A DNA stretch of 44,487 nucleotides, from NCBI GenBank assembly GCA_903842025.1, contig CAIMKX010000040.1, positions 1 to 44,487 of the forward strand, read 5' to 3'. This DNA comes from an uncultured bacterium. Its GTDB lineage: Bacteria > Patescibacteriota > Minisyncoccia > Phycocordibacterales > PALSA-1337. Both the position numbers and the translations under genes were made by a program. This document shows, one piece after another, positions 1-44,487 of the stretch (position 1 is its first letter; the number at the start of each line of letters is the position of its first letter). The notes below the pieces were generated by a model that saw only the letters and a program-made list of their open reading frames with translations, was not told the origin of the DNA and did no database searches.

Positions 1-185
1 CGCGAAAGCGGGAATCCAGTGTAATGTAAAATGTAAATATCAAAATGAAAAATGACAGTTTAAAATGTAAAATGTCCGAAGCAAGTGTGATTTCATTTTG
101 AATTTTGCCTTGTCATTTTTCATTTTGATTTTTGAATTTTCAATTAGTGTTCAACACTGGATTCCCGCCTTCGCGGGAATGACAC
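1..185. repeat. Family B palindromic repeat pair (REPIN-like), cut by window edge
   Basis: Two copies of a short unit (GGGAATCCAG next to a CGCGAAAGCG hairpin core) lie in inverted orientation at 1-20 and 157-184 and flank an AT-rich spacer that is itself loosely palindromic (blocks such as AAAATGAAAAATGACA near 44 and TGTCATTTTTCATTTT near 111). The same unit recurs at 7328, 7411, 26253, 31268 and 44294. No coding role is supported. A reading frame that runs through it into the next gene is a by-product of the repeat. Confidence 0.8.
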
Positions 186-235
186 AGCACATCCGCTGTC
201 CACAGAATTTTAGAAAAACCTTTGCATTTCTTTGC

Positions 236-241
236 TATAAT
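236..241 (+). promoter_or_regulatory. Extended -10 box for the secretion-type operon
   Basis: TGCTATAAT ends at 241, 9 nt before the ATG at 251. No Shine-Dalgarno sequence lies between, so the transcript would start at or next to the start codon. No clear -35 box is visible, as expected for an extended -10 promoter. Confidence 0.6.
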
Positions 242-250
242 TGGTCTAGC

Positions 251-1141
251 ATGGCCATATCCTACCCACGCAAGCAAACCTTTTTTATCTTTCTCACCAG
301 TCTGATCGCTGTCGGCGCCACGGCTTTGTATATTTATGGTTGGCCAAGTTTCGGCCAGGTTTCATATTCTGACAATTCACTGGCTCAAATGCCGATTTCG
401 GCAACTGGAAACGCGATAGATTCCGCAGTCAATACCGATTGGCAAAAACAATTCTACACAAACGACAAAAGTGGTTCTTATAAGGCCCCAACCAAAACCA
501 CCGCATCGTCGGCAACCAAGGATTTGCCTCTGACGGCAACAGATTTGCTTGGACGGAATTTCTTCACCAAATACGTCGAGCTCCGTCAGGCTGGTCTCAC
601 CAACGACACCGCCGCGGTGAACAACGCCACTAAACAATTGATCGCCGACAGCGTCGCTGGAGTAGCAGAGCCAAAGAAATACACCTTAAGTGATGTCAAA
701 ATTATCTCGGCGGATTCCGACCTTTCCTCGACGAAAGCCTACGCCCAAAAAATCACCGATATTCTGAAATCTTCGATGCCGGTGCAAAATGAAGCCGAAG
801 TGACGATGAATGCTTTTGACAAAGGCGACATGTCTTTGCTCAAAAATATCGATGTGATAACAAATGGTTACAAATCTGCCTTAGCTCAACTCCTTGCAAC
901 ACCGGTCACCCAAGCGTTAGCAAATGACCAGCTTGATCTTATCAACGGGCTAAGTCTTCAAATTTTTAACGCCCGCGCCTTGCGCAGAGCCGATGTCGAT
1001 CCCGTCACAGCTTTGGCGGCCATCAGTCTGGAAGTTAAAAGTCTGCAAACGATTGCAACTTCAGTGGGGAATATGCAAAATTTTTTCGCCAAAGCAGGAA
1101 TAAGTTTCGTGCCGCCGGTTTCCGGTTCAATACTCCAATAG
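251..1141 (+). CDS. Membrane-anchored exported protein, first gene of T4SS-like operon
   Basis: Unrecognised 296-aa protein. A single N-terminal membrane segment (about residues 10-29, after a short basic start with PRK) is followed by an Ala/Thr/Ser-rich, mostly helical extracytoplasmic part with no cysteine cluster or catalytic motif that I can name. The start at 251 is chosen because it directly follows an extended -10 box and gives a clean signal-anchor; longer versions would translate the upstream palindromic repeat. Only 1 nt separates it from the next gene, and together with the following VirB6-, PrgI- and VirB4-like genes this suggests a structural or accessory envelope part of a type IV secretion/pilus machine. 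That role is inferred from position only. Confidence 0.75.
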   Translation: MAISYPRKQTFFIFLTSLIAVGATALYIYGWPSFGQVSYSDNSLAQMPISATGNAIDSAVNTDWQKQFYTNDKSGSYKAPTKTTASSATKDLPLTATDLLGRNFFTKYVELRQAGLTNDTAAVNNATKQLIADSVAGVAEPKKYTLSDVKIISADSDLSSTKAYAQKITDILKSSMPVQNEAEVTMNAFDKGDMSLLKNIDVITNGYKSALAQLLATPVTQALANDQLDLINGLSLQIFNARALRRADVDPVTALAAISLEVKSLQTIATSVGNMQNFFAKAGISFVPPVSGSILQ

Positions 1142-1142
1142 T

Positions 1143-2774
1143 ATGTTCTGCAAAATCTTTAATCCAATACAAAAACCTCTAGTCACCATACTTATTTTGG
1201 CAATGTTGGTTATGTCTGTACCGATGCCAAGTTATGCCGTAATAGGAGCTGGTGACACGGTTGTGGTTGTCGGAGACGTCAGTCCGACTGGCATCATGAA
1301 TAACGTCAACCATACAATGGAACGACTGAAAAATTTCGTCTTGGACCGGCTTGCAACCTTGATCGCCAAGCAAATTCTCCATCAACTCACTATGAGTGTC
1401 GTTAACTGGATCAACTCTGGCTTCAAAGGCAGTCCGGCCTTTCTAACAAATCCTGAAGGATTCTTCCTGGATGTCGCCGACCAAGTTACTGGCGCATATT
1501 TGGCAACCGATGGTCCATTATCGTCACTCTGTTCACCTTTTAGTATCGACATCAGATTAAAATTGGCCTTGAGTCAGGCAGCCCTGACTGACCAGCGGTA
1601 CACTTGTACCCTTAGTCAAATAATTAAGGCCCAAAGCGGGGGACCGACCGTGACCGTCAACGGAAAAACTGTTTTGGCGGCCAATTCGATTACCGGTTTC
1701 ACTGGCGGAGATTTCAATCAAGGTGGCTGGCCGGCTTTCGTCACGATGACGACCGAATCACAGAACAATCCTTACGGGGCTTTTCTTTCCGCTCAAAGCG
1801 ATCTCTATGCCACGATCGGCTCCAAACAAAACACCATTCATGCCGATCTTTCGCTCGGCCAGGGCTTCATGTCCTGGGAAAGTTGCAAGGACATTCCCGG
1901 CGGATCCAAGATCGACCTCAATGATGAAGCGGGAATCGAAAAATCCAAATCATTCGCCAACGACAAAGGTTCGAAGCAGGTCCAAAACAAGGATGGCACA
2001 GTCACCTATCAGCAATGCGAAACCCAAACGCCTGGCTCGGTCATTGCCGGAACTTTGCAGACCAACCTGAATGTTCCGGTTGTCGAATTGGAGTTGGCCA
2101 ATGATATCAATGCTATTGTAAACGCTTTGGTGACGCAAATGGTCTCAACTATGCTGTCTTCCGGCCTGCACGCTCTCTCTGGTGGCAGTTCAGGCGGTGG
2201 CACTTCTTATACTCAGCAGGTGATCAACGATGCCAATTCCAACACCGCCGCTCAAGCCTCTCTCGGAGATTTGAAAGCCAATATCGGTCCGGCTATCGAC
2301 AGCATCAACAGCTACCTCAGCCTATATGACCAAGCAATCACGCTCCTGAATGACAGCCGAACCCGCTATGAGACCGCCCGTTCCTGTTTCGCCAATCAGC
2401 TGGCCGGCAACCTTTCTTTGACCCAAACCAGGCGCCAACAATTCCAGACCAACATCACCAACATTGACAACACTATCAACACCAGCATTGTCTCGTCACT
2501 AAATAATATGAACGACAAATACGCCAACGGCGTAGCCGATCGCACCCAACTCGAAGATATAACCTACGCTATTTCCGGCACAGGATCGGCCGCCGAAGTT
2601 CAGGCTCAGGCTCAGAAATATTCCGACTTTGTCCAGGCCGGAGGTTTGAATATGCAATCCAAGATCGATGCCGCCCAGACCGCTTTGACCACAGCCCAGC
2701 TCCAGTCCAAGACATACAACGAGGATGCCGCACAACTCTTGAAGGATTGCAACAATGCCGGCGGGGTAATATAA
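1143..2774 (+). CDS. Exported cysteine-containing protein of T4SS-like operon
   Basis: 543-aa protein with a cleavable-looking signal sequence (hydrophobic residues about 12-28, then a PSYA site). The mature part has six scattered cysteines (SSLC, YTC, ESC, QCE, SCF, KDC), compatible with disulfides outside the cell, a Gly/Ser-rich hinge near residue 350 (SGGSSGGGTS), and a helical Gln/Ala/Asn-rich C-terminal region that is probably coiled coil. I do not recognise an enzyme. It lies 1 nt after the previous gene and 3 nt before the VirB6-like gene, so it is almost surely co-translated with the channel proteins. A surface or periplasm-side component such as an adhesin or channel part is possible, but this is inference. 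Confidence 0.8.
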   Translation: MFCKIFNPIQKPLVTILILAMLVMSVPMPSYAVIGAGDTVVVVGDVSPTGIMNNVNHTMERLKNFVLDRLATLIAKQILHQLTMSVVNWINSGFKGSPAFLTNPEGFFLDVADQVTGAYLATDGPLSSLCSPFSIDIRLKLALSQAALTDQRYTCTLSQIIKAQSGGPTVTVNGKTVLAANSITGFTGGDFNQGGWPAFVTMTTESQNNPYGAFLSAQSDLYATIGSKQNTIHADLSLGQGFMSWESCKDIPGGSKIDLNDEAGIEKSKSFANDKGSKQVQNKDGTVTYQQCETQTPGSVIAGTLQTNLNVPVVELELANDINAIVNALVTQMVSTMLSSGLHALSGGSSGGGTSYTQQVINDANSNTAAQASLGDLKANIGPAIDSINSYLSLYDQAITLLNDSRTRYETARSCFANQLAGNLSLTQTRRQQFQTNITNIDNTINTSIVSSLNNMNDKYANGVADRTQLEDITYAISGTGSAAEVQAQAQKYSDFVQAGGLNMQSKIDAAQTALTTAQLQSKTYNEDAAQLLKDCNNAGGVI

Positions 2775-2777
2775 AAC

Positions 2778-4778
2778 ATGTTCAAAAGATCATCATTAAA
2801 ATCAAAGCTCTCCTTGACGCTCATCGCGGTTTTGATGTTGGTCGGCGGATTGGTCTTCCTGAATAATGTTCATAGCGCTCAAGCCCAAGAAGCCGCTGCG
2901 GCAAGCTCCGCCTCGACCGCATCATCCGCTTCTACGGTCAGTTCCGCCACCGGCGCCTCCGTGGTCGCCCCACCAAAGGGAACAACCGGCGGGATCGCAA
3001 CGATGTTCAACATGGGATTGACTGATCTCTTGAACAACTTCTTGGCCAATATGGTCAACGGTCTTTTGAGTATAGCGGCTTTCATCCTCACAATGGCGGC
3101 TTCGATCCTCGATGTCTCAATGGTCCTCACTCTGCATATCAAGGATTTCGTCGACGCCACACCGGCGATATATACCATCTGGCAAGTGATCCGCGATGTC
3201 ACCGGGCTCTTCTTCATCTTCTTCCTGCTCTATGCCGCCATCCAGATCATCATCGGCTCGAGCAATAACTACGGCAAAGTGATCATCAACATCGTCGTCG
3301 CCGGCATCATGATCAATTTCAGCTTCTTCATAACGAGCGTTCTTATCGATGCGTCAAACGTCGTCTCCCAGGCGATTTATAACTCCATGAATCCCGGCGC
3401 GGCGGCGGCCAAAGTTGACATGGGCAGTCTCTATAATCTGGCTTCTATGACCGGTCTCGGCAAAAGCGGCACGACAGCCACGGGAATTTCAACTATTTTC
3501 ATGAATAGCCTCAAGATCCAGTCCATTTACGACACCTCCGGAAATAAGTTGAGCACCGTCATAGGCAATCCTGTAAAAATCATGCTGGTCGGCGTCATTG
3601 GCATTATCATCATGATCACCGCGGCTCTAAGCTTCCTCCTGGCCGCTTTTGCCTTCACCGCCCGCCTGATCATTCTCCTTTTCCTCCTGGCCTTCTCCGC
3701 CCTCTGGTTCACCGGCGCCGTCATCGATTTCCCTCAGGTGAACAATTACATAGGCAAATTCAAGCATAACCTTACTTCTCAACTCGTCTTCATGCCGGTC
3801 TATCTGCTCCTTCTTTACGCCGCGCTAAGGATCCTCAACGAAAGCAACCTCATGGGCGCCGCTAACGCCTCTATCGCTTCCTTACCTACCGGCTCCAACT
3901 GGGCCTTCCCCTTCGTCGTCCTCTGCGTCAATTTCGCCATGGTGATAGTTATGCTCAACCTGCCGCTCTACGTCGGGCTCTCATTGGGCGGTGCCGCCAC
4001 AGAACTTATAAGTAAAAAGATGAAATCGTGGGATGCGGGAAGTATTTGGAAAGGGTTCAGAAGCACTGCTTATACTGGAACGCTTAGCAGAGCGGCAAGC
4101 GCAATATCCAGAAGTGAAGGCTTCAAAGATTTGGCTAGCAAAAATAGTGTGGCAGGAAAAGTTGGACGCCTTGCTTTGAAGGGTACAAGAGGAGTTGCTA
4201 CGGATTACAACAAAAAACTTGAAGGTCAGGTTGAATCAAGAACGAAATTTGCAGAATCATTGGGATATGACGAAACACAGGTTTCACATATGGAAAATGA
4301 TCTTAGATTCTTGAGGCAAAAGCAAGCCAAGGCAAAGGCGGCTAACGACAAGGCTGCGGAAGATTTGAACAAACAGGTTGCTGATGATCTAGAAATTCGT
4401 ATTGCGAATAAGAAGAAGGAGCGACAAGCGAGTTACGCGGAAGACTTGGCAAGTCTAGGAGTGATCAGTGGCGCTCCAAATCTTTGGCTGAAAGTCGCCA
4501 GAAAAGATAAAGTTGCGGCTGCTAAAATAAATGCCGGTGTCTGGCAAAAACAGCTTGATGCAAGAAAAGACGACCTCAAGGAAGCCAAGAATGATCTCAA
4601 ACAGATTGAGCGTGATATCAGAAATGGTGTAGGTGTCGTTGAGAATACAGCTAAACAGACTCAGCTTCAGAGTAAGATTGCAAAACTGGTGACAAATCCT
4701 GATCATGATGGAAATATCTCACAAATGGGAGTAAACGATATTCAGGATCTTATCGATAAAGCCAAACTCGTCAAATAA
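2778..4778 (+). CDS. VirB6/TrbL-like polytopic membrane protein with long C-terminal tail
   Basis: 666 aa. An N-terminal hydrophobic segment (about 12-33) is followed by an Ala/Ser linker and then about seven membrane helices between residues 80 and 415 (for example LFFIFFLLYAAIQIIIG, VIINIVVAGIMINFSFFI, LIILLFLLAFSALWF). This layout matches the VirB6/TrbL inner-membrane channel subunits of type IV secretion systems. From about residue 420 the protein is charged, Lys/Ala/Asp-rich and coiled-coil-like (KQAKAKAANDKAAEDLN). Codon choice shifts at the same point, from ATC/GCC/CTC-rich to A-rich codons near base 4010, suggesting the tail was exchanged or evolves differently. Family call is by topology and context; the exact subfamily is uncertain. 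Confidence 0.75.
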   Translation: MFKRSSLKSKLSLTLIAVLMLVGGLVFLNNVHSAQAQEAAAASSASTASSASTVSSATGASVVAPPKGTTGGIATMFNMGLTDLLNNFLANMVNGLLSIAAFILTMAASILDVSMVLTLHIKDFVDATPAIYTIWQVIRDVTGLFFIFFLLYAAIQIIIGSSNNYGKVIINIVVAGIMINFSFFITSVLIDASNVVSQAIYNSMNPGAAAAKVDMGSLYNLASMTGLGKSGTTATGISTIFMNSLKIQSIYDTSGNKLSTVIGNPVKIMLVGVIGIIIMITAALSFLLAAFAFTARLIILLFLLAFSALWFTGAVIDFPQVNNYIGKFKHNLTSQLVFMPVYLLLLYAALRILNESNLMGAANASIASLPTGSNWAFPFVVLCVNFAMVIVMLNLPLYVGLSLGGAATELISKKMKSWDAGSIWKGFRSTAYTGTLSRAASAISRSEGFKDLASKNSVAGKVGRLALKGTRGVATDYNKKLEGQVESRTKFAESLGYDETQVSHMENDLRFLRQKQAKAKAANDKAAEDLNKQVADDLEIRIANKKKERQASYAEDLASLGVISGAPNLWLKVARKDKVAAAKINAGVWQKQLDARKDDLKEAKNDLKQIERDIRNGVGVVENTAKQTQLQSKIAKLVTNPDHDGNISQMGVNDIQDLIDKAKLVK

Positions 4779-4781
4779 ACT

Positions 4782-6167
4782 ATGGATTTCGACTACAAAA
4801 TCTTAGAGGAAAAGTTCAAACAATTACCTGAAGAGATCCAGGAGGTTTTGACGTCGATCGAGGTGGCCAATAACATCAAGTCCATTGCCGATAAAAACGG
4901 TCTGTTGCTTGAACAGACTTCGGTCCTATCTGATCTAGTCAGTTATATACTGCTTGGACTGGTGCACTCGAACGAGTTTGTAAAGATTCTTTCTCGACAA
5001 GCAAAGATCAAAGAAGTAGTCGCCAAAGAAATCGCCGATGAAATCAACGTTGAGGTCTTTGGAAAAATCAGGTCTTCAATGAGAGAACATTTGCAGAATC
5101 AAAACAGCAACACGAGTCAACATGACATTTACAGAAATTCTCCTGAGACAAATCAGGAGAATCTTGAAAACAACAAACCCCCGCATATCGCCGAACTGGA
5201 GAGGGCAGGGGGGTTTACCATAGACGACGGGACGATCCATCCGGAACATCCGAGCGTCACGACAGCGCCGAAAGTGCCCGAGCCGACCCAAACACCGGTC
5301 GTTGAGGAAATGCTTCTACCAAAAGCAACACCGGTTATTCCAATAACAACCCCACCTCAACCACCAATTCAACCTCCGACATATTCTCCGGCCCCTATTC
5401 TGCAAAGAGTCGAACCGATCATTGCCTCGCCGCTCGTTCAGGAAACTCCTGACACATCATCATTTGGTCCGGTCACTCCGGTGATAAATCCCGCCATCAA
5501 AGAAAAAGCCGTTACGGAAACCCCAAAACCGGTCGAGGTAGCCCCGAAAATTGAAGTTGTGCCGATTTCTTCTGTTCAAGAAAAAGCAATAGAGACACCA
5601 AATCGTGTCGATATTCAGCCAATTAAGGAGAAAATGATGACTTTGGATGATTATTTCAAGTCTCAAGAGAAAAATCATAAAGTGGCGGAATCAAAGCCTA
5701 TTGAAAAGAAAAAAGAAGAGCATCCGGCTCCAACACACAAACAACCGGCGGAAGAAAAAACTGTCATCAAACCGATAGTCAAAGAACAGGAGATTGGCGA
5801 GGATTTCAAAAAAGAAACGCATCAAACGACTCCTATTGTTGAACAAAAAACTCCGATTATTAAAAAAGAAACCGCGGAGAACAAACCTGTCCAGCTAAAT
5901 ATATTAAGAGAAGCAATCGAAAAAGCAAAGATTGAGCCGCCAGCAAAAGTTCCCGAGAAAATCGTGTCAGTACCACCACCAAATCTGCCGACTGAAGAGA
6001 AACCAAAAGCTGTCACGCCGCCACCGGCTCCGATGACCAAAACCATCCAAGCTGTTCCAACTGCTTTTGCCACCAAACCGGATCAAAAAGTTAAAGTTGC
6101 CGAAAAATCGCCTGCCGTTCCTCAAAAACCGGCGAAAAATGATCCTTACAGGGAGCCTCTAGCCTAG
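4782..6167 (+). CDS. Proline/lysine-rich cytoplasmic protein of T4SS-like operon
   Basis: 461 aa with no membrane segment or signal. Residues 1-110 form a compact helical domain (start MDFDYKILEEKFKQLPEEIQ). Residues about 130-461 are low-complexity: alternating Pro/Glu/Lys/Val stretches, probably disordered. A short conserved-looking motif (MTLDDYFKSQEKNHKVAE) sits in the middle and could be a docking peptide. It starts 3 nt after the VirB6-like gene and ends 21 nt before prgI. A scaffold or regulator of the secretion ATPase is a reasonable guess, but nothing in the sequence proves it. Confidence 0.75.
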   Translation: MDFDYKILEEKFKQLPEEIQEVLTSIEVANNIKSIADKNGLLLEQTSVLSDLVSYILLGLVHSNEFVKILSRQAKIKEVVAKEIADEINVEVFGKIRSSMREHLQNQNSNTSQHDIYRNSPETNQENLENNKPPHIAELERAGGFTIDDGTIHPEHPSVTTAPKVPEPTQTPVVEEMLLPKATPVIPITTPPQPPIQPPTYSPAPILQRVEPIIASPLVQETPDTSSFGPVTPVINPAIKEKAVTETPKPVEVAPKIEVVPISSVQEKAIETPNRVDIQPIKEKMMTLDDYFKSQEKNHKVAESKPIEKKKEEHPAPTHKQPAEEKTVIKPIVKEQEIGEDFKKETHQTTPIVEQKTPIIKKETAENKPVQLNILREAIEKAKIEPPAKVPEKIVSVPPPNLPTEEKPKAVTPPPAPMTKTIQAVPTAFATKPDQKVKVAEKSPAVPQKPAKNDPYREPLA

Positions 6168-6175
6168 TAATGCTG

Positions 6176-6181
6176 TATAAT
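6176..6181 (+). promoter_or_regulatory. -10 box directly upstream of PrgI gene
   Basis: TATAAT lies 7 nt before the ATG at 6189 with no Shine-Dalgarno sequence, so the PrgI-TraC-VirB4 part of the cluster can probably be transcribed separately as a leaderless message. Confidence 0.5.
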
Positions 6182-6188
6182 ATAAGAA

Positions 6189-6620
6189 ATGAGATTCCAA
6201 GTACCCCAATTCATAGAGGTTGAAGACAAGATTTTCGGGCCTCTGACCCTGAAACAATTCATCTACCTAACTGGCGGGGGAGGACTTTCCTTCATGGTTT
6301 ACGCTTTCCTGAACAGCCTTCTTTGGGCCGCCATTCCCATGGCCATAATCATGGGCATTTCCATTGCCTTCGCCTTTGGCAAAGTCAACAGCCGGCCGTT
6401 CGTAACCGTGTTGGAATCGGCCTTCAAATATTATTGGGGCAACAAACTCTTCATCTGGAAAAAGCAGGAAAATTCCAAGTCAAAAAACGCCGATGAGTCA
6501 GCCATTATTGAAGCCAAGAATTACGCTTCCATGATGGTCCCCAAGATTTCCGACAGCAAGCTCAAGGACCTGACCTGGAGCCTGGATATCAAAGAAAGCT
6601 CTTACGCCACTAAAAAATAG
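6189..6620 (+). CDS. PrgI family membrane protein
   Basis: 143 aa. The N-terminus (FQVPQFIEVEDKIFGPLTLK) and two adjacent membrane helices (about 22-40 and 45-64), followed by KVNSRPFVTVLESAFKYYWG, are typical of the PrgI family, small inner-membrane proteins encoded next to VirB4-type ATPases in Gram-positive and CPR conjugation-like clusters (a VirB3 counterpart). The C-terminal 45 residues are cytoplasmic and variable. The TraC-like gene follows after 7 nt. High confidence in the family; its exact job in the complex is not known. Confidence 0.88.
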   Translation: MRFQVPQFIEVEDKIFGPLTLKQFIYLTGGGGLSFMVYAFLNSLLWAAIPMAIIMGISIAFAFGKVNSRPFVTVLESAFKYYWGNKLFIWKKQENSKSKNADESAIIEAKNYASMMVPKISDSKLKDLTWSLDIKESSYATKK

Positions 6621-6627
6621 ACAAAAT

Positions 6628-7269
6628 ATGGCGACCAAACCCCAAACAACCCAGAATTTCGTCCCCATCCAGGAGATCCGCGACGGGATCATTATCCTGA
6701 AAAACGGCGGCTTGCGCTCTATTATTCTGGCCTCTTCTTTGAACTTTGCTCTCAAATCCCAGGATGAGCAGGCTTCCATCCTCATGCAGTTCCAAAATTT
6801 CCTCAATTCCCTCGATTTTTCCATCCAAATCTTCATTCAATCAAAAAAATTGGACATACGACCTTATCTAGCCCTTTTGGAAAACCGCTATAAGGAACAG
6901 GTCAGCGAACTCATGAAAATTCAGGTCCGCGAATATATCGGGTTTATAAAAACATTCGTCGAAACGACCAACATCATGTCCAAAAGCTTCTTCGTCGTCA
7001 TTCCCTACGATCCGGCCATCATCAATGCCGGACGCAATCCTCTCACCAATATGATGCCGGGCAGAGGCAACGGCCAAAGCGAAGCCCAGAGCGCCGACGC
7101 GAAATTCCAGGAATACCGGAGTCAACTCGAGCAGCGCGTGGCCGTCGTCGAGCAAGGCCTCGTCCGTTGCGGAGTCCGCACTGCCGAGTTGGGTACTGAA
7201 GAGGTGGTAGAATTGTATTACAAGCTGTTCAATCCGGGCGATACCGAGAAGCCGATGCAGATCACATGA
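6628..7269 (+). CDS. TraC-like domain protein (VirB4 accessory)
   Basis: 213 aa. The pattern VPIQEIRDGIIILKNGGLR followed by LNFALKSQDEQASILMQFQNFLNSLDFSIQIFIQSKKLD is the TraC-like N-terminal domain that precedes, or is split from, VirB4-family ATPases in CPR and Gram-positive clusters. A second half (IPYDPAI, then a helical stretch with QYRSQLEQRV-like features) completes the fold. There is no nucleotide-binding motif, so it presumably works with the separate ATPase encoded after it. It ends with TGA at 7267, showing that UGA is a stop codon here. A palindromic repeat separates it from virB4. Confidence 0.85.
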   Translation: MATKPQTTQNFVPIQEIRDGIIILKNGGLRSIILASSLNFALKSQDEQASILMQFQNFLNSLDFSIQIFIQSKKLDIRPYLALLENRYKEQVSELMKIQVREYIGFIKTFVETTNIMSKSFFVVIPYDPAIINAGRNPLTNMMPGRGNGQSEAQSADAKFQEYRSQLEQRVAVVEQGLVRCGVRTAELGTEEVVELYYKLFNPGDTEKPMQIT

Positions 7270-7327
7270 TGAATTCAAACTACACACAGATAAGTATGCG
7301 CTGTCATTCTCAAAAAGATCTGCTTTG

Positions 7328-7440
7328 TCATTCCCACGAAAGCGGGAATCCAGGATTATCACGATTGGACTCCGTATTTAAATTTGTAATAACAAATATT
7401 TCGGTTATATCCTGGATTCCCGCTTTCGCGGGAATGACAA
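7328..7440. repeat. Family B palindromic repeat pair between TraC-like and virB4
   Basis: GTCATTCCC...GGGAATCCAG at 7328-7354 and its inverted partner CTGGATTCCCGC...GGGAATGAC at 7412-7438 enclose about 57 AT-rich bases. This is the most compact and complete copy of the family in the window. It could fold into a transcript hairpin inside the operon and lower or stabilise downstream expression; that effect is inference. Confidence 0.85.
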
Positions 7441-7463
7441 CAAAAGTGAAACCTTAAACCACT

Positions 7464-9278
7464 ATGTCACTATTCAACAAACTATTCGGAAAAAAAGAGA
7501 AGGATCCAATCGTTTCCGTCCTGCCTGAGGAAATCTATCAGGCCGGGGTTTTGGAATTGCGTGACGTGATCGCTCCTTCAGCATTAAAGATAAGTCCCAA
7601 GGAGCTCAATCTTGGTGAGAAAGTCGGCCGAACATTATTTGTCATCTCATACCCGCGCTTCGTTGACGAAAGTTGGTTTGCCCCTATCATCAATCTAGAT
7701 AAAGTCTTCAATATTTCCATCTTCATTCACCCTGTCGATACCGCCAAGATCCTCCGCCATTTCCAAAAGAAAGTCGCCGAAGTCCAGAGCCAGATCTCCA
7801 GAAGAGAAGAAAAGGGCCTCGTTCGCGATCCTGCTTTGGACACCGCTTATCAAGATCTGGAACAGCTCCGCGATCAGCTCATGCAGGCCCAAGAACACCT
7901 CTTCGATGTCGGCGTCTATATTACTATTCTGGCCGATTCCGAAGGTGAATTGGACAAACTGGAATCCGAAGTCAAATCAATCCTTGAATCAAAGCTAGTC
8001 TACGTCAAACCGGCTTTATTCCAGCAGGAACAAGGCTTCAAGAGCGTTCTGCCAGTTGGCGACGACCTCTTGGCTGTCCATTCAAAGTTAAATTCCTCGC
8101 CGCTCTCTTCATTATTCCCATTCGTCTCCTTTGATCTTACTTCTGATAAAGGAATATTGTACGGGATCAACCGACATAATTCATCGCTTGTTCTTTTCGA
8201 CCGTTTCCTATTAGAAAATTACAACTCGGTAACATTTGCAGTCGCCGGCGCCGGCAAGTCCTACTGCACAAAACTTGAAATTCTAAGAACCTTGATGTTT
8301 GACACTGATGTCATCGTGATCGACCCTGAAAAGGAATACGAGTACATGTCCGAAGCCACCGGGGGAAAGTATTTCAACATTTCCTTGAATTCCGAGCACC
8401 ATATCAACCCTTTTGATCTTCCAATTCCGCGAGAAGACGAATCAGCTAGCGACGTTCTCCGTTCCAACATCATCAACCTAGTCGGTTTGTTCCGCATCAT
8501 GCTCGGCGGCCTTTCTCAAGAAGAAGACGCTATTATCGACAGGGCAATCACCGAAACTTACGCTTTGAAAGACATCACCGCCGAATCCGATTTCCGCAAT
8601 ATCGAACCGCCGCTATTATCTGACTTTGAACTAGTTTTGGCAGGAATGGAAGGCGCCGATTCGTTGGTCCAGAGACTGACGAAATACACCAAGGGAACCT
8701 GGGCCGGCTTCATCAACCGTCCTTCCAACGTCGACATCAACAAGAAATTCGTCGTCTTTTCACTGCGTGACATGGAGGACGAGCTCAAACCGGTCGCCAT
8801 GTATATAGTCACCCACTATATATGGAATGCCATTCGCAAGAATTTGAAAAAGCGCCTTCTGGTCATCGATGAGGCCTGGTGGATGATGAAATCCGAAGAT
8901 ACCGCTTCATTCCTCTTCGGCCTGGCCAAGAGAGGACGCAAATACTTCCTTGGATTGGCAACTATTACACAAGATGTCGATGACTTCCTAAAATCCCCAT
9001 ACGGCATGCCGATCCTAACCAACTCATCCATTCAGATTTTGCTAAAACAATCACCGACTGTCATCGACCATATCCAACAAACCTTCAACCTGACTGACGA
9101 AGAAAAGTATTTACTACTTGAATCGGACGTCGGAGAAGGAATGTTCTTCGTCGGTTTGAAGCACGTCGCCATGAAGATCGTCGCCTCCTACACCGAAGAC
9201 CAGATCATCACCACCAATCCAGCCCAAGTCATGCAAATGGCCCAGGCCAAGAAGGAGTTGGAGGCCGCTGGGCAGTAA
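7464..9278 (+). CDS. VirB4-family ATPase of type IV secretion/conjugation system
   Basis: 604 aa cytoplasmic ATPase that would power pilus assembly or substrate transfer. An N-terminal VirB4 domain with a helical stretch (residues about 90-150, RHFQKKVAEVQSQISRRE) precedes the ATPase core. The P-loop is FAVAGAGKSYCTKLE near residue 265, in which the usual first glycine is replaced, as in related TraC/VirB4 proteins. IVIDPEKEYEY, the Walker B LLVIDEAWWMM near residue 470, and the QDVDDF segment follow in the expected order. The last codons and stop lie inside the left arm of a perfect 36-bp inverted repeat. No VirD4 coupling protein, relaxase or VirB11 is seen in the window. Confidence 0.93.
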   Translation: MSLFNKLFGKKEKDPIVSVLPEEIYQAGVLELRDVIAPSALKISPKELNLGEKVGRTLFVISYPRFVDESWFAPIINLDKVFNISIFIHPVDTAKILRHFQKKVAEVQSQISRREEKGLVRDPALDTAYQDLEQLRDQLMQAQEHLFDVGVYITILADSEGELDKLESEVKSILESKLVYVKPALFQQEQGFKSVLPVGDDLLAVHSKLNSSPLSSLFPFVSFDLTSDKGILYGINRHNSSLVLFDRFLLENYNSVTFAVAGAGKSYCTKLEILRTLMFDTDVIVIDPEKEYEYMSEATGGKYFNISLNSEHHINPFDLPIPREDESASDVLRSNIINLVGLFRIMLGGLSQEEDAIIDRAITETYALKDITAESDFRNIEPPLLSDFELVLAGMEGADSLVQRLTKYTKGTWAGFINRPSNVDINKKFVVFSLRDMEDELKPVAMYIVTHYIWNAIRKNLKKRLLVIDEAWWMMKSEDTASFLFGLAKRGRKYFLGLATITQDVDDFLKSPYGMPILTNSSIQILLKQSPTVIDHIQQTFNLTDEEKYLLLESDVGEGMFFVGLKHVAMKIVASYTEDQIITTNPAQVMQMAQAKKELEAAGQ

Positions 9279-9435
9279 TCAGAAGTCTGGCATTGTTCTT
9301 TTGGCGACGGCGAGTATGCGATTGTTGCGTCTGTCTCCCCGATGTGTCGGGCTATGACGCTCCGCAAACCACAAATATAGCAGGTCTAATACGCAGCTGC
9401 GCCAAAAGAACAATGCCAGACTTCTGATTACTGCC
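9271..9435. repeat. 165-nt hairpin element with 36-bp perfect arms, overlapping virB4 end
   Basis: Positions 9271-9306 and 9400-9435 are exact reverse complements (36 bp). The left arm includes the last codons and stop of virB4. The 93-nt centre contains further pairing: GCGTC/GACGC around an inner CCCGA-TGTG-TCGGG hairpin. It may act as a transcript end or stability structure, but it has no T-tract, and perfect arms of this length suggest a recent origin or gene conversion. A similarly sized hairpin lies at 15055-15218. Confidence 0.85.
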
Positions 9436-9449
9436 ACCAATAAAACATA

Positions 9450-9914
9450 ATGTCAAAAATTGGAAAAGGTGAATGGATATTTCTATATATTTTTACGGCT
9501 TTTTTGGACGTGATCCAATGGCTACTCGATCTGACCGGAATCGGAATAGGGATCAATGCCGCCGCAGACCCCTTTATCGGTCTTATTTTGGCAGGATATT
9601 TCCAGATAAGGGGCGTCTCTCTTATTAAACATCCGACAAGATTGCTTTCACTTGTTGGAGTCACATTAATCGAAGAGATTTCCGGCGGTATCGCTCCCGC
9701 CTGGGTCATCGATGTTTGGTATATCCATCAGACAGTAAAGCGTGAAGACGCGGAATCAAAAGCTCAATCTGAGACCGATAATATGTTCCAACCTAATATT
9801 CGCAAGCCATTATATAAGAACGGAGTCAGACAGCCGGACAGCGAAAGGGTTGAATCGACCGGACAGACATTAAACGATAAGGGTATTAGACCGCCAAACG
9901 GGGGATTAAGATAG
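9450..9914 (+). CDS. Small membrane protein, unknown function
   Basis: 154 aa. Two to three hydrophobic helices (about residues 9-30, 38-58 and 70-92), then a hydrophilic Asn/Arg/Gly-rich tail (KPLYKNGVRQPDSERVE). No known domain recognised. It stands between the hairpin element and a family A repeat, and is followed by envelope genes in the same direction, so it may belong to the secretion/pilus region. Function unknown. Confidence 0.65.
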   Translation: MSKIGKGEWIFLYIFTAFLDVIQWLLDLTGIGIGINAAADPFIGLILAGYFQIRGVSLIKHPTRLLSLVGVTLIEEISGGIAPAWVIDVWYIHQTVKREDAESKAQSETDNMFQPNIRKPLYKNGVRQPDSERVESTGQTLNDKGIRPPNGGLR

Positions 9915-9915
9915 G

Positions 9916-9972
9916 CCAAAAATCCCCCGGCCTACCGGCCACCCCCTTTTCCAAAGGGGGATCCTCCAACAT
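9916..9972. repeat. Family A palindromic repeat, solo half
   Basis: AAAAATCCCCC, a GGCC-TAC-CGGCC type hairpin, then CCCCCTTTTCCAAAGGGGG, ending in CTCCAAC. This is one half of the paired element seen at 18296, 22583 and twice in polA. The nested hairpins lie just after the stop codon of the previous gene and could act as a transcript end. Confidence 0.8.
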
Positions 9973-10018
9973 ACGGCTTATGTAATATATGGGGATTTTT
10001 TATCGCACTTGTTCATGG

Positions 10019-10024
10019 TAAAAT
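10019..10024 (+). promoter_or_regulatory. Extended -10 box upstream of Ig-like protein gene
   Basis: TGGTAAAAT ends at 10024, 7 nt before the ATG at 10032, with no ribosome binding site between. Confidence 0.45.
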
Positions 10025-10031
10025 AAACGCA

Positions 10032-11084
10032 ATGAATCGTTTTATTCCTATGCAAAAGTTTGTAATCTTCGTAACAATAAGTATTTTCATTTACCCTTTT
10101 CTTACTGGAAAAGTTTCCGCCCAAAGCATCCCCGTAAGCGCCACCGGCATCGAGCTCACCGCTTCTATCGACAATCCAGAACCCGGTCAAAAGGTAACAC
10201 TTACAGCCCGCAGTTATAGCGCCGACATTTCCGCTTCGACAATCACCTGGACAGTCAATGGCAAAACAGTTCTCAAAGGCGTTGGTGAAAACGTACTTGA
10301 AATAGAGGCGCCCGCTTTGGGCAAAACCTTGGCCATCAAAGTTACCGCGTCAACACCAAACGGGGCAGTCCTTTCAAAATCTCTGTCGCTGAAGTCCGGT
10401 TCAGTCGACATGATCGTTGAAAATAGCGGCTACATTCCGCCACTCTTCAAAGGTAAAATGCCAGTCTCCTACCAAAATACCTATAAGCTCATCGCCATTC
10501 CTCATATCGCCAATTCTTCCGGAGTCGAATACGACCCGAAAACTTTGACCTATCAATGGAAGAAGAACGGCCAAGTCATTGAGGATCAATCGGGATACGG
10601 ACGTCAAACTCTAACCTTGACCGGTGATATCGTGCCAAGAGCTTTAAATATTACGGTTACCGCCTCGACCCGTGATCAGTCTCTGCAAACCCAAGGCTAC
10701 GCTTCTATATCCTTCGGTCCGCCTTCTATTTCTTTCTACGTTGACGATTCTTTGTATGGACCGCTCTTCAACAAGACAATAAATGACGCTGTTCGCATCG
10801 GTACCCAGAGGGAGACTGGTATTTTGGCGGTGCCGTTCGGATTCAACAAACCAGCCACTGGTTTGGGCAATCTTGGCTTGACTTGGTTCATCAACGGCTT
10901 GGAATATCCTGATCTGTCCTCAAATGAATCCGTAGTCTTACGAGCGCCGGATAATACCGAGGGTTCGTCCAATATTCGTCTTGATATTCGTAATAATAAA
11001 GAAATTCTTCAAGGCTCTTCCGCCGGCTTTTCGGCCGTTTTTACCGCCAGTCAGAATAGTTCATCAGATATCGTTAATTTTTAA
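10032..11084 (+). CDS. Exported protein with Ig/PKD-like beta domains
   Basis: 350 aa. Signal peptide (hydrophobic residues about 9-25, then VSAQ). The mature part shows repeated beta-sandwich patterns: DNPEPGQKVTLTARSYS...TITWTVNGK, then LTYQWKKNGQVIED, then LGLTWFINGLEY, each like the core strand of an Ig/PKD-like module (W or Y facing a G-x-x turn). So about three tandem domains are expected. No catalytic residues are evident. It is 12 nt upstream of the pilin-like gene, suggesting a surface or periplasmic partner of the pilus machinery. Confidence 0.8.
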   Translation: MNRFIPMQKFVIFVTISIFIYPFLTGKVSAQSIPVSATGIELTASIDNPEPGQKVTLTARSYSADISASTITWTVNGKTVLKGVGENVLEIEAPALGKTLAIKVTASTPNGAVLSKSLSLKSGSVDMIVENSGYIPPLFKGKMPVSYQNTYKLIAIPHIANSSGVEYDPKTLTYQWKKNGQVIEDQSGYGRQTLTLTGDIVPRALNITVTASTRDQSLQTQGYASISFGPPSISFYVDDSLYGPLFNKTINDAVRIGTQRETGILAVPFGFNKPATGLGNLGLTWFINGLEYPDLSSNESVVLRAPDNTEGSSNIRLDIRNNKEILQGSSAGFSAVFTASQNSSSDIVNF

Positions 11085-11096
11085 TACCATAATCCC

Positions 11097-12356
11097 ATGA
11101 ATTTCAAAACTTTTTGCAAGAATTTAATGCTGGCTTCGATTATTCTCACGGTTTTTGCCTTACCACTTCTATCAAATGCCCAAACACCCACACCAGCCGC
11201 CAATACAACTTCCGATTCTTCCTATCAAGTATTAGCGCCTTTGCCTTGCGTTGAAGGCGGGGGAGTGACCTGTCCCGGCGGCAATGGTTCGCTTCAAGCT
11301 AGCACCACATTCCAGACCTATGTCCAATACTCCTTCAATCTTCTGATTGCTTTGGCCGCCGTGGCCGCCGTAGCTATGATCGTCTATGGAGGCCTCGAAT
11401 ATATGCTTTCAGCCATTCCTTCCACCAAAGGCGACGGTCTCAAAAAGGTTCAAAATGCTGTTATTGGTTTAATATTGGTTCTTGGTTCATATTTGTTGTT
11501 AAGAACAATAGACCCGCGGTTTGTGAATATTTCGAGCACGCTGGTGCCGAAGATTGATTTAAAAAGTCGGATGACGACACCAGTGACGTTGGCTGAACAA
11601 CTTCAAGCTGAGGCAGATAAGTTTGAGACAGACATTTCAAAGATAAAAAATGAAATTGCTTTGGCAGACAAAAAGATCGCCGATATTCAATCACAAAAAT
11701 CTAGTTTGGAATACCAAATCCTTGCGCTATCTGGAAGCTCAGCATCGGACGACGCCAGCGCTGACGCTCAAATAATTTGTCAAGGTGTGCCTACTGGTAA
11801 TACCGAGATAGACGCTGATTGTTTAAAGATAGCAAATCTTACCAATCAGATTGATCAGGTAAAAAATGAACAAACTCTTACGACGGCAAAAGGCATAATC
11901 GACTCTGTCGATTATGCCTGCGGTGTAACATCCGACCCATCATGCTTTGATGACAAGATAAATTTAATAGCAAAGAAATATGGCAACTTCGTGGGCAAAT
12001 TACAACCTGACCAACTTCAAGAGCTATTAAGATATGCGGAGTTTGCGCAAACTTCATTAGAGATTGACCAACAAGCAGCCTTGGTTTACGCAAAATTACC
12101 CAAAGACGACAAGGGAGCTGTGTATCTTTGGGTTATGGGAGTAGCCGGATCGGTGATCGGCAAAGATGCTGCGACAGTGAAAAAAATAACCGACCAACAG
12201 AAAGCTTCAATTGATCAAATTAACAAGATTGTCAGCGACTACGCGAAAGATCCTAAAACTGATAAAACCCAACTACAGGCGTTAAAAGATCAACAAACCA
12301 AGACGATTAATACGATTAATGCAATGTATAAAAAAGGAGGAACAGGAGTTATATAA
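11097..12356 (+). CDS. Pilin-like (VirB2/TrbC-type) membrane protein with long coiled-coil tail
   Basis: 419 aa. Signal-like segment (about 9-28), then a typical two-helix VirB2/TrbC-like core: FNLLIALAAVAAVAMIVYGGLEYM, a short basic loop (TKGDGLKKVQNAV) and IGLILVLGSYLLL, ending in RFVNI near residue 150. After that comes an atypical extension of about 260 residues with coiled coils (EQLQAEADKFETDISKIKNE) and four cysteines (IICQGV, DCLKI, YACGV, PSCFDD). Codon use changes abruptly near base 11460. Normal pilins of this type end soon after the second helix, so the tail is a fusion or a lineage-specific domain, perhaps exposed on the surface. Confidence 0.75.
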   Translation: MNFKTFCKNLMLASIILTVFALPLLSNAQTPTPAANTTSDSSYQVLAPLPCVEGGGVTCPGGNGSLQASTTFQTYVQYSFNLLIALAAVAAVAMIVYGGLEYMLSAIPSTKGDGLKKVQNAVIGLILVLGSYLLLRTIDPRFVNISSTLVPKIDLKSRMTTPVTLAEQLQAEADKFETDISKIKNEIALADKKIADIQSQKSSLEYQILALSGSSASDDASADAQIICQGVPTGNTEIDADCLKIANLTNQIDQVKNEQTLTTAKGIIDSVDYACGVTSDPSCFDDKINLIAKKYGNFVGKLQPDQLQELLRYAEFAQTSLEIDQQAALVYAKLPKDDKGAVYLWVMGVAGSVIGKDAATVKKITDQQKASIDQINKIVSDYAKDPKTDKTQLQALKDQQTKTINTINAMYKKGGTGVI

Positions 12357-12373
12357 TTCAAAGCGTTTAAACA

Positions 12374-13714
12374 ATGTCCAAGAAATCCAACATTCTCATA
12401 GCCATCGTCATAGTCCTGCTTCTAGCAGTCGGTTTTGCCTACTGGTATCTCTTTTTCTACGGTCCAGGCAATCAGGTGACACCGGTCGTGACTAGTGGAC
12501 GGCCTTCGACGGGATTTACTCCATTCAGCTCTTCGCCGGTACAAACACCGGACAATAATGGAAACACGAACAATTCCAATACGACACAAGCTTCGCCGGC
12601 ACCCGATTCTGGTTCTGCGTTGCCATCATTACGACTTCTAAGTAACACTCCGGTTGGTGGCTACAGCGCCAGCACGACAGCTAATACAAAACTTGCCTCT
12701 AGCACCACATTCATCCGCTGGATCGATCGGGGAAGGGGAAACGTCTATGAAGCCAGAAAAGATTCACTGGATATTACAACCCTTTCCAATACATTACTGC
12801 CAAAAGTCTATGAGAGCGTCTGGAATAAGAACATCAATGCCTTTATTGGCACCATTCTTGGCGATAATGACACGCCAACCGTCCTCTATTCCCAAATAAT
12901 CGCCCAAACCGCCCCTGCCATCGTGAAGCCGATTACCGCTTCAAGCACCGACGTTTCTACTGCCAACACTCAAACCCTGACTCCATTCCAGCTCAAGGGC
13001 AAAAATCTGCCCAAGAACATGATCGCTTATGCCGCTTCACCGGACGGAAGTAAAATATTCATGCTGACCAATGAAAACAACGCCGGCGTGGGCTATATCG
13101 GCAATTTTGACGGCACCACAGTCAAGAAAATCTTTGATACGCCGCTCACGCAACTCAATGTCGAGTGGCCGGAAGCCAATACCATCGCCATTACCACCAA
13201 AGGATCCGCCAGCCAGCCAGGCTTCCTGTATTTTATCAATCCTAAAACCGGTCTTTGGAAGAAAATACTTGGTCCGACATTCGGCCTCAGTGCCAAAGTC
13301 AGCCACGACGCAAAATATGTGATCGCTTCCGCCGCCGGCAGTAACCAGAGCATATTCACCAGTATTTACACCGTGAGCACGCTCAAATCCAGCGACCCTA
13401 TCATTAGAACCCTTGCTGACAAGTGCGCCTGGGGTAATTTCAACAAGAATATGGTCTACTGTGCCGTACCGACCCAGATCGACCAAGCCACTTACCCTGA
13501 TGACTGGTATCGAGGTTCAGTTTCTTTCATTGATAAAATCTGGCAAGTTGACGCCATTACCGGTGAAGTCCATCTCGTTACCTCCATTGTCGACCAATCT
13601 GACAGGATCATCGACGCCTACAACCTTGGTCTCGATGCCAAAGACGACTGGCTATTCTTCATGAACAAGAACGACCTCTCCTTGTGGGCCTTTGATTTGT
13701 TTGCGAAACAATAG
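12374..13714 (+). CDS. Membrane-anchored beta-propeller-like protein
   Basis: 446 aa. One N-terminal membrane anchor (about residues 7-29), a Pro/Ser/Thr/Asn-rich linker to about residue 100, then repeated beta segments of the type AASPDGSKIFMLTNE, YIGNFDGTTVKKIF, GFLYFINPKTGLWKKIL and VSHDAKYVIASAAG, which look like TolB/WD40-like propeller blades. It starts 18 nt after the pilin-like gene and ends the rightward cluster at a convergent junction with yidC. A role in envelope or pilus assembly is inferred from position. Confidence 0.75.
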   Translation: MSKKSNILIAIVIVLLLAVGFAYWYLFFYGPGNQVTPVVTSGRPSTGFTPFSSSPVQTPDNNGNTNNSNTTQASPAPDSGSALPSLRLLSNTPVGGYSASTTANTKLASSTTFIRWIDRGRGNVYEARKDSLDITTLSNTLLPKVYESVWNKNINAFIGTILGDNDTPTVLYSQIIAQTAPAIVKPITASSTDVSTANTQTLTPFQLKGKNLPKNMIAYAASPDGSKIFMLTNENNAGVGYIGNFDGTTVKKIFDTPLTQLNVEWPEANTIAITTKGSASQPGFLYFINPKTGLWKKILGPTFGLSAKVSHDAKYVIASAAGSNQSIFTSIYTVSTLKSSDPIIRTLADKCAWGNFNKNMVYCAVPTQIDQATYPDDWYRGSVSFIDKIWQVDAITGEVHLVTSIVDQSDRIIDAYNLGLDAKDDWLFFMNKNDLSLWAFDLFAKQ

Positions 13715-13716
13715 AG

Positions 13717-13787
13717 ATAAGAGTTAGGAGGTAAGAGGTAAGATTTTAAATCTCTGCTCTTTTCTCTTAACTCTTAACTCTAATCTA
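13717..13787. terminator. Inverted repeat between convergent genes
   Basis: A purine-rich arm (AGATAAGAGTTAGGAGGTAAG region) is followed by its pyrimidine-rich complement (CTCTTAACTCTTAACTCTAA region), with AAGATTTTAAATCT at the centre. It lies between the stop codons of two convergent genes and could end transcription from both sides. It resembles a small degenerate palindromic repeat more than a classical GC-rich terminator. Confidence 0.5.
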
Positions 13788-14529
13788 AATGCCTTTTCTT
13801 GATATACAACTCCTGAAATAGTGTGAATAGGGAACTAACCGACCAATAGATCGCGATGATCGATGCCGCTTGAGGGAAACTGGCCGGAATAATCCAGTAA
13901 ACCGAGGCAAAGGCCAAAACCGGCAGCATATATTTCATCTGAGAATTCATTGAGTTGGCCAGTTGCGCCGCCGTATCCAGTTGGCCGCCATTTTTGATGG
14001 TATTCTTCGATACGAGAGCTTGTTGTCTGGCCGCCACCGAGTAGTGAAGCTGAAGATACTGGATAACTCCCGTAATAAGAGCCAAAATTAGACTTTTCTG
14101 AGTCAGATCAAGTCCAAGAAGAGTTGGCTTAACAACCGGTAAATCAATAAAGCTGTATAGGAGTGTTGGATCAATGGTCGGAATGATCTTATAAAAAACT
14201 GAAATCAAGGCGATGAGGATCGGCAGTTGGATAATGAGAAGTAAGATGCTAGAAAAAGGCTTGATATTCCTAGTCTTATAAAGCTCCATGACCTTAAGAG
14301 CCTGAGTCTGCTTGTCATTGGCGTACTGGAGCTTGATCTTATTGGCCTCCGGTTCGACTTCTTTCATCCTGACCTGCGTCAGCAAGGCGCTCTTCGAAAG
14401 AGGGAAGAGGATGAGCCTGATCAAACAAGTAAAAATAATGACGGCTACACCGACATCTATTCCCGGAATAATATCCATGATGCCGACAAGACCGTTATAA
14501 AGGGGAAGGAAAATGAACTGGTTGTACAT
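13780..14529 (-). CDS. yidC: YidC/Oxa1 membrane protein insertase (short form)
   Basis: 249 aa. Inserts and folds inner-membrane proteins. About five membrane segments in the YidC core order: GVAVIIFTCLIRLILFPLSKS (containing the conserved basic residue inside the hydrophilic groove helix), then the cytoplasmic hairpin with EANKIKLQYANDKQTQ, FSSILLLIIQLPILIALISVFY, SLILALITGVIQYLQL, and the C-terminal pair. It lacks the large periplasmic domain of Gram-negative YidC, as in Gram-positive and CPR forms. It is the last gene of the rpmH-rnpA-yidC operon beside the origin, which supports the call. The gene yidD, often found in between, is absent. Confidence 0.93.
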   Translation of the reverse strand: MYNQFIFLPLYNGLVGIMDIIPGIDVGVAVIIFTCLIRLILFPLSKSALLTQVRMKEVEPEANKIKLQYANDKQTQALKVMELYKTRNIKPFSSILLLIIQLPILIALISVFYKIIPTIDPTLLYSFIDLPVVKPTLLGLDLTQKSLILALITGVIQYLQLHYSVAARQQALVSKNTIKNGGQLDTAAQLANSMNSQMKYMLPVLAFASVYWIIPASFPQAASIIAIYWSVSSLFTLFQELYIKKRHLD

Positions 14530-14538
14530 CAGACCATT

Positions 14539-14874
14539 CTACTTCAAGAGCCGGCTTTTTACAAAGAGATTTTCGATATCCTTTTTAATTTCTTCAAAAT
14601 TAGCCTTCAAAGCACAATCTTTGGCAATGATTATGATTTCGGTGTCGGGAATCACCTTCGGCATTATTGGTTTGACCGCCTCATATATAATTCTCCTCAG
14701 TTTGTTCCTACCAACGGCCGTTTTGGAGACTTTCTGCGGTACTGCCGCCGATAGACGACTTTTTCCCTTCACAGTCAATATTCTGGCGTAAAAAAAGAGC
14801 GAGTGGGAAACTCTCCCTTTCTTTATGACCTCGTTGAATTGTTCAACAGAGAGCCTCTGTGAACGGGGAAGCAT
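14539..14874 (-). CDS. rnpA: Ribonuclease P protein component
   Basis: 111 aa basic protein that assists the RNase P RNA in tRNA 5' processing. It begins LPRSQRLSVEQFNEVIKKG and has the diagnostic RNR-like motif as AVGRNKLRRIIYEAV near residue 70. It starts 2 nt after the rpmH stop and ends 9 nt before yidC, the universal origin-proximal order. No RNase P RNA gene was recognised in the window. Confidence 0.93.
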   Translation of the reverse strand: MLPRSQRLSVEQFNEVIKKGRVSHSLFFYARILTVKGKSRLSAAVPQKVSKTAVGRNKLRRIIYEAVKPIMPKVIPDTEIIIIAKDCALKANFEEIKKDIENLFVKSRLLK

Positions 14875-14876
14875 AT

Positions 14877-15011
14877 TTATACGGCAACGCGCTTGCGTCC
14901 TCTGGCACGGCGTCTGGCAAGAGTTTTGCGACCGGCCGTCGTCTTCATCCTTCTCCTGAAACCATGGGACTTGGCTCTCTTGCGCTTTTTCGGCTTGTAA
15001 GTGAATGACAT
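14877..15011 (-). CDS. rpmH: 50S ribosomal protein L34
   Basis: 44 aa, too short for many gene finders. The reverse strand from 15011 reads [20 protein letters not shown] and continues [21 protein letters not shown] to a TAA at 14877. This is the L34 signature ([14 protein letters not shown] ... [14 protein letters not shown]) with the normal family length. It heads the operon with rnpA (2-nt gap) and diverges from dnaA. Confidence 0.97.
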
Positions 15012-15054
15012 GTGAATACTATTACATATTTGTGTTGTAGTTACAAGTTTCCCA

Positions 15055-15218
15055 GAGGAACCTCCTACTTTCTTATTGCATCACGACGATAATTTGCGAC
15101 CAATGTACTGTTGTATTTTCCAAAGGCTGAGTGAATCCCTGGAGCGAAGCCTTTGTGAAAATACCAGTACATTGGGAGCAAAGTCGGAGGGATGCAATAA
15201 GAAAGTAGGAGGTTCCTC
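15055..15218. ncRNA. 164-nt rod-like hairpin between rpmH and dnaA
   Basis: Positions 15055-15082 and 15191-15218 are perfect 28-bp inverted repeats. Inside, an asymmetric bubble (18 and 16 nt) is followed by CAATGTACTG/CAGTACATTG, GTATTTTC/GAAAATAC and AAAGGCT/AGCCTTT stems and a 19-nt loop. The layout (long closing stem, central bubble, long upper stem) resembles a 6S-type rod RNA, but no clear promoter or terminator flanks it. Strand unknown. It could instead be a DNA structure linked to the origin or a mobile palindrome. A reading frame across it is open but looks spurious. Confidence 0.45.
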
Positions 15219-15286
15219 GTATTCGAGCCAGGCTGATCGTGTCCGAGAAAATACAAGTGCAGAGGTTTGTGTGCACTATAAACACC

Positions 15287-15344
15287 TTATCAACATATTT
15301 TATGGCTCTCCACAAGTTTGCAGAATTATAAACAGGTATATACT
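15287..15344 (+). promoter_or_regulatory. dnaA promoter with upstream DnaA-box-like site
   Basis: TTGCAG at 15318 and TATACT at 15339-15344 (15-nt spacer) end 10 nt before the dnaA ATG at 15355. A DnaA-box-like TTATCAACA lies at 15287-15295, allowing autoregulation of dnaA. There is no Shine-Dalgarno sequence. Confidence 0.5.
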
Positions 15345-15354
15345 AGGTACACCT

Positions 15355-16701
15355 ATGCAGGACTATTCCAAAATGTGGCAGACGGCTTTGATCGAGATTC
15401 AGACTGGCGTCTCTCAGGCAAATTTTTCAACCTGGTTCAAAGAAACCAACATAGTCAAAGAAGAAGAAGGAACGATTTATCTTGGCGTACCCAACTCATT
15501 CACCCAGGAATGGCTCGTCAAGAAGTTCCACAACTCGATATTACGCATTCTGCGCCAGATGAACGAGCATGTCCGGGCGCTCGAATACGTGATCGTCAAG
15601 GATGAGAGTGGCAAGAAGTCCGAAATGAACAAAAAGTCCGCCAATACCCCGACCATGTCCATGCCGCTTCAGGATTTCTACATCAACAAGGAGGACAACC
15701 TCAATCCCCGCTACACATTCGAGAATTTCGTTGTCGGACCGTTCAACGAACTCGCCCACGCCGCCTCCCAGACCGTCATCAAGAGCCCGGGAGCCATCTA
15801 CAACCCTCTTTTCATCTACGGTTCCACCGGCCGCGGCAAAACCCACCTGATCCAGGCCGTGGGGAACCAGATCAAGAAAGTCTATCCCAACAAAAAAGTC
15901 TACTATATGACTTCCGAACGTTTCGGCTCGGAATTCTTCGTCGCCATTCAGGACGGCAAAGTCCAACCATTCAAGGACAGATACCGCAAATATGACGTTA
16001 TGATCATGGATGACGTCCAGTTCTTCTCCCATAAGGAAAAATTCCAGGAAGAATTGTTTCATTTCTTCAACACTTTCCATGATACCGGAAGACAGTTGGT
16101 TTTCTCGTCCGATCGGCACCCTAATGTCATTCCTGGGCTCGAAGATCGTTTGAGAGGTCGGTTTAGCGTCGGTATGATCGTCGATATACCGGAACCTGAC
16201 CACGAATCAAGAATGGCCATAGTCCAGACCAAATGCGCCGTTCATAGCATAACCCTCTCCACTGAGATTATTGAGATTATTTCCAATTCTATCGAGGACA
16301 ACATCAGGGAAATTGAAGGAATTATCAACGTTATTGCTTGCCAGACCCAACTCCGTAATAGGGAACTTAGCGTGAATGAGATCAAAAACATTCTCAAGAA
16401 CAGCGCCAAACCCAAGAAAACCGTCCAAATCAAGGATATTGTCAAAATTATTTCCGATTTCTATAATATCGACGAAGATAGTATATACAATAAAACCCGA
16501 AGAAAAGAGGTTGTCCGGCCAAGACAGGTCCTCATGTACATTTTGCGTGAGGATTTCAGCATCTCTTTTCCTTCGATAGGTGAGAAGCTTGGCGGACGCG
16601 ACCATACAACCGTCATCCATTCTTATGAAAAGATTAAAGAAGAATTAAAAGGCGATCCGGTTTTGTCGCAAGAGATCAATCAGGTGCGGTCGATGTTATA
16701 A
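15355..16701 (+). CDS. dnaA: Chromosomal replication initiator DnaA
   Basis: 448 aa. Binds DnaA boxes and opens the origin. Domain I is residues 1-85 (MWQTALIEIQTGVSQANFST). The AAA+ core has a P-loop near residue 160 (YGSTGRGKTHL) and a Walker B MIMDDVQFF. Domain IV carries the DNA-binding signature GGRDHTTVIHSYEKI near the end. The start at 15355 is chosen from the normal domain I beginning (MQDYSKMWQ) and the promoter just upstream; the frame is open for a further 93 codons, but those read through the rod-like hairpin. dnaN follows after 230 bp of AT-rich DNA. Confidence 0.97.
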   Translation: MQDYSKMWQTALIEIQTGVSQANFSTWFKETNIVKEEEGTIYLGVPNSFTQEWLVKKFHNSILRILRQMNEHVRALEYVIVKDESGKKSEMNKKSANTPTMSMPLQDFYINKEDNLNPRYTFENFVVGPFNELAHAASQTVIKSPGAIYNPLFIYGSTGRGKTHLIQAVGNQIKKVYPNKKVYYMTSERFGSEFFVAIQDGKVQPFKDRYRKYDVMIMDDVQFFSHKEKFQEELFHFFNTFHDTGRQLVFSSDRHPNVIPGLEDRLRGRFSVGMIVDIPEPDHESRMAIVQTKCAVHSITLSTEIIEIISNSIEDNIREIEGIINVIACQTQLRNRELSVNEIKNILKNSAKPKKTVQIKDIVKIISDFYNIDEDSIYNKTRRKEVVRPRQVLMYILREDFSISFPSIGEKLGGRDHTTVIHSYEKIKEELKGDPVLSQEINQVRSML

Positions 16702-16931
16702 ATTGTGTATATGTTGTTAATAAGTTGTTCGTGGAGCGGTGTATAAACAAAGAATAAATTGAGAAGTTTTGAAATGATTTTAAATGAGTTGAAACTATTC
16801 AGAAGATATTCCTTAGAATAAATTCTGGCATCAAAAAAATATCAATTAATATAAGATTATTCTAACTATCAACATATCCACAAGACTAATAGTAATAAAA
16901 ATTTATCTAATTAATAACTTATCAACATAAT
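16702..16931. other. Candidate replication origin (oriC), dnaA-dnaN spacer
   Basis: 230 bp, strongly AT-rich, flanked by dnaA and dnaN. DnaA-box-like nonamers: TTATCAACA at 16919, CTATCAACA at 16866, ATATCCACA at 16874 and TGTTAATAA (reverse strand) at 16715. An AT-rich, unwinding-prone stretch lies between about 16740 and 16865. Together with the site upstream of dnaA this fits a bipartite origin. A GC-skew plot was not possible here. Confidence 0.7.
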
Positions 16932-18038
16932 ATGAAACTGGAAATAAATTTTCAAAAGCTCAAAGAAACAGTTTTATTGATCGATAAAGTCGCCAATAAA
17001 CATTTAACTCTACCCGTCCTTTCTTGTATTCTTATAGAAGTCAAAAAGAACACTGCTATTTTCAAAGCTACCAATCTTGATGTTGGTATTGAGGTTTCTG
17101 TTCCAGTCAAAGCTAACGAGGATGGAGTCTTGGCTGTTCCGGCTTCAATCCTCTCTTCTTTTGTTTCCCAAATATTCAATGACAATCAAGTCGCCAAACT
17201 TGAGACTGTTTCCAATAATCTCAACCTGACAACCTCAAAATCCAAAGGCACGATCAAAACTGTGCCTTTTGAGGACTTTCCAAGCATTCCGCAGGTTGTT
17301 GATGGTCAAAGTTTTTCACTGGCGCCGGAGTTGTTCGTTAAAGGATTAAAGTCGGTTTGGTACAGCTCCTCAGTTTCGAGCGTCAAACCGGAATTATCCA
17401 GTGTCTATGTCTACAGCGACGGTAATAATCTGATATTTGCCGCTACTGATTCCTTCCGTTTGGCTGAAAAGAAGATAAAAACCTCCTCAACCTCGCGAAT
17501 CAGCGACATTTTGATTCCTTTTAAAAACATTCCCGATATTATTCGAGTTCTTGAGAATATGGGGGAGAATGCCGATATTCAACTCAGTAAGAACCTGATT
17601 TCTTTCAAGGCTCGCGATATTTATCTGGTTTCGCGTTTGATAGATGGAGTATTTCCGGATTACCGACAGATAATTCCCAAAAATTTCAGCACCGAAGCCG
17701 TTCTGCTTAAACAGGATCTAATAAATGCTTTAAAGATTTCGAATATCTTTTCTGATAAATTCAACCAGATTCACATGGTTGTGGATCCGAAAGGCAAGGT
17801 TTTCGAGGTTCAGACCAAAAACAACGATGTTGGCGAGAACAACACCACGGTTGATGCCGCCTTGACCGGTGAAAAGATCGAGATAAACTTCAACTATAAA
17901 TATGTCGCCGATTGTTTCCAGTCAATCGAGGCTGACAGCGTTTCTCTGCAGCTTAGTGGGGTCAATCGTCCGATGGTCATCCGGCCGGTTTCTGGCGACC
18001 AATCTTTCATGTATTTGGCCATGCCAATGAACAGGTAA
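16932..18038 (+). CDS. dnaN: DNA polymerase III subunit beta (sliding clamp)
   Basis: 368 aa, the usual length for the three-domain clamp. The start KLEINFQKLKETVLLIDKVANKHLTLPVLSCILIE, the middle DSFRLAEKKI and FPDYRQIIP, and the C-terminal MPMNR (where family members usually end MPMR) are all typical. It encircles DNA and tethers the polymerase. It follows dnaA and the oriC candidate and is followed after 1 nt by a short DciA-like gene. Confidence 0.96.
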   Translation: MKLEINFQKLKETVLLIDKVANKHLTLPVLSCILIEVKKNTAIFKATNLDVGIEVSVPVKANEDGVLAVPASILSSFVSQIFNDNQVAKLETVSNNLNLTTSKSKGTIKTVPFEDFPSIPQVVDGQSFSLAPELFVKGLKSVWYSSSVSSVKPELSSVYVYSDGNNLIFAATDSFRLAEKKIKTSSTSRISDILIPFKNIPDIIRVLENMGENADIQLSKNLISFKARDIYLVSRLIDGVFPDYRQIIPKNFSTEAVLLKQDLINALKISNIFSDKFNQIHMVVDPKGKVFEVQTKNNDVGENNTTVDAALTGEKIEINFNYKYVADCFQSIEADSVSLQLSGVNRPMVIRPVSGDQSFMYLAMPMNR

Positions 18039-18039
18039 T

Positions 18040-18288
18040 ATGTTCGGAATATCGGAATTCTTCAAAAAAGTCCAGAATTCTTTCACAAAGGAGGTGGTTT
18101 TGCGCACAACGATCAAAGAAATGATAAAGAAACATGTCGGGATCGATGTTCCTATAGAGAATATCGCGCCAAAGAACGGGATTGTTACATTAAAAAATAT
18201 CAGTCAGTCGGCAAGAACGGCGATATTTATCAAGAAAGAGAAGATATTAGAAGAATTGAAGGGGGAAAGGGTTGTTGATCTGAGATAA
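18040..18288 (+). CDS. Small protein after dnaN, possible DciA-like (DUF721) domain
   Basis: 82 aa. Starts one base after the dnaN stop, so it is translationally linked to it. N-terminal basic helix, then a fold-sized segment NGIVTLKNISQSARTAIFIKKEKILEEL that resembles the C-terminal KH-like part of DUF721/DciA proteins, which load the replicative helicase. In many bacteria a DUF721 gene lies near dnaA/dnaN-recF. The match is by pattern only and the protein is shorter than typical DciA, so the function is tentative. Confidence 0.6.
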   Translation: MFGISEFFKKVQNSFTKEVVLRTTIKEMIKKHVGIDVPIENIAPKNGIVTLKNISQSARTAIFIKKEKILEELKGERVVDLR

Positions 18289-18295
18289 AAATTCC

Positions 18296-18521
18296 TAAAA
18301 ATCCCCCGGCCTGTCGGCCACCCCCTTTTTCAAAGGGGGATCCACCAACGTACTGCTAATGTTGTACAGATCGTCATTGCTTAATTACTCTCTAGGTTAA
18401 AGATTAAACACAAAGAGTGTTTAGAACCATAGTGAGTAATATTTAAAAAATGGTTCGATGGAAAATCCTCCTTTGAAAAAGGAGGTGGCTCTGAGCGAAG
18501 CGAAGAGACGGAGGATTTTTG
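18296..18521. repeat. Family A paired palindromic repeat, intergenic
   Basis: Left half (AAAATCCCCC, GGCC-TGT-CGGCC hairpin, CCCCCTTTTTCAAAGGGGG) at 18296-18342 and inverted right half (GATGGAAAATCC, CCTTTGAAAAAGGAGG, GGAGGATTTTT) at 18464-18521 flank a diverged AT-rich spacer. It ends 3 bases from the PBP stop codon and lies between convergent genes, so it probably also works as a terminator. Confidence 0.85.
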
Positions 18522-18524
18522 GGA

Positions 18525-21050
18525 CTATTGCGTCACGAAATTCACCTCCGCCTGGCCTTTGTTGTAAACCGAGTCATAGATCGTGAATGATAGCGTATTG
18601 CTTTGGGATAGACTGCTTATATCGGATGGCACAAAAGAGAAATTGAGAGGATCCCTATCGGCAGTCAGGACATATTTGCCGTTGAGGTAGACGTCGGTCT
18701 TTTTGGCCGGATAAGAGCCTTGAACCTGAAGTTTGACGTACAATGTCTGGTTTGGATCGATCGTAGAACCGGATATCGGTGAGATCACGGAAATTTTCGG
18801 GGTCTTGTCGGGTGTGTGGATGTCATCACTAGCCGTTGGCGCCGCCAAGTTCGTCGTCTCTTTGAAATCGGGATGGGAAAGTTTCCAGTTGTCGAACCAT
18901 TTGCGGACCCCATATTCCCAATATTGATATTGCGAGTCTTGGCTCGGGTTTGTCGGGGCCGGGCCCAAAGGATTGTCTTTGTTGACCCACTGCAGGATCG
19001 TGTGGACATTGTCGAAAATGATCTCTTGTGTCGTTTCTGGGGGAGTAAATTGGGTGGCAAGCTTTCCGGAGACCGTGTCGATCTTGTAGGACGTGCCGCC
19101 TTGCCAAATGCCGCGCAGAACAGGTTTGCCGTCGGTGAGCGGGGCGGGAGGAATCTGGAAATCCTCAGGAGGGAAGTTTTTGGCCGCTTGGGACATGAAT
19201 GCTCCCCAGAGAGGAGAGATGATGAGACCGGCGACATTGTGTTCCATCGGCGTGTTGTCGTTGTTTCCGGCCCAAGCCCCGACGACAAGATTCGGCGTAT
19301 AGCCGATAGTCCAGACATCGCGATAGTCGTTGGTTGTACCGGTCTTGATGGCAACTTTGCGGCCGGTGCTATCGGCGATCGGTTTCAAACTGTCCATCCT
19401 GACTGTATTGTCCGAAAGGATGCTGGAAATATCCCTGGCGATCGGCGCGTCCAGTTCCTGTATCGAGTTGGTTGTGGATTTTTCCAAAACGTTACCTTTG
19501 CTGTCATCTACTTCAAGTATCGATCGGCTTTGATTCCTGATGCCATCGTTGGCGAAAACTCCGTAAGCACCTGTTATTTCCAATAGGCTTACTTCACCGC
19601 CGCCGAGCACAAGCGTCAGGCCGTAACGATTGGGATCATTTAGGCTTGTTATGCCCAAATCATGGGCTGTTTGGATCGATTCCGGTATTCCTGCCAGATA
19701 AAGAGCCTTCACCGCCGGAATATTTCGGGATTGGGCCAAAGCCTGACGGATCGTGAGGGGTCCTTCAAAGATATTGTCATATTCTCCAGGCTTGTAGCAG
19801 ACTTTGGCCGGATCATCACTCGGATTCATCGGTTTGCCTTCAGGTGTACAATATGTTGAAAATTCAGTTTCGGCGTCAAATAATATCGTTTCCGGAGTGT
19901 AACCTTTCTTGAACAGAGTTGAATAGACGAAAGGTTTGAAGGTTGAACCGGGCTGTCTTTGGGCCAAAGCGATGTTGAAATTCCCGTCGATGTCTTTGCT
20001 GAAGTAGTCTTTTGAGCCGACCATGGTCAGAATATCACCAGTTTTGGGATCTACGGCAACAATAGCCTCGTTGGTTGCTTTAAAATTGGTCTTGAGCGAC
20101 GGGGCAAATTTGGCGATGACTCCCTCGGCTTTTTGCTGAAGTCCGTAATCCAGGGTCGTCAAAACACGAAGACCGCCATTGTTTACCGCATCCTCCCCGT
20201 ATTTTTGGACCAGATAATCCCGGACATACATCACGAAATGGGGAGCCCGAATGCCGCCGGCCTCTTTGGACAGGAATTGAACTTTTTCCTTAAGCGCCGT
20301 GTCATAATCGGCCACAGAGATCATCCCCAGACTTTTCATCCGATCCAAAACCAATTTTCGCCTGGCATCCAGGGCGGTCCGATGTGTTCCGTATGGCGAG
20401 TAGTAAGTAGGCGCTTGCGGAATGGCCGCAAGATAGGAAGCCTGCGCCAAGGAAAGATCCTTGGCTGACTTGCCGAAGAAAGCCTGGCTGGCTTCCTCGA
20501 CGCCATAGATTGTGCCGCCATAAGATGACTCGTTGAGGTAAGTTTCCAAAATCTGGTCTTTCGTCAGAATCTTGGTCAATTTGATGGCCAAAACGAATTC
20601 TTTGATCTTGCGGGTCACAGTCTTGTCCTGTGTCAACAGGGAATTCTTCACGACCTGCTGGGTGATCGTCGAAGCCCCCTGGCTATAGTCTCCGGAAATG
20701 AAGTCGGCGATGACGGCGCGCAGGATGGAAGTTGGCTCAATGCCGATATTGTGGTAAAAATTGGAGTCTTCGATGGCTATGGTCCCGAGCTGGACGTATT
20801 TGGAAATGTCCGCAAGGGCGACAACTGTCAGTTTGGCGTTGGATCCGGTGTCGTAGAGCAGGATCGTGCCGGTCCGATCATAAATTTTTGTCGATTCGAC
20901 GATCTTCCGATTTTGGAACGAATTCAGATCCGGCATTTGCAGGGTCGCTACCCAGAGGGCTCCGAGGCCGACAACAATCAGTATTATTGAAACCACCAGC
21001 AAAATCAGCGATTTGGCGGCGCGGAACCTCTTTTTATGTCGGGGAGACAT
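18525..21050 (-). CDS. Penicillin-binding protein 1A, bifunctional
   Basis: 841 aa. Polymerises and cross-links peptidoglycan at the outer face of the membrane. Short basic cytoplasmic end, membrane anchor (about 13-36), glycosyltransferase domain about 55-235 with the catalytic EDSNFYHN motif and GASTITQQVVKN, then a transpeptidase domain with STFK (active serine, near residue 366), SRN and KTGT (near residue 570). The C-terminal 100 residues form an Ig-like module (ISPISGSTIDPNQTLYVKL). All active-site motifs are intact. An extended -10 box (TGCTATAAT, reverse strand, 21065-21057) lies 6 nt before the ATG. Confidence 0.95.
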   Translation of the reverse strand: MSPRHKKRFRAAKSLILLVVSIILIVVGLGALWVATLQMPDLNSFQNRKIVESTKIYDRTGTILLYDTGSNAKLTVVALADISKYVQLGTIAIEDSNFYHNIGIEPTSILRAVIADFISGDYSQGASTITQQVVKNSLLTQDKTVTRKIKEFVLAIKLTKILTKDQILETYLNESSYGGTIYGVEEASQAFFGKSAKDLSLAQASYLAAIPQAPTYYSPYGTHRTALDARRKLVLDRMKSLGMISVADYDTALKEKVQFLSKEAGGIRAPHFVMYVRDYLVQKYGEDAVNNGGLRVLTTLDYGLQQKAEGVIAKFAPSLKTNFKATNEAIVAVDPKTGDILTMVGSKDYFSKDIDGNFNIALAQRQPGSTFKPFVYSTLFKKGYTPETILFDAETEFSTYCTPEGKPMNPSDDPAKVCYKPGEYDNIFEGPLTIRQALAQSRNIPAVKALYLAGIPESIQTAHDLGITSLNDPNRYGLTLVLGGGEVSLLEITGAYGVFANDGIRNQSRSILEVDDSKGNVLEKSTTNSIQELDAPIARDISSILSDNTVRMDSLKPIADSTGRKVAIKTGTTNDYRDVWTIGYTPNLVVGAWAGNNDNTPMEHNVAGLIISPLWGAFMSQAAKNFPPEDFQIPPAPLTDGKPVLRGIWQGGTSYKIDTVSGKLATQFTPPETTQEIIFDNVHTILQWVNKDNPLGPAPTNPSQDSQYQYWEYGVRKWFDNWKLSHPDFKETTNLAAPTASDDIHTPDKTPKISVISPISGSTIDPNQTLYVKLQVQGSYPAKKTDVYLNGKYVLTADRDPLNFSFVPSDISSLSQSNTLSFTIYDSVYNKGQAEVNFVTQ

Positions 21051-21056
21051 GCGATT

Positions 21057-21065
21057 ATTATAGCA
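21057..21065 (-). promoter_or_regulatory. Extended -10 box for PBP1A gene
   Basis: Reverse strand TGCTATAAT, 6 nt before the ATG at 21050; no Shine-Dalgarno sequence, so the transcript should start at the start codon. Confidence 0.6.
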
Positions 21066-21071
21066 GAAAAG

Positions 21072-21190
21072 AATTTCTAATTAACCTAATTACTAATTTC
21101 TAAGAAATGACCAAGCACCAAATCCCAATAACTAATTAGTTATTGGGATTTGGTTATTTCTTAGAAATTAGGTCAATTAGAAATTAGAAA
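21072..21190. repeat. AT-rich 119-bp imperfect palindrome
   Basis: Two arms rich in AATTTCTAAGAAAT and CCAAATCCCAATAACTAA and their complements meet at about 21134, with only small mismatches. It lies between two leftward genes. Similar AT-rich word repeats fill the spacers of the family B repeats at both window ends, so this may be a related palindrome without the GC-rich ends. Confidence 0.8.
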
Positions 21191-21198
21191 TTTCCTTA

Positions 21199-21483
21199 TC
21201 ACTGTTCCCACTTGTCACCAAAGGGGTTTAACTCATCGTCATCCAAGGTTACTTCATCCGCTGCCGCTTCTTCGGCGTCCTCGGCGACGGTTGATTCGTC
21301 GTCGGCTTTTTCTTCGACAATAGCCGTTTCGATGACGTCTTCCGGAATTTCTATTTCTAGAGGCTTCTTTGACTTTACCACATCGATCATCACAGCTTCG
21401 CCATCCTCTTCTTTGGCTACGCTTTCCGCCGGTTTGCTTCGGGTCTTTATAAGTTTTTGATGCGGAGTTTTTGTCCGTAACAT
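21199..21483 (-). CDS. Small acidic protein, unknown function
   Basis: 94 aa. Basic first 22 residues (MLRTKTPHQKLIKTRSKP) and a very acidic, Ala/Glu/Asp-rich remainder, ending in a defined motif (DDDELNPFGDKWEQ). No domain recognised; the acidic part is probably disordered. A separate reading frame on the same strand overlaps it, but this one has the better-defined C-terminus. Stands alone between the palindrome and ruvC. Confidence 0.55.
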   Translation of the reverse strand: MLRTKTPHQKLIKTRSKPAESVAKEEDGEAVMIDVVKSKKPLEIEIPEDVIETAIVEEKADDESTVAEDAEEAAADEVTLDDDELNPFGDKWEQ

Positions 21484-21555
21484 AGGCTTTGGTTTTACTG
21501 TTAAACTTGTGACTATGTTTTAGCAAACTGTATGATTTTTGCAAACTGTGGATAT

Positions 21556-22032
21556 CTATTTCTTGTTGATGGCCGAGTGAGTCAGGGCCACGGCAATAGC
21601 GTCATATTCGTCATCCAAAGCTTTTTTGTCCGGCAAAACGATCAAGAGTCGGACCATTTTTACCATTCTGGTCTTGTCGCTTGTTCCGTCGCCGGTAATG
21701 GCGCATTTGATCTCCATCGGACTGTATTCAAAAATGGGAATTTCTCTTTTGATCGCCTCGTAGATGATGATGCCGCGGGCTTCGGCCACTCGCATGGCCG
21801 TTTTTTGGTTGGTGCTCAAAAAAAGCGTTTCCATGGCCATGACATTTGGCTTGAATCGGTCCAGGACCCTGGATATCTCCTGACCTATCCGATGTAATCT
21901 CAGGTATATTGGATCTTTCGAGGAAGTTTGAAGACAGGTCGAATATAGAACGGCTTCTTTGCCGCGCTCAGGTTTCTCTATTACAGCCAGACCGAGACGG
22001 TCATAGCCAGGGTCGATGCCGAGGATTTTCAT
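21556..22032 (-). CDS. ruvC: Holliday junction resolvase RuvC
   Basis: 158 aa endonuclease that cuts Holliday junctions in complex with RuvAB. Starts KILGIDPGYDRLGLAVIE with the first catalytic Asp; METLF carries the catalytic Glu; the C-terminal DEYDAIAVALTH carries the last acidic residues. The start codon overlaps the yebC stop by one base (TAATG), so both are co-translated. ruvB lies upstream on the same strand beyond a repeat; ruvA is not in the window. Confidence 0.95.
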   Translation of the reverse strand: MKILGIDPGYDRLGLAVIEKPERGKEAVLYSTCLQTSSKDPIYLRLHRIGQEISRVLDRFKPNVMAMETLFLSTNQKTAMRVAEARGIIIYEAIKREIPIFEYSPMEIKCAITGDGTSDKTRMVKMVRLLIVLPDKKALDDEYDAIAVALTHSAINKK

Positions 22033-22562
22033 TATTCCGCGTTCGTGAACACCTCCTGTACGTCTTCATTGTTCTCCAAATCTTCAACAAGCTTTGAAAG
22101 CAATTCAATGTCGGCATCTTCAAGTGGCATTGTCGTCGTCGCTGTCCAACCTTCATGGGTCTTTTGGAAAGCCCAAGAGGCACTGCCTGGTGAAGCCAAT
22201 TCAAATCCATTCAAAGAGAGAATGTGTTTGATCTCCTGCGCGGCCTTATTACGATTATCCGTCAGGACAGAAATGAGAACAGCGACACCGCCAGGCCCGT
22301 AAGTTTCATAGGTAATATTCTCCATCGCCGCACTGTTATCGGTCAGGGCCTTCTTGACCGCGCGATCGATCGTATCATTGGGCATATTTTCTTTGCGAGC
22401 TTTATCGATAGCGGCCGCCAATCCTGGGGAAGTCAGGTTGCCTTTGGCCGATTTGGCTTCAACGGTGATCAATCGGACCAGTTTACCGAAATGCTGGCTC
22501 TTCTGCGCATCATTCTTGGCCTTGAGATGTTTAATTTTGGAAAATTTGTTGTGTCCGGACAT
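22032..22562 (-). CDS. yebC: YebC/PmpR family protein, shortened form
   Basis: 176 aa, against about 240 in most bacteria. The N-terminal signature SGHNKFSKIKHLKAKNDAQKSQ matches the usual AGHSKWANIKHRKA pattern. ITYETYGPGGVAVLI and the end LEDNEDVQEVF-like segment are present, but about 60 residues of the second domain are missing between ASWAFQKTHEG and the C-terminal helix. YebC proteins act as translation factors helping ribosomes through difficult stretches, or as transcription regulators. Co-translated with ruvC, an order common in bacteria. Confidence 0.9.
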   Translation of the reverse strand: MSGHNKFSKIKHLKAKNDAQKSQHFGKLVRLITVEAKSAKGNLTSPGLAAAIDKARKENMPNDTIDRAVKKALTDNSAAMENITYETYGPGGVAVLISVLTDNRNKAAQEIKHILSLNGFELASPGSASWAFQKTHEGWTATTTMPLEDADIELLSKLVEDLENNEDVQEVFTNAE

Positions 22563-22582
22563 GGTGGTTAAGTTAAGTTATT

Positions 22583-22750
22583 AAAAAATCCCCCGCCCCT
22601 CGCTTCGCTTCGGGGCACCCCCTTTTCCAAAGGGGGATTTTCCATCAGACTCGCTATGATTTTCTAAGTGAATATTTTATTGAATTTCTCTCTATTACCA
22701 AAGAATCTCGTTGGAGGATCCCCCTTTGGAAAAGGGGGTGGGGGATTTTT
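22583..22750. repeat. Family A paired palindromic repeat, intergenic
   Basis: Halves at 22583-22636 and 22715-22750 in inverted orientation. The spacer (ATTTTCCATCAGACTCG to ATCTCGTTGGAGGATCC) is the reverse complement of a close relative of the spacers inside polA. This is the intergenic copy that proves the polA insertions belong to a mobile family. Lies between the yebC and ruvB genes. Confidence 0.9.
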
Positions 22751-22770
22751 AAGATTAAGTTTGGATATTA

Positions 22771-23781
22771 TCATAGTAATTTGGCTGCTCCCTTAATTTT
22801 CAAATGCCCATAAGCTTTATCTGTAGCTATCCTACCTCTTGGAGTTCTTTCGAGCAATCCTAGCCTGATCAGATACGGTTCGTAAACCTCTTCAATAGTC
22901 GCTTGTTCTTCAGAAAGTGCGGCTGCAATTGTATTTAACCCTACAGGTCCGCCGTTGAACTTATTTATGAGAGTTTTTAGAATATCACGGTCGGCATTAT
23001 TCAAGCCAAGAATGTCGATGCCAAGAAGATCAAGGGCTTGATCGACCATATCCTTGGTCAAGGAAGTTTTCTTGATCTGGGCGTAGTCTCGGCAACGCTT
23101 CAGGTAATAATTGGCTGTGCGGGGCGTAAAGCGCGAACGGACAGCTATTTCATTGACGGCGTCCTTCTCTATATCTATACCCAGAATTTTGGCCGAGCGT
23201 TTGATAATCTGTTGGATCTCTTCTTCGGAATAAAATTCTAGCTTAAAGACTCCTCCGGAAAATCTGGAGCGCAATGGCGAAGAGATCATCGCTATCCTTG
23301 TCGTGGCGGCGATAAGGGTGAAAGAGGGAAGGTCCAATTCGATCGTGCGGGCCGAGGGACCTTTGCCGATAATAATGTTTAAAGTGCCGGTTTCCATGGC
23401 TGGATACAGGACTTCTTCAATTGCTTTGTTTAATCGATGGATCTCGTCTATGAAGAGAATGTCGCCGGCTGAAAGATTGGTCAGAACGGAAGCTAGGTCG
23501 CCAACTTTCATGATGGCCGGACCGGAAGTGACTTTCATCTGGGCACCGGTCTCTTTGGCGATCAGATGGGCCAAAGTCGTCTTGCCGAGTCCGGGCGGAC
23601 CGTAAAAAAGGATGTGTTCCGGCGGGTGCGATCGCTCCTTGGCGGCTGTAAGAAGTATGTTAAGATTGTCTTTTATATTCTTCTGGCCGATGTATTCGTC
23701 CCATTGGGAAGGGCGGAGGGTTTGGTCGAGAAACCCCGTTTCTTTGTCGGTATCGGGAGCCTTTTTGGAAATGCTTGACAT
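22771..23781 (-). CDS. ruvB: Holliday junction branch migration helicase RuvB
   Basis: 336 aa AAA+ motor that drives branch migration with RuvA. LRPSQWDEYIGQKNIKDNL start, P-loop GPPGLGKTTLAH, Walker B LFIDEIHRLNK, sensor 1 IAATTRIAMISSPLRSRF, and a C-terminal winged helix (EPYLIRLGLLERTPRGRIAT). All are canonical. The first codons overlap the -35 box of a promoter pointing the other way toward a structured RNA candidate. Confidence 0.96.
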   Translation of the reverse strand: MSSISKKAPDTDKETGFLDQTLRPSQWDEYIGQKNIKDNLNILLTAAKERSHPPEHILFYGPPGLGKTTLAHLIAKETGAQMKVTSGPAIMKVGDLASVLTNLSAGDILFIDEIHRLNKAIEEVLYPAMETGTLNIIIGKGPSARTIELDLPSFTLIAATTRIAMISSPLRSRFSGGVFKLEFYSEEEIQQIIKRSAKILGIDIEKDAVNEIAVRSRFTPRTANYYLKRCRDYAQIKKTSLTKDMVDQALDLLGIDILGLNNADRDILKTLINKFNGGPVGLNTIAAALSEEQATIEEVYEPYLIRLGLLERTPRGRIATDKAYGHLKIKGAAKLL

Positions 23782-23803
23782 TTGTGATGGTGTATGCTAG
23801 TAT
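23775..23803 (+). promoter_or_regulatory. Strong promoter for the structured RNA candidate
   Basis: TTGACA at 23775-23780, a 17-nt spacer and TAGTAT at 23798-23803 preceded by TGC (extended -10). It points right, away from ruvB, and predicts a start near 23810 with no protein gene downstream on that strand. Confidence 0.65.
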
Positions 23804-23809
23804 GGCGGA

Positions 23810-24040
23810 GTAACGAGTGAAAGTCATAAAAATAGCCCCAAGCACATTCGAGCTCGGAAACCTCTAAGCAATGGCCTTCCCAGGTTTGGGTATAGTTCTA
23901 AGGACATTCTGGTTGTAAGACTTCGGTCTTACTTACTGGTGTTATCCTCGGGACTCTACCTCGCATAACGCATCACGCGATATGATATTGCTTAGAGATT
24001 CTCGCTCTCGAACTCTAATTCAATAGCGCGGGTCTCTCTA
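23810..24040 (+). ncRNA. Rod-shaped structured RNA, 6S RNA candidate
   Basis: Downstream of a near-consensus promoter, 23848-23873 pairs with 23987-24012 (TCTAAGCAAT/ATTGCTTAGA perfect, outer part with mismatches, TTCGAG/CTCGAA at the ends). Then comes an asymmetric bubble whose 3' strand holds a mini hairpin (CGC-ATCA-CGCG), a second stem (GGTATAGTTC with GGGACTCTACC) and a tip hairpin GTAAGAC-TTCG-GTCTTAC at 23916-23933. The UUCG loop closed by C-G supports the plus strand. Closing stem, central bubble and upper stem match the 6S RNA shape, which traps RNA polymerase by mimicking an open promoter. No sequence match could be tested and the 3' end is not certain. Confidence 0.5.
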
Positions 24041-24142
24041 TCTTTTTCTTTCCGCATCCTAGCGCTGTCCACAGGAAAAAAGCAATTGACAAGGTTGATT
24101 TAATCCTGTTTTAACGTAGTTGGATATACCCTAAAATGAATA

Positions 24143-24487
24143 TCAGAGATGAGGTATTTCTTTGATGCCTTTGACGTTGGCCTTGCGAAGTATTTTTGAT
24201 TGTTCTCGCGCAACTTCCTCCAGTTTATGTTGTTCGGTTGCTATTTTTCTCTGATCCTCCATCTCTTTTTGTTTCAGACTTGGCATTTCCCGGTCCAATT
24301 GTTTCAATTCAGTAGTCTTAAGCTCCAACTGCTTCTTTAATTCCGCAATTTCTTGAATCAAGTGCGGCTTCTTTTCCTCATGTTCTTTCAATTGGGCTTG
24401 AAGCGCTTTATATTCACCGGTAATCCGGTTAAGTTCCTGTTTGAATTCTTGGCTGGCCTTTTCAAAATCTCTGTCAAATGTTTGCAT
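24143..24487 (-). CDS. Coiled-coil protein downstream of pilB-type ATPase
   Basis: 114 aa, almost entirely charged heptad-like coiled coil (FKQELNRITGEYKALQAQLKEHEEK, KKQLELKTTELKQLDREM), no membrane segment or cysteine. It starts 9 nt after the pilB-type gene and is probably translated with it. It may be a partner or regulator of the ATPase; no family recognised. Confidence 0.7.
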   Translation of the reverse strand: MQTFDRDFEKASQEFKQELNRITGEYKALQAQLKEHEEKKPHLIQEIAELKKQLELKTTELKQLDREMPSLKQKEMEDQRKIATEQHKLEEVAREQSKILRKANVKGIKEIPHL

Positions 24488-24496
24488 ATTGTTAAA

Positions 24497-26170
24497 TTAG
24501 TCTTGTAATGAAATAACTCTTTCCAACTCTTCCAAAGAAGTGATCCCTTGGAGGATTTTGAGTACACCATCCTGTTTCATGGTTAGAATGCCTTGACCCT
24601 TGGCGGCCAACCAAATCTCACGCTCACTCGGATTCATTTCCACGGCATTTTCAATTTTCTCGTCGGTTAAAATAGCTTCGTAAATGCCAATCCTTCCTTT
24701 GTAACCCGTCTTATTGCACTTTTCACAACCGACTGGTTCCCAAATCTTCGAACGATCGCCAGGAATTAGATTCTTGTCTTCGATGCCGTTAATAACCGTT
24801 TCGATTTCTTGTTGAGAATCACCCTCGAGCTTGATTTCCTTCCTGCAAAATGAGCAAAGCTTACGGGCCAAACGTTGAGCCATGGCCACGCGCACGGATG
24901 AGGTGATCACTTTTGAGTTGACCCCAAGATCAATCAAGCGTGGGAAAGTGCCGGCGGCGTCGTTGGTGTGCAAGGTAGAGAAGACCAAGTGACCGGTTAG
25001 GGCGGAATTGACGGCGATCGTGGCCGTCTCCCCGTCTCTTATTTCGCCAATCATAATAATGTCCGGATCCTGGCGGACGGCCGCACGCAAACCTTCAACG
25101 AAGTTGTAACCCTTGTCATTGACCTGGGTTTGAACGATTCCTTCCAGATGATATTCGATCGGATCCTCAATGGTAATGATCTTTACGTCCGGGCTTTTGA
25201 TCTTCTTCAAAAAAGCATATAGCGTCGTAGTTTTACCGGAACCGGTCGGGCCAGTAGTGAGAATCATTCCGTCAGGTCTGGCCATTTCTTTTACGAGAAT
25301 GTCGAGCAGTTTTGGATTGATCCCCAATTTATCCAATGGAACATCGATCGATTTTGGATTGAGAATACGCATGACGACAGATTCGTTGTAGGCTCCTGGC
25401 AGAATGGAAACACGGACCTCGATGTCGCCGCTAGCCATTTTGATGCTGAAGCGGCCATCTTGCGAATCTTTCTTGATGTTCAGTTTCATTCCGGAAATTA
25501 TTTTGATCCTGGAGAGGAGCAGGGCATAGGTTTCAAGGTCAAAATGAATGGCTTCCTGCAGAACGCCGTCCAAGCGATAGCGCAGACGAATATAATTCTC
25601 CTCCGGTTCAAAGTGAATGTCGGAAGCGTCAATGGCAATGGCTCCGGCCACAGCCGTCTCTAAAATTCTGGAAACCCGGTAGCTTTTCTTGGCGGCCATC
25701 GTTTGTTCAAGAATGGCAATGATCGCCGGCAAATTGCTGACCTTGTTGGCGATATTGCCTATTTCCTCGCTGGAAATTTCCAACGAACCCGCTTTGCTCT
25801 CGTAAGAAAAAGAAAGGTCGCCATAAATCTTCCAGGCTTTTTCCAGGCTTTGGGTGGAGGTAATAAAAAGTTCTGGAGTAAAACCTTTGGTTTTCAAATC
25901 TTCAATGACAGCGATCACCTTCGGATCCTGTGGATTCCTGGCCGCCACTTTGATCTTCTTATCAACGATCGCGAAAGCGGCAACTAAGCCTTCTCTGGCG
26001 ACTGGTTCATCGATCAATCTTAAAGCATCAGCACTGACTGGAATGGCAGTCAAATTAACGTATTCAAGTCCATATTTGCCGGACAAAATCTGAACAAGGT
26101 CTTCTTCTTCCTTATGGTGCAAATCTGATAGTTGACGATTTTGTTTGTCTTCGTCGAAAGAGAGAGTCAT
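24497..26170 (-). CDS. pilB: Type IV pilus assembly / type II secretion ATPase (PilB/GspE family)
   Basis: 557 aa cytoplasmic hexameric ATPase that extends type IV pili. N-terminal MshEN-like domain (about 1-140), then the motor: P-loop GPTGSGKTTTLYAFL near residue 307, ITIEDPIEYHLEGIVQTQVN (Asp box), Walker B IMIGEIRDGETA, His box STLHTNDA, and the zinc-binding CSFC ... CEKCNKTGYKGR of true PilB/GspE proteins. Complete. The other pilus genes are not in the window. A TATACT box lies 6 nt upstream of the ATG. Confidence 0.93.
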   Translation of the reverse strand: MTLSFDEDKQNRQLSDLHHKEEEDLVQILSGKYGLEYVNLTAIPVSADALRLIDEPVAREGLVAAFAIVDKKIKVAARNPQDPKVIAVIEDLKTKGFTPELFITSTQSLEKAWKIYGDLSFSYESKAGSLEISSEEIGNIANKVSNLPAIIAILEQTMAAKKSYRVSRILETAVAGAIAIDASDIHFEPEENYIRLRYRLDGVLQEAIHFDLETYALLLSRIKIISGMKLNIKKDSQDGRFSIKMASGDIEVRVSILPGAYNESVVMRILNPKSIDVPLDKLGINPKLLDILVKEMARPDGMILTTGPTGSGKTTTLYAFLKKIKSPDVKIITIEDPIEYHLEGIVQTQVNDKGYNFVEGLRAAVRQDPDIIMIGEIRDGETATIAVNSALTGHLVFSTLHTNDAAGTFPRLIDLGVNSKVITSSVRVAMAQRLARKLCSFCRKEIKLEGDSQQEIETVINGIEDKNLIPGDRSKIWEPVGCEKCNKTGYKGRIGIYEAILTDEKIENAVEMNPSEREIWLAAKGQGILTMKQDGVLKILQGITSLEELERVISLQD

Positions 26171-26176
26171 GGGAAT

Positions 26177-26182
26177 AGTATA
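26177..26182 (-). promoter_or_regulatory. -10 box for pilB-type gene
   Basis: Reverse strand TATACT, 6 nt before the ATG at 26170, no ribosome binding site. Confidence 0.5.
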
Positions 26183-26185
26183 ACA

Positions 26186-26232
26186 CTAGGGAGTAGGTTG
26201 TAGGGAGTAGGTTTTAGGTTGTAGGGGGTAGG
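26186..26232. repeat. Short tandem repeat GTAGGGAGTAGGTT
   Basis: Three imperfect copies of a GTAGGGAGTAGGTT-like word in a row, just upstream of the pilB-type promoter. Purine-strand bias is strong. No function visible. Confidence 0.7.
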
Positions 26233-26252
26233 AATCGCAAGGACTTTTCGTT

Positions 26253-26334
26253 TGTCATTCCCGCGCCGTGCCCTCCGTAGCTTCAGCGAAGGCGGGAAGG
26301 CGGGAATCCAGTTCTTACCATGTCTGACATGGTA
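26253..26334. repeat. Family B repeat (solo) plus small palindrome
   Basis: GTCATTCCCGCG ... GGCGGGAATCCAG at 26253-26311 is a single family B unit carrying an extra stem-loop (CCTCCGTAGCTTCAGCG). Next to it, 26316-26334 is a 19-nt near-perfect palindrome (TACCATGTC-T-GACATGGTA) that could be an operator for the gene ahead. Confidence 0.7.
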
Positions 26335-26381
26335 GGTACGTGAATCCGATGGCTCTAATAAGCCATTTCTTTCGATTAAGC

Positions 26382-26411
26382 TTGACTTTTATACACTAAT
26401 CGTGCTATAAT
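26382..26411 (+). promoter_or_regulatory. Promoter of lipoprotein-like gene
   Basis: TTGACT, 18-nt spacer, TGCTATAAT. Predicted start near 26418 gives a leader of about 50 nt with AAGGAAG at 26457-26463, one of the few clear Shine-Dalgarno sequences in the window. Confidence 0.7.
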
Positions 26412-26467
26412 AGTAGGCAGAAAGTAACCTTGGAAATGAATCCGAGGTGAAAAAAAAGGAAGTTCTC

Positions 26468-26896
26468 ATGAAAATCAATTTGTTTGTTAGTCTCTCGATT
26501 TTGGTTTTGGCCATAACCTCTGGTTGTGTGACTCGATATGATGTCGACGATCGAGAAGATGTAAGTGGTCGTTCGCATCGGAACCGTACGATTACTACGA
26601 ATCCATTTCTTCTAATGGATAGTGGAAGTAGTCAGGGAGGAATATCTGGTGCCAGATTGACCTTGGGCGGCTCCTATGGTTACGCCGATGGATATGGTGG
26701 ATATAGCTACGGCTATGTCCCCAGCGGAATGGGTGGTGGCTACTACGGCGGTTACGGAATGGTCCAATCGGATCCGCGTAATCAACGTCAGAACTGGCAC
26801 GAGACTCAAGAAGCCTACGGGCTTCGAAATGACCACGGTCACCAAGGTCAAACTCCAAACCGGGGCCAAGGCCGACAAGGAAGTCTTAGTTACTAA
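26468..26896 (+). CDS. Glycine/tyrosine-rich putative lipoprotein
   Basis: 142 aa. Signal sequence MKINLFVSLSILVLAITSGC with a cysteine at residue 20; the lipobox (TSGC) is imperfect, so lipid attachment is likely but not certain. The mature protein is Gly/Tyr-rich in the middle (GGYSYGYVPSGMGGGYYGG) and Gln/Arg/Asn-rich at the end, with no cysteine or enzyme motif. The ATG at 26468 is preferred over an upstream GTG because AAGGAAG sits at the right distance. It has its own promoter and terminator, so it is a single-gene unit, perhaps well expressed. Confidence 0.75.
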   Translation: MKINLFVSLSILVLAITSGCVTRYDVDDREDVSGRSHRNRTITTNPFLLMDSGSSQGGISGARLTLGGSYGYADGYGGYSYGYVPSGMGGGYYGGYGMVQSDPRNQRQNWHETQEAYGLRNDHGHQGQTPNRGQGRQGSLSY

Positions 26897-26918
26897 ACTT
26901 CCTAGAAAATATTTCACA

Positions 26919-26954
26919 TTAGCCGCTTTCTTCCAAGAAGGCGGCTAAATTTTT
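26919..26954 (+). terminator. Intrinsic terminator after lipoprotein-like gene
   Basis: TTAGCCGC stem pairs with GCGGCTAA across a short loop with extra CTT/AAG pairing, followed by ATTTTTTG. Confidence 0.8.
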
Positions 26955-26995
26955 TGCTAGGTTGCACCTAGTCGAATGTACGCTATTATAATCTT

Positions 26996-27478
26996 ATGCA
27001 AAAACTTATTTCTCATTCTCTGGAAGAGACCCAAAAGATCGCCCACGACTGGTTGGGTGATATTTCCAATAAATACAAAGATACTGACAAAGCGGTTATT
27101 GTCGGATTGTCGGGACATCTTGGCGCGGGGAAGACGGCTTTTGTCAAAGCGGTGGCCAAGGAGTTGGGAATAAAGGAGACGGTGACAAGTCCGACTTTCG
27201 TACTGATGAAGATATATCTCCTTGAGGAGAGACGGATTCCACAAGCTCACCGCAAGCCTCAAGGAAACTGGAAGCGTCTGATTCATATCGATGCTTACCG
27301 TTTAGAGAGACCAGAAGACTTGGCCGTTTTGAATTTTGACCAAATCATCGCCGATAAAGACAATCTAATAATGATCGAGTGGCCGGAGAATGTTGGTTTG
27401 GAACCTGGAGGGTGCACTTCCAGGTTGGGGTTTGAGGTCAAGGATGGGGAATATGAGATTACGAGCTTTTTGGTTTGA
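26996..27478 (+). CDS. tsaE: tRNA threonylcarbamoyladenosine biosynthesis ATPase TsaE
   Basis: 160 aa. Part of the t6A37 tRNA modification complex. P-loop GHLGAGKTAFVKAVAKELG, then VTSPTFVLMK, the HIDAYRLERPEDL motif and the C-terminal IEWPENV are canonical. Two stretches are unusual: residues about 75-90 between SPTFVLMK and LIHIDAYRLE, and residues about 136-146 after EWPEN, each coinciding with a short DNA palindrome (27219-27265 and 27402-27427). Both lie in surface-loop positions, so the enzyme is probably active. A -35/-10 pair (TTGCAC, 16 nt, TATTAT) ends 6 nt before the ATG. Confidence 0.93.
   Translation: MQKLISHSLEETQKIAHDWLGDISNKYKDTDKAVIVGLSGHLGAGKTAFVKAVAKELGIKETVTSPTFVLMKIYLLEERRIPQAHRKPQGNWKRLIHIDAYRLERPEDLAVLNFDQIIADKDNLIMIEWPENVGLEPGGCTSRLGFEVKDGEYEITSFLV
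27219..27265. repeat. Small palindromic insertion inside tsaE
   Basis: TCCTTGAGG at 27219-27227 and its exact reverse complement at 27257-27265 bracket 29 bases, in open frame within tsaE. The encoded peptide is rich in Arg/Pro/Gln and replaces a short loop of other TsaE proteins. Confidence 0.6.
27402..27427. repeat. Second small palindrome inside tsaE
   Basis: AACCTGGA and TCCAGGTT flank GGGTGCACT. Encodes LEPGGCTSRL in a region that is normally variable in TsaE. Confidence 0.55.
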
Positions 27479-27485
27479 AAATTGC

Positions 27486-27491
27486 TATTAT
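27486..27491 (+). promoter_or_regulatory. Extended -10 box for mntA-hepT pair
   Basis: TGCTATTAT ends 6 nt before the ATG at 27498 and overlaps the tsaE stop region. No Shine-Dalgarno sequence. Confidence 0.5.
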
Positions 27492-27497
27492 TGTGGC

Positions 27498-27923
27498 ATG
27501 AATAAGTGCCAACTTACAAACGAGCAGAAACAGAAGATTACCGACATTCTTCGCGCCAATGGCGCGGTTGTGGGCTATCTTTTTGGTTCCTATGCCCGTG
27601 GCACGGCCGGACTGCTTAGCGATATCGATATTGGCGTGGCTTTTCCAAAGGTATTTCGAATCATCGAACAGGAAAATAAGGTAGAAAATATACGCGCTCG
27701 CCTCGAAGATATTTTCGGGCGCGACAAGGTTGATATTGAAAACGTGCCGATGATCAGAAATCCGCTTTTGCGTTATATAATCACTCTTGGTGAAGGAGAG
27801 ATACTTTTTTGTGACGATTTATCGGTCAAGAATTATCTAGCCAATCTTGCCCGCCGCGAGTACGAGGACACTGTTTATTTGAGAAACATACAGCGGCAGG
27901 CGCTATCCGGTTTATTCGCTTAA
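27498..27923 (+). CDS. mntA: Nucleotidyltransferase antitoxin, MntA family
   Basis: 141 aa minimal nucleotidyltransferase. The diagnostic GSYARGTAGLLSDIDIGV fits the GS-x10-D-x-D motif, and DKVDIENV supplies the third acidic residue. MntA enzymes neutralise the partner HEPN toxin by adding AMP to a tyrosine near its active site. The start at 27498 is set by the -10 box and by the tsaE stop; a longer reading from inside tsaE has no family support. hepT follows after 20 nt. Confidence 0.88.
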   Translation: MNKCQLTNEQKQKITDILRANGAVVGYLFGSYARGTAGLLSDIDIGVAFPKVFRIIEQENKVENIRARLEDIFGRDKVDIENVPMIRNPLLRYIITLGEGEILFCDDLSVKNYLANLARREYEDTVYLRNIQRQALSGLFA

Positions 27924-27943
27924 AAACTTTATTTTATTCAAAT

Positions 27944-28372
27944 ATGACTCCACTAAAAATAGAAACAATCCAAGACAAACTTTTTCGCATCAATCAGAAT
28001 GTTACGTTCATTGAGGATATTCTCAGAAGCCCAAATGAGGATATTTTGAAAGATGTAGCTCGATACAACGGTCTGGAGCATATGTTACAGCTTTCCATTC
28101 AAGCCATACTCGACATCGGTGCACACATTCTGGCGGAAGAATTCCAGGAGAATCCGGCAAATTATCAGGACATTATTGCGGCTCTAGGCAAACATGGAGT
28201 GATTGAACAAGCATTTGCCACTGAACAGGTTGAGATGGCAAAATTCAGGAATAAGCTTATTCACGATTACGACGCTGTCGATACCAAGAAGGTTTTACTT
28301 TATGCCCGCACAGCCCCTGACATTTTTCGTACTTTCGGTAAAGCTTTTGCGGATTTTATAGCTAAGAAATAA
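27944..28372 (+). CDS. hepT: HEPN-domain RNase toxin, HepT family
   Basis: 142 aa all-helical HEPN protein. The motif FRNKLIHDYDAV matches the R-x4-6-H active site with the tyrosine that MntA modifies. ILDIGAHILAEE is also typical of the family (DUF86). It is the toxin of the MntA-HepT pair and probably cuts RNA when released. Intact, with no frameshift. Confidence 0.88.
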   Translation: MTPLKIETIQDKLFRINQNVTFIEDILRSPNEDILKDVARYNGLEHMLQLSIQAILDIGAHILAEEFQENPANYQDIIAALGKHGVIEQAFATEQVEMAKFRNKLIHDYDAVDTKKVLLYARTAPDIFRTFGKAFADFIAKK

Positions 28373-28638
28373 TATTTTCCGGATCAAACATGTCCTTTTT
28401 TGTAATTATTGTACCAAATGTACAATAGACTTTGCTAATAATGATACTTTGTGACTAATATTGTAGTCTTTTGGCTAACAATGGCAGAAATTATACCTAA
28501 TTTCTATCCCGAAGTATCACAATTTAGCATATTCTGTATACCTAAATTTCCATTTAACCTTCTAATACCCCAAATTGCCCATATTTAGGACACCATACTA
28601 CCCTAAATTATGCAATTTTGGGGCAGTAGGTTTGGATT
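28373..28638. other. Gene-free AT-rich stretch with palindromes
   Basis: No convincing gene. It holds ATTGTAC-CAAAT-GTACAAT at 28408-28426 (possible operator or terminator of hepT) and a hairpin at 28568-28623 formed by CCCCAAATTGC/GCAATTTTGGGG with an inner ATTTAGG/CCTAAAT stem. The word CCTAAATT recurs three times. Confidence 0.6.
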
Positions 28639-28667
28639 AAAAAAACCGCCGGATGGCGGTTTTTTTG
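28639..28667 (-). terminator. Intrinsic terminator after secreted protein gene
   Basis: AAAAAAACCGCC-GGAT-GGCGGTTTTTTT, a symmetric hairpin flanked by A- and T-runs that can work in both directions, 12 bases past the stop codon of the leftward gene. Confidence 0.9.
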
Positions 28668-28678
28668 TTGTTTGAATC

Positions 28679-29434
28679 TTACGAAGGATTTTGAATACAA
28701 GCAACCGAGCTAAATACATCCTGCTGATGGGGGATCGTACCACCTGAACCATTATATGCTGAGAATGCATTATAAATCGCAGTATTTGTAATGGCTGGTT
28801 TTCCTATAGGTCCACCAGTATAGAATTTTTGTGTGTTTGCTGGACAATTTATTGTTCTGTCCGTACTTGCGCTATTGTCACAAATTGCGGATGTTGCGGT
28901 TCCATAAATCACTACACAGTGCGAGACCACGTAACCGCCTGCAGGATTACTCATCTCATATCCGGCTACAATCGTTGTTCCCGGAATAGCAGCACCACTG
29001 CTATTTGCCGGTTGCCACTCCGCAACCCCATTACCGTTTGATGTCAAAACATAGCCATCTTTATCATAATTAGAACCTCTTACCTGCAAAACCCCTGTAG
29101 TTAACCCTCCAAAAATAGCCGTACCGAAACCACCTACATCTACGTCAAGACTATAAGGTGTACTCGGATTAGAGCCGCCAATTTTAATTGAATTACGAAA
29201 TACACTAGGTCCGGTAATATCCACCCCATGTAACGCCGTAAATGAATCAGCAGCCAAGCCTCCGCTTTTGGTTTGATAGTCATTGCCAACATTGATCGGC
29301 GCGCTTGTATTGCAACCAGGCGGGGAACAAGGAGCGGCGGTCCAGGTACCCGCTATGGCCGAGAGTGCGAAGGCTCCCAAAAGCAAACCTGTAATAGAAG
29401 CGATGCGAGCAATGAGCGGGGTGTTTTTTTTCAT
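28679..29434 (-). CDS. Secreted CPR-type surface protein
   Basis: 251 aa. Signal peptide (hydrophobic residues about 10-28, ALSAIAG). The mature N-terminus WTAAPCSPPGCNTSAPINVGNDYQTKSGGL is a pattern I associate with extracellular proteins of Parcubacteria and similar to phage tail-fibre or PilV collar regions. A beta-rich, Gly/Ser/Asn-rich body and C-terminal cysteines (SHCVVIY, AICDN, TINCPA, VACIQ) follow, likely as disulfides. It could be an adhesin or minor pilin tip. Function is inferred. Confidence 0.75.
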   Translation of the reverse strand: MKKNTPLIARIASITGLLLGAFALSAIAGTWTAAPCSPPGCNTSAPINVGNDYQTKSGGLAADSFTALHGVDITGPSVFRNSIKIGGSNPSTPYSLDVDVGGFGTAIFGGLTTGVLQVRGSNYDKDGYVLTSNGNGVAEWQPANSSGAAIPGTTIVAGYEMSNPAGGYVVSHCVVIYGTATSAICDNSASTDRTINCPANTQKFYTGGPIGKPAITNTAIYNAFSAYNGSGGTIPHQQDVFSSVACIQNPS

Positions 29435-29462
29435 ATTATTTGTAAGTTATTAAATGTAATCA

Positions 29463-29810
29463 TTATTTTGTAATCGCCTTCAACAACGCGTCGTGTGACG
29501 ACTTTTTTTCGGCGTCAGTCAAAGGAGTAATCTTTTTTGAAAGTTCTGCATTAAGTGCAGTCTTTTCCTTGTCAGATATTGGAGCCATCACTTTTTGCAG
29601 TTCCTGGATATTTTGGCGGTTAATGGCGTCCTGTTGTTGTGCCTCGCTGTTTGCTTGATATGTTGTGTAGGCTGAATTTGTCCAAACGCCAACACCGGCG
29701 ATGATACCGATGACCAAAACGACTATAAGCACAGTCAAAAGCTTGCGATGCTCGTGATGTTCGAGACCACTGCCGGGGATGACTGAAGAGGCTAGAAATT
29801 GATCGGCCAT
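29463..29810 (-). CDS. Small single-pass membrane protein
   Basis: 115 aa. Cytoplasmic N-terminus with HHEHRK, one membrane helix (about 24-44, LLTVLIVVLVIGIIAGVGVW) and a Gln/Lys-rich outer part with the repeated idea PISDKEKTALNAELSK / PLTDAEKKSSHDALLK. No known family. A TATAAT box (reverse strand) ends 9 nt before the ATG. It lies 28 nt before the secreted protein gene, so the two may be one operon. Confidence 0.7.
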   Translation of the reverse strand: MADQFLASSVIPGSGLEHHEHRKLLTVLIVVLVIGIIAGVGVWTNSAYTTYQANSEAQQQDAINRQNIQELQKVMAPISDKEKTALNAELSKKITPLTDAEKKSSHDALLKAITK

Positions 29811-29876
29811 TTCATGAATATTATACCATTCAAGGTGTTGTAAAAGTTAATTGGCTGTGGATAGCGGAGGTGCGGT

Positions 29877-29882
29877 ATGATA
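29877..29882 (+). promoter_or_regulatory. -10 box upstream of polA
   Basis: TATGAT, 5 nt before the ATG at 29888. No Shine-Dalgarno sequence. Confidence 0.4.
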
Positions 29883-29887
29883 GGGAT

Positions 29888-32719
29888 ATGAAAATGGCAT
29901 CCGATCCTGCAAAAAAAAGACTTATCTTGCTTGACGCCCATGCCATTTTGCATCGGGCTTATCACGCTTTGCCGGATTTTGCTACGGCCAAAGGCGAGCC
30001 GACCGGCGCGCTCTACGGTCTTTCAACCATGGTTATCAAGATTATCGAAGATTTGAAGCCGGACTACATCGTGGCTTGTTACGACGTCAAAGGTCCGACA
30101 TACCGCCACGAGGTTTACCAAGCCTATAAAGCCCAGAGAAAAGTCGCCGATGACGATTTAATAGTTCAAATGAACAGGTCACGGGACATATTCATGGCTT
30201 TGAATATTCCAATATATGACAAGCAAGGCTTTGAGGCTGACGATATGTTGGGAACGATTGTGGAACAGCTTACCAAAAAATCCCCCGCCCCTACGGGGCA
30301 ACCCAGTGGCGAATGTGCTCATTCGCCCCTTTTCCAAAGGGGGACTCTCCAACGTGATTCTTTGGTTAAAGAAGGAGAAATTCAAGAAAATATTCACATA
30401 GAAAATCATGGCGAGTTCGATGGAAAATCCCCCTTTGAAAAAGGGGGTGGCCGACAGGCCGGGGGATTTTCTGAAGATAATGCTATTCTCGTACCCCCTA
30501 ACCTCGAAATCATCATCGCTTCCGGCGACATGGACACGCTCCAACTGGTCAAAGGTGAAGATGTAAAGGTTTTCACTTTGAAGAAGGGGATTAAGGATAC
30601 GATCATGTACGATGAGAAAGCTGTTCGGGAACGTTTCGGTTTCGGTCCAGAGTTAATTCCTGACTATAAAGGTCTGCGCGGTGATCCTTCTGATAATATT
30701 ATCGGTGTTAAGGGTATCGGTGATAAAACCGCGACTATTTTAATTACAGCTTTTGGTTCCATTGAAAACATTTACCATGAATTGGAAAATGGCGGCGAAG
30801 AGAAGTTCAAGAAGGCCGGAATAAGCCCGCGGATCATTCAACTTCTGAAAGATAATAAAGAAGAGGCGGAATTCAGCAAAATGTTGGCGACAATACGCCG
30901 TGATTGCCCGATTTCTTTTGTTTTGCCGGAAAAAACTTTCAAGGAAAATTTGGATGTCAAGAAGATCAGTTCGCTTTGGCATGAATTGGAGTTTCGGACG
31001 TTGACACAGAGGTTGGAGAAGGTGGTGGAAGAAAAATCCCCCGCTCCTCGGCTGATCGCCTCGGAGCACCCCCTTTTCCAAAGGGGGACCCTCCAACGGG
31101 ATTCTTTGGTTAAAGGAGGGGAAATTCAAGAAAATATTCATTTAGAAGATCATGGCGAGTCCGATGGAAAATCCCTTTTTGGAAAAGGGGGTGTCTCGAC
31201 CGAAGGGAGGGACGGGGGATTTTCTGAAGACAATGGGGGTACAGAAAACAGTACTGTCGATTCAGCACTGGATTCCCGCCTTCCCTCCTTCGCTGAAGCT
31301 ACGGAGGGCAAGCGCGGGAATGACAAACGGGAAGATCTTGATCAAGTTTCTCTCGCTCTCTGGCTGGTCAATTCAACAATAACCAATCCAAAGATCGAAG
31401 ACATCCTAAATTTCGCCAACACGGAAAATTTCGATGAAGCCAAGGAAGCGATCTTCAAGGAATTGGACAAGAAGGATTTGCGCAAAGTCTATGACAAAAT
31501 AGAACTGCCCCTCATTCCTGTAATAAAAAAAATGGAAGAACGTGGCGTGAAGATTGACCGAGTGATTTTGAAAAATTTGGCGGAAACTTATCACGCTGAA
31601 TTATCCAAATTGGAAAAGAAAATTCATGAATTGGCCGGAATGGAATTTAACATTAATTCACCAAAACAGTTGGGAGAAGTCTTGTTTGATAAATTGCAGT
31701 TGACGGCCAAGAATATGAAAAAAACCAGTGGCGGTGCCCGTTCAACCCGCGAGTCAGAATTGGAAAAGTTGAAGGATTTGCATCCCATTGTTCCGCTTCT
31801 ATTCGAATATCGTGAGCTGGCCAAACTTCTCTCAACATACATCGACGCCATTCCGCCGCTTCTGGATGCCAACGACCGCCTGCATTCCAACTTCGTCTCT
31901 TCCGGAACGACGACCGGCCGGATGGCCTCGATCAATCCCAACCTGCAGAATATTCCCGTGAAGTCCGATCTGGGCAAAGCCATACGCAACGCCTTCATAG
32001 CCGAAAAAGGCTTCAGTCTTTGCGGTTTTGATTATTCCCAGATGGAACTGCGGATCGCCGCTTTTCTTTCTGGTGACGAGAAACTCATTGAAATATTCAA
32101 GAAAGGCGAGGATGTCCACACTTCGGTGGCCTCATCGGTCTTCAAGGTTCCTATGAACGAAGTGACTTCAACGATGCGCCGTCAGGCCAAGGTTATCAAT
32201 TTCGGAATTATTTATGGCATGGGCGTTATGGCTCTCAAACAGAATCTGGGCACGACCCGCGATGAGGCTCAAAAATTCTTGAATGATTATTTCGAAACTT
32301 TTTCGACCCTGGCCAAATATTTGAATGACGTCAAGATTCAAACAGCCGAGCGCGGATACACGGAGACATTTTTCGGTCGCCGGCGCTATTTCGAGGGGAT
32401 TAATTCCAAAATCCCTTACATCAAGGCTTCCGCCGAAAGGATGGCGATCAATGCGCCCATTCAAGGCACGGAGGCTGATGTCATCAAGTTGGCGATGGTA
32501 GCGATCGATAAGTTCATTGTTGAGAATAAACTGGAGAAAGACATTTTCCCGCTTCTTCAGGTCCACGACGAATTGATTTATGAAATTCGCGAAGATAAAG
32601 CCGCCGAGATTGCCCCAAAAATTGAGAAGATTATGGAATTCATTATGGATCCCAAAGATACGAAAGGTATAATTCTCAAGGCTGAGGCGGCGGTGGGGAA
32701 GAATTGGGGAGAGTTATAG
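29888..32719 (+). CDS. polA: DNA polymerase I with in-frame palindromic repeat insertions
   Basis: 943 aa. N-terminal 5'-3' exonuclease (residues 1 to about 320: LLDAHAILHRAYHAL, EADDMLGTI, ASGDMDTLQLV, GDPSDNIIGVKGIGDKTA), a degenerate proofreading region with no DEDD residues visible, and an intact polymerase domain (motif A FDYSQMELRIA, motif B RRQAKVINFGIIYGMG, motif C QVHDELIYE). Two family A repeats (residues about 130-195 and 382-446) and one family B unit (about 461-479) are translated in frame. They fall in a loop of the exonuclease domain and in the linker after it, so activity is likely kept. Without them the protein would be about 795 aa. The start at 29888 follows a -10 box. Confidence 0.95.
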   Translation: MKMASDPAKKRLILLDAHAILHRAYHALPDFATAKGEPTGALYGLSTMVIKIIEDLKPDYIVACYDVKGPTYRHEVYQAYKAQRKVADDDLIVQMNRSRDIFMALNIPIYDKQGFEADDMLGTIVEQLTKKSPAPTGQPSGECAHSPLFQRGTLQRDSLVKEGEIQENIHIENHGEFDGKSPFEKGGGRQAGGFSEDNAILVPPNLEIIIASGDMDTLQLVKGEDVKVFTLKKGIKDTIMYDEKAVRERFGFGPELIPDYKGLRGDPSDNIIGVKGIGDKTATILITAFGSIENIYHELENGGEEKFKKAGISPRIIQLLKDNKEEAEFSKMLATIRRDCPISFVLPEKTFKENLDVKKISSLWHELEFRTLTQRLEKVVEEKSPAPRLIASEHPLFQRGTLQRDSLVKGGEIQENIHLEDHGESDGKSLFGKGGVSTEGRDGGFSEDNGGTENSTVDSALDSRLPSFAEATEGKRGNDKREDLDQVSLALWLVNSTITNPKIEDILNFANTENFDEAKEAIFKELDKKDLRKVYDKIELPLIPVIKKMEERGVKIDRVILKNLAETYHAELSKLEKKIHELAGMEFNINSPKQLGEVLFDKLQLTAKNMKKTSGGARSTRESELEKLKDLHPIVPLLFEYRELAKLLSTYIDAIPPLLDANDRLHSNFVSSGTTTGRMASINPNLQNIPVKSDLGKAIRNAFIAEKGFSLCGFDYSQMELRIAAFLSGDEKLIEIFKKGEDVHTSVASSVFKVPMNEVTSTMRRQAKVINFGIIYGMGVMALKQNLGTTRDEAQKFLNDYFETFSTLAKYLNDVKIQTAERGYTETFFGRRRYFEGINSKIPYIKASAERMAINAPIQGTEADVIKLAMVAIDKFIVENKLEKDIFPLLQVHDELIYEIREDKAAEIAPKIEKIMEFIMDPKDTKGIILKAEAAVGKNWGEL
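30275..30471. repeat. Family A paired repeat inside polA, copy 1
   Basis: Same ends and spacer as the intergenic copy at 22583-22750, in inverted orientation to it. Read in the polA frame it has no stop codon and encodes SPLFQRGTLQRDSLVKEGE and neighbours. It lies between EADDMLGTIVEQL and LEIIIASGDMD of the exonuclease domain. Confidence 0.92.
31032..31224. repeat. Family A paired repeat inside polA, copy 2
   Basis: Second copy in the same orientation and same reading frame as copy 1, encoding HPLFQRGTLQRDSLVKGGE and neighbours. It sits in the linker after the exonuclease domain. Differences from copy 1 are mostly in the hairpin tips. Confidence 0.92.
31268..31325. repeat. Family B unit inside polA
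   Basis: CTGGATTCCCGCC ... GCGGGAATGAC with the extra CCTCC/GGAGG stem-loop seen in the copy at 26253. Translated in frame as LDSRLPSFAEATEGKRGND, about 15 codons after the second family A copy. Confidence 0.88.
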
Positions 32720-32723
32720 AATC

Positions 32724-32782
32724 CCCAAAATCCCCCGCCCCTACGGGGCACCCCCTTTTTCAAAGGGGGTGGGGGATTTTTA
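32724..32782. repeat. Family A short form after polA
   Basis: AAAATCCCCC, GCCCC-TAC-GGGGC hairpin, CCCCCTTTTTCAAAGGGGG, TGGGGGATTTTT: both outer ends but no spacer. It starts within a few bases of the polA stop and ends before the holA-like gene, and may act as an attenuator or terminator. Confidence 0.85.
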
Positions 32783-32818
32783 GAATTCGAAAAGGGTGCT
32801 CGAAGTGTGTGGATTTTG

Positions 32819-32824
32819 TATACT
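32819..32824 (+). promoter_or_regulatory. -10 box upstream of holA-like gene
   Basis: TATACT, 6 nt before the ATG at 32831. Confidence 0.5.
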
Positions 32825-32830
32825 TAACCC

Positions 32831-33550
32831 ATGCTCTACATCTTTCACGGCTCAAATACTTCGGCTTCTGGCGACAAGGCTCGCTCACTTTGCAATTCTC
32901 TAAAAGTGAAAAGGCCTGACGCGGCTTTTGTGGAGATTACAGCCGACAACTGGAATCCGACGATTATAGAGGAACATTTGGGTGGGCAGGGGCTGTTTTC
33001 CAATAAATACATCATCTTTCTGAATCATTTGGCGGAAAAGTCAGAGATCGAGGAAAAGTTGATCGAATTCCTATCGGCCATGAAGGAGTCGGCCAATATA
33101 TTCATTGTCTCCGAAGGGAAGATTAAAATCGAACTGAAAAAAGCTTTTGATCAGAATGGTGACAAGGTTGTCGTCACCGATGAGGCCAAAAAGAATTTTT
33201 TTGCCCAGGAATTCAATATTTTTTCCTTGGCAGACGCGACCGGTGAGAGGAATCGATTCAAAGCCTGGTCCATTTACCGCCAGGCCATGGAAAAAGATTT
33301 GGAAGCCGAAAGCATTATTGGAACTATTTTCTGGCAAGTGAAGTCGATGGCCGTCGCCTACGATTCCAAATCGGCATCAGAATCCGGTTTGAGCCCCTTT
33401 GTCTATTCCAAGTCAAAAAAATATTGTGCAAATTATTCCAAGGATGAACTCCACAAACTTCTCTCGGATGTGATCGTTTTGTATCACGACGGCCATCGGG
33501 GGATGGTTGATCTGGAATTGGGAACGGAGAAGTGGTTGTTGGGGATGTGA
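32831..33550 (+). CDS. holA: DNA polymerase III delta subunit-like clamp-loader protein
   Basis: 239 aa, shorter than the usual 330. Starts MLYIFHGSNTSASGDKARSL, like the degenerate P-loop region of HolA. The middle GQGLFSNKYIIFLNHLAEKSEIEEKLIEFL and the C-terminal helical SVIVLYHDGHRG-type collar region fit delta, the clamp-loader subunit that opens the sliding clamp. Shortening is in the middle domain. Placed directly after polA. The assignment is by pattern; a more distant clamp-loader paralogue is possible. Confidence 0.75.
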   Translation: MLYIFHGSNTSASGDKARSLCNSLKVKRPDAAFVEITADNWNPTIIEEHLGGQGLFSNKYIIFLNHLAEKSEIEEKLIEFLSAMKESANIFIVSEGKIKIELKKAFDQNGDKVVVTDEAKKNFFAQEFNIFSLADATGERNRFKAWSIYRQAMEKDLEAESIIGTIFWQVKSMAVAYDSKSASESGLSPFVYSKSKKYCANYSKDELHKLLSDVIVLYHDGHRGMVDLELGTEKWLLGM

Positions 33551-33554
33551 AACA

Positions 33555-35162
33555 CTACTTTCTGAGAATAAATTTTTTATTAACTGCCAATTGGGCAACA
33601 CGAACGTCTTCATGATCCATATATCCGTCCTTTTTTCCAAGTAACTTTTCGCAATCTACATTTGTCTGTCCTGACAAGATAAGATCGTCAATTCCGTCCC
33701 CATTTATGTCCTCGAATATTGCGTACAACTGACCCAATTCGTATGTTTCCCCGCAGGTATAATATCCATATTTTGTAAAATTGTCCGGGTTCCATATTGA
33801 ATCATTCTGAATGTCAACCGCAGGTGTTTCAAATATTTGACGAGCTTTTTGATCATCAACTTCGTACAGATGTAGAGCTCCATATCCCATATGAGTCTGT
33901 CCGTAAACTTCGAGAATAGGATGGCTAAAACCTTTAAGGTGGATAAATTGCGCTGATCGAATAGATATTTCGTCCGGCACATTTTCAATACGTATCCATT
34001 TAATTTCTTTGCCATCCCAATTTCCTAATGCCAATTGTTCAAACCAATCTTTTTCTTCCTCTATTATTGCCGCAAATAATGACGGATCTGCTTTGTCATA
34101 AGTTATATCCACATTCTGAATTTCCAGTCTGGTATCGGCATCAAAAAAGTTTATTATTGTTGATTTTAAATCTGGACTTCCTTGACCAAAGAGAAAAACG
34201 GCAATTAAAGGAACACTTCCAATAAAACTCCATAATTTTAAAGTCGTATCCTTTTCTTTCTTAATGCCGTCTTTATAAATACTCCAGACACTTTCAGAAT
34301 AATCCGCACCCGGAGGTCCGTATCGTTTGACCGCTTGTTTCCATGTATCCCAATATCTGTGTCCTTCCTGGTCTATATGTTGTGCTTTGTGATACAGCCA
34401 ACGAACTCCCCACATGAAGCTATCCTCTACACTGTTAACTTGCGCATCGTACTTCAATTGAATTTGTTCGCCATTATGAATCCAATATTCTTTGAGTTCT
34501 CCTTTCAATGTTCGAAGGGATGGGTCCCACAATTTGCCGACTTGCATAACGTTAATTCCAGAAGCCTTATCATTTCCCACACGACTTTCCTGATATGCAA
34601 TTGTCTTAACCAAATTTGGATCGAGTAATTCCCGGGGCGGATCTGTGTCTTTTGAAAATTCATCATTCCAATAATCAACAATCTTCTTAATAAGTTCATC
34701 ATATTGATTATAATTCTCATCACCGTTTACTCCCTTATATGAATATTTCTTTATTTCTATGGCAGAAATAACGGATCTAATCTCTAACTCAATATCAAAA
34801 ATCGCTTCTATTTTTCCCCAAAACATCCACCAGGACTTCTTTTCGCGCACTTTTACTTGAAAAGGAATCTGCCATACTTCCCCCGATGAAATATCGATGT
34901 TTATTTTTGCCTCAGTTTCCCCGCTATCACTGAATGCCAAATCTTTCTCGATAATCTTAATTTGAGTATCTGCCTGAAGTACCTCCTGCTGTGACTCTAC
35001 GGAACCCAAAAACTGATTAATTTCTGTGTTTTCTCCAAGCCTGATTCGTCTTTCCAGATTGAAAGATTTTCCCAGAATTTTTATTTCAATTCGTATATCG
35101 CGACCGACGGATCTACCGCCGTAAGTAACTCTTTTAAGTATGAGGTCTAGGGACTTTAACAT
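33555..35162 (-). CDS. Transglycosylase-like (SLT) protein with transmembrane segment and C-terminal calcium-type motif
   Basis: 535 aa. N-terminal beta-rich part (1-130); an SLT/lysozyme-like domain about 165-285 with the catalytic-type glutamate in LVKTIAYQESRVG, then SGINVMQV and AVKRYGPPGADYSESVW; one membrane segment near 305 (LWSFIGSVPLIAVFLFG); and a C-terminal globular region ending in an FG-GAP/EF-hand-like loop (EDINGDGIDDLIL). The lytic domain could trim peptidoglycan for secretion or for cell contact. There is no signal peptide at the N-terminus, which is odd for a wall enzyme. A TATAAT box lies 6 nt before the ATG. This gene was the chromosomal neighbour of tRNA-Lys before the island inserted. 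Confidence 0.7.
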   Translation of the reverse strand: MLKSLDLILKRVTYGGRSVGRDIRIEIKILGKSFNLERRIRLGENTEINQFLGSVESQQEVLQADTQIKIIEKDLAFSDSGETEAKINIDISSGEVWQIPFQVKVREKKSWWMFWGKIEAIFDIELEIRSVISAIEIKKYSYKGVNGDENYNQYDELIKKIVDYWNDEFSKDTDPPRELLDPNLVKTIAYQESRVGNDKASGINVMQVGKLWDPSLRTLKGELKEYWIHNGEQIQLKYDAQVNSVEDSFMWGVRWLYHKAQHIDQEGHRYWDTWKQAVKRYGPPGADYSESVWSIYKDGIKKEKDTTLKLWSFIGSVPLIAVFLFGQGSPDLKSTIINFFDADTRLEIQNVDITYDKADPSLFAAIIEEEKDWFEQLALGNWDGKEIKWIRIENVPDEISIRSAQFIHLKGFSHPILEVYGQTHMGYGALHLYEVDDQKARQIFETPAVDIQNDSIWNPDNFTKYGYYTCGETYELGQLYAIFEDINGDGIDDLILSGQTNVDCEKLLGKKDGYMDHEDVRVAQLAVNKKFILRK

Positions 35163-35200
35163 AGCTGAATTATATCATGGAATAATTCAGAAAATTCACG

Positions 35201-35221
35201 GTGCGCCCAGCTGGATTCGAA
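35201..35221. other. Left attachment site (attL)
   Basis: 21 bp identical to 40381-40401. Weaker resemblance to the tRNA continues to about 35238 (AGC, then GACCCTCT). Confidence 0.85.
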
Positions 35222-35319
35222 TAGCTTGACCCTCTACCACGAACGATTGTGTGCGCTGTGGGACGATATTAGAACGGAATTGGCTTGTAATATGGTCAAA
35301 ATGTAATCCCCAATTTTGC

Positions 35320-35391
35320 TTGACTTTTAAGCCCCAATTGCTTAGTATAATAAATGTCATTCGCAGACCGTCACGCTTCGTGGCGGTTTGT
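35320..35391 (+). promoter_or_regulatory. Promoter followed by hairpin at island left end
   Basis: TTGACT at 35320 and TAGTAT at 35343 (17-nt spacer; TATAAT also overlaps at 35346) face right. About 20 nt downstream a hairpin (CCG-T-CACG-CTT-CGTG-G-CGG) followed by TTTGTATTTT looks like a terminator. A very short transcript antisense to the end of the NYN gene is predicted. Confidence 0.4.
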
Positions 35392-35394
35392 ATT

Positions 35395-36018
35395 TTATAC
35401 CTCTTTTCGGATCTTCATCTTCCAACTATCTATATTAATAAGGTCAACTGTTCCTTGTTTGTGTTTCTTGATAATATCTTTCAATCTTGTAGATAAACGC
35501 TTGGTATTTAGGCCAGGCTTTTTGATTCCAGTATTTGATGAAACGATGTAGACTTTCGTACCCTTTCCCACAATCCTATCAACCAGGTAATCAAAATCTC
35601 CATCGCCGGTAAATATTAGGAATTCCTTGTCTGGGCCAGCTTCTTCCATGGCGTCAACGGTTAGATCAACATCACAATTTGATTTGCGGTTATAACCCAT
35701 ATCTACGACCTCAGCATTTTCCTTACCACATGCAACACACTTTATCGAAATAGTCTTATCAGTTTTCTTGTATGAGAAAACCGTCCTAGTTTTGACGATA
35801 CAACCAGCTTTTCTCAATGATTCAAATTCATTGGCAGTTTCGTCGTCGCCTTCGTCAATGCCAGAGTAGTAGAATACTTTCTCACACTTCCATTTGTCTG
35901 TGAGATACGAATAAAGCTTGTGCCAATCAATCAGAAAGCCGAGCAACTTACGGGTAGTGCTTGCAGTGTTTTGAACATCAACGAAAGCATAGCGCTTTTT
36001 TGGTTTGGTGACTGGCAT
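35395..36018 (-). CDS. NYN domain (LabA-like/PIN-fold) putative ribonuclease
   Basis: 207 aa. The PIN-like NYN fold is shown by FVDVQN (first Asp), SNCDVDLTVDAM (central acidic pair) and FTGDGDFDYLVDRIVGKG (last acidic motif), the expected metal-binding set. An inserted CVACGKENAEVVDMGYNRKSNC stretch has CxxC and a further Cys, possibly a partial zinc site. Such proteins are metal-dependent RNases, often in defence or RNA turnover. It is the first cargo gene at the left end of the tRNA-Lys island. A TACAAT box lies 7 nt before the ATG. Confidence 0.85.
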   Translation of the reverse strand: MPVTKPKKRYAFVDVQNTASTTRKLLGFLIDWHKLYSYLTDKWKCEKVFYYSGIDEGDDETANEFESLRKAGCIVKTRTVFSYKKTDKTISIKCVACGKENAEVVDMGYNRKSNCDVDLTVDAMEEAGPDKEFLIFTGDGDFDYLVDRIVGKGTKVYIVSSNTGIKKPGLNTKRLSTRLKDIIKKHKQGTVDLINIDSWKMKIRKEV

Positions 36019-36069
36019 AAGTGGTATTGTATCATTATTTCCGTGTCCACTTTATGGGGTACACTTCAA

Positions 36070-37281
36070 TTAGTTTATCGGTGCCCTTTTCCATTTTATT
36101 AAAATAACTAAACCGATAATCACGAACAAGGTCATTGACACCATCGCGATACGATAACTTGTATGTTGTATTCCTAATCCAGCAATAATACCACCCCAAG
36201 CTAAAGGACCTAGTAATGTCGCAAATCTTTCAAATAGAGTATAAAACGAGAATCCGTAACCAAGATCTTCCTTCCTTAACAATTTACTTAAATATGCCCT
36301 TGTTACAGTCCAAACAGATCCTATAAGCGAACCTACTAAAATCGAATAAATGGATAAAGATACCAACCCTTTTGATGAAGCAATTAAAGGGATCAAGATT
36401 ATCCAACCCACTAAAATATATTTTAATGTTTTGAGTTCACCAATTTTATCCGCGATTCGGCCGGAAACTAGGCCCCCTATGGCGGACATCAATAAGATAC
36501 CCATTAGTAAAATATTCTTTGTCATGTCGGCTACGGCAAAAACCCTTTCCATATATATGGGGTAGTTATTTGAGATGGTTATGAGTGCATCATTAAAGAA
36601 AAAGAATGACACAAGCATCGGTACCGCAATTGAAACCGAAAAGAAGGCAACAATTTTTTTAAAATATTCCTTCCCACCGTCTTTTAAAGTATTGATGTTA
36701 ATTTTCCTTTCTTTTGGCTTGCTATCTTTAAAGAAGATCATCATTGGTAAAGCAAGTAGAATAAAAATAGCCAATGAAGGAAACAACGGTTGCAATCTAC
36801 TAGCTGACAAAGGTATGGCTATAACAAGACCGATCACTTGTCCTAAGCTATTTGAAAATTGTCCGATACCCGAAGCTCTCGCTCGGTGTTCAATGTCCGC
36901 AACATCTTCAATTAATGTATTGTAGAATACAAACGATAGCTGATAGAAATACTGTCCAATTAAAAAGCAAAGAGTAATTATAAAAATATTTTGTGCCCCT
37001 AAATATGCAAAAACTGTCGCAAGACCATAACCCAAAAAAGTTCCTATCGTAGCGAAGTTAAGTAGATATTTTCTTCCTCCATGTTTATCTGTAAATGCGG
37101 CTAAAGTAGGAGCGGAGAGAAACAATAATATTGAAGTAATTGCAAAGATTGCATTGTACCAAAAATCTGAAAGCCCGCCGTTAACAACCATCCACTGAGA
37201 AAAATATAATAGAAAATTTATGAAAATTATCGAATTGGCGAAATCATATAAGGACCAATAAAAGAGTTTTTTCTTATTCAT
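36070..37281 (-). CDS. MFS transporter, UMF1/Atg22-like
   Basis: 403 aa with about 12 membrane helices. The beginning FYWSLYDFANSIIFINFLLYFSQW matches the YDxANS motif of the UMF1 (Atg22-like) branch of the major facilitator superfamily, and TDKHGGRKYLLN is the loop 2-3 signature. Substrate unknown; amino acid efflux is described for Atg22 relatives. Cargo of the island, with TA-rich codon use. No frameshift. Confidence 0.85.
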   Translation of the reverse strand: MNKKKLFYWSLYDFANSIIFINFLLYFSQWMVVNGGLSDFWYNAIFAITSILLFLSAPTLAAFTDKHGGRKYLLNFATIGTFLGYGLATVFAYLGAQNIFIITLCFLIGQYFYQLSFVFYNTLIEDVADIEHRARASGIGQFSNSLGQVIGLVIAIPLSASRLQPLFPSLAIFILLALPMMIFFKDSKPKERKININTLKDGGKEYFKKIVAFFSVSIAVPMLVSFFFFNDALITISNNYPIYMERVFAVADMTKNILLMGILLMSAIGGLVSGRIADKIGELKTLKYILVGWIILIPLIASSKGLVSLSIYSILVGSLIGSVWTVTRAYLSKLLRKEDLGYGFSFYTLFERFATLLGPLAWGGIIAGLGIQHTSYRIAMVSMTLFVIIGLVILIKWKRAPIN

Positions 37282-37720
37282 ACGATACTAAATGTTATAG
37301 TTTGAATCCCTTGCTGGTTCAACCATTGTAGCATGTTTAAGATATTCACAATCCATATTCGCCTCCCGTTCTACCGCCTTTGGAGGGTAGGTGGTGCGCG
37401 TGACGCTTGGTAGATAAGGGCGCGTTGACCTCCGCCCGTTACCACTAAATCCATTCGCGCCTAGCTCATGTTGGCATGGCGAGAGCGGCCGACTGTCTGT
37501 GCGTTACAGACTGTCGGGTAAGCGGAGCCATGCGAACAGGAGCGTAAGGCGCGCCACATACCCTATTAGGGCGGAGGTGTACGCGCCCGTACTCTCTACT
37601 ACCAAGCGCACTCGTGCAAGCGGCCGCGCACGACCTGCCCGGAAAAGGCGGTTGGATCGGGAGGCGCCATAGTCCCCCGAATTTGGTATCGCTTTTTATT
37701 CTAAGGTGTAAAATTAGCTA
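37282..37720. other. GC-rich giant imperfect palindrome (about 37360-37666) in gene-free region
   Basis: CGCCTCCCG (37360-37368) pairs with CGGGAGGCG (37658-37666). Moving inward: CCGCCTT with AAGGCGG, the GGGTAGGTGGTGCGCG and CGCGCACGACCTGCCC arms, CGCTTGGTAG with CTACCAAGCG, GGCGCG with CGCGCC, ACCTCCGCCC with GGGCGGAGGT, CGCGCCT with AGGCGCG, CATGGC with GCCATG, and CCGAC-T-GTCTGT with ACAGAC-T-GTCGG around GCGTT. About 307 nt in all, much richer in G+C than its neighbours. No open reading frame of note. Could be a structured RNA, an origin or a recombination structure. Confidence 0.85.
37709..37714 (+). promoter_or_regulatory. -10 box upstream of island gene
   Basis: TGTAAAAT, ending 6 nt before the ATG at 37721; no Shine-Dalgarno sequence. 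Confidence 0.45.
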
Positions 37721-38404
37721 ATGCACGCCGATTACATCAAAGTCATGGAGATCATCAACTTCAAGCTTCAGAAATTTTGGACTGATCATCCGGGCAATTT
37801 AGAGAATTTTCTACCTCCGGAAATAGACATCACTGAGGAAGATCTCAAAGAAGTAGGTATCAATAGATATGCTTGTTCAACCTGCTTAGAACATTTGAAA
37901 CTCAAAAATTATCTGCAAATCGATTATGTCCGCGACCACGAAAGCATTCTTAACATGGATCATGAACAAATCGATGAACCATCTTCTGTTATTTTCCATC
38001 TTTCAATTTCAAGAGAAATCTTGCCTTTAATCGAGCGCTACAAACTAGGTAAAGTTGAAGACATCCCAAGGGGCGTATCATTTGATTGCGAGAAAAGCAT
38101 TTTGAAGATCGGCGATAAATTGGTCCATATCCAACAGAAGAACGACAAACCGAACAGCCATTACATTCTTGAATACATTTTCGAGAATCCGGATGGCCTC
38201 GAAGCTAAATCATACTATTCTGAAATTATTGACGATAAATTTCATGATGAACACCTAATACAACGCTCAATGTGGCGAGCCTGTGAAGCGATCAATGCCA
38301 AGGTCTCAAAACAAGCGGGGATTAGTAATTTTCTTTTGATTACATCTGGAAAGACGGGCTATGTTCAGATAAATCCAGAATATCTCGAAACCACAATTTC
38401 ATAA
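37721..38404 (+). CDS. Island protein of unknown function
   Basis: 227 aa, cytoplasmic. N-terminal helical part with a CSTC pair (ACSTCLEHLKLKNYL), a central acidic region, and a C-terminal segment (DDKFHDEHLIQRSMWRACEAINAKVSKQAGISNFLLITSGKTGYVQIN) that looks like a winged-helix DNA-binding fold. A regulator of the island is possible. I do not recognise a family. It follows the giant palindrome by 54 bp. Confidence 0.65.
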   Translation: MHADYIKVMEIINFKLQKFWTDHPGNLENFLPPEIDITEEDLKEVGINRYACSTCLEHLKLKNYLQIDYVRDHESILNMDHEQIDEPSSVIFHLSISREILPLIERYKLGKVEDIPRGVSFDCEKSILKIGDKLVHIQQKNDKPNSHYILEYIFENPDGLEAKSYYSEIIDDKFHDEHLIQRSMWRACEAINAKVSKQAGISNFLLITSGKTGYVQINPEYLETTIS

Positions 38405-38412
38405 CATATTGT

Positions 38413-38425
38413 TACCGTAACGGTA
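38413..38425. promoter_or_regulatory. Possible operator palindrome
   Basis: TACCGT-A-ACGGTA, a perfect 6-bp inverted repeat between the two island genes, with a related GGTACGGGTAC just after it. It may bind an island regulator. Confidence 0.35.
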
Positions 38426-38465
38426 CGGGTACAATCCGGTAAAAGAACTGGAATAGCATGTGCTC

Positions 38466-38669
38466 ATGCAACACCGGTTTAACGAAAAACTTATTACGAG
38501 GCTCCAGACATACTGGAAAACCCGCACCGGCGAGGATATTTCTGATGCTACGGCAAATGAATATCTTAATTCATTTGCCGATCTCTACGAATCATTCCTA
38601 GAGTTCGCCAATCCGAAATATGATGCATTTTCAATCACTGGAGAGCGTCCCGTCCAGCCAACGCTTTAG
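38466..38669 (+). CDS. Small helical island protein
   Basis: 67 aa. RFNEKLITRLQTYWKTRTGE followed by DATANEYLNSFADLYESFLEFA, a compact helical unit of a kind I have seen as short hypothetical proteins in CPR genomes. A GTG six bases earlier is an alternative start. The 3' end and stop lie inside a 12-bp hairpin (38644-38655 with 38676-38687, AGCGTCCCGTCC type). Function unknown. Confidence 0.55.
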   Translation: MQHRFNEKLITRLQTYWKTRTGEDISDATANEYLNSFADLYESFLEFANPKYDAFSITGERPVQPTL

Positions 38670-38687
38670 CGCGGCGGACGGGACGCT
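38644..38687 (+). terminator. Hairpin at end of small island gene
   Basis: 12-bp perfect stem AGCGTCCCGTCC / GGACGGGACGCT around a 20-nt loop that contains the stop codon. No T-run follows, so it may stabilise rather than end the message. Confidence 0.5.
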
Positions 38688-38718
38688 GTGTGACTTGCTG
38701 TATAACTAACGTAAGACT

Positions 38719-38892
38719 ATGAATAAAACACAAAACTCAATGGATATGCAGGATTTGATCAGACATAGTGTAATTTCTAGACTTGACCTATATCACACTC
38801 AATCAGAAATTATTGTCATTCGTAATCAGAATTTCGTGAAAAATTTGCGTAAATATTTTTCGGAGCGTACAATTCTCTCAATCACATTCTAA
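38719..38892 (+). CDS. Possible 57-aa protein upstream of recombinase
   Basis: Reads MNKTQNSMDMQDLIRHSVIS and continues with a basic C-terminal part (NFVKNLRKYFSERTIL) to TAA at 38890. It is small, basic and directly upstream of the recombinase, the position and size expected of a recombination directionality factor, but there is no family match and no clear ribosome binding site. It may be chance. Confidence 0.35.
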   Translation: MNKTQNSMDMQDLIRHSVISRLDLYHTQSEIIVIRNQNFVKNLRKYFSERTILSITF

Positions 38893-38926
38893 TAATTATA
38901 TTATCAACCTAATTTATTTTAACTTC

Positions 38927-40420
38927 ATGAAATATATTCTCTACTGTCGAAAATCAACAGATACCGAAGACAAGCAAGTGTTGTCTCTAGAATCGCAGGA
39001 AAAAGAGCTGACTGATCTGGCTAAAACTCAAGGCATTGAGATCGTGCAAACCTTAACTGAAAAGAAATCAGCCAAAGCACCCGGCCGCCCTATTTTCAAC
39101 GAAATGATCGCCATGATCTCTGCCGGCAAGGCTGATGCTATTATCTGCTGGAAAATAGATCGTCTTACGAGAAATCCTGTTGATGGTGGTCAAATTCAGT
39201 GGCTATTACAGACTGACAAAATCAAGTGCATCCGGACATTTGAGAAAAGCTATTTCCCGTCTGACAATGTGCTTCTGATGAGCATAGAACAGGCTATGGC
39301 TAACCAGTACATCCGTGATTTGAGTACGAATGTGAAGCGTGGTAACAGAGCTAAAATGGAACATGGTGGCTGGCCTAGCCGCGCACCATTTGGATATGTA
39401 AATGATCGTGGCACGAAAACCATCAAGATCGACAAGAAAGTATCACCCTACATCATCCGAGCTTTTGAGCTATATGCTACAGGCGGCTACAGCGTTAAGC
39501 AAATTTCCGACATTTTATATAACGAAGGCCTACGAACTACATCCGGTGGCAAGGTCTGCAAAAATCAGATACACAGGAATCTATCTCACAAATTCTACAT
39601 GGGGCTAATGGAAAGAGACGGTAAGATATATGAAGGCAAGCATACGCCACTTATTTCAAAAGACCTATTCGACAAGGTTCAAAATGTTCTCACTGGCAAA
39701 CTACACCCTAAGGTCAAAAAGCATTTCTATTCAGCCCGCGGCTTCTTAACATGTGCCTCCTGCGGCTGCGCTCTAACTTGCGATACCAAAAAAGGCTTCA
39801 AGTATTACTACTGCACTAACGGCAAAGGTAACTGCGAGGAACACAAAAAATACATGCGCTCAGAATACATTGACGGACTCATCTCACAGAAATTCCTAGA
39901 CCTAAAGATCGACGAAGAAATGATTGCTATCTCCGGAGAAGCTTACAATGTCAAATACAATGAGCAGGCAGACCGTACCAGATTACCTCTGGAAAACCTC
40001 TCCAATGAGCTCAATCTGCTCCTAGAAAGAGAGTTGACCCTCACAGACGGCTATAGCTCCAAACTTATCCGGGAAGAAGTCTACAAGCTCAAGCTACAGG
40101 AGATTGAAAACAAGCGTGTGGAGATCAAGAAACAGATGCGAGATATTCAAGCCAAATCCGGACCAACAGTTGCTACTTTCGAACAGATAAAAAATGTATT
40201 CCTAGACGGCAACAAAGCCTCGGCTAGATATTTAGTGGTTGATGACCAAGAAAAGCGAAAGATGCTAGAAAAGTTACTTTCGAACGCTTCGATCAAAAAT
40301 AAAACCGTGGCTCAATATCAATTCAAAAGTCCTTATTCTGCTCTCGCAAAAGCACCTAAAAACAACGATATCAAACTAATGTGCGCCCAGCTGGATTCGA
40401 ACCAGCGACCCTCTGCTTAA
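38927..40420 (+). CDS. Large serine recombinase (integrase of the island)
   Basis: 497 aa. Resolvase domain (1-145) with YCRKST (catalytic Ser10), SLESQEKEL and the IDRLTRN motif; recombinase domain (about 150-265, PFGYVNDRG, YSVKQISDILYNEG); zinc ribbon about 280-330 (CASCGC ... YYYCTNGKGNC); coiled coil about 345-410. These are all the parts of a large serine integrase. The last 13 residues (MCAQLDSNQRPSA) are read from the tRNA-Lys gene antisense, so its present C-terminus was made by integration. In the excised circle the frame would run on for 27 other residues. Confidence 0.93.
   Translation: MKYILYCRKSTDTEDKQVLSLESQEKELTDLAKTQGIEIVQTLTEKKSAKAPGRPIFNEMIAMISAGKADAIICWKIDRLTRNPVDGGQIQWLLQTDKIKCIRTFEKSYFPSDNVLLMSIEQAMANQYIRDLSTNVKRGNRAKMEHGGWPSRAPFGYVNDRGTKTIKIDKKVSPYIIRAFELYATGGYSVKQISDILYNEGLRTTSGGKVCKNQIHRNLSHKFYMGLMERDGKIYEGKHTPLISKDLFDKVQNVLTGKLHPKVKKHFYSARGFLTCASCGCALTCDTKKGFKYYYCTNGKGNCEEHKKYMRSEYIDGLISQKFLDLKIDEEMIAISGEAYNVKYNEQADRTRLPLENLSNELNLLLERELTLTDGYSSKLIREEVYKLKLQEIENKRVEIKKQMRDIQAKSGPTVATFEQIKNVFLDGNKASARYLVVDDQEKRKMLEKLLSNASIKNKTVAQYQFKSPYSALAKAPKNNDIKLMCAQLDSNQRPSA
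40381..40401. other. Right attachment site (attR) in tRNA-Lys 3' end
   Basis: Identical to 35201-35221. It covers the acceptor and T-arm 3' half of the tRNA, so insertion leaves a functional tRNA. Confidence 0.85.
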
Positions 40421-40455
40421 AAGGCAGGTGCTCTACCGGGCTGAGCTATGGGCGC
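40382..40455 (-). tRNA. tRNA-Lys (anticodon TTT)
   Basis: Read on the reverse strand: GCGCCCA acceptor, GCTC/GAGC D stem, anticodon loop CTTTTAA (anticodon TTT), variable loop, GCTGG-TTCGAAT-CCAGC T arm, TGGGCGC acceptor and discriminator A. The first anticodon-stem pair is a C-A mismatch. CCA is not encoded. It is the integration target of the island; the other copy of its 3' end lies at 35201. Confidence 0.95.
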
Positions 40456-40586
40456 AAAAGATGAATTGTGAATGTTCCTGCATTCACTATTTCAGCGAAT
40501 GCCGCGACTATACGAATCTAGTATGGGCGCAAATGAGAACCTGTAAACAATAACACAATTTTGAACCATGGCAAGAAACTGAAATT

Positions 40587-40823
40587 CTATTTCTGTGTTC
40601 GTGATGAATATCTTTTGGCAAGTTCATCCAAATCACCCTCAAGAAGTTTTCCTTCGCGCCCCTCTTTTTCTGCTCTCAGGACGGAATTAATCGCTTCTTC
40701 CTCTCGTAGCAAAACCAATGCTTTACACACGACGTCAGCTTTACTTTTTGCATAGCCATCGTCGATCATGTCTGTCATGAATTCTTCAAGGAATGCGGGG
40801 ATTTGAAGGGATATCGTTGACAT
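40587..40823 (-). CDS. Ribbon-helix-helix antitoxin-like protein (ParD/CopG type)
   Basis: 78 aa. STISLQIPAFLEEFMTDMIDDGYAKSKADVVCKALVLLREEE is the ribbon-helix-helix plan: a beta strand with alternating residues, then two helices, with GYAKSKADVV as the turn before the second helix. It would bind DNA as a dimer. The ATG at 40823 is used because an earlier in-frame start would run into the DoxX gene. No toxin gene lies on either side, so it is an orphan antitoxin or a stand-alone regulator. Confidence 0.7.
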   Translation of the reverse strand: MSTISLQIPAFLEEFMTDMIDDGYAKSKADVVCKALVLLREEEAINSVLRAEKEGREGKLLEGDLDELAKRYSSRTQK

Positions 40824-40842
40824 AATGTATGTAGAGTTAGTT

Positions 40843-41205
40843 TTACAACGGCATGTCGAATGCCAAGAATCCCGCTCCGGTAAAGAGAAGGGAGATGGCC
40901 AAGACGAGAAGAATAAGATAATAGTTGACCCCATCGGTCAGGAATGACTTGTTTTTGATCTTGTAAGCCAGACGGACAATGAAATCGATAACGATGAAAA
41001 GAGCGGCAACCTGGGTCCAAAGGCCGATGATGAGCAAGATTCCCGATAGGGCTTCGACGATGCTAAGGGTTTTTTGCTGGAGACTGATTGAACGCTTGGA
41101 ATAGACGCGGTATGCTTCAAAAATGATGACCAGGCCGAGAATGAGCCGAATCAAAAGGGGTGAGAGCAGTTGAAGAGATAATAGAGAAGGAAAGACGGAA
41201 AGCAT
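40843..41205 (-). CDS. DoxX family membrane protein
   Basis: 120 aa, four membrane helices: LLIRLILGLVIIFEAYRVY, IVEALSGILLIIGLWTQVAALFIVIDFIVRL and LILLVLAISLLFTGAGFLAFD. The LLSPLLIRLILGLVII start and AFDMPL end fit the DoxX/DoxD-like fold. Function in these cells is unknown; relatives take part in redox or thiosulfate-linked processes. Confidence 0.8.
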   Translation of the reverse strand: MLSVFPSLLSLQLLSPLLIRLILGLVIIFEAYRVYSKRSISLQQKTLSIVEALSGILLIIGLWTQVAALFIVIDFIVRLAYKIKNKSFLTDGVNYYLILLVLAISLLFTGAGFLAFDMPL

Positions 41206-41249
41206 GTTATTTGTTGATTATGTTAATGTAGGGTCATTATAGGGCTAAA

Positions 41250-41747
41250 ATGTTAAAACTCAAAATTCAAAATTCAAAACCAGAAATGTGTCTTTTGTTG
41301 GACAATATAAGGAGTGTTCATAATGTCGGCTCAATATTCAGGACGGCGGAGACGGCCGGCATCTCAAAGATCTACTGCTTAGGAACAACACCTACACCGC
41401 TGGATAGATTTAAACGTAAGCGCCAGGATTTTGCCAAGGTTGCTTTGGGTGCGGAGGAGTTGGTTGCTTGGGAATATGTTAAGAGTGGTGTAATTCTTGT
41501 CAAAATACTTAAAAGAGAGGGATTCAAGATTATTGCTCTTGAACAAGCTGAGAACTCTATTGATTACAGAAAGGTAAAAGCGACCGGCAAGATTCTTATA
41601 ATTCTCGGCAATGAAGTCGGTGGCGTTTCTAAAGGTCTTTTGAATTTGTCGGACGAGATTGCTGAGATACCTATGAGAGGGAAGAAGGAGTCGTTGAACG
41701 TTTCTGTGGCGGTAGGGATTATGATGTATGAAATGTTGCTTGACTGA
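41250..41747 (+). CDS. TrmH/SpoU family RNA 2'-O-methyltransferase
   Basis: 165 aa, SPOUT fold only, without the extra N-terminal substrate domain. Motif 1 NIRSVHNVGSIFRTAETAG, motif 2 ILGNEVGGVS and motif 3 IPMRGKKESLNVSVAVGIMMYE are all canonical and make the knotted SAM site. Transfers a methyl group to a ribose in tRNA or rRNA; the target cannot be told from sequence. Starts closely after a CATTAT/TATAGG region that could be a -10 box. Confidence 0.9.
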   Translation: MLKLKIQNSKPEMCLLLDNIRSVHNVGSIFRTAETAGISKIYCLGTTPTPLDRFKRKRQDFAKVALGAEELVAWEYVKSGVILVKILKREGFKIIALEQAENSIDYRKVKATGKILIILGNEVGGVSKGLLNLSDEIAEIPMRGKKESLNVSVAVGIMMYEMLLD

Positions 41748-41778
41748 TGTCAGTATAAGAGTAAAATGCAATTATTAT

Positions 41779-41901
41779 ATGAAGAAATTATCCTTAAAAA
41801 GTCTTGTTTGGAAGGAGGGGAAATATTATGTCTCCCAGGCGCTTAATATTGATGTTTCAAGCTTCGGGAAGTCACACGTCCTTCTATTGTGGATAGTGTA
41901 G
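41779..41901 (+). pseudogene. hicB: Decayed HicB-type antitoxin
   Basis: Reads MKKLSLKSLVWKEGKYYVSQ then ALNIDVSSFGKS, the standard beginning of short HicB antitoxins, after which the frame is lost and a stop follows at 40 aa. The rest of the protein is missing. Directly followed by a hicA remnant. Confidence 0.65.
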
Positions 41902-41907
41902 TTGCTT

Positions 41908-42084
41908 ATGCCTAAATTGTATTCTTCGAGATACGTTGTCAAAATCCTGGAAAGACAGGGTTTTTATTTTGTCTCACAAAAAGGCAGTCATATGAAATAC
42001 TGTAAAAATGAGTCAGCAATCATTCGGGTTTTTGATGTCCACTACAATAATGTGTCGCTCTGCCTCCGACAACAATTCTCCTGA
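41908..42084 (+). pseudogene. hicA: Truncated HicA-type toxin
   Basis: MPKLYSSRYVVKILERQGFY then FVSQKGSHMKY is the HicA double-stranded RNA-binding start, with the active His in KGSH. After about 35 residues the sequence no longer matches and the reading frame continues into the antisense of the mutM 3' end. The toxin is therefore broken. The normal order is hicA then hicB; here antitoxin precedes toxin, also known in nature. Confidence 0.65.
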
Positions 42085-42940
42085 TCTTTCCTTTACAACC
42101 TCTTTTCAAGCATTTTTCACCGGTTCTCTGGTAAGCCTGATGATGCAACTGGAATTTACCTTTGGAGCCGTCTACATTCCTGTAATCAGACATGGAATCG
42201 CCGCCAAGATCGACGCCTTTCGCCAGCAACTCTTTTATAGCTCGAAACAGCTTAAGCGAGCCGGCTTTTGAAATATCTCGGATTTTCTGTAAAGGATTAA
42301 TACCTGAATGCCAGAGCGATTCATCGGCATAAATGTTGCCAATCCCTGAAAGGATCGTTTGATCAGTGAGGACTTGTTTGATCTTTCCGTTCGGTTTCAA
42401 TCCAAGTCGATTTTGAAAAACTTCAAAAGTAAACGCCTTATCAAGCGGTTCAGGTCCTAGGTCATTCAAGTGAACTGACTGATGAATTTGATCCGAATCA
42501 ACCACGGCGACCTTGGCAAATTTACGCGTGTCCGATAAAGCTAAATGGCGTTTGTTATTAAAAGTAATTACGAATCTGACTCTTTTGTTGAATGGATCCT
42601 TCAATGATTCCGGTTCTAGCGGTTCCCATGGATCATTTGAATTGGCGACATTAAATCGGTAGCGGCCGTAAAGCAAATGCCCGGTCATTTTCATGTGGAC
42701 AAGGATGGTTTTGTTGCCGCTTAAATTCATAAGAATGTTCTTGGCTCGTCTTTCTATGGCAATGATTTTCTTGCCAAGAATTTCTTTCTTGAAGTGCTTG
42801 AAATAGGCCGGATCTTTGATGGTTTCCGATCCTTTGAAATAGGGACTATTATAATTCGTCCAGACTTCTTTGATGATTAGTCCGGTGATGTACTTTTTTA
42901 AGCCATTGATCGTTGTTTGGACTTCGGGCAATTCGGGCAT
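42020..42940 (-). CDS. mutM: Formamidopyrimidine-DNA glycosylase (Fpg/MutM)
   Basis: 306 aa. Removes oxidised purines such as 8-oxoguanine. The start MPELPEVQTTINGLKKYI gives the catalytic Pro2 and Glu3; VHMKMTGHLLYG has the conserved Lys. SGIGNIYADESLWHSGINPLQ is the helix-two-turn-helix. The zinc finger is unusual: CLKRGC, a four-residue gap instead of two, and YCSGHQ, where the fourth ligand is His rather than Cys. The start was set by the invariant MPELPEV; upstream in-frame codons overlap the amidase gene on the other strand. Its 3' end overlaps the hicA remnant. Confidence 0.93.
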   Translation of the reverse strand: MPELPEVQTTINGLKKYITGLIIKEVWTNYNSPYFKGSETIKDPAYFKHFKKEILGKKIIAIERRAKNILMNLSGNKTILVHMKMTGHLLYGRYRFNVANSNDPWEPLEPESLKDPFNKRVRFVITFNNKRHLALSDTRKFAKVAVVDSDQIHQSVHLNDLGPEPLDKAFTFEVFQNRLGLKPNGKIKQVLTDQTILSGIGNIYADESLWHSGINPLQKIRDISKAGSLKLFRAIKELLAKGVDLGGDSMSDYRNVDGSKGKFQLHHQAYQRTGEKCLKRGCKGKIRRIVVGGRATHYCSGHQKPE

Positions 42941-42948
42941 AAACTCAC

Positions 42949-42961
42949 TATAATGTATAAT
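42949..42961 (+). promoter_or_regulatory. Double -10 box for amidase gene
   Basis: TATAAT at 42949-42954 and again at 42956-42961. The first ends 7 nt before the ATG at 42962. A TATA-type sequence on the other strand may serve mutM, making a divergent promoter. Confidence 0.55.
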
Positions 42962-44242
42962 ATGCGTATGCGCCACATTCTCGCCGTCATCTTCGCCATT
43001 TTGGTCTTGGCCGTGCCTTGGCTCATGTATCATCCCGATCAGGCCGACCTTATCTTTTCCAAAATCCAGCCGATCGGCGACCAGTTGGCCGCCGTGATAT
43101 TGTCCCATTTACCCAAATCAATCCTCGACATCAGATCGCACTACAATAGCAAGCCCGGCATTTTTGCCTCGGCCGGCTCAAGTCAAAAAGTCCGGATCCT
43201 TATCGTGCCCGGCCATGAACCTGATTACGGAGGGGCGGAATACGGTTCGCTCAAGGAGCGGAACATGACGGTCGAGCTGGCCAACGACCTCAAAAACTTC
43301 ATCAGCCAGAACGACCGCTATGAGGTCTTCGTGACGCGCGATGACAGTTCCTGGAAGCCGATCTTTGCCGATTATTTCAAGAATAACTGGAGCGATATTG
43401 CCGCCTGGGTCAAGCTCCATAAGGACGAGATCGTCAATCTGACCCGTTTGGGCGAATATCGGCAAGTGGCGCCGCCGGTCATTCACAATAATGCTTCGAA
43501 CGACGTCGCTTTGCGTTTGTTCGGCATAGACAAATGGGCCAATGAAAATAATGTCGACATTGTTTTACATATTCATTTCAACGATTATGCCGGTCACGGG
43601 AATGGCCCCGGAGAATATTCCGGTTTTGCCATCTATGTCCCTCAGCGGGAATATTTCAATAGCACGACCACCAAAGCCTTGGCGGACACCGTTTTCAAGC
43701 GCTTGAAAAAATACAATGCCGTGAGCGACCTGCCCGGGGAATCTAGCGGCATCGTCGAGGACCAAGATCTGATCGCCATCGGCGCCTTCAATTCGGTCGA
43801 CGCGGCCAGCATGCTTGTCGAATACGGCTACATATATGAGCCGCAGTTCACCAATGCCGAATTGCGAAGCGCCGCCCTGAACGATCTGGCCTTCCAGACC
43901 TATCTCGGTCTGCAGGATTTCTTTGACGACCATAGCGCCTTGAGCGCCAACGGTTCATTCGACACTTTGGTCATGCCGCATAGCTGGTCCGATCCGCTCT
44001 CGGAAAAAAGCTCAAACAATGCCGACGTTTACGCTTTGCAGACGGCTTTGCTTCTGGATGGAGATTATCCGCCAACGGGTTCCTCGCTCAACGACTGTCC
44101 GCGAACGGGAAAACTTGGGAATTGCACGAAAGCGGCTTTGGAGACTTTCCAGAAAAAGCGGGGGATAAGCGGCGAGAAGGGTATTGTCGGGACCAAGACT
44201 TTGCAGGAATTGAACAAGAAATATTCGGTGAGGGCGATTTGA
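42962..44242 (+). CDS. N-acetylmuramoyl-L-alanine amidase with peptidoglycan-binding domain
   Basis: 426 aa. N-terminal membrane anchor (about 5-23, HILAVIFAILVLAVPWLMY), amidase_3 domain about 75-320 with VPGHEPDYGGAEYG (zinc His and Glu), VLHIHFND (second His region, where SxHxN is common) and VEYGYI (catalytic Glu), then a C-terminal peptidoglycan-binding_1 domain (YALQTALLLDGDYPP ... FQKKRGISGEKGIVGTKTLQEL). It cleaves the bond between muramic acid and the stem peptide at the cell surface, for division or remodelling. An ATG six bases further on is an alternative start. Confidence 0.9.
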   Translation: MRMRHILAVIFAILVLAVPWLMYHPDQADLIFSKIQPIGDQLAAVILSHLPKSILDIRSHYNSKPGIFASAGSSQKVRILIVPGHEPDYGGAEYGSLKERNMTVELANDLKNFISQNDRYEVFVTRDDSSWKPIFADYFKNNWSDIAAWVKLHKDEIVNLTRLGEYRQVAPPVIHNNASNDVALRLFGIDKWANENNVDIVLHIHFNDYAGHGNGPGEYSGFAIYVPQREYFNSTTTKALADTVFKRLKKYNAVSDLPGESSGIVEDQDLIAIGAFNSVDAASMLVEYGYIYEPQFTNAELRSAALNDLAFQTYLGLQDFFDDHSALSANGSFDTLVMPHSWSDPLSEKSSNNADVYALQTALLLDGDYPPTGSSLNDCPRTGKLGNCTKAALETFQKKRGISGEKGIVGTKTLQELNKKYSVRAI

Positions 44243-44290
44243 GGGAATGGCCGCAAAGCACTTGTTCGGTTTAGTCTAGTAGTTTTTCGT

Positions 44291-44487
44291 TTGTCATTCC
44301 CGCGAAGGCGCCCAGTAGGTCATTTTGCTAAATGAGGAATCCAGTGTTGAATGTCAAAGCTCAAAGCTCAAATTCCCAATGACAAATCAATGTCAAAGCC
44401 CAAAATCCAAATTTTGACATTTGAGCTTTGGATTTGATTGGAAATTTGTCATTTGGATTTTGTCATTGGTAATATCCTAGATTCCCG
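44291..44487. repeat. Family B repeat pair, cut by window edge
   Basis: TTTGTCATTCCCGCGAAGGCG starts it; the unit is broken by a small insertion (CAGTAGGTCATTTTGCTAAA) before GGAATCCAG. A long AT-rich palindromic spacer (AAAGCTCAAAGCTCAAATTC, later GACATTTGAGCTTTGG) runs to TAGATTCCCG at the window end, the start of the inverted partner. Same structure as the copy at 1-185. Confidence 0.8.

Follow-up and report, generated by a model that had tools for sequence, protein, structure and literature searches.

The window analysed here, a stretch of 44,487 bases that constitutes contig C40 of genome G000 (949,867 bases in 56 contigs, 99% complete), carries polA together with copies of two palindromic repeat families, A and B (Table 1). 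polA is a single open frame of 949 codons that contains two family A copies, both of the short class described below. The initial annotation, made from sequence alone, had claimed that two repeats of one family lie in one polA frame and that they encode near-identical peptides. Both claims held: a 124-bp core common to the two copies (30326-30449 and 31070-31193) is 91% identical and is read in the same phase in both, although the shared peptide has to be corrected to PLFQRGTLQRDSLVK, preceded by S in one copy and by H in the other. The similarity continues past the palindrome for about 12 nt, into CTGAAGA(T/C)AATG, and the two copies are therefore possibly related by local copying. Selection on the inserted peptide was also considered, but with four synonymous and six amino-acid codon differences between the copies there is no sign of strong constraint. 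The CCCAGTGGCGAAT.. palindromes in L033 (congener G020) and in L036 (congener G001) resemble the one nested in copy 1, and the genus may have in them a third family of small repeats.

Table 1. Position of polA and of the repeat elements within the window
Feature	Position	Strand	Remarks
polA ORF	29870..32719	+	949 aa from GTG; likely start ATG 29888; Pfam DNA_pol_A and 5_3_exonuc
Family A element, in-frame copy 1	30275..30471	+	Loop of PolA 5'-nuclease domain
Nested palindrome GGCGAATGTGCTCATTCGCC within copy 1	30308..30327		Resembles sequence in congeners G020 and G001
Family A element, in-frame copy 2	31032..31224	+	Linker ahead of PolA polymerase domain
Family B repeat (CTGGATTCCCGC...GCGGGAATGACA), in frame in polA after copy 2	31264..31330	+	Core 31264-31310
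Solo 54-bp family A arm just past polA stop	32727..32780		Folds as near-perfect three-way junction, z -5.2
Family A short-class copy, intergenic, inverted	22583..22750	-	22585-22747 matches polA copies at 89-92% complementarity; 89%, E 8e-42 in genome search
Family A long-class copy, intergenic	18298..18520		No ORF of at least 100 aa spanning it
Partial family A arm	9919..9997		Sequence match
Family B copy matching the polA one	26269..26315		96% complementarity, inverted

Several observations indicate that the polA segments are insertions and not polymerase sequence, as had been proposed. The segments are absent from the PolA homologues of about 20 congeners and of other families of the order; an alignment with insertion-free relatives had been asked for in the initial annotation, and it is these congeneric proteins that supply it. 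Moreover, the two sites correspond to loops that are hypervariable in length within the genus: in most congeners site 1 reads TIVEQ...(variable)...LEIIIASGDMDTLQ, and site 2 reads QRLxK...(variable)...LEKxALALWLV. The claims that the polymerase motifs are intact, and that the insertions fall in a loop of the 5'-3' exonuclease domain and in the linker, were likewise supported, since Pfam detects a complete DNA_pol_A along with the two parts of the exonuclease, and since, in an alignment with the Taq enzyme, site 1 maps immediately past residue ~131, within the 5' nuclease, and the linker that precedes the polymerase domain contains site 2. Congener G003 carries in this same linker an in-frame family B-like pair of its own (VIPAKAGIQ...LDSRLRGDD). 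In-frame insertion at the DNA level is shown; that the peptide is retained in the protein is inferred from the kept frame.

Family A is not confined to polA. Searches, combined with the reading of selected stretches of the genome, recovered about 40 loci in the 950-kb genome, a number that excludes a chance origin of the polA repeats and that answers the genome-wide count suggested earlier; the claim that the same element lies inverted between genes in the window also held (Table 1). The copies fall into a long class (inner span of about 165 bp), a short class (about 120 bp), a mini class (about 54 bp) and single arms. Including the two in PolA, nine in-frame genic copies were counted, the others being in SecA, DnaE (short), RecG, DusB (mini), UvrB, Alr and RNase R (half elements). 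All nine keep an open frame, and each of those outside PolA lies in a variable loop that is shorter or empty in at least one congener (up to four congeners were aligned). No frame-breaking copy was seen in a conserved gene, though the search was not systematic. Twelve of 13 short copies, as against none of 12 long ones, are open in at least one frame; we make no claim of adaptation from this enrichment, because the copies are related and the short core would frequently be open by chance. The host loops are too variable for the exact insertion junctions to be defined, and by eye no clear target site duplication was found. Two solo copies, at L052:2098 and L058:14755, lie within larger flanking inverted repeats (GATTCAATC/GATTGAATC and TTTATGCCTTCA/TGAAGGCATAAA, respectively), perhaps terminators used as targets.

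Each family A arm follows a common plan, in which an outer strand AAAATCCCCC is followed by a hairpin of variable sequence and then by an inner palindrome CCCCCTTTTTCAAAGGGGG. At least four terminal Watson-Crick pairs are formed by the hairpin in 44 of 67 arms (shuffled sequences gave a mean of 3 and a maximum of 9), with stems as diverse as GGCC, GTCCT, GCCCC, GCTCC, GTTCC, GCTCT and GCCCT, among others. The arm hairpin therefore covaries, its pairing being preserved despite changes in sequence. The family A palindrome has no terminal GTAG or CGTC tag beside it; the arms end AAAATCCCCC...GGGGGATTTT.

Family B, which includes the third insert of polA, fits the CGTC class of REPs, with a CGTC/TGTC tag, a stem starting with AT and a CCA tail (TGTCATTCCCGCGAAGGCGGGAATCCAG). 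Eighty-two perfect copies are present in G000, while none of 33 congeners has more than 6, and in addition to PolA the family is found in frame, as a pair, in SecA and in UvrB. In the window, family B repeats also occur at 157-184 and 7325-7440. Family B was rejected as a part of the DUF559 system described below, no CGTC-type repeats having been found as arms at the named DUF559 loci. Because family B is in frame without a DUF559 partner at the loci checked, in-frame insertion does not require DUF559.

A candidate for the parent of family A is found on another contig of the genome (C41, 8655-9140), where two inverted family A arms surround one gene, coding for a DUF559 protein (PF04480), whose open frame passes through one of the arms. 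This is the only DUF559 match in G000, and the fact that it lies between inverted family A arms suggests an autonomous parent; DUF559 is also the only gene found between such arms (Y1 transposases elsewhere in the genome were outside the search). This parent, together with the genome-wide pattern and the third polA insert, was beyond what could be seen in the initial annotation. In the congeners no full-length DUF559 was detected, only three weak partial matches, and within the order full-length genes (E<1e-20) are present in 20 of 197 genomes. Among 20 of the best DUF559 loci of the order, 18 have inverted palindromic arms that score above shuffled sequence. Moreover, a palindrome like that of family A, CCCCCTTTN(1-6)AAAGGGGG, occurs in 9 of the 20 genomes with full-length DUF559 and in only 5 of the 177 others (p=2.5e-7; 103 versus 6 copies). 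Genomes with DUF559 often hold only a few palindrome copies; the strict arm pattern of the LeuRS/Tgt type has few copies, and the arm type of G165 has four in that genome. Two small genomes, G143 and G192, show an expansion, with eight DUF559 matches each, not all of them full length.

The association of DUF559 with palindromic arms extends well beyond the order. Across phyla (Nitrospirae, Planctomycetota, Bacteroidetes, Chloroflexi, cyanobacteria and others), inverted arms with an IR score of at least 32 flank DUF559 in 50 of the 76 testable loci, out of 80 named, whereas of 281 control windows, taken from the same loci at a shift of 1.0-1.3 kb, only 2 have such arms (Fisher p=4e-39). Detectable arms are missing at about a third of the DUF559 loci. 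The arm sequences vary by lineage; the plan, a CCCC-rich outer strand plus an inner palindrome, recurs.

The DUF559 profile matches NGO0050, an endonuclease-like protein of Neisseria gonorrhoeae (3hrl, E 4.7e-31), as well as the homing endonuclease I-Bth0305I, annotated as a 'mobile intron protein' (3r3p, E 1.5e-5 and 9.6e-6). The predicted structure (pLDDT 94) aligns with 3hrl at Z 16.2, with I-Bth0305I at Z 12.3 (rmsd 2.3 over 92 residues) and with Vsr at Z 9.7. Residues E22, D51, D64 and H68 are among those invariant in 45 DUF559 sequences, and are inferred to be catalytic. At the level of sequence and of predicted fold, then, the DUF559 catalytic domain is shown to match that of an EDxHD homing endonuclease, whereas catalysis itself, cleavage of an empty allele and homing are inferred. 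A DUF559 gene has been named an EDxHD homing endonuclease in a genome survey (PMC9403480).

DUF559 also resides in frame inside core genes. DUF559 with its arms is found within LeuRS (in three genera), Tgt, MetH (in two Flavobacterium), a DNA methylase and an HsdS. DUF559 is also N-terminal on PLP enzymes (threonine dehydratase-like, in Winogradskyella and in a Flavobacteriaceae bacterium), on a shikimate-kinase-like protein, identified by sequence reading only, and on QueG; these N-terminal cases weigh less, as an upstream start may have been misread in some. At one LeuRS site, three species of a single genus present an empty site (G235), an in-frame solo palindrome (G232) and DUF559 with arms (G143), respectively, and the Tgt site that holds DUF559 in G143 is empty in two sister species. 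The nuclease embedded in the Tgt of G143 is 71% identical to the one embedded in the LeuRS of another family and only 58% identical to the one embedded in the LeuRS of its own genome, the pattern to be expected if the element moves between genes. Pfam, run on nine proteins with an in-frame DUF559, confirmed the domain in LeuRS, Tgt and MetH and found no Hint splicing domain in any of the nine, which rules against the reading of these insertions as inteins. The LeuRS of G123 (L138), which holds DUF559, also has a NUDIX domain in frame in its editing region, at residues 542-657.

The polA segments are, in our view, likely to be non-autonomous, MITE-like copies of a mobile palindromic element that has a DUF559-bearing autonomous form, and to be translated as extra surface loops. 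The autonomous form would consist of a single DUF559 endonuclease gene, of the Vsr/I-Bth0305I fold, placed between arms. Cleavage of DNA by the nuclease, whether at a target or at the folded arms themselves, would be followed by repair that copies the element in. Insertions into essential genes would survive only where the frame is kept and the loop is tolerant and, without a splicing domain, the inserted peptide would stay in the protein. The mobilisation of family A by DUF559 is inferred, and rests on shared arms and co-occurrence; the genome was not surveyed for other transposases, and there are no data on strain-level polymorphism. A bolder reading is that DUF559 nucleases drive a widespread and undescribed class of mobile elements, with one Vsr/EDxHD-type gene between compound palindromic arms and with MITE derivatives, some lineages of which enter essential proteins in frame and persist in the mature product without an intron or intein. 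This we offer only tentatively, as the evidence does not yet quite tip in its favor.

It could be argued that family A is an ordinary REP or MITE family that depends for its movement on some other transposase, such as a RAYT or an IS enzyme, with DUF559 as a captured passenger. In support of this scenario, GTAG REPs are associated with RAYT transposases (PMC3733652), the arms are undetectable at a good part of the DUF559 loci and family B lacks a DUF559 partner. However, DUF559 recurs across phyla as the gene enclosed by arms of widely varied sequence, which is unexpected for a single captured passenger, and it is itself a relative of homing endonucleases; we thus regard the passenger scenario as unlikely. 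Less plausible still, and very unlikely in our judgment, is a spread without any dedicated enzyme, through template switching or gene conversion at palindromes followed by retention in loops by drift. The hairpin tips do look shuffled among arms, and the likeness of the polA copies outside the element fits such a process, but complete elements of three size classes occur at unrelated sites, palindrome copy number tracks DUF559, and few copies are present in congeners without full-length DUF559.

The segments could also be removed after transcription or translation, in the manner of an intron or intein; it is conserved genes that are hit, and DUF559 is kin to an intron-encoded homing endonuclease. 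Yet all nine genic copies are open in frame, which RNA splicing would not need, the DUF559-bearing proteins have no Hint domain, and the ends of the inserts vary, so that this possibility can be practically dismissed. An assembly error, always possible with short repeats, or a decayed polA can be set aside with the same firmness: the two polA copies have unique flanks and are about 9% divergent, seven other genes, as well as other genomes, show the same pattern, and the polymerase domain is intact.

Palindromic repeats in frame in repair proteins are already known, both as Rickettsia palindromic elements (RPEs) and as REPs. The former (RPE-1 and others) are mobile palindromes of about 150 bp, each carrying a conserved peptide, that occur in frame in unrelated protein genes (PMC10969869). 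They had been put forward as the closest precedent for the polA insertions, and the parallel is apt, as family A too is in frame in several unrelated genes; REPs, however, are a closer one, having been described near and inside genes of other bacteria that include DNA polymerase I, uvrB, dnaE and tRNA synthetases (PMC3733652). Family A differs from the RPEs in its host, in the absence of the CGTC tag of RPE-4 and RPE-6, and in having a candidate nuclease-bearing parent. No enzyme is known for the CGTC REPs (PMC3733652). The DUF559 elements resemble the REPtrons of RAYTs in that an enzyme gene is flanked by repeats, but the gene between the arms codes for a Vsr-like nuclease and not for a Y1 transposase, and the arms have two hairpins and no GTAG or CGTC tag. 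With the EDxHD homing endonucleases (I-Bth0305I) and with free-standing homing genes they share the sequence and fold of the catalytic domain and the insertion into conserved genes; they differ in the lack of an intron or intein, in their palindromic arms, in having non-autonomous derivatives and in their many unrelated target genes. Like MITEs, family A elements are short and multicopy, with terminal inverted repeats and no enzyme of their own; unlike MITEs, their arms are long, compound and two-hairpinned; no clear target duplication was visible by eye in the variable host loops. In the open-access literature searched (subscription literature was outside our scope) we found no description of DUF559 elements with palindromic arms or with in-frame insertion, and to that extent it is the nuclease-bearing parent that is undescribed.

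The mechanism by which RPE-like repeats, and many short palindromic repeats of other kinds, spread has been an open question, and for one large group DUF559 offers a testable candidate. Should the copies be translated and retained, proteins of replication, repair and translation would be gaining loops from mobile DNA at high frequency in a genome of only 950 kb, and essential genes would be shown to harbour a homing-type nuclease durably in the absence of self-splicing. Finally, near-identical peptides, SPSLAPKVASGE and SPSLAPKVVSGE, are present in the UvrB of G002 and the DnaE of G017, which suggests a further family of in-frame repeats.

Follow-up and report, generated by a model that had tools for sequence, protein, structure and literature searches.

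A giant strand-specific hairpin in integrative elements of Patescibacteria as a candidate single-strand origin

The window (the whole stretch of DNA analysed here, 44,487 nucleotides) contains an integrated mobile element, and this element carries a giant non-coding hairpin whose fold is under selection, on one strand. With moderate confidence, we read this hairpin as an origin resembling the single-strand origins (sso's) of rolling-circle replicons, belonging to an integrative rolling-circle element whose excision, nicking, replication and second-strand synthesis are all inferred. A sequence-only reading of the window had listed a large structured RNA, a replication origin (single-strand or rolling-circle) for the excised form, and a recombination site as candidates; of these, the second is the one that our analysis singles out, specifically as a single-strand origin.

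The giant hairpin and the element around it

The imperfect palindrome of about 307 bp with a small loop, as first described, is borne out by folding in both its arms and its coordinates. Positions 37360-37666 form a single rod of 108 pairs with a loop of 3-5 nt, and its MFE is -188.9 kcal/mol versus -125.1 +/- 5.1 for shuffles (z -12.6; 0/100 shuffles equal it). The conserved unit, which is our candidate single-strand origin, is a little longer (37358..37673, + strand, about 310 nt), and its most widely shared part is the inner domain (37452..37563, + strand; alignment A6, model R1), with a core of the CATATCGGTATGG / CCATACGGATATG type. It also holds that this is a GC-rich palindrome in an AT-richer island (61.7% GC versus 39.3% in the remainder of the element), with no gene inside and with its 3' end 54 nt ahead of the ATG at 37721. 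Being non-coding and strongly structured as ssDNA, the hairpin meets one criterion for an sso.

No sigma-70-like site, -35/-10 pair or terminator was found in the hairpin, and promoters of Patescibacteria may differ from the sigma-70-like type. We found no known sso sequence or promoter-like sequence in it, and a comparison with plasmid and phage records, known sso types included, gave no meaningful match. Single-strand origins are host-specific, and sequence likeness to known types is not what defines them. In Rfam, the hairpin has no match at gathering score, and the sole match with E<5 falls outside it. At 37450-37466, 17 nt match antisense 23S rRNA exactly; only two hairpins share this, the window copy included, and it is probably due to chance.

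Elsewhere in the window, at 15050-15225, lies a second large and unrelated hairpin, with a near-perfect 28-bp outer arm and a z of -10.8 for the region. It occupies the interval from rpmH to the presumed start of dnaA, by the likely chromosomal origin (these genes were named from sequence reading only).

An exact 21-bp direct repeat, GTGCGCCCAGCTGGATTCGAA, occurs at 35201 and 40381, and the copy on the right forms the 3' terminus of a tRNA-Lys gene that is overlapped by a gene for a large serine recombinase (LSR); the island is therefore an element that has integrated here, 5,180 bp long. The left copy, attL (35201..35221, + strand), is the left end of the element, and attR (40381..40401, + strand) lies inside the integration target, tRNA-Lys (TTT; 40381..40455, - strand). 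The LSR (38927..40420, + strand; PF00239, PF07508), whose 3' end overlaps the tRNA gene, matches the integrase family phrog_95 with an E of 4.5e-73. An LSR together with a duplicated tRNA 3' end as direct repeats meets the criteria for a tRNA-targeting serine-recombinase integrative element, and the predicted attP junction of the excised form is AATGTGCGCCCAGCTGGATTCGAATAGCTT. Another element, L043, likewise has tRNA repeats (20 bp), and other sister elements have short repeats or none. The holA - tRNA-Lys - SpoU neighbourhood is common to other species, with the content between holA and the tRNA differing or absent, and a related element (L321, in genome G001) occupies the same tRNA. A clean pre-insertion site with a matching left flank was not found.

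Two cargo genes on the - strand lie between attL and the hairpin. These encode a protein with an NYN domain (35395..36018; PF01936, E 1.2e-13) and an MFS transporter directed away from the hairpin (36070..37281; PF07690, E 3.1e-27). In genome G015, of another species, a region 88% identical to the NYN cargo (L280:2767-3561) lies directly beside tRNA-Lys, without the rest of the element. On the other side of the hairpin are C8, a 227-aa protein (37721..38404, + strand) whose homologues adjoin Rep in other taxa, and a small conserved ORF (38460..38669, + strand; 69 aa, cluster 2) with six homologues in sister elements. For the AlphaFold model of C8 (pLDDT 80), Foldseek gave just weak winged-helix matches (PhoB/ToxR-like, E above 0.006). 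The genes of the element (NYN, MFS, C8, small ORF and LSR) include no Zot-type ATPase, coat or ssDNA-binding gene, and without the first two it does not qualify as an inovirus or inovirus prophage. They include no reverse transcriptase either, a lack that the sequence-only reading had already counted against a retron, and the element does not qualify as one.

Selection on the fold and its preferred strand

In an alignment of 16 full copies (A1), 93.1% of the cells pair, two-sided changes are present in 46/86 pairs, and one pair occurs as four pair types. The cells with such changes number 136; shuffles gave 44.5 +/- 5.7, and controls in which the pairing was slid gave 12-27. One copy (L136) has an outer stem of different sequence in which pairing is kept. 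The evenly spread mismatches remarked upon earlier are real and, moreover, conserved among copies: columns 38/287 are G.G in 13/16, columns 119/181 are G.G in 15/16, and columns 140/158 are T.T in 13/16. Such fixed positions argue against mere arm-to-arm correction. One should keep in mind that the copies are related and that some are chimeric (L042), so two-sided change may partly reflect module exchange.

The sequence-only reading had proposed selection on an RNA or ssDNA fold, to be checked by covariation among homologues and to be refuted if these showed no compensatory changes. The changes are many, and together with the conserved mismatches they support that proposal and rule out a recent inverted duplication.

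The + strand gives the stabler fold in 19/19 copies, with RNA and DNA parameters alike. Its 1x1 mismatches are mainly of the types GT (37), GG (35), TT (26) and AG (11), versus AC (4), CC (1), AA (3) and CT (2) for their complements. The G.T mismatches might arise by deamination where a strand is exposed, but G.G and T.T would not. A double-stranded function would not need a preference for one strand, and this preference disfavours a dsDNA cruciform.

Copies, fixed placement and Rep genes

The source genome has several copies of the hairpin at 82-89% identity, and more are found elsewhere in the genus (the ultra-small Ca. Taylorbacteria). Related islands thus carry it, and the other condition set for refuting the original proposal, an inverted duplication missing from such islands, failed to refute it. 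When the covariance model of the inner domain (R1) was used for CM search, matches were obtained in 11/34 genomes of the genus; a sample of 397 genomes from the order yielded one more, from a different family. Because the copies are mutually related and have exchanged modules, as in the chimeric L042, none of these counts are independent. A 16-nt arm pattern hit 53 loci in IMG/VR, none of which is a true copy by profile, and no hairpin sequence was found there. We found no description of the element family in the open-access literature (subscription journals and preprints not included).

Several related structures deserve mention in their own right. Half-hairpins, mostly the left arm with cargo, occur at L050, L051, L046:3957 and 6072, and L053, and a right half in L097/L224; left-half copies sit at old cargo junctions, as if elements had broken or swapped cargo inside the hairpin. 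In another family, a hairpin occupies the equivalent position at locus L099 (z -6.5), for which sequence kinship to the giant hairpin is not established. Related hairpins in three genomes (L323:5916-6025, L326:2666-2775 and L331:6027-6135) lie by a gene of 193-207 aa with a weak winged-helix match (MarR/IclR-like), and no LSR was seen with them.

The genus has 33 hairpins, and 17 of them have an LSR no more than 4.5 kb away, versus about 3% expected from coverage (binomial P ~1e-17, a value that ignores relatedness). Only two arrangements exist within this distance. In class I (12/12 loci), the LSR follows downstream of the hairpin and shares its strand; in class II, comprising five hairpins, it is 126-166 nt upstream on the opposite strand, and no Rep is recognised. 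The class II loci, with an inner hairpin and a divergent LSR, are L098:1702-1824, L225, L325, L329 and L330. Hairpins that are not near an LSR are mostly cut by contig ends, apart from four assembled loci with neither an LSR nor a recognised Rep. Viewed from the recombinase, 13/13 close (class I) LSRs with the upstream region assembled have a hairpin (one a right half copy, G000:C21), and the remaining six of 19 are cut by contig ends. A fixed orientation relative to origin, rep and integrase, as required of an sso, is therefore met (12/12 class I loci; + strand stabler in 19/19).

The downstream flank of the hairpin is constant among copies. Downstream, some copies have a sense gene and others the 3' end of the antisense gene C3, which excludes the hairpin as a leader of the 227-aa gene. 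C3 itself could not be accepted as a relative of the LSR zinc ribbon (hhalign probability only 8%). On the cargo side, an extended -10 box plus ATG points away from the hairpin in 8/18 copies versus a background of 2.4%, and extended -10 boxes pointing into it are found in 3/18, close to the rate of 10% per 100 nt that background alone gives.

Sister elements encode HUH Reps of the filamentous-phage type from two Pfam families, PF23343 and PF05144. The PF23343 Reps (E down to 4e-21; phrog_3419, rolling-circle initiation) have the HFH motif and conserved tyrosines, and the Rep of the sister elements has weak similarity to RepSA. Two sister elements, in two genomes, instead possess a G2P-type Rep of the unrelated PF05144 family, which among the 34 genomes of the genus occurs only in those two places, beside hairpin and LSR. 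No Rep was recognised among the genes of the window element and L043. The order has related Rep-LSR-tRNA elements in further families too, most of which lack a hairpin of this kind.

Two inovirus-like contigs of ~4.8 kb in IMG/VR, L117 and L118, have terminal repeats of 121-123 bp, Zot (PF05707) and PF23343 Reps close to those of the hairpin elements, and the window's own genome has an inovirus-like prophage with Zot and Rep (L216:7761-11582, on G000:C48). The hairpin is absent from all three, and we rejected it as a shared inovirus feature.

A small hairpin of 42 nt (38645..38686, + strand; GCGTCCCGTCC...GGACGGGACGC, -31.5 kcal/mol), which the 69-aa ORF overlaps, belongs to a candidate double-strand origin (dso). 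Followed by GACTTGCTAGTTAACTAAC, it directly precedes Rep; in the two elements without a recognised Rep, it directly precedes the LSR. The candidate HUH nick site is GACTTG^CTGTATAACTAAC (38692..38710, + strand), and a cut after 38697 is inferred from the motif. GACTTG(A/C)T(A) is present near the Rep start in 22/43 Rep loci, including one circular inovirus-like genome, versus 2.7% of random 200-nt stretches; GACTTG-C/A-TA resembles the nick sites of phiX174/pC194. This separate candidate upstream of Rep disfavours the giant hairpin as the dso. It lies 1,024 nt 3' of the giant hairpin, and if the inferred nick is correct, the hairpin is 5' of the candidate dso on the displaced strand and would be exposed late, after 3,841 nt of the 5,180-nt circle (74% round).

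A candidate single-strand origin and its rivals

The Rep-bearing sisters, the strand asymmetry and the separate candidate nick site single out a single-strand origin. A + strand-specific structure that precedes the candidate nick site and, on the inferred geometry, would emerge late, cargo that changes beside it, and promoter boxes that point outward further favour an sso-like origin, as judged against the published definition (PMC4595007) and placement (PMC5037232) of sso's. The integrative element ICEBs1, with its orientation-specific sso, is a precedent (PMC4595007), and the DSO-gene-SSO model has cargo varying beside the sso (PMC5037232).

In the mechanism that we propose, the LSR integrates the element at the 3' end of the tRNA gene and would excise it as a circle of ~5.2 kb; the att repeats are observed and excision is inferred. 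A filamentous-phage-type HUH Rep would nick the + strand within GACTTG^C/A-TA, immediately 5' of rep, a step for which we have the motif alone; the window element presumably depends on a Rep acting in trans, encoded at one of the five loci of its genome that carry such a gene. On geometry from this inferred nick, the LSR, att and cargo would be displaced first and the giant hairpin would leave the duplex late, ~74% round. By analogy, the folded + strand may then recruit host RNA polymerase or primase for the complementary strand.

Some observations count against an sso. In other families, many Rep-LSR elements have no hairpin of this kind, so it is not universally needed by this replicon type; the class II loci have a divergent LSR and no recognised Rep, and four assembled loci lack both genes; and the hairpin, in which we found no known sso sequence or promoter-like sequence, exceeds the textbook length of an sso. 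We found no hairpin-bearing element in circular form.

The strand-specific fold, the tolerance of G.U and the covariation suit RNA as well as ssDNA, and a structured non-coding RNA from the + strand, e.g., a regulator of element copy number or cargo, is not excluded, although the single-strand origin was singled out over it. We regard such an RNA as unlikely: no conserved promoter leads into the hairpin (3/18, near background), there is no terminator and no Rfam match at gathering score, and a leader would have to precede a sense gene in some copies and antisense C3 in others. In filamentous phages, the signal for packaging is a hairpin on the virion (+) strand, and the filamentous-phage type of the Reps, their relatives in the circular, Zot-bearing L117 and L118, and the inovirus-like prophage in the same genome would agree with a packaging or extrusion signal of a satellite whose ssDNA is packaged by the co-resident inovirus. 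However, that prophage, L117 and L118 all lack a comparable hairpin, hairpin and Zot coincide in only 3/5 Zot-bearing genomes, and IMG/VR has no hairpin sequence, which makes this improbable.

The multiple copies, chimeras such as L042, left halves at old cargo junctions and a few copies without an LSR are what one might expect of a passive dispersed repeat (MITE-like), or of a recombination or cargo-exchange site, kept by gene conversion or template switching. This is already disfavoured, and we give it little credence: orientation and place are fixed relative to LSR and Rep, the downstream flank is constant, and template-switch correction would erase the conserved mismatches and one-strand preference. 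The recombination site proposed from sequence fares no better, with the att sites elsewhere, at the tRNA, 2.2 and 2.7 kb off.

Among known systems, ICEBs1 sso1 and the sso's of RCR plasmids share with the hairpin a non-coding, orientation-specific structure on an integrative element for which rolling-circle replication is known or, here, inferred, with variable cargo alongside (PMC4595007; PMC5037232); a place on the displaced strand, 5' of the dso, would be common to both if the inferred nick is correct. They consist of three short stem-loops, whereas the hairpin is one rod of ~310 nt with conserved mismatches; it also differs in having no match in plasmid records, a Patescibacteria host, an LSR integrase and a function that is inferred. 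The Frpo/ssi promoters of conjugative plasmids (PMC11541004) are likewise long, imperfect, one-strand hairpins, active only as ssDNA, but no -35/-10 pair was found in our hairpin, its element has no conjugation genes and the downstream gene can be antisense; with the -35/-10 criterion unmet in the folded stem, an Frpo-type promoter is not supported. An integron attC was rejected, as the recombinase is of the serine type and not an IntI tyrosine integrase, and att is within the tRNA. Elements of the pSAM2 type also integrate in tRNA genes, and the Rep has its weak RepSA similarity; the pSAM2 integrase is a tyrosine recombinase, unlike the serine recombinase here, and no transfer genes were seen. 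Inoviruses and the filamentous-phage intergenic region share G2P-type Reps (PF23343, PF05144) with the sister elements, and the Candidate Phyla Radiation has known inoviruses, of which some possess a serine recombinase (PMC6813254). Unlike these, the window element lacks genes for Zot, coat and ssDNA-binding proteins, and the inovirus-like genomes that we saw lack the hairpin.

It is possible, though doubtful at present, that the single-strand-origin candidate represents a new class of one-strand giant hairpins specific to the mobile elements of one Patescibacteria lineage, with a role at the ssDNA stage, interchangeable Reps and a cargo-swap junction that leaves half-hairpins. The Patescibacteria form a large bacterial branch, most of it uncultured, whose mobile elements are little described, and combining the mismatch-type strand test with CM search offers a route to more such hairpins. 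If the sso reading is true, an sso can be one long conserved rod common to elements with different Reps, and this would be a further case of cargo exchange beside an sso. The element would then be a compact integrating and replicating unit (integrase, nick site and second-strand origin), and a possible genetic tool for Patescibacteria.
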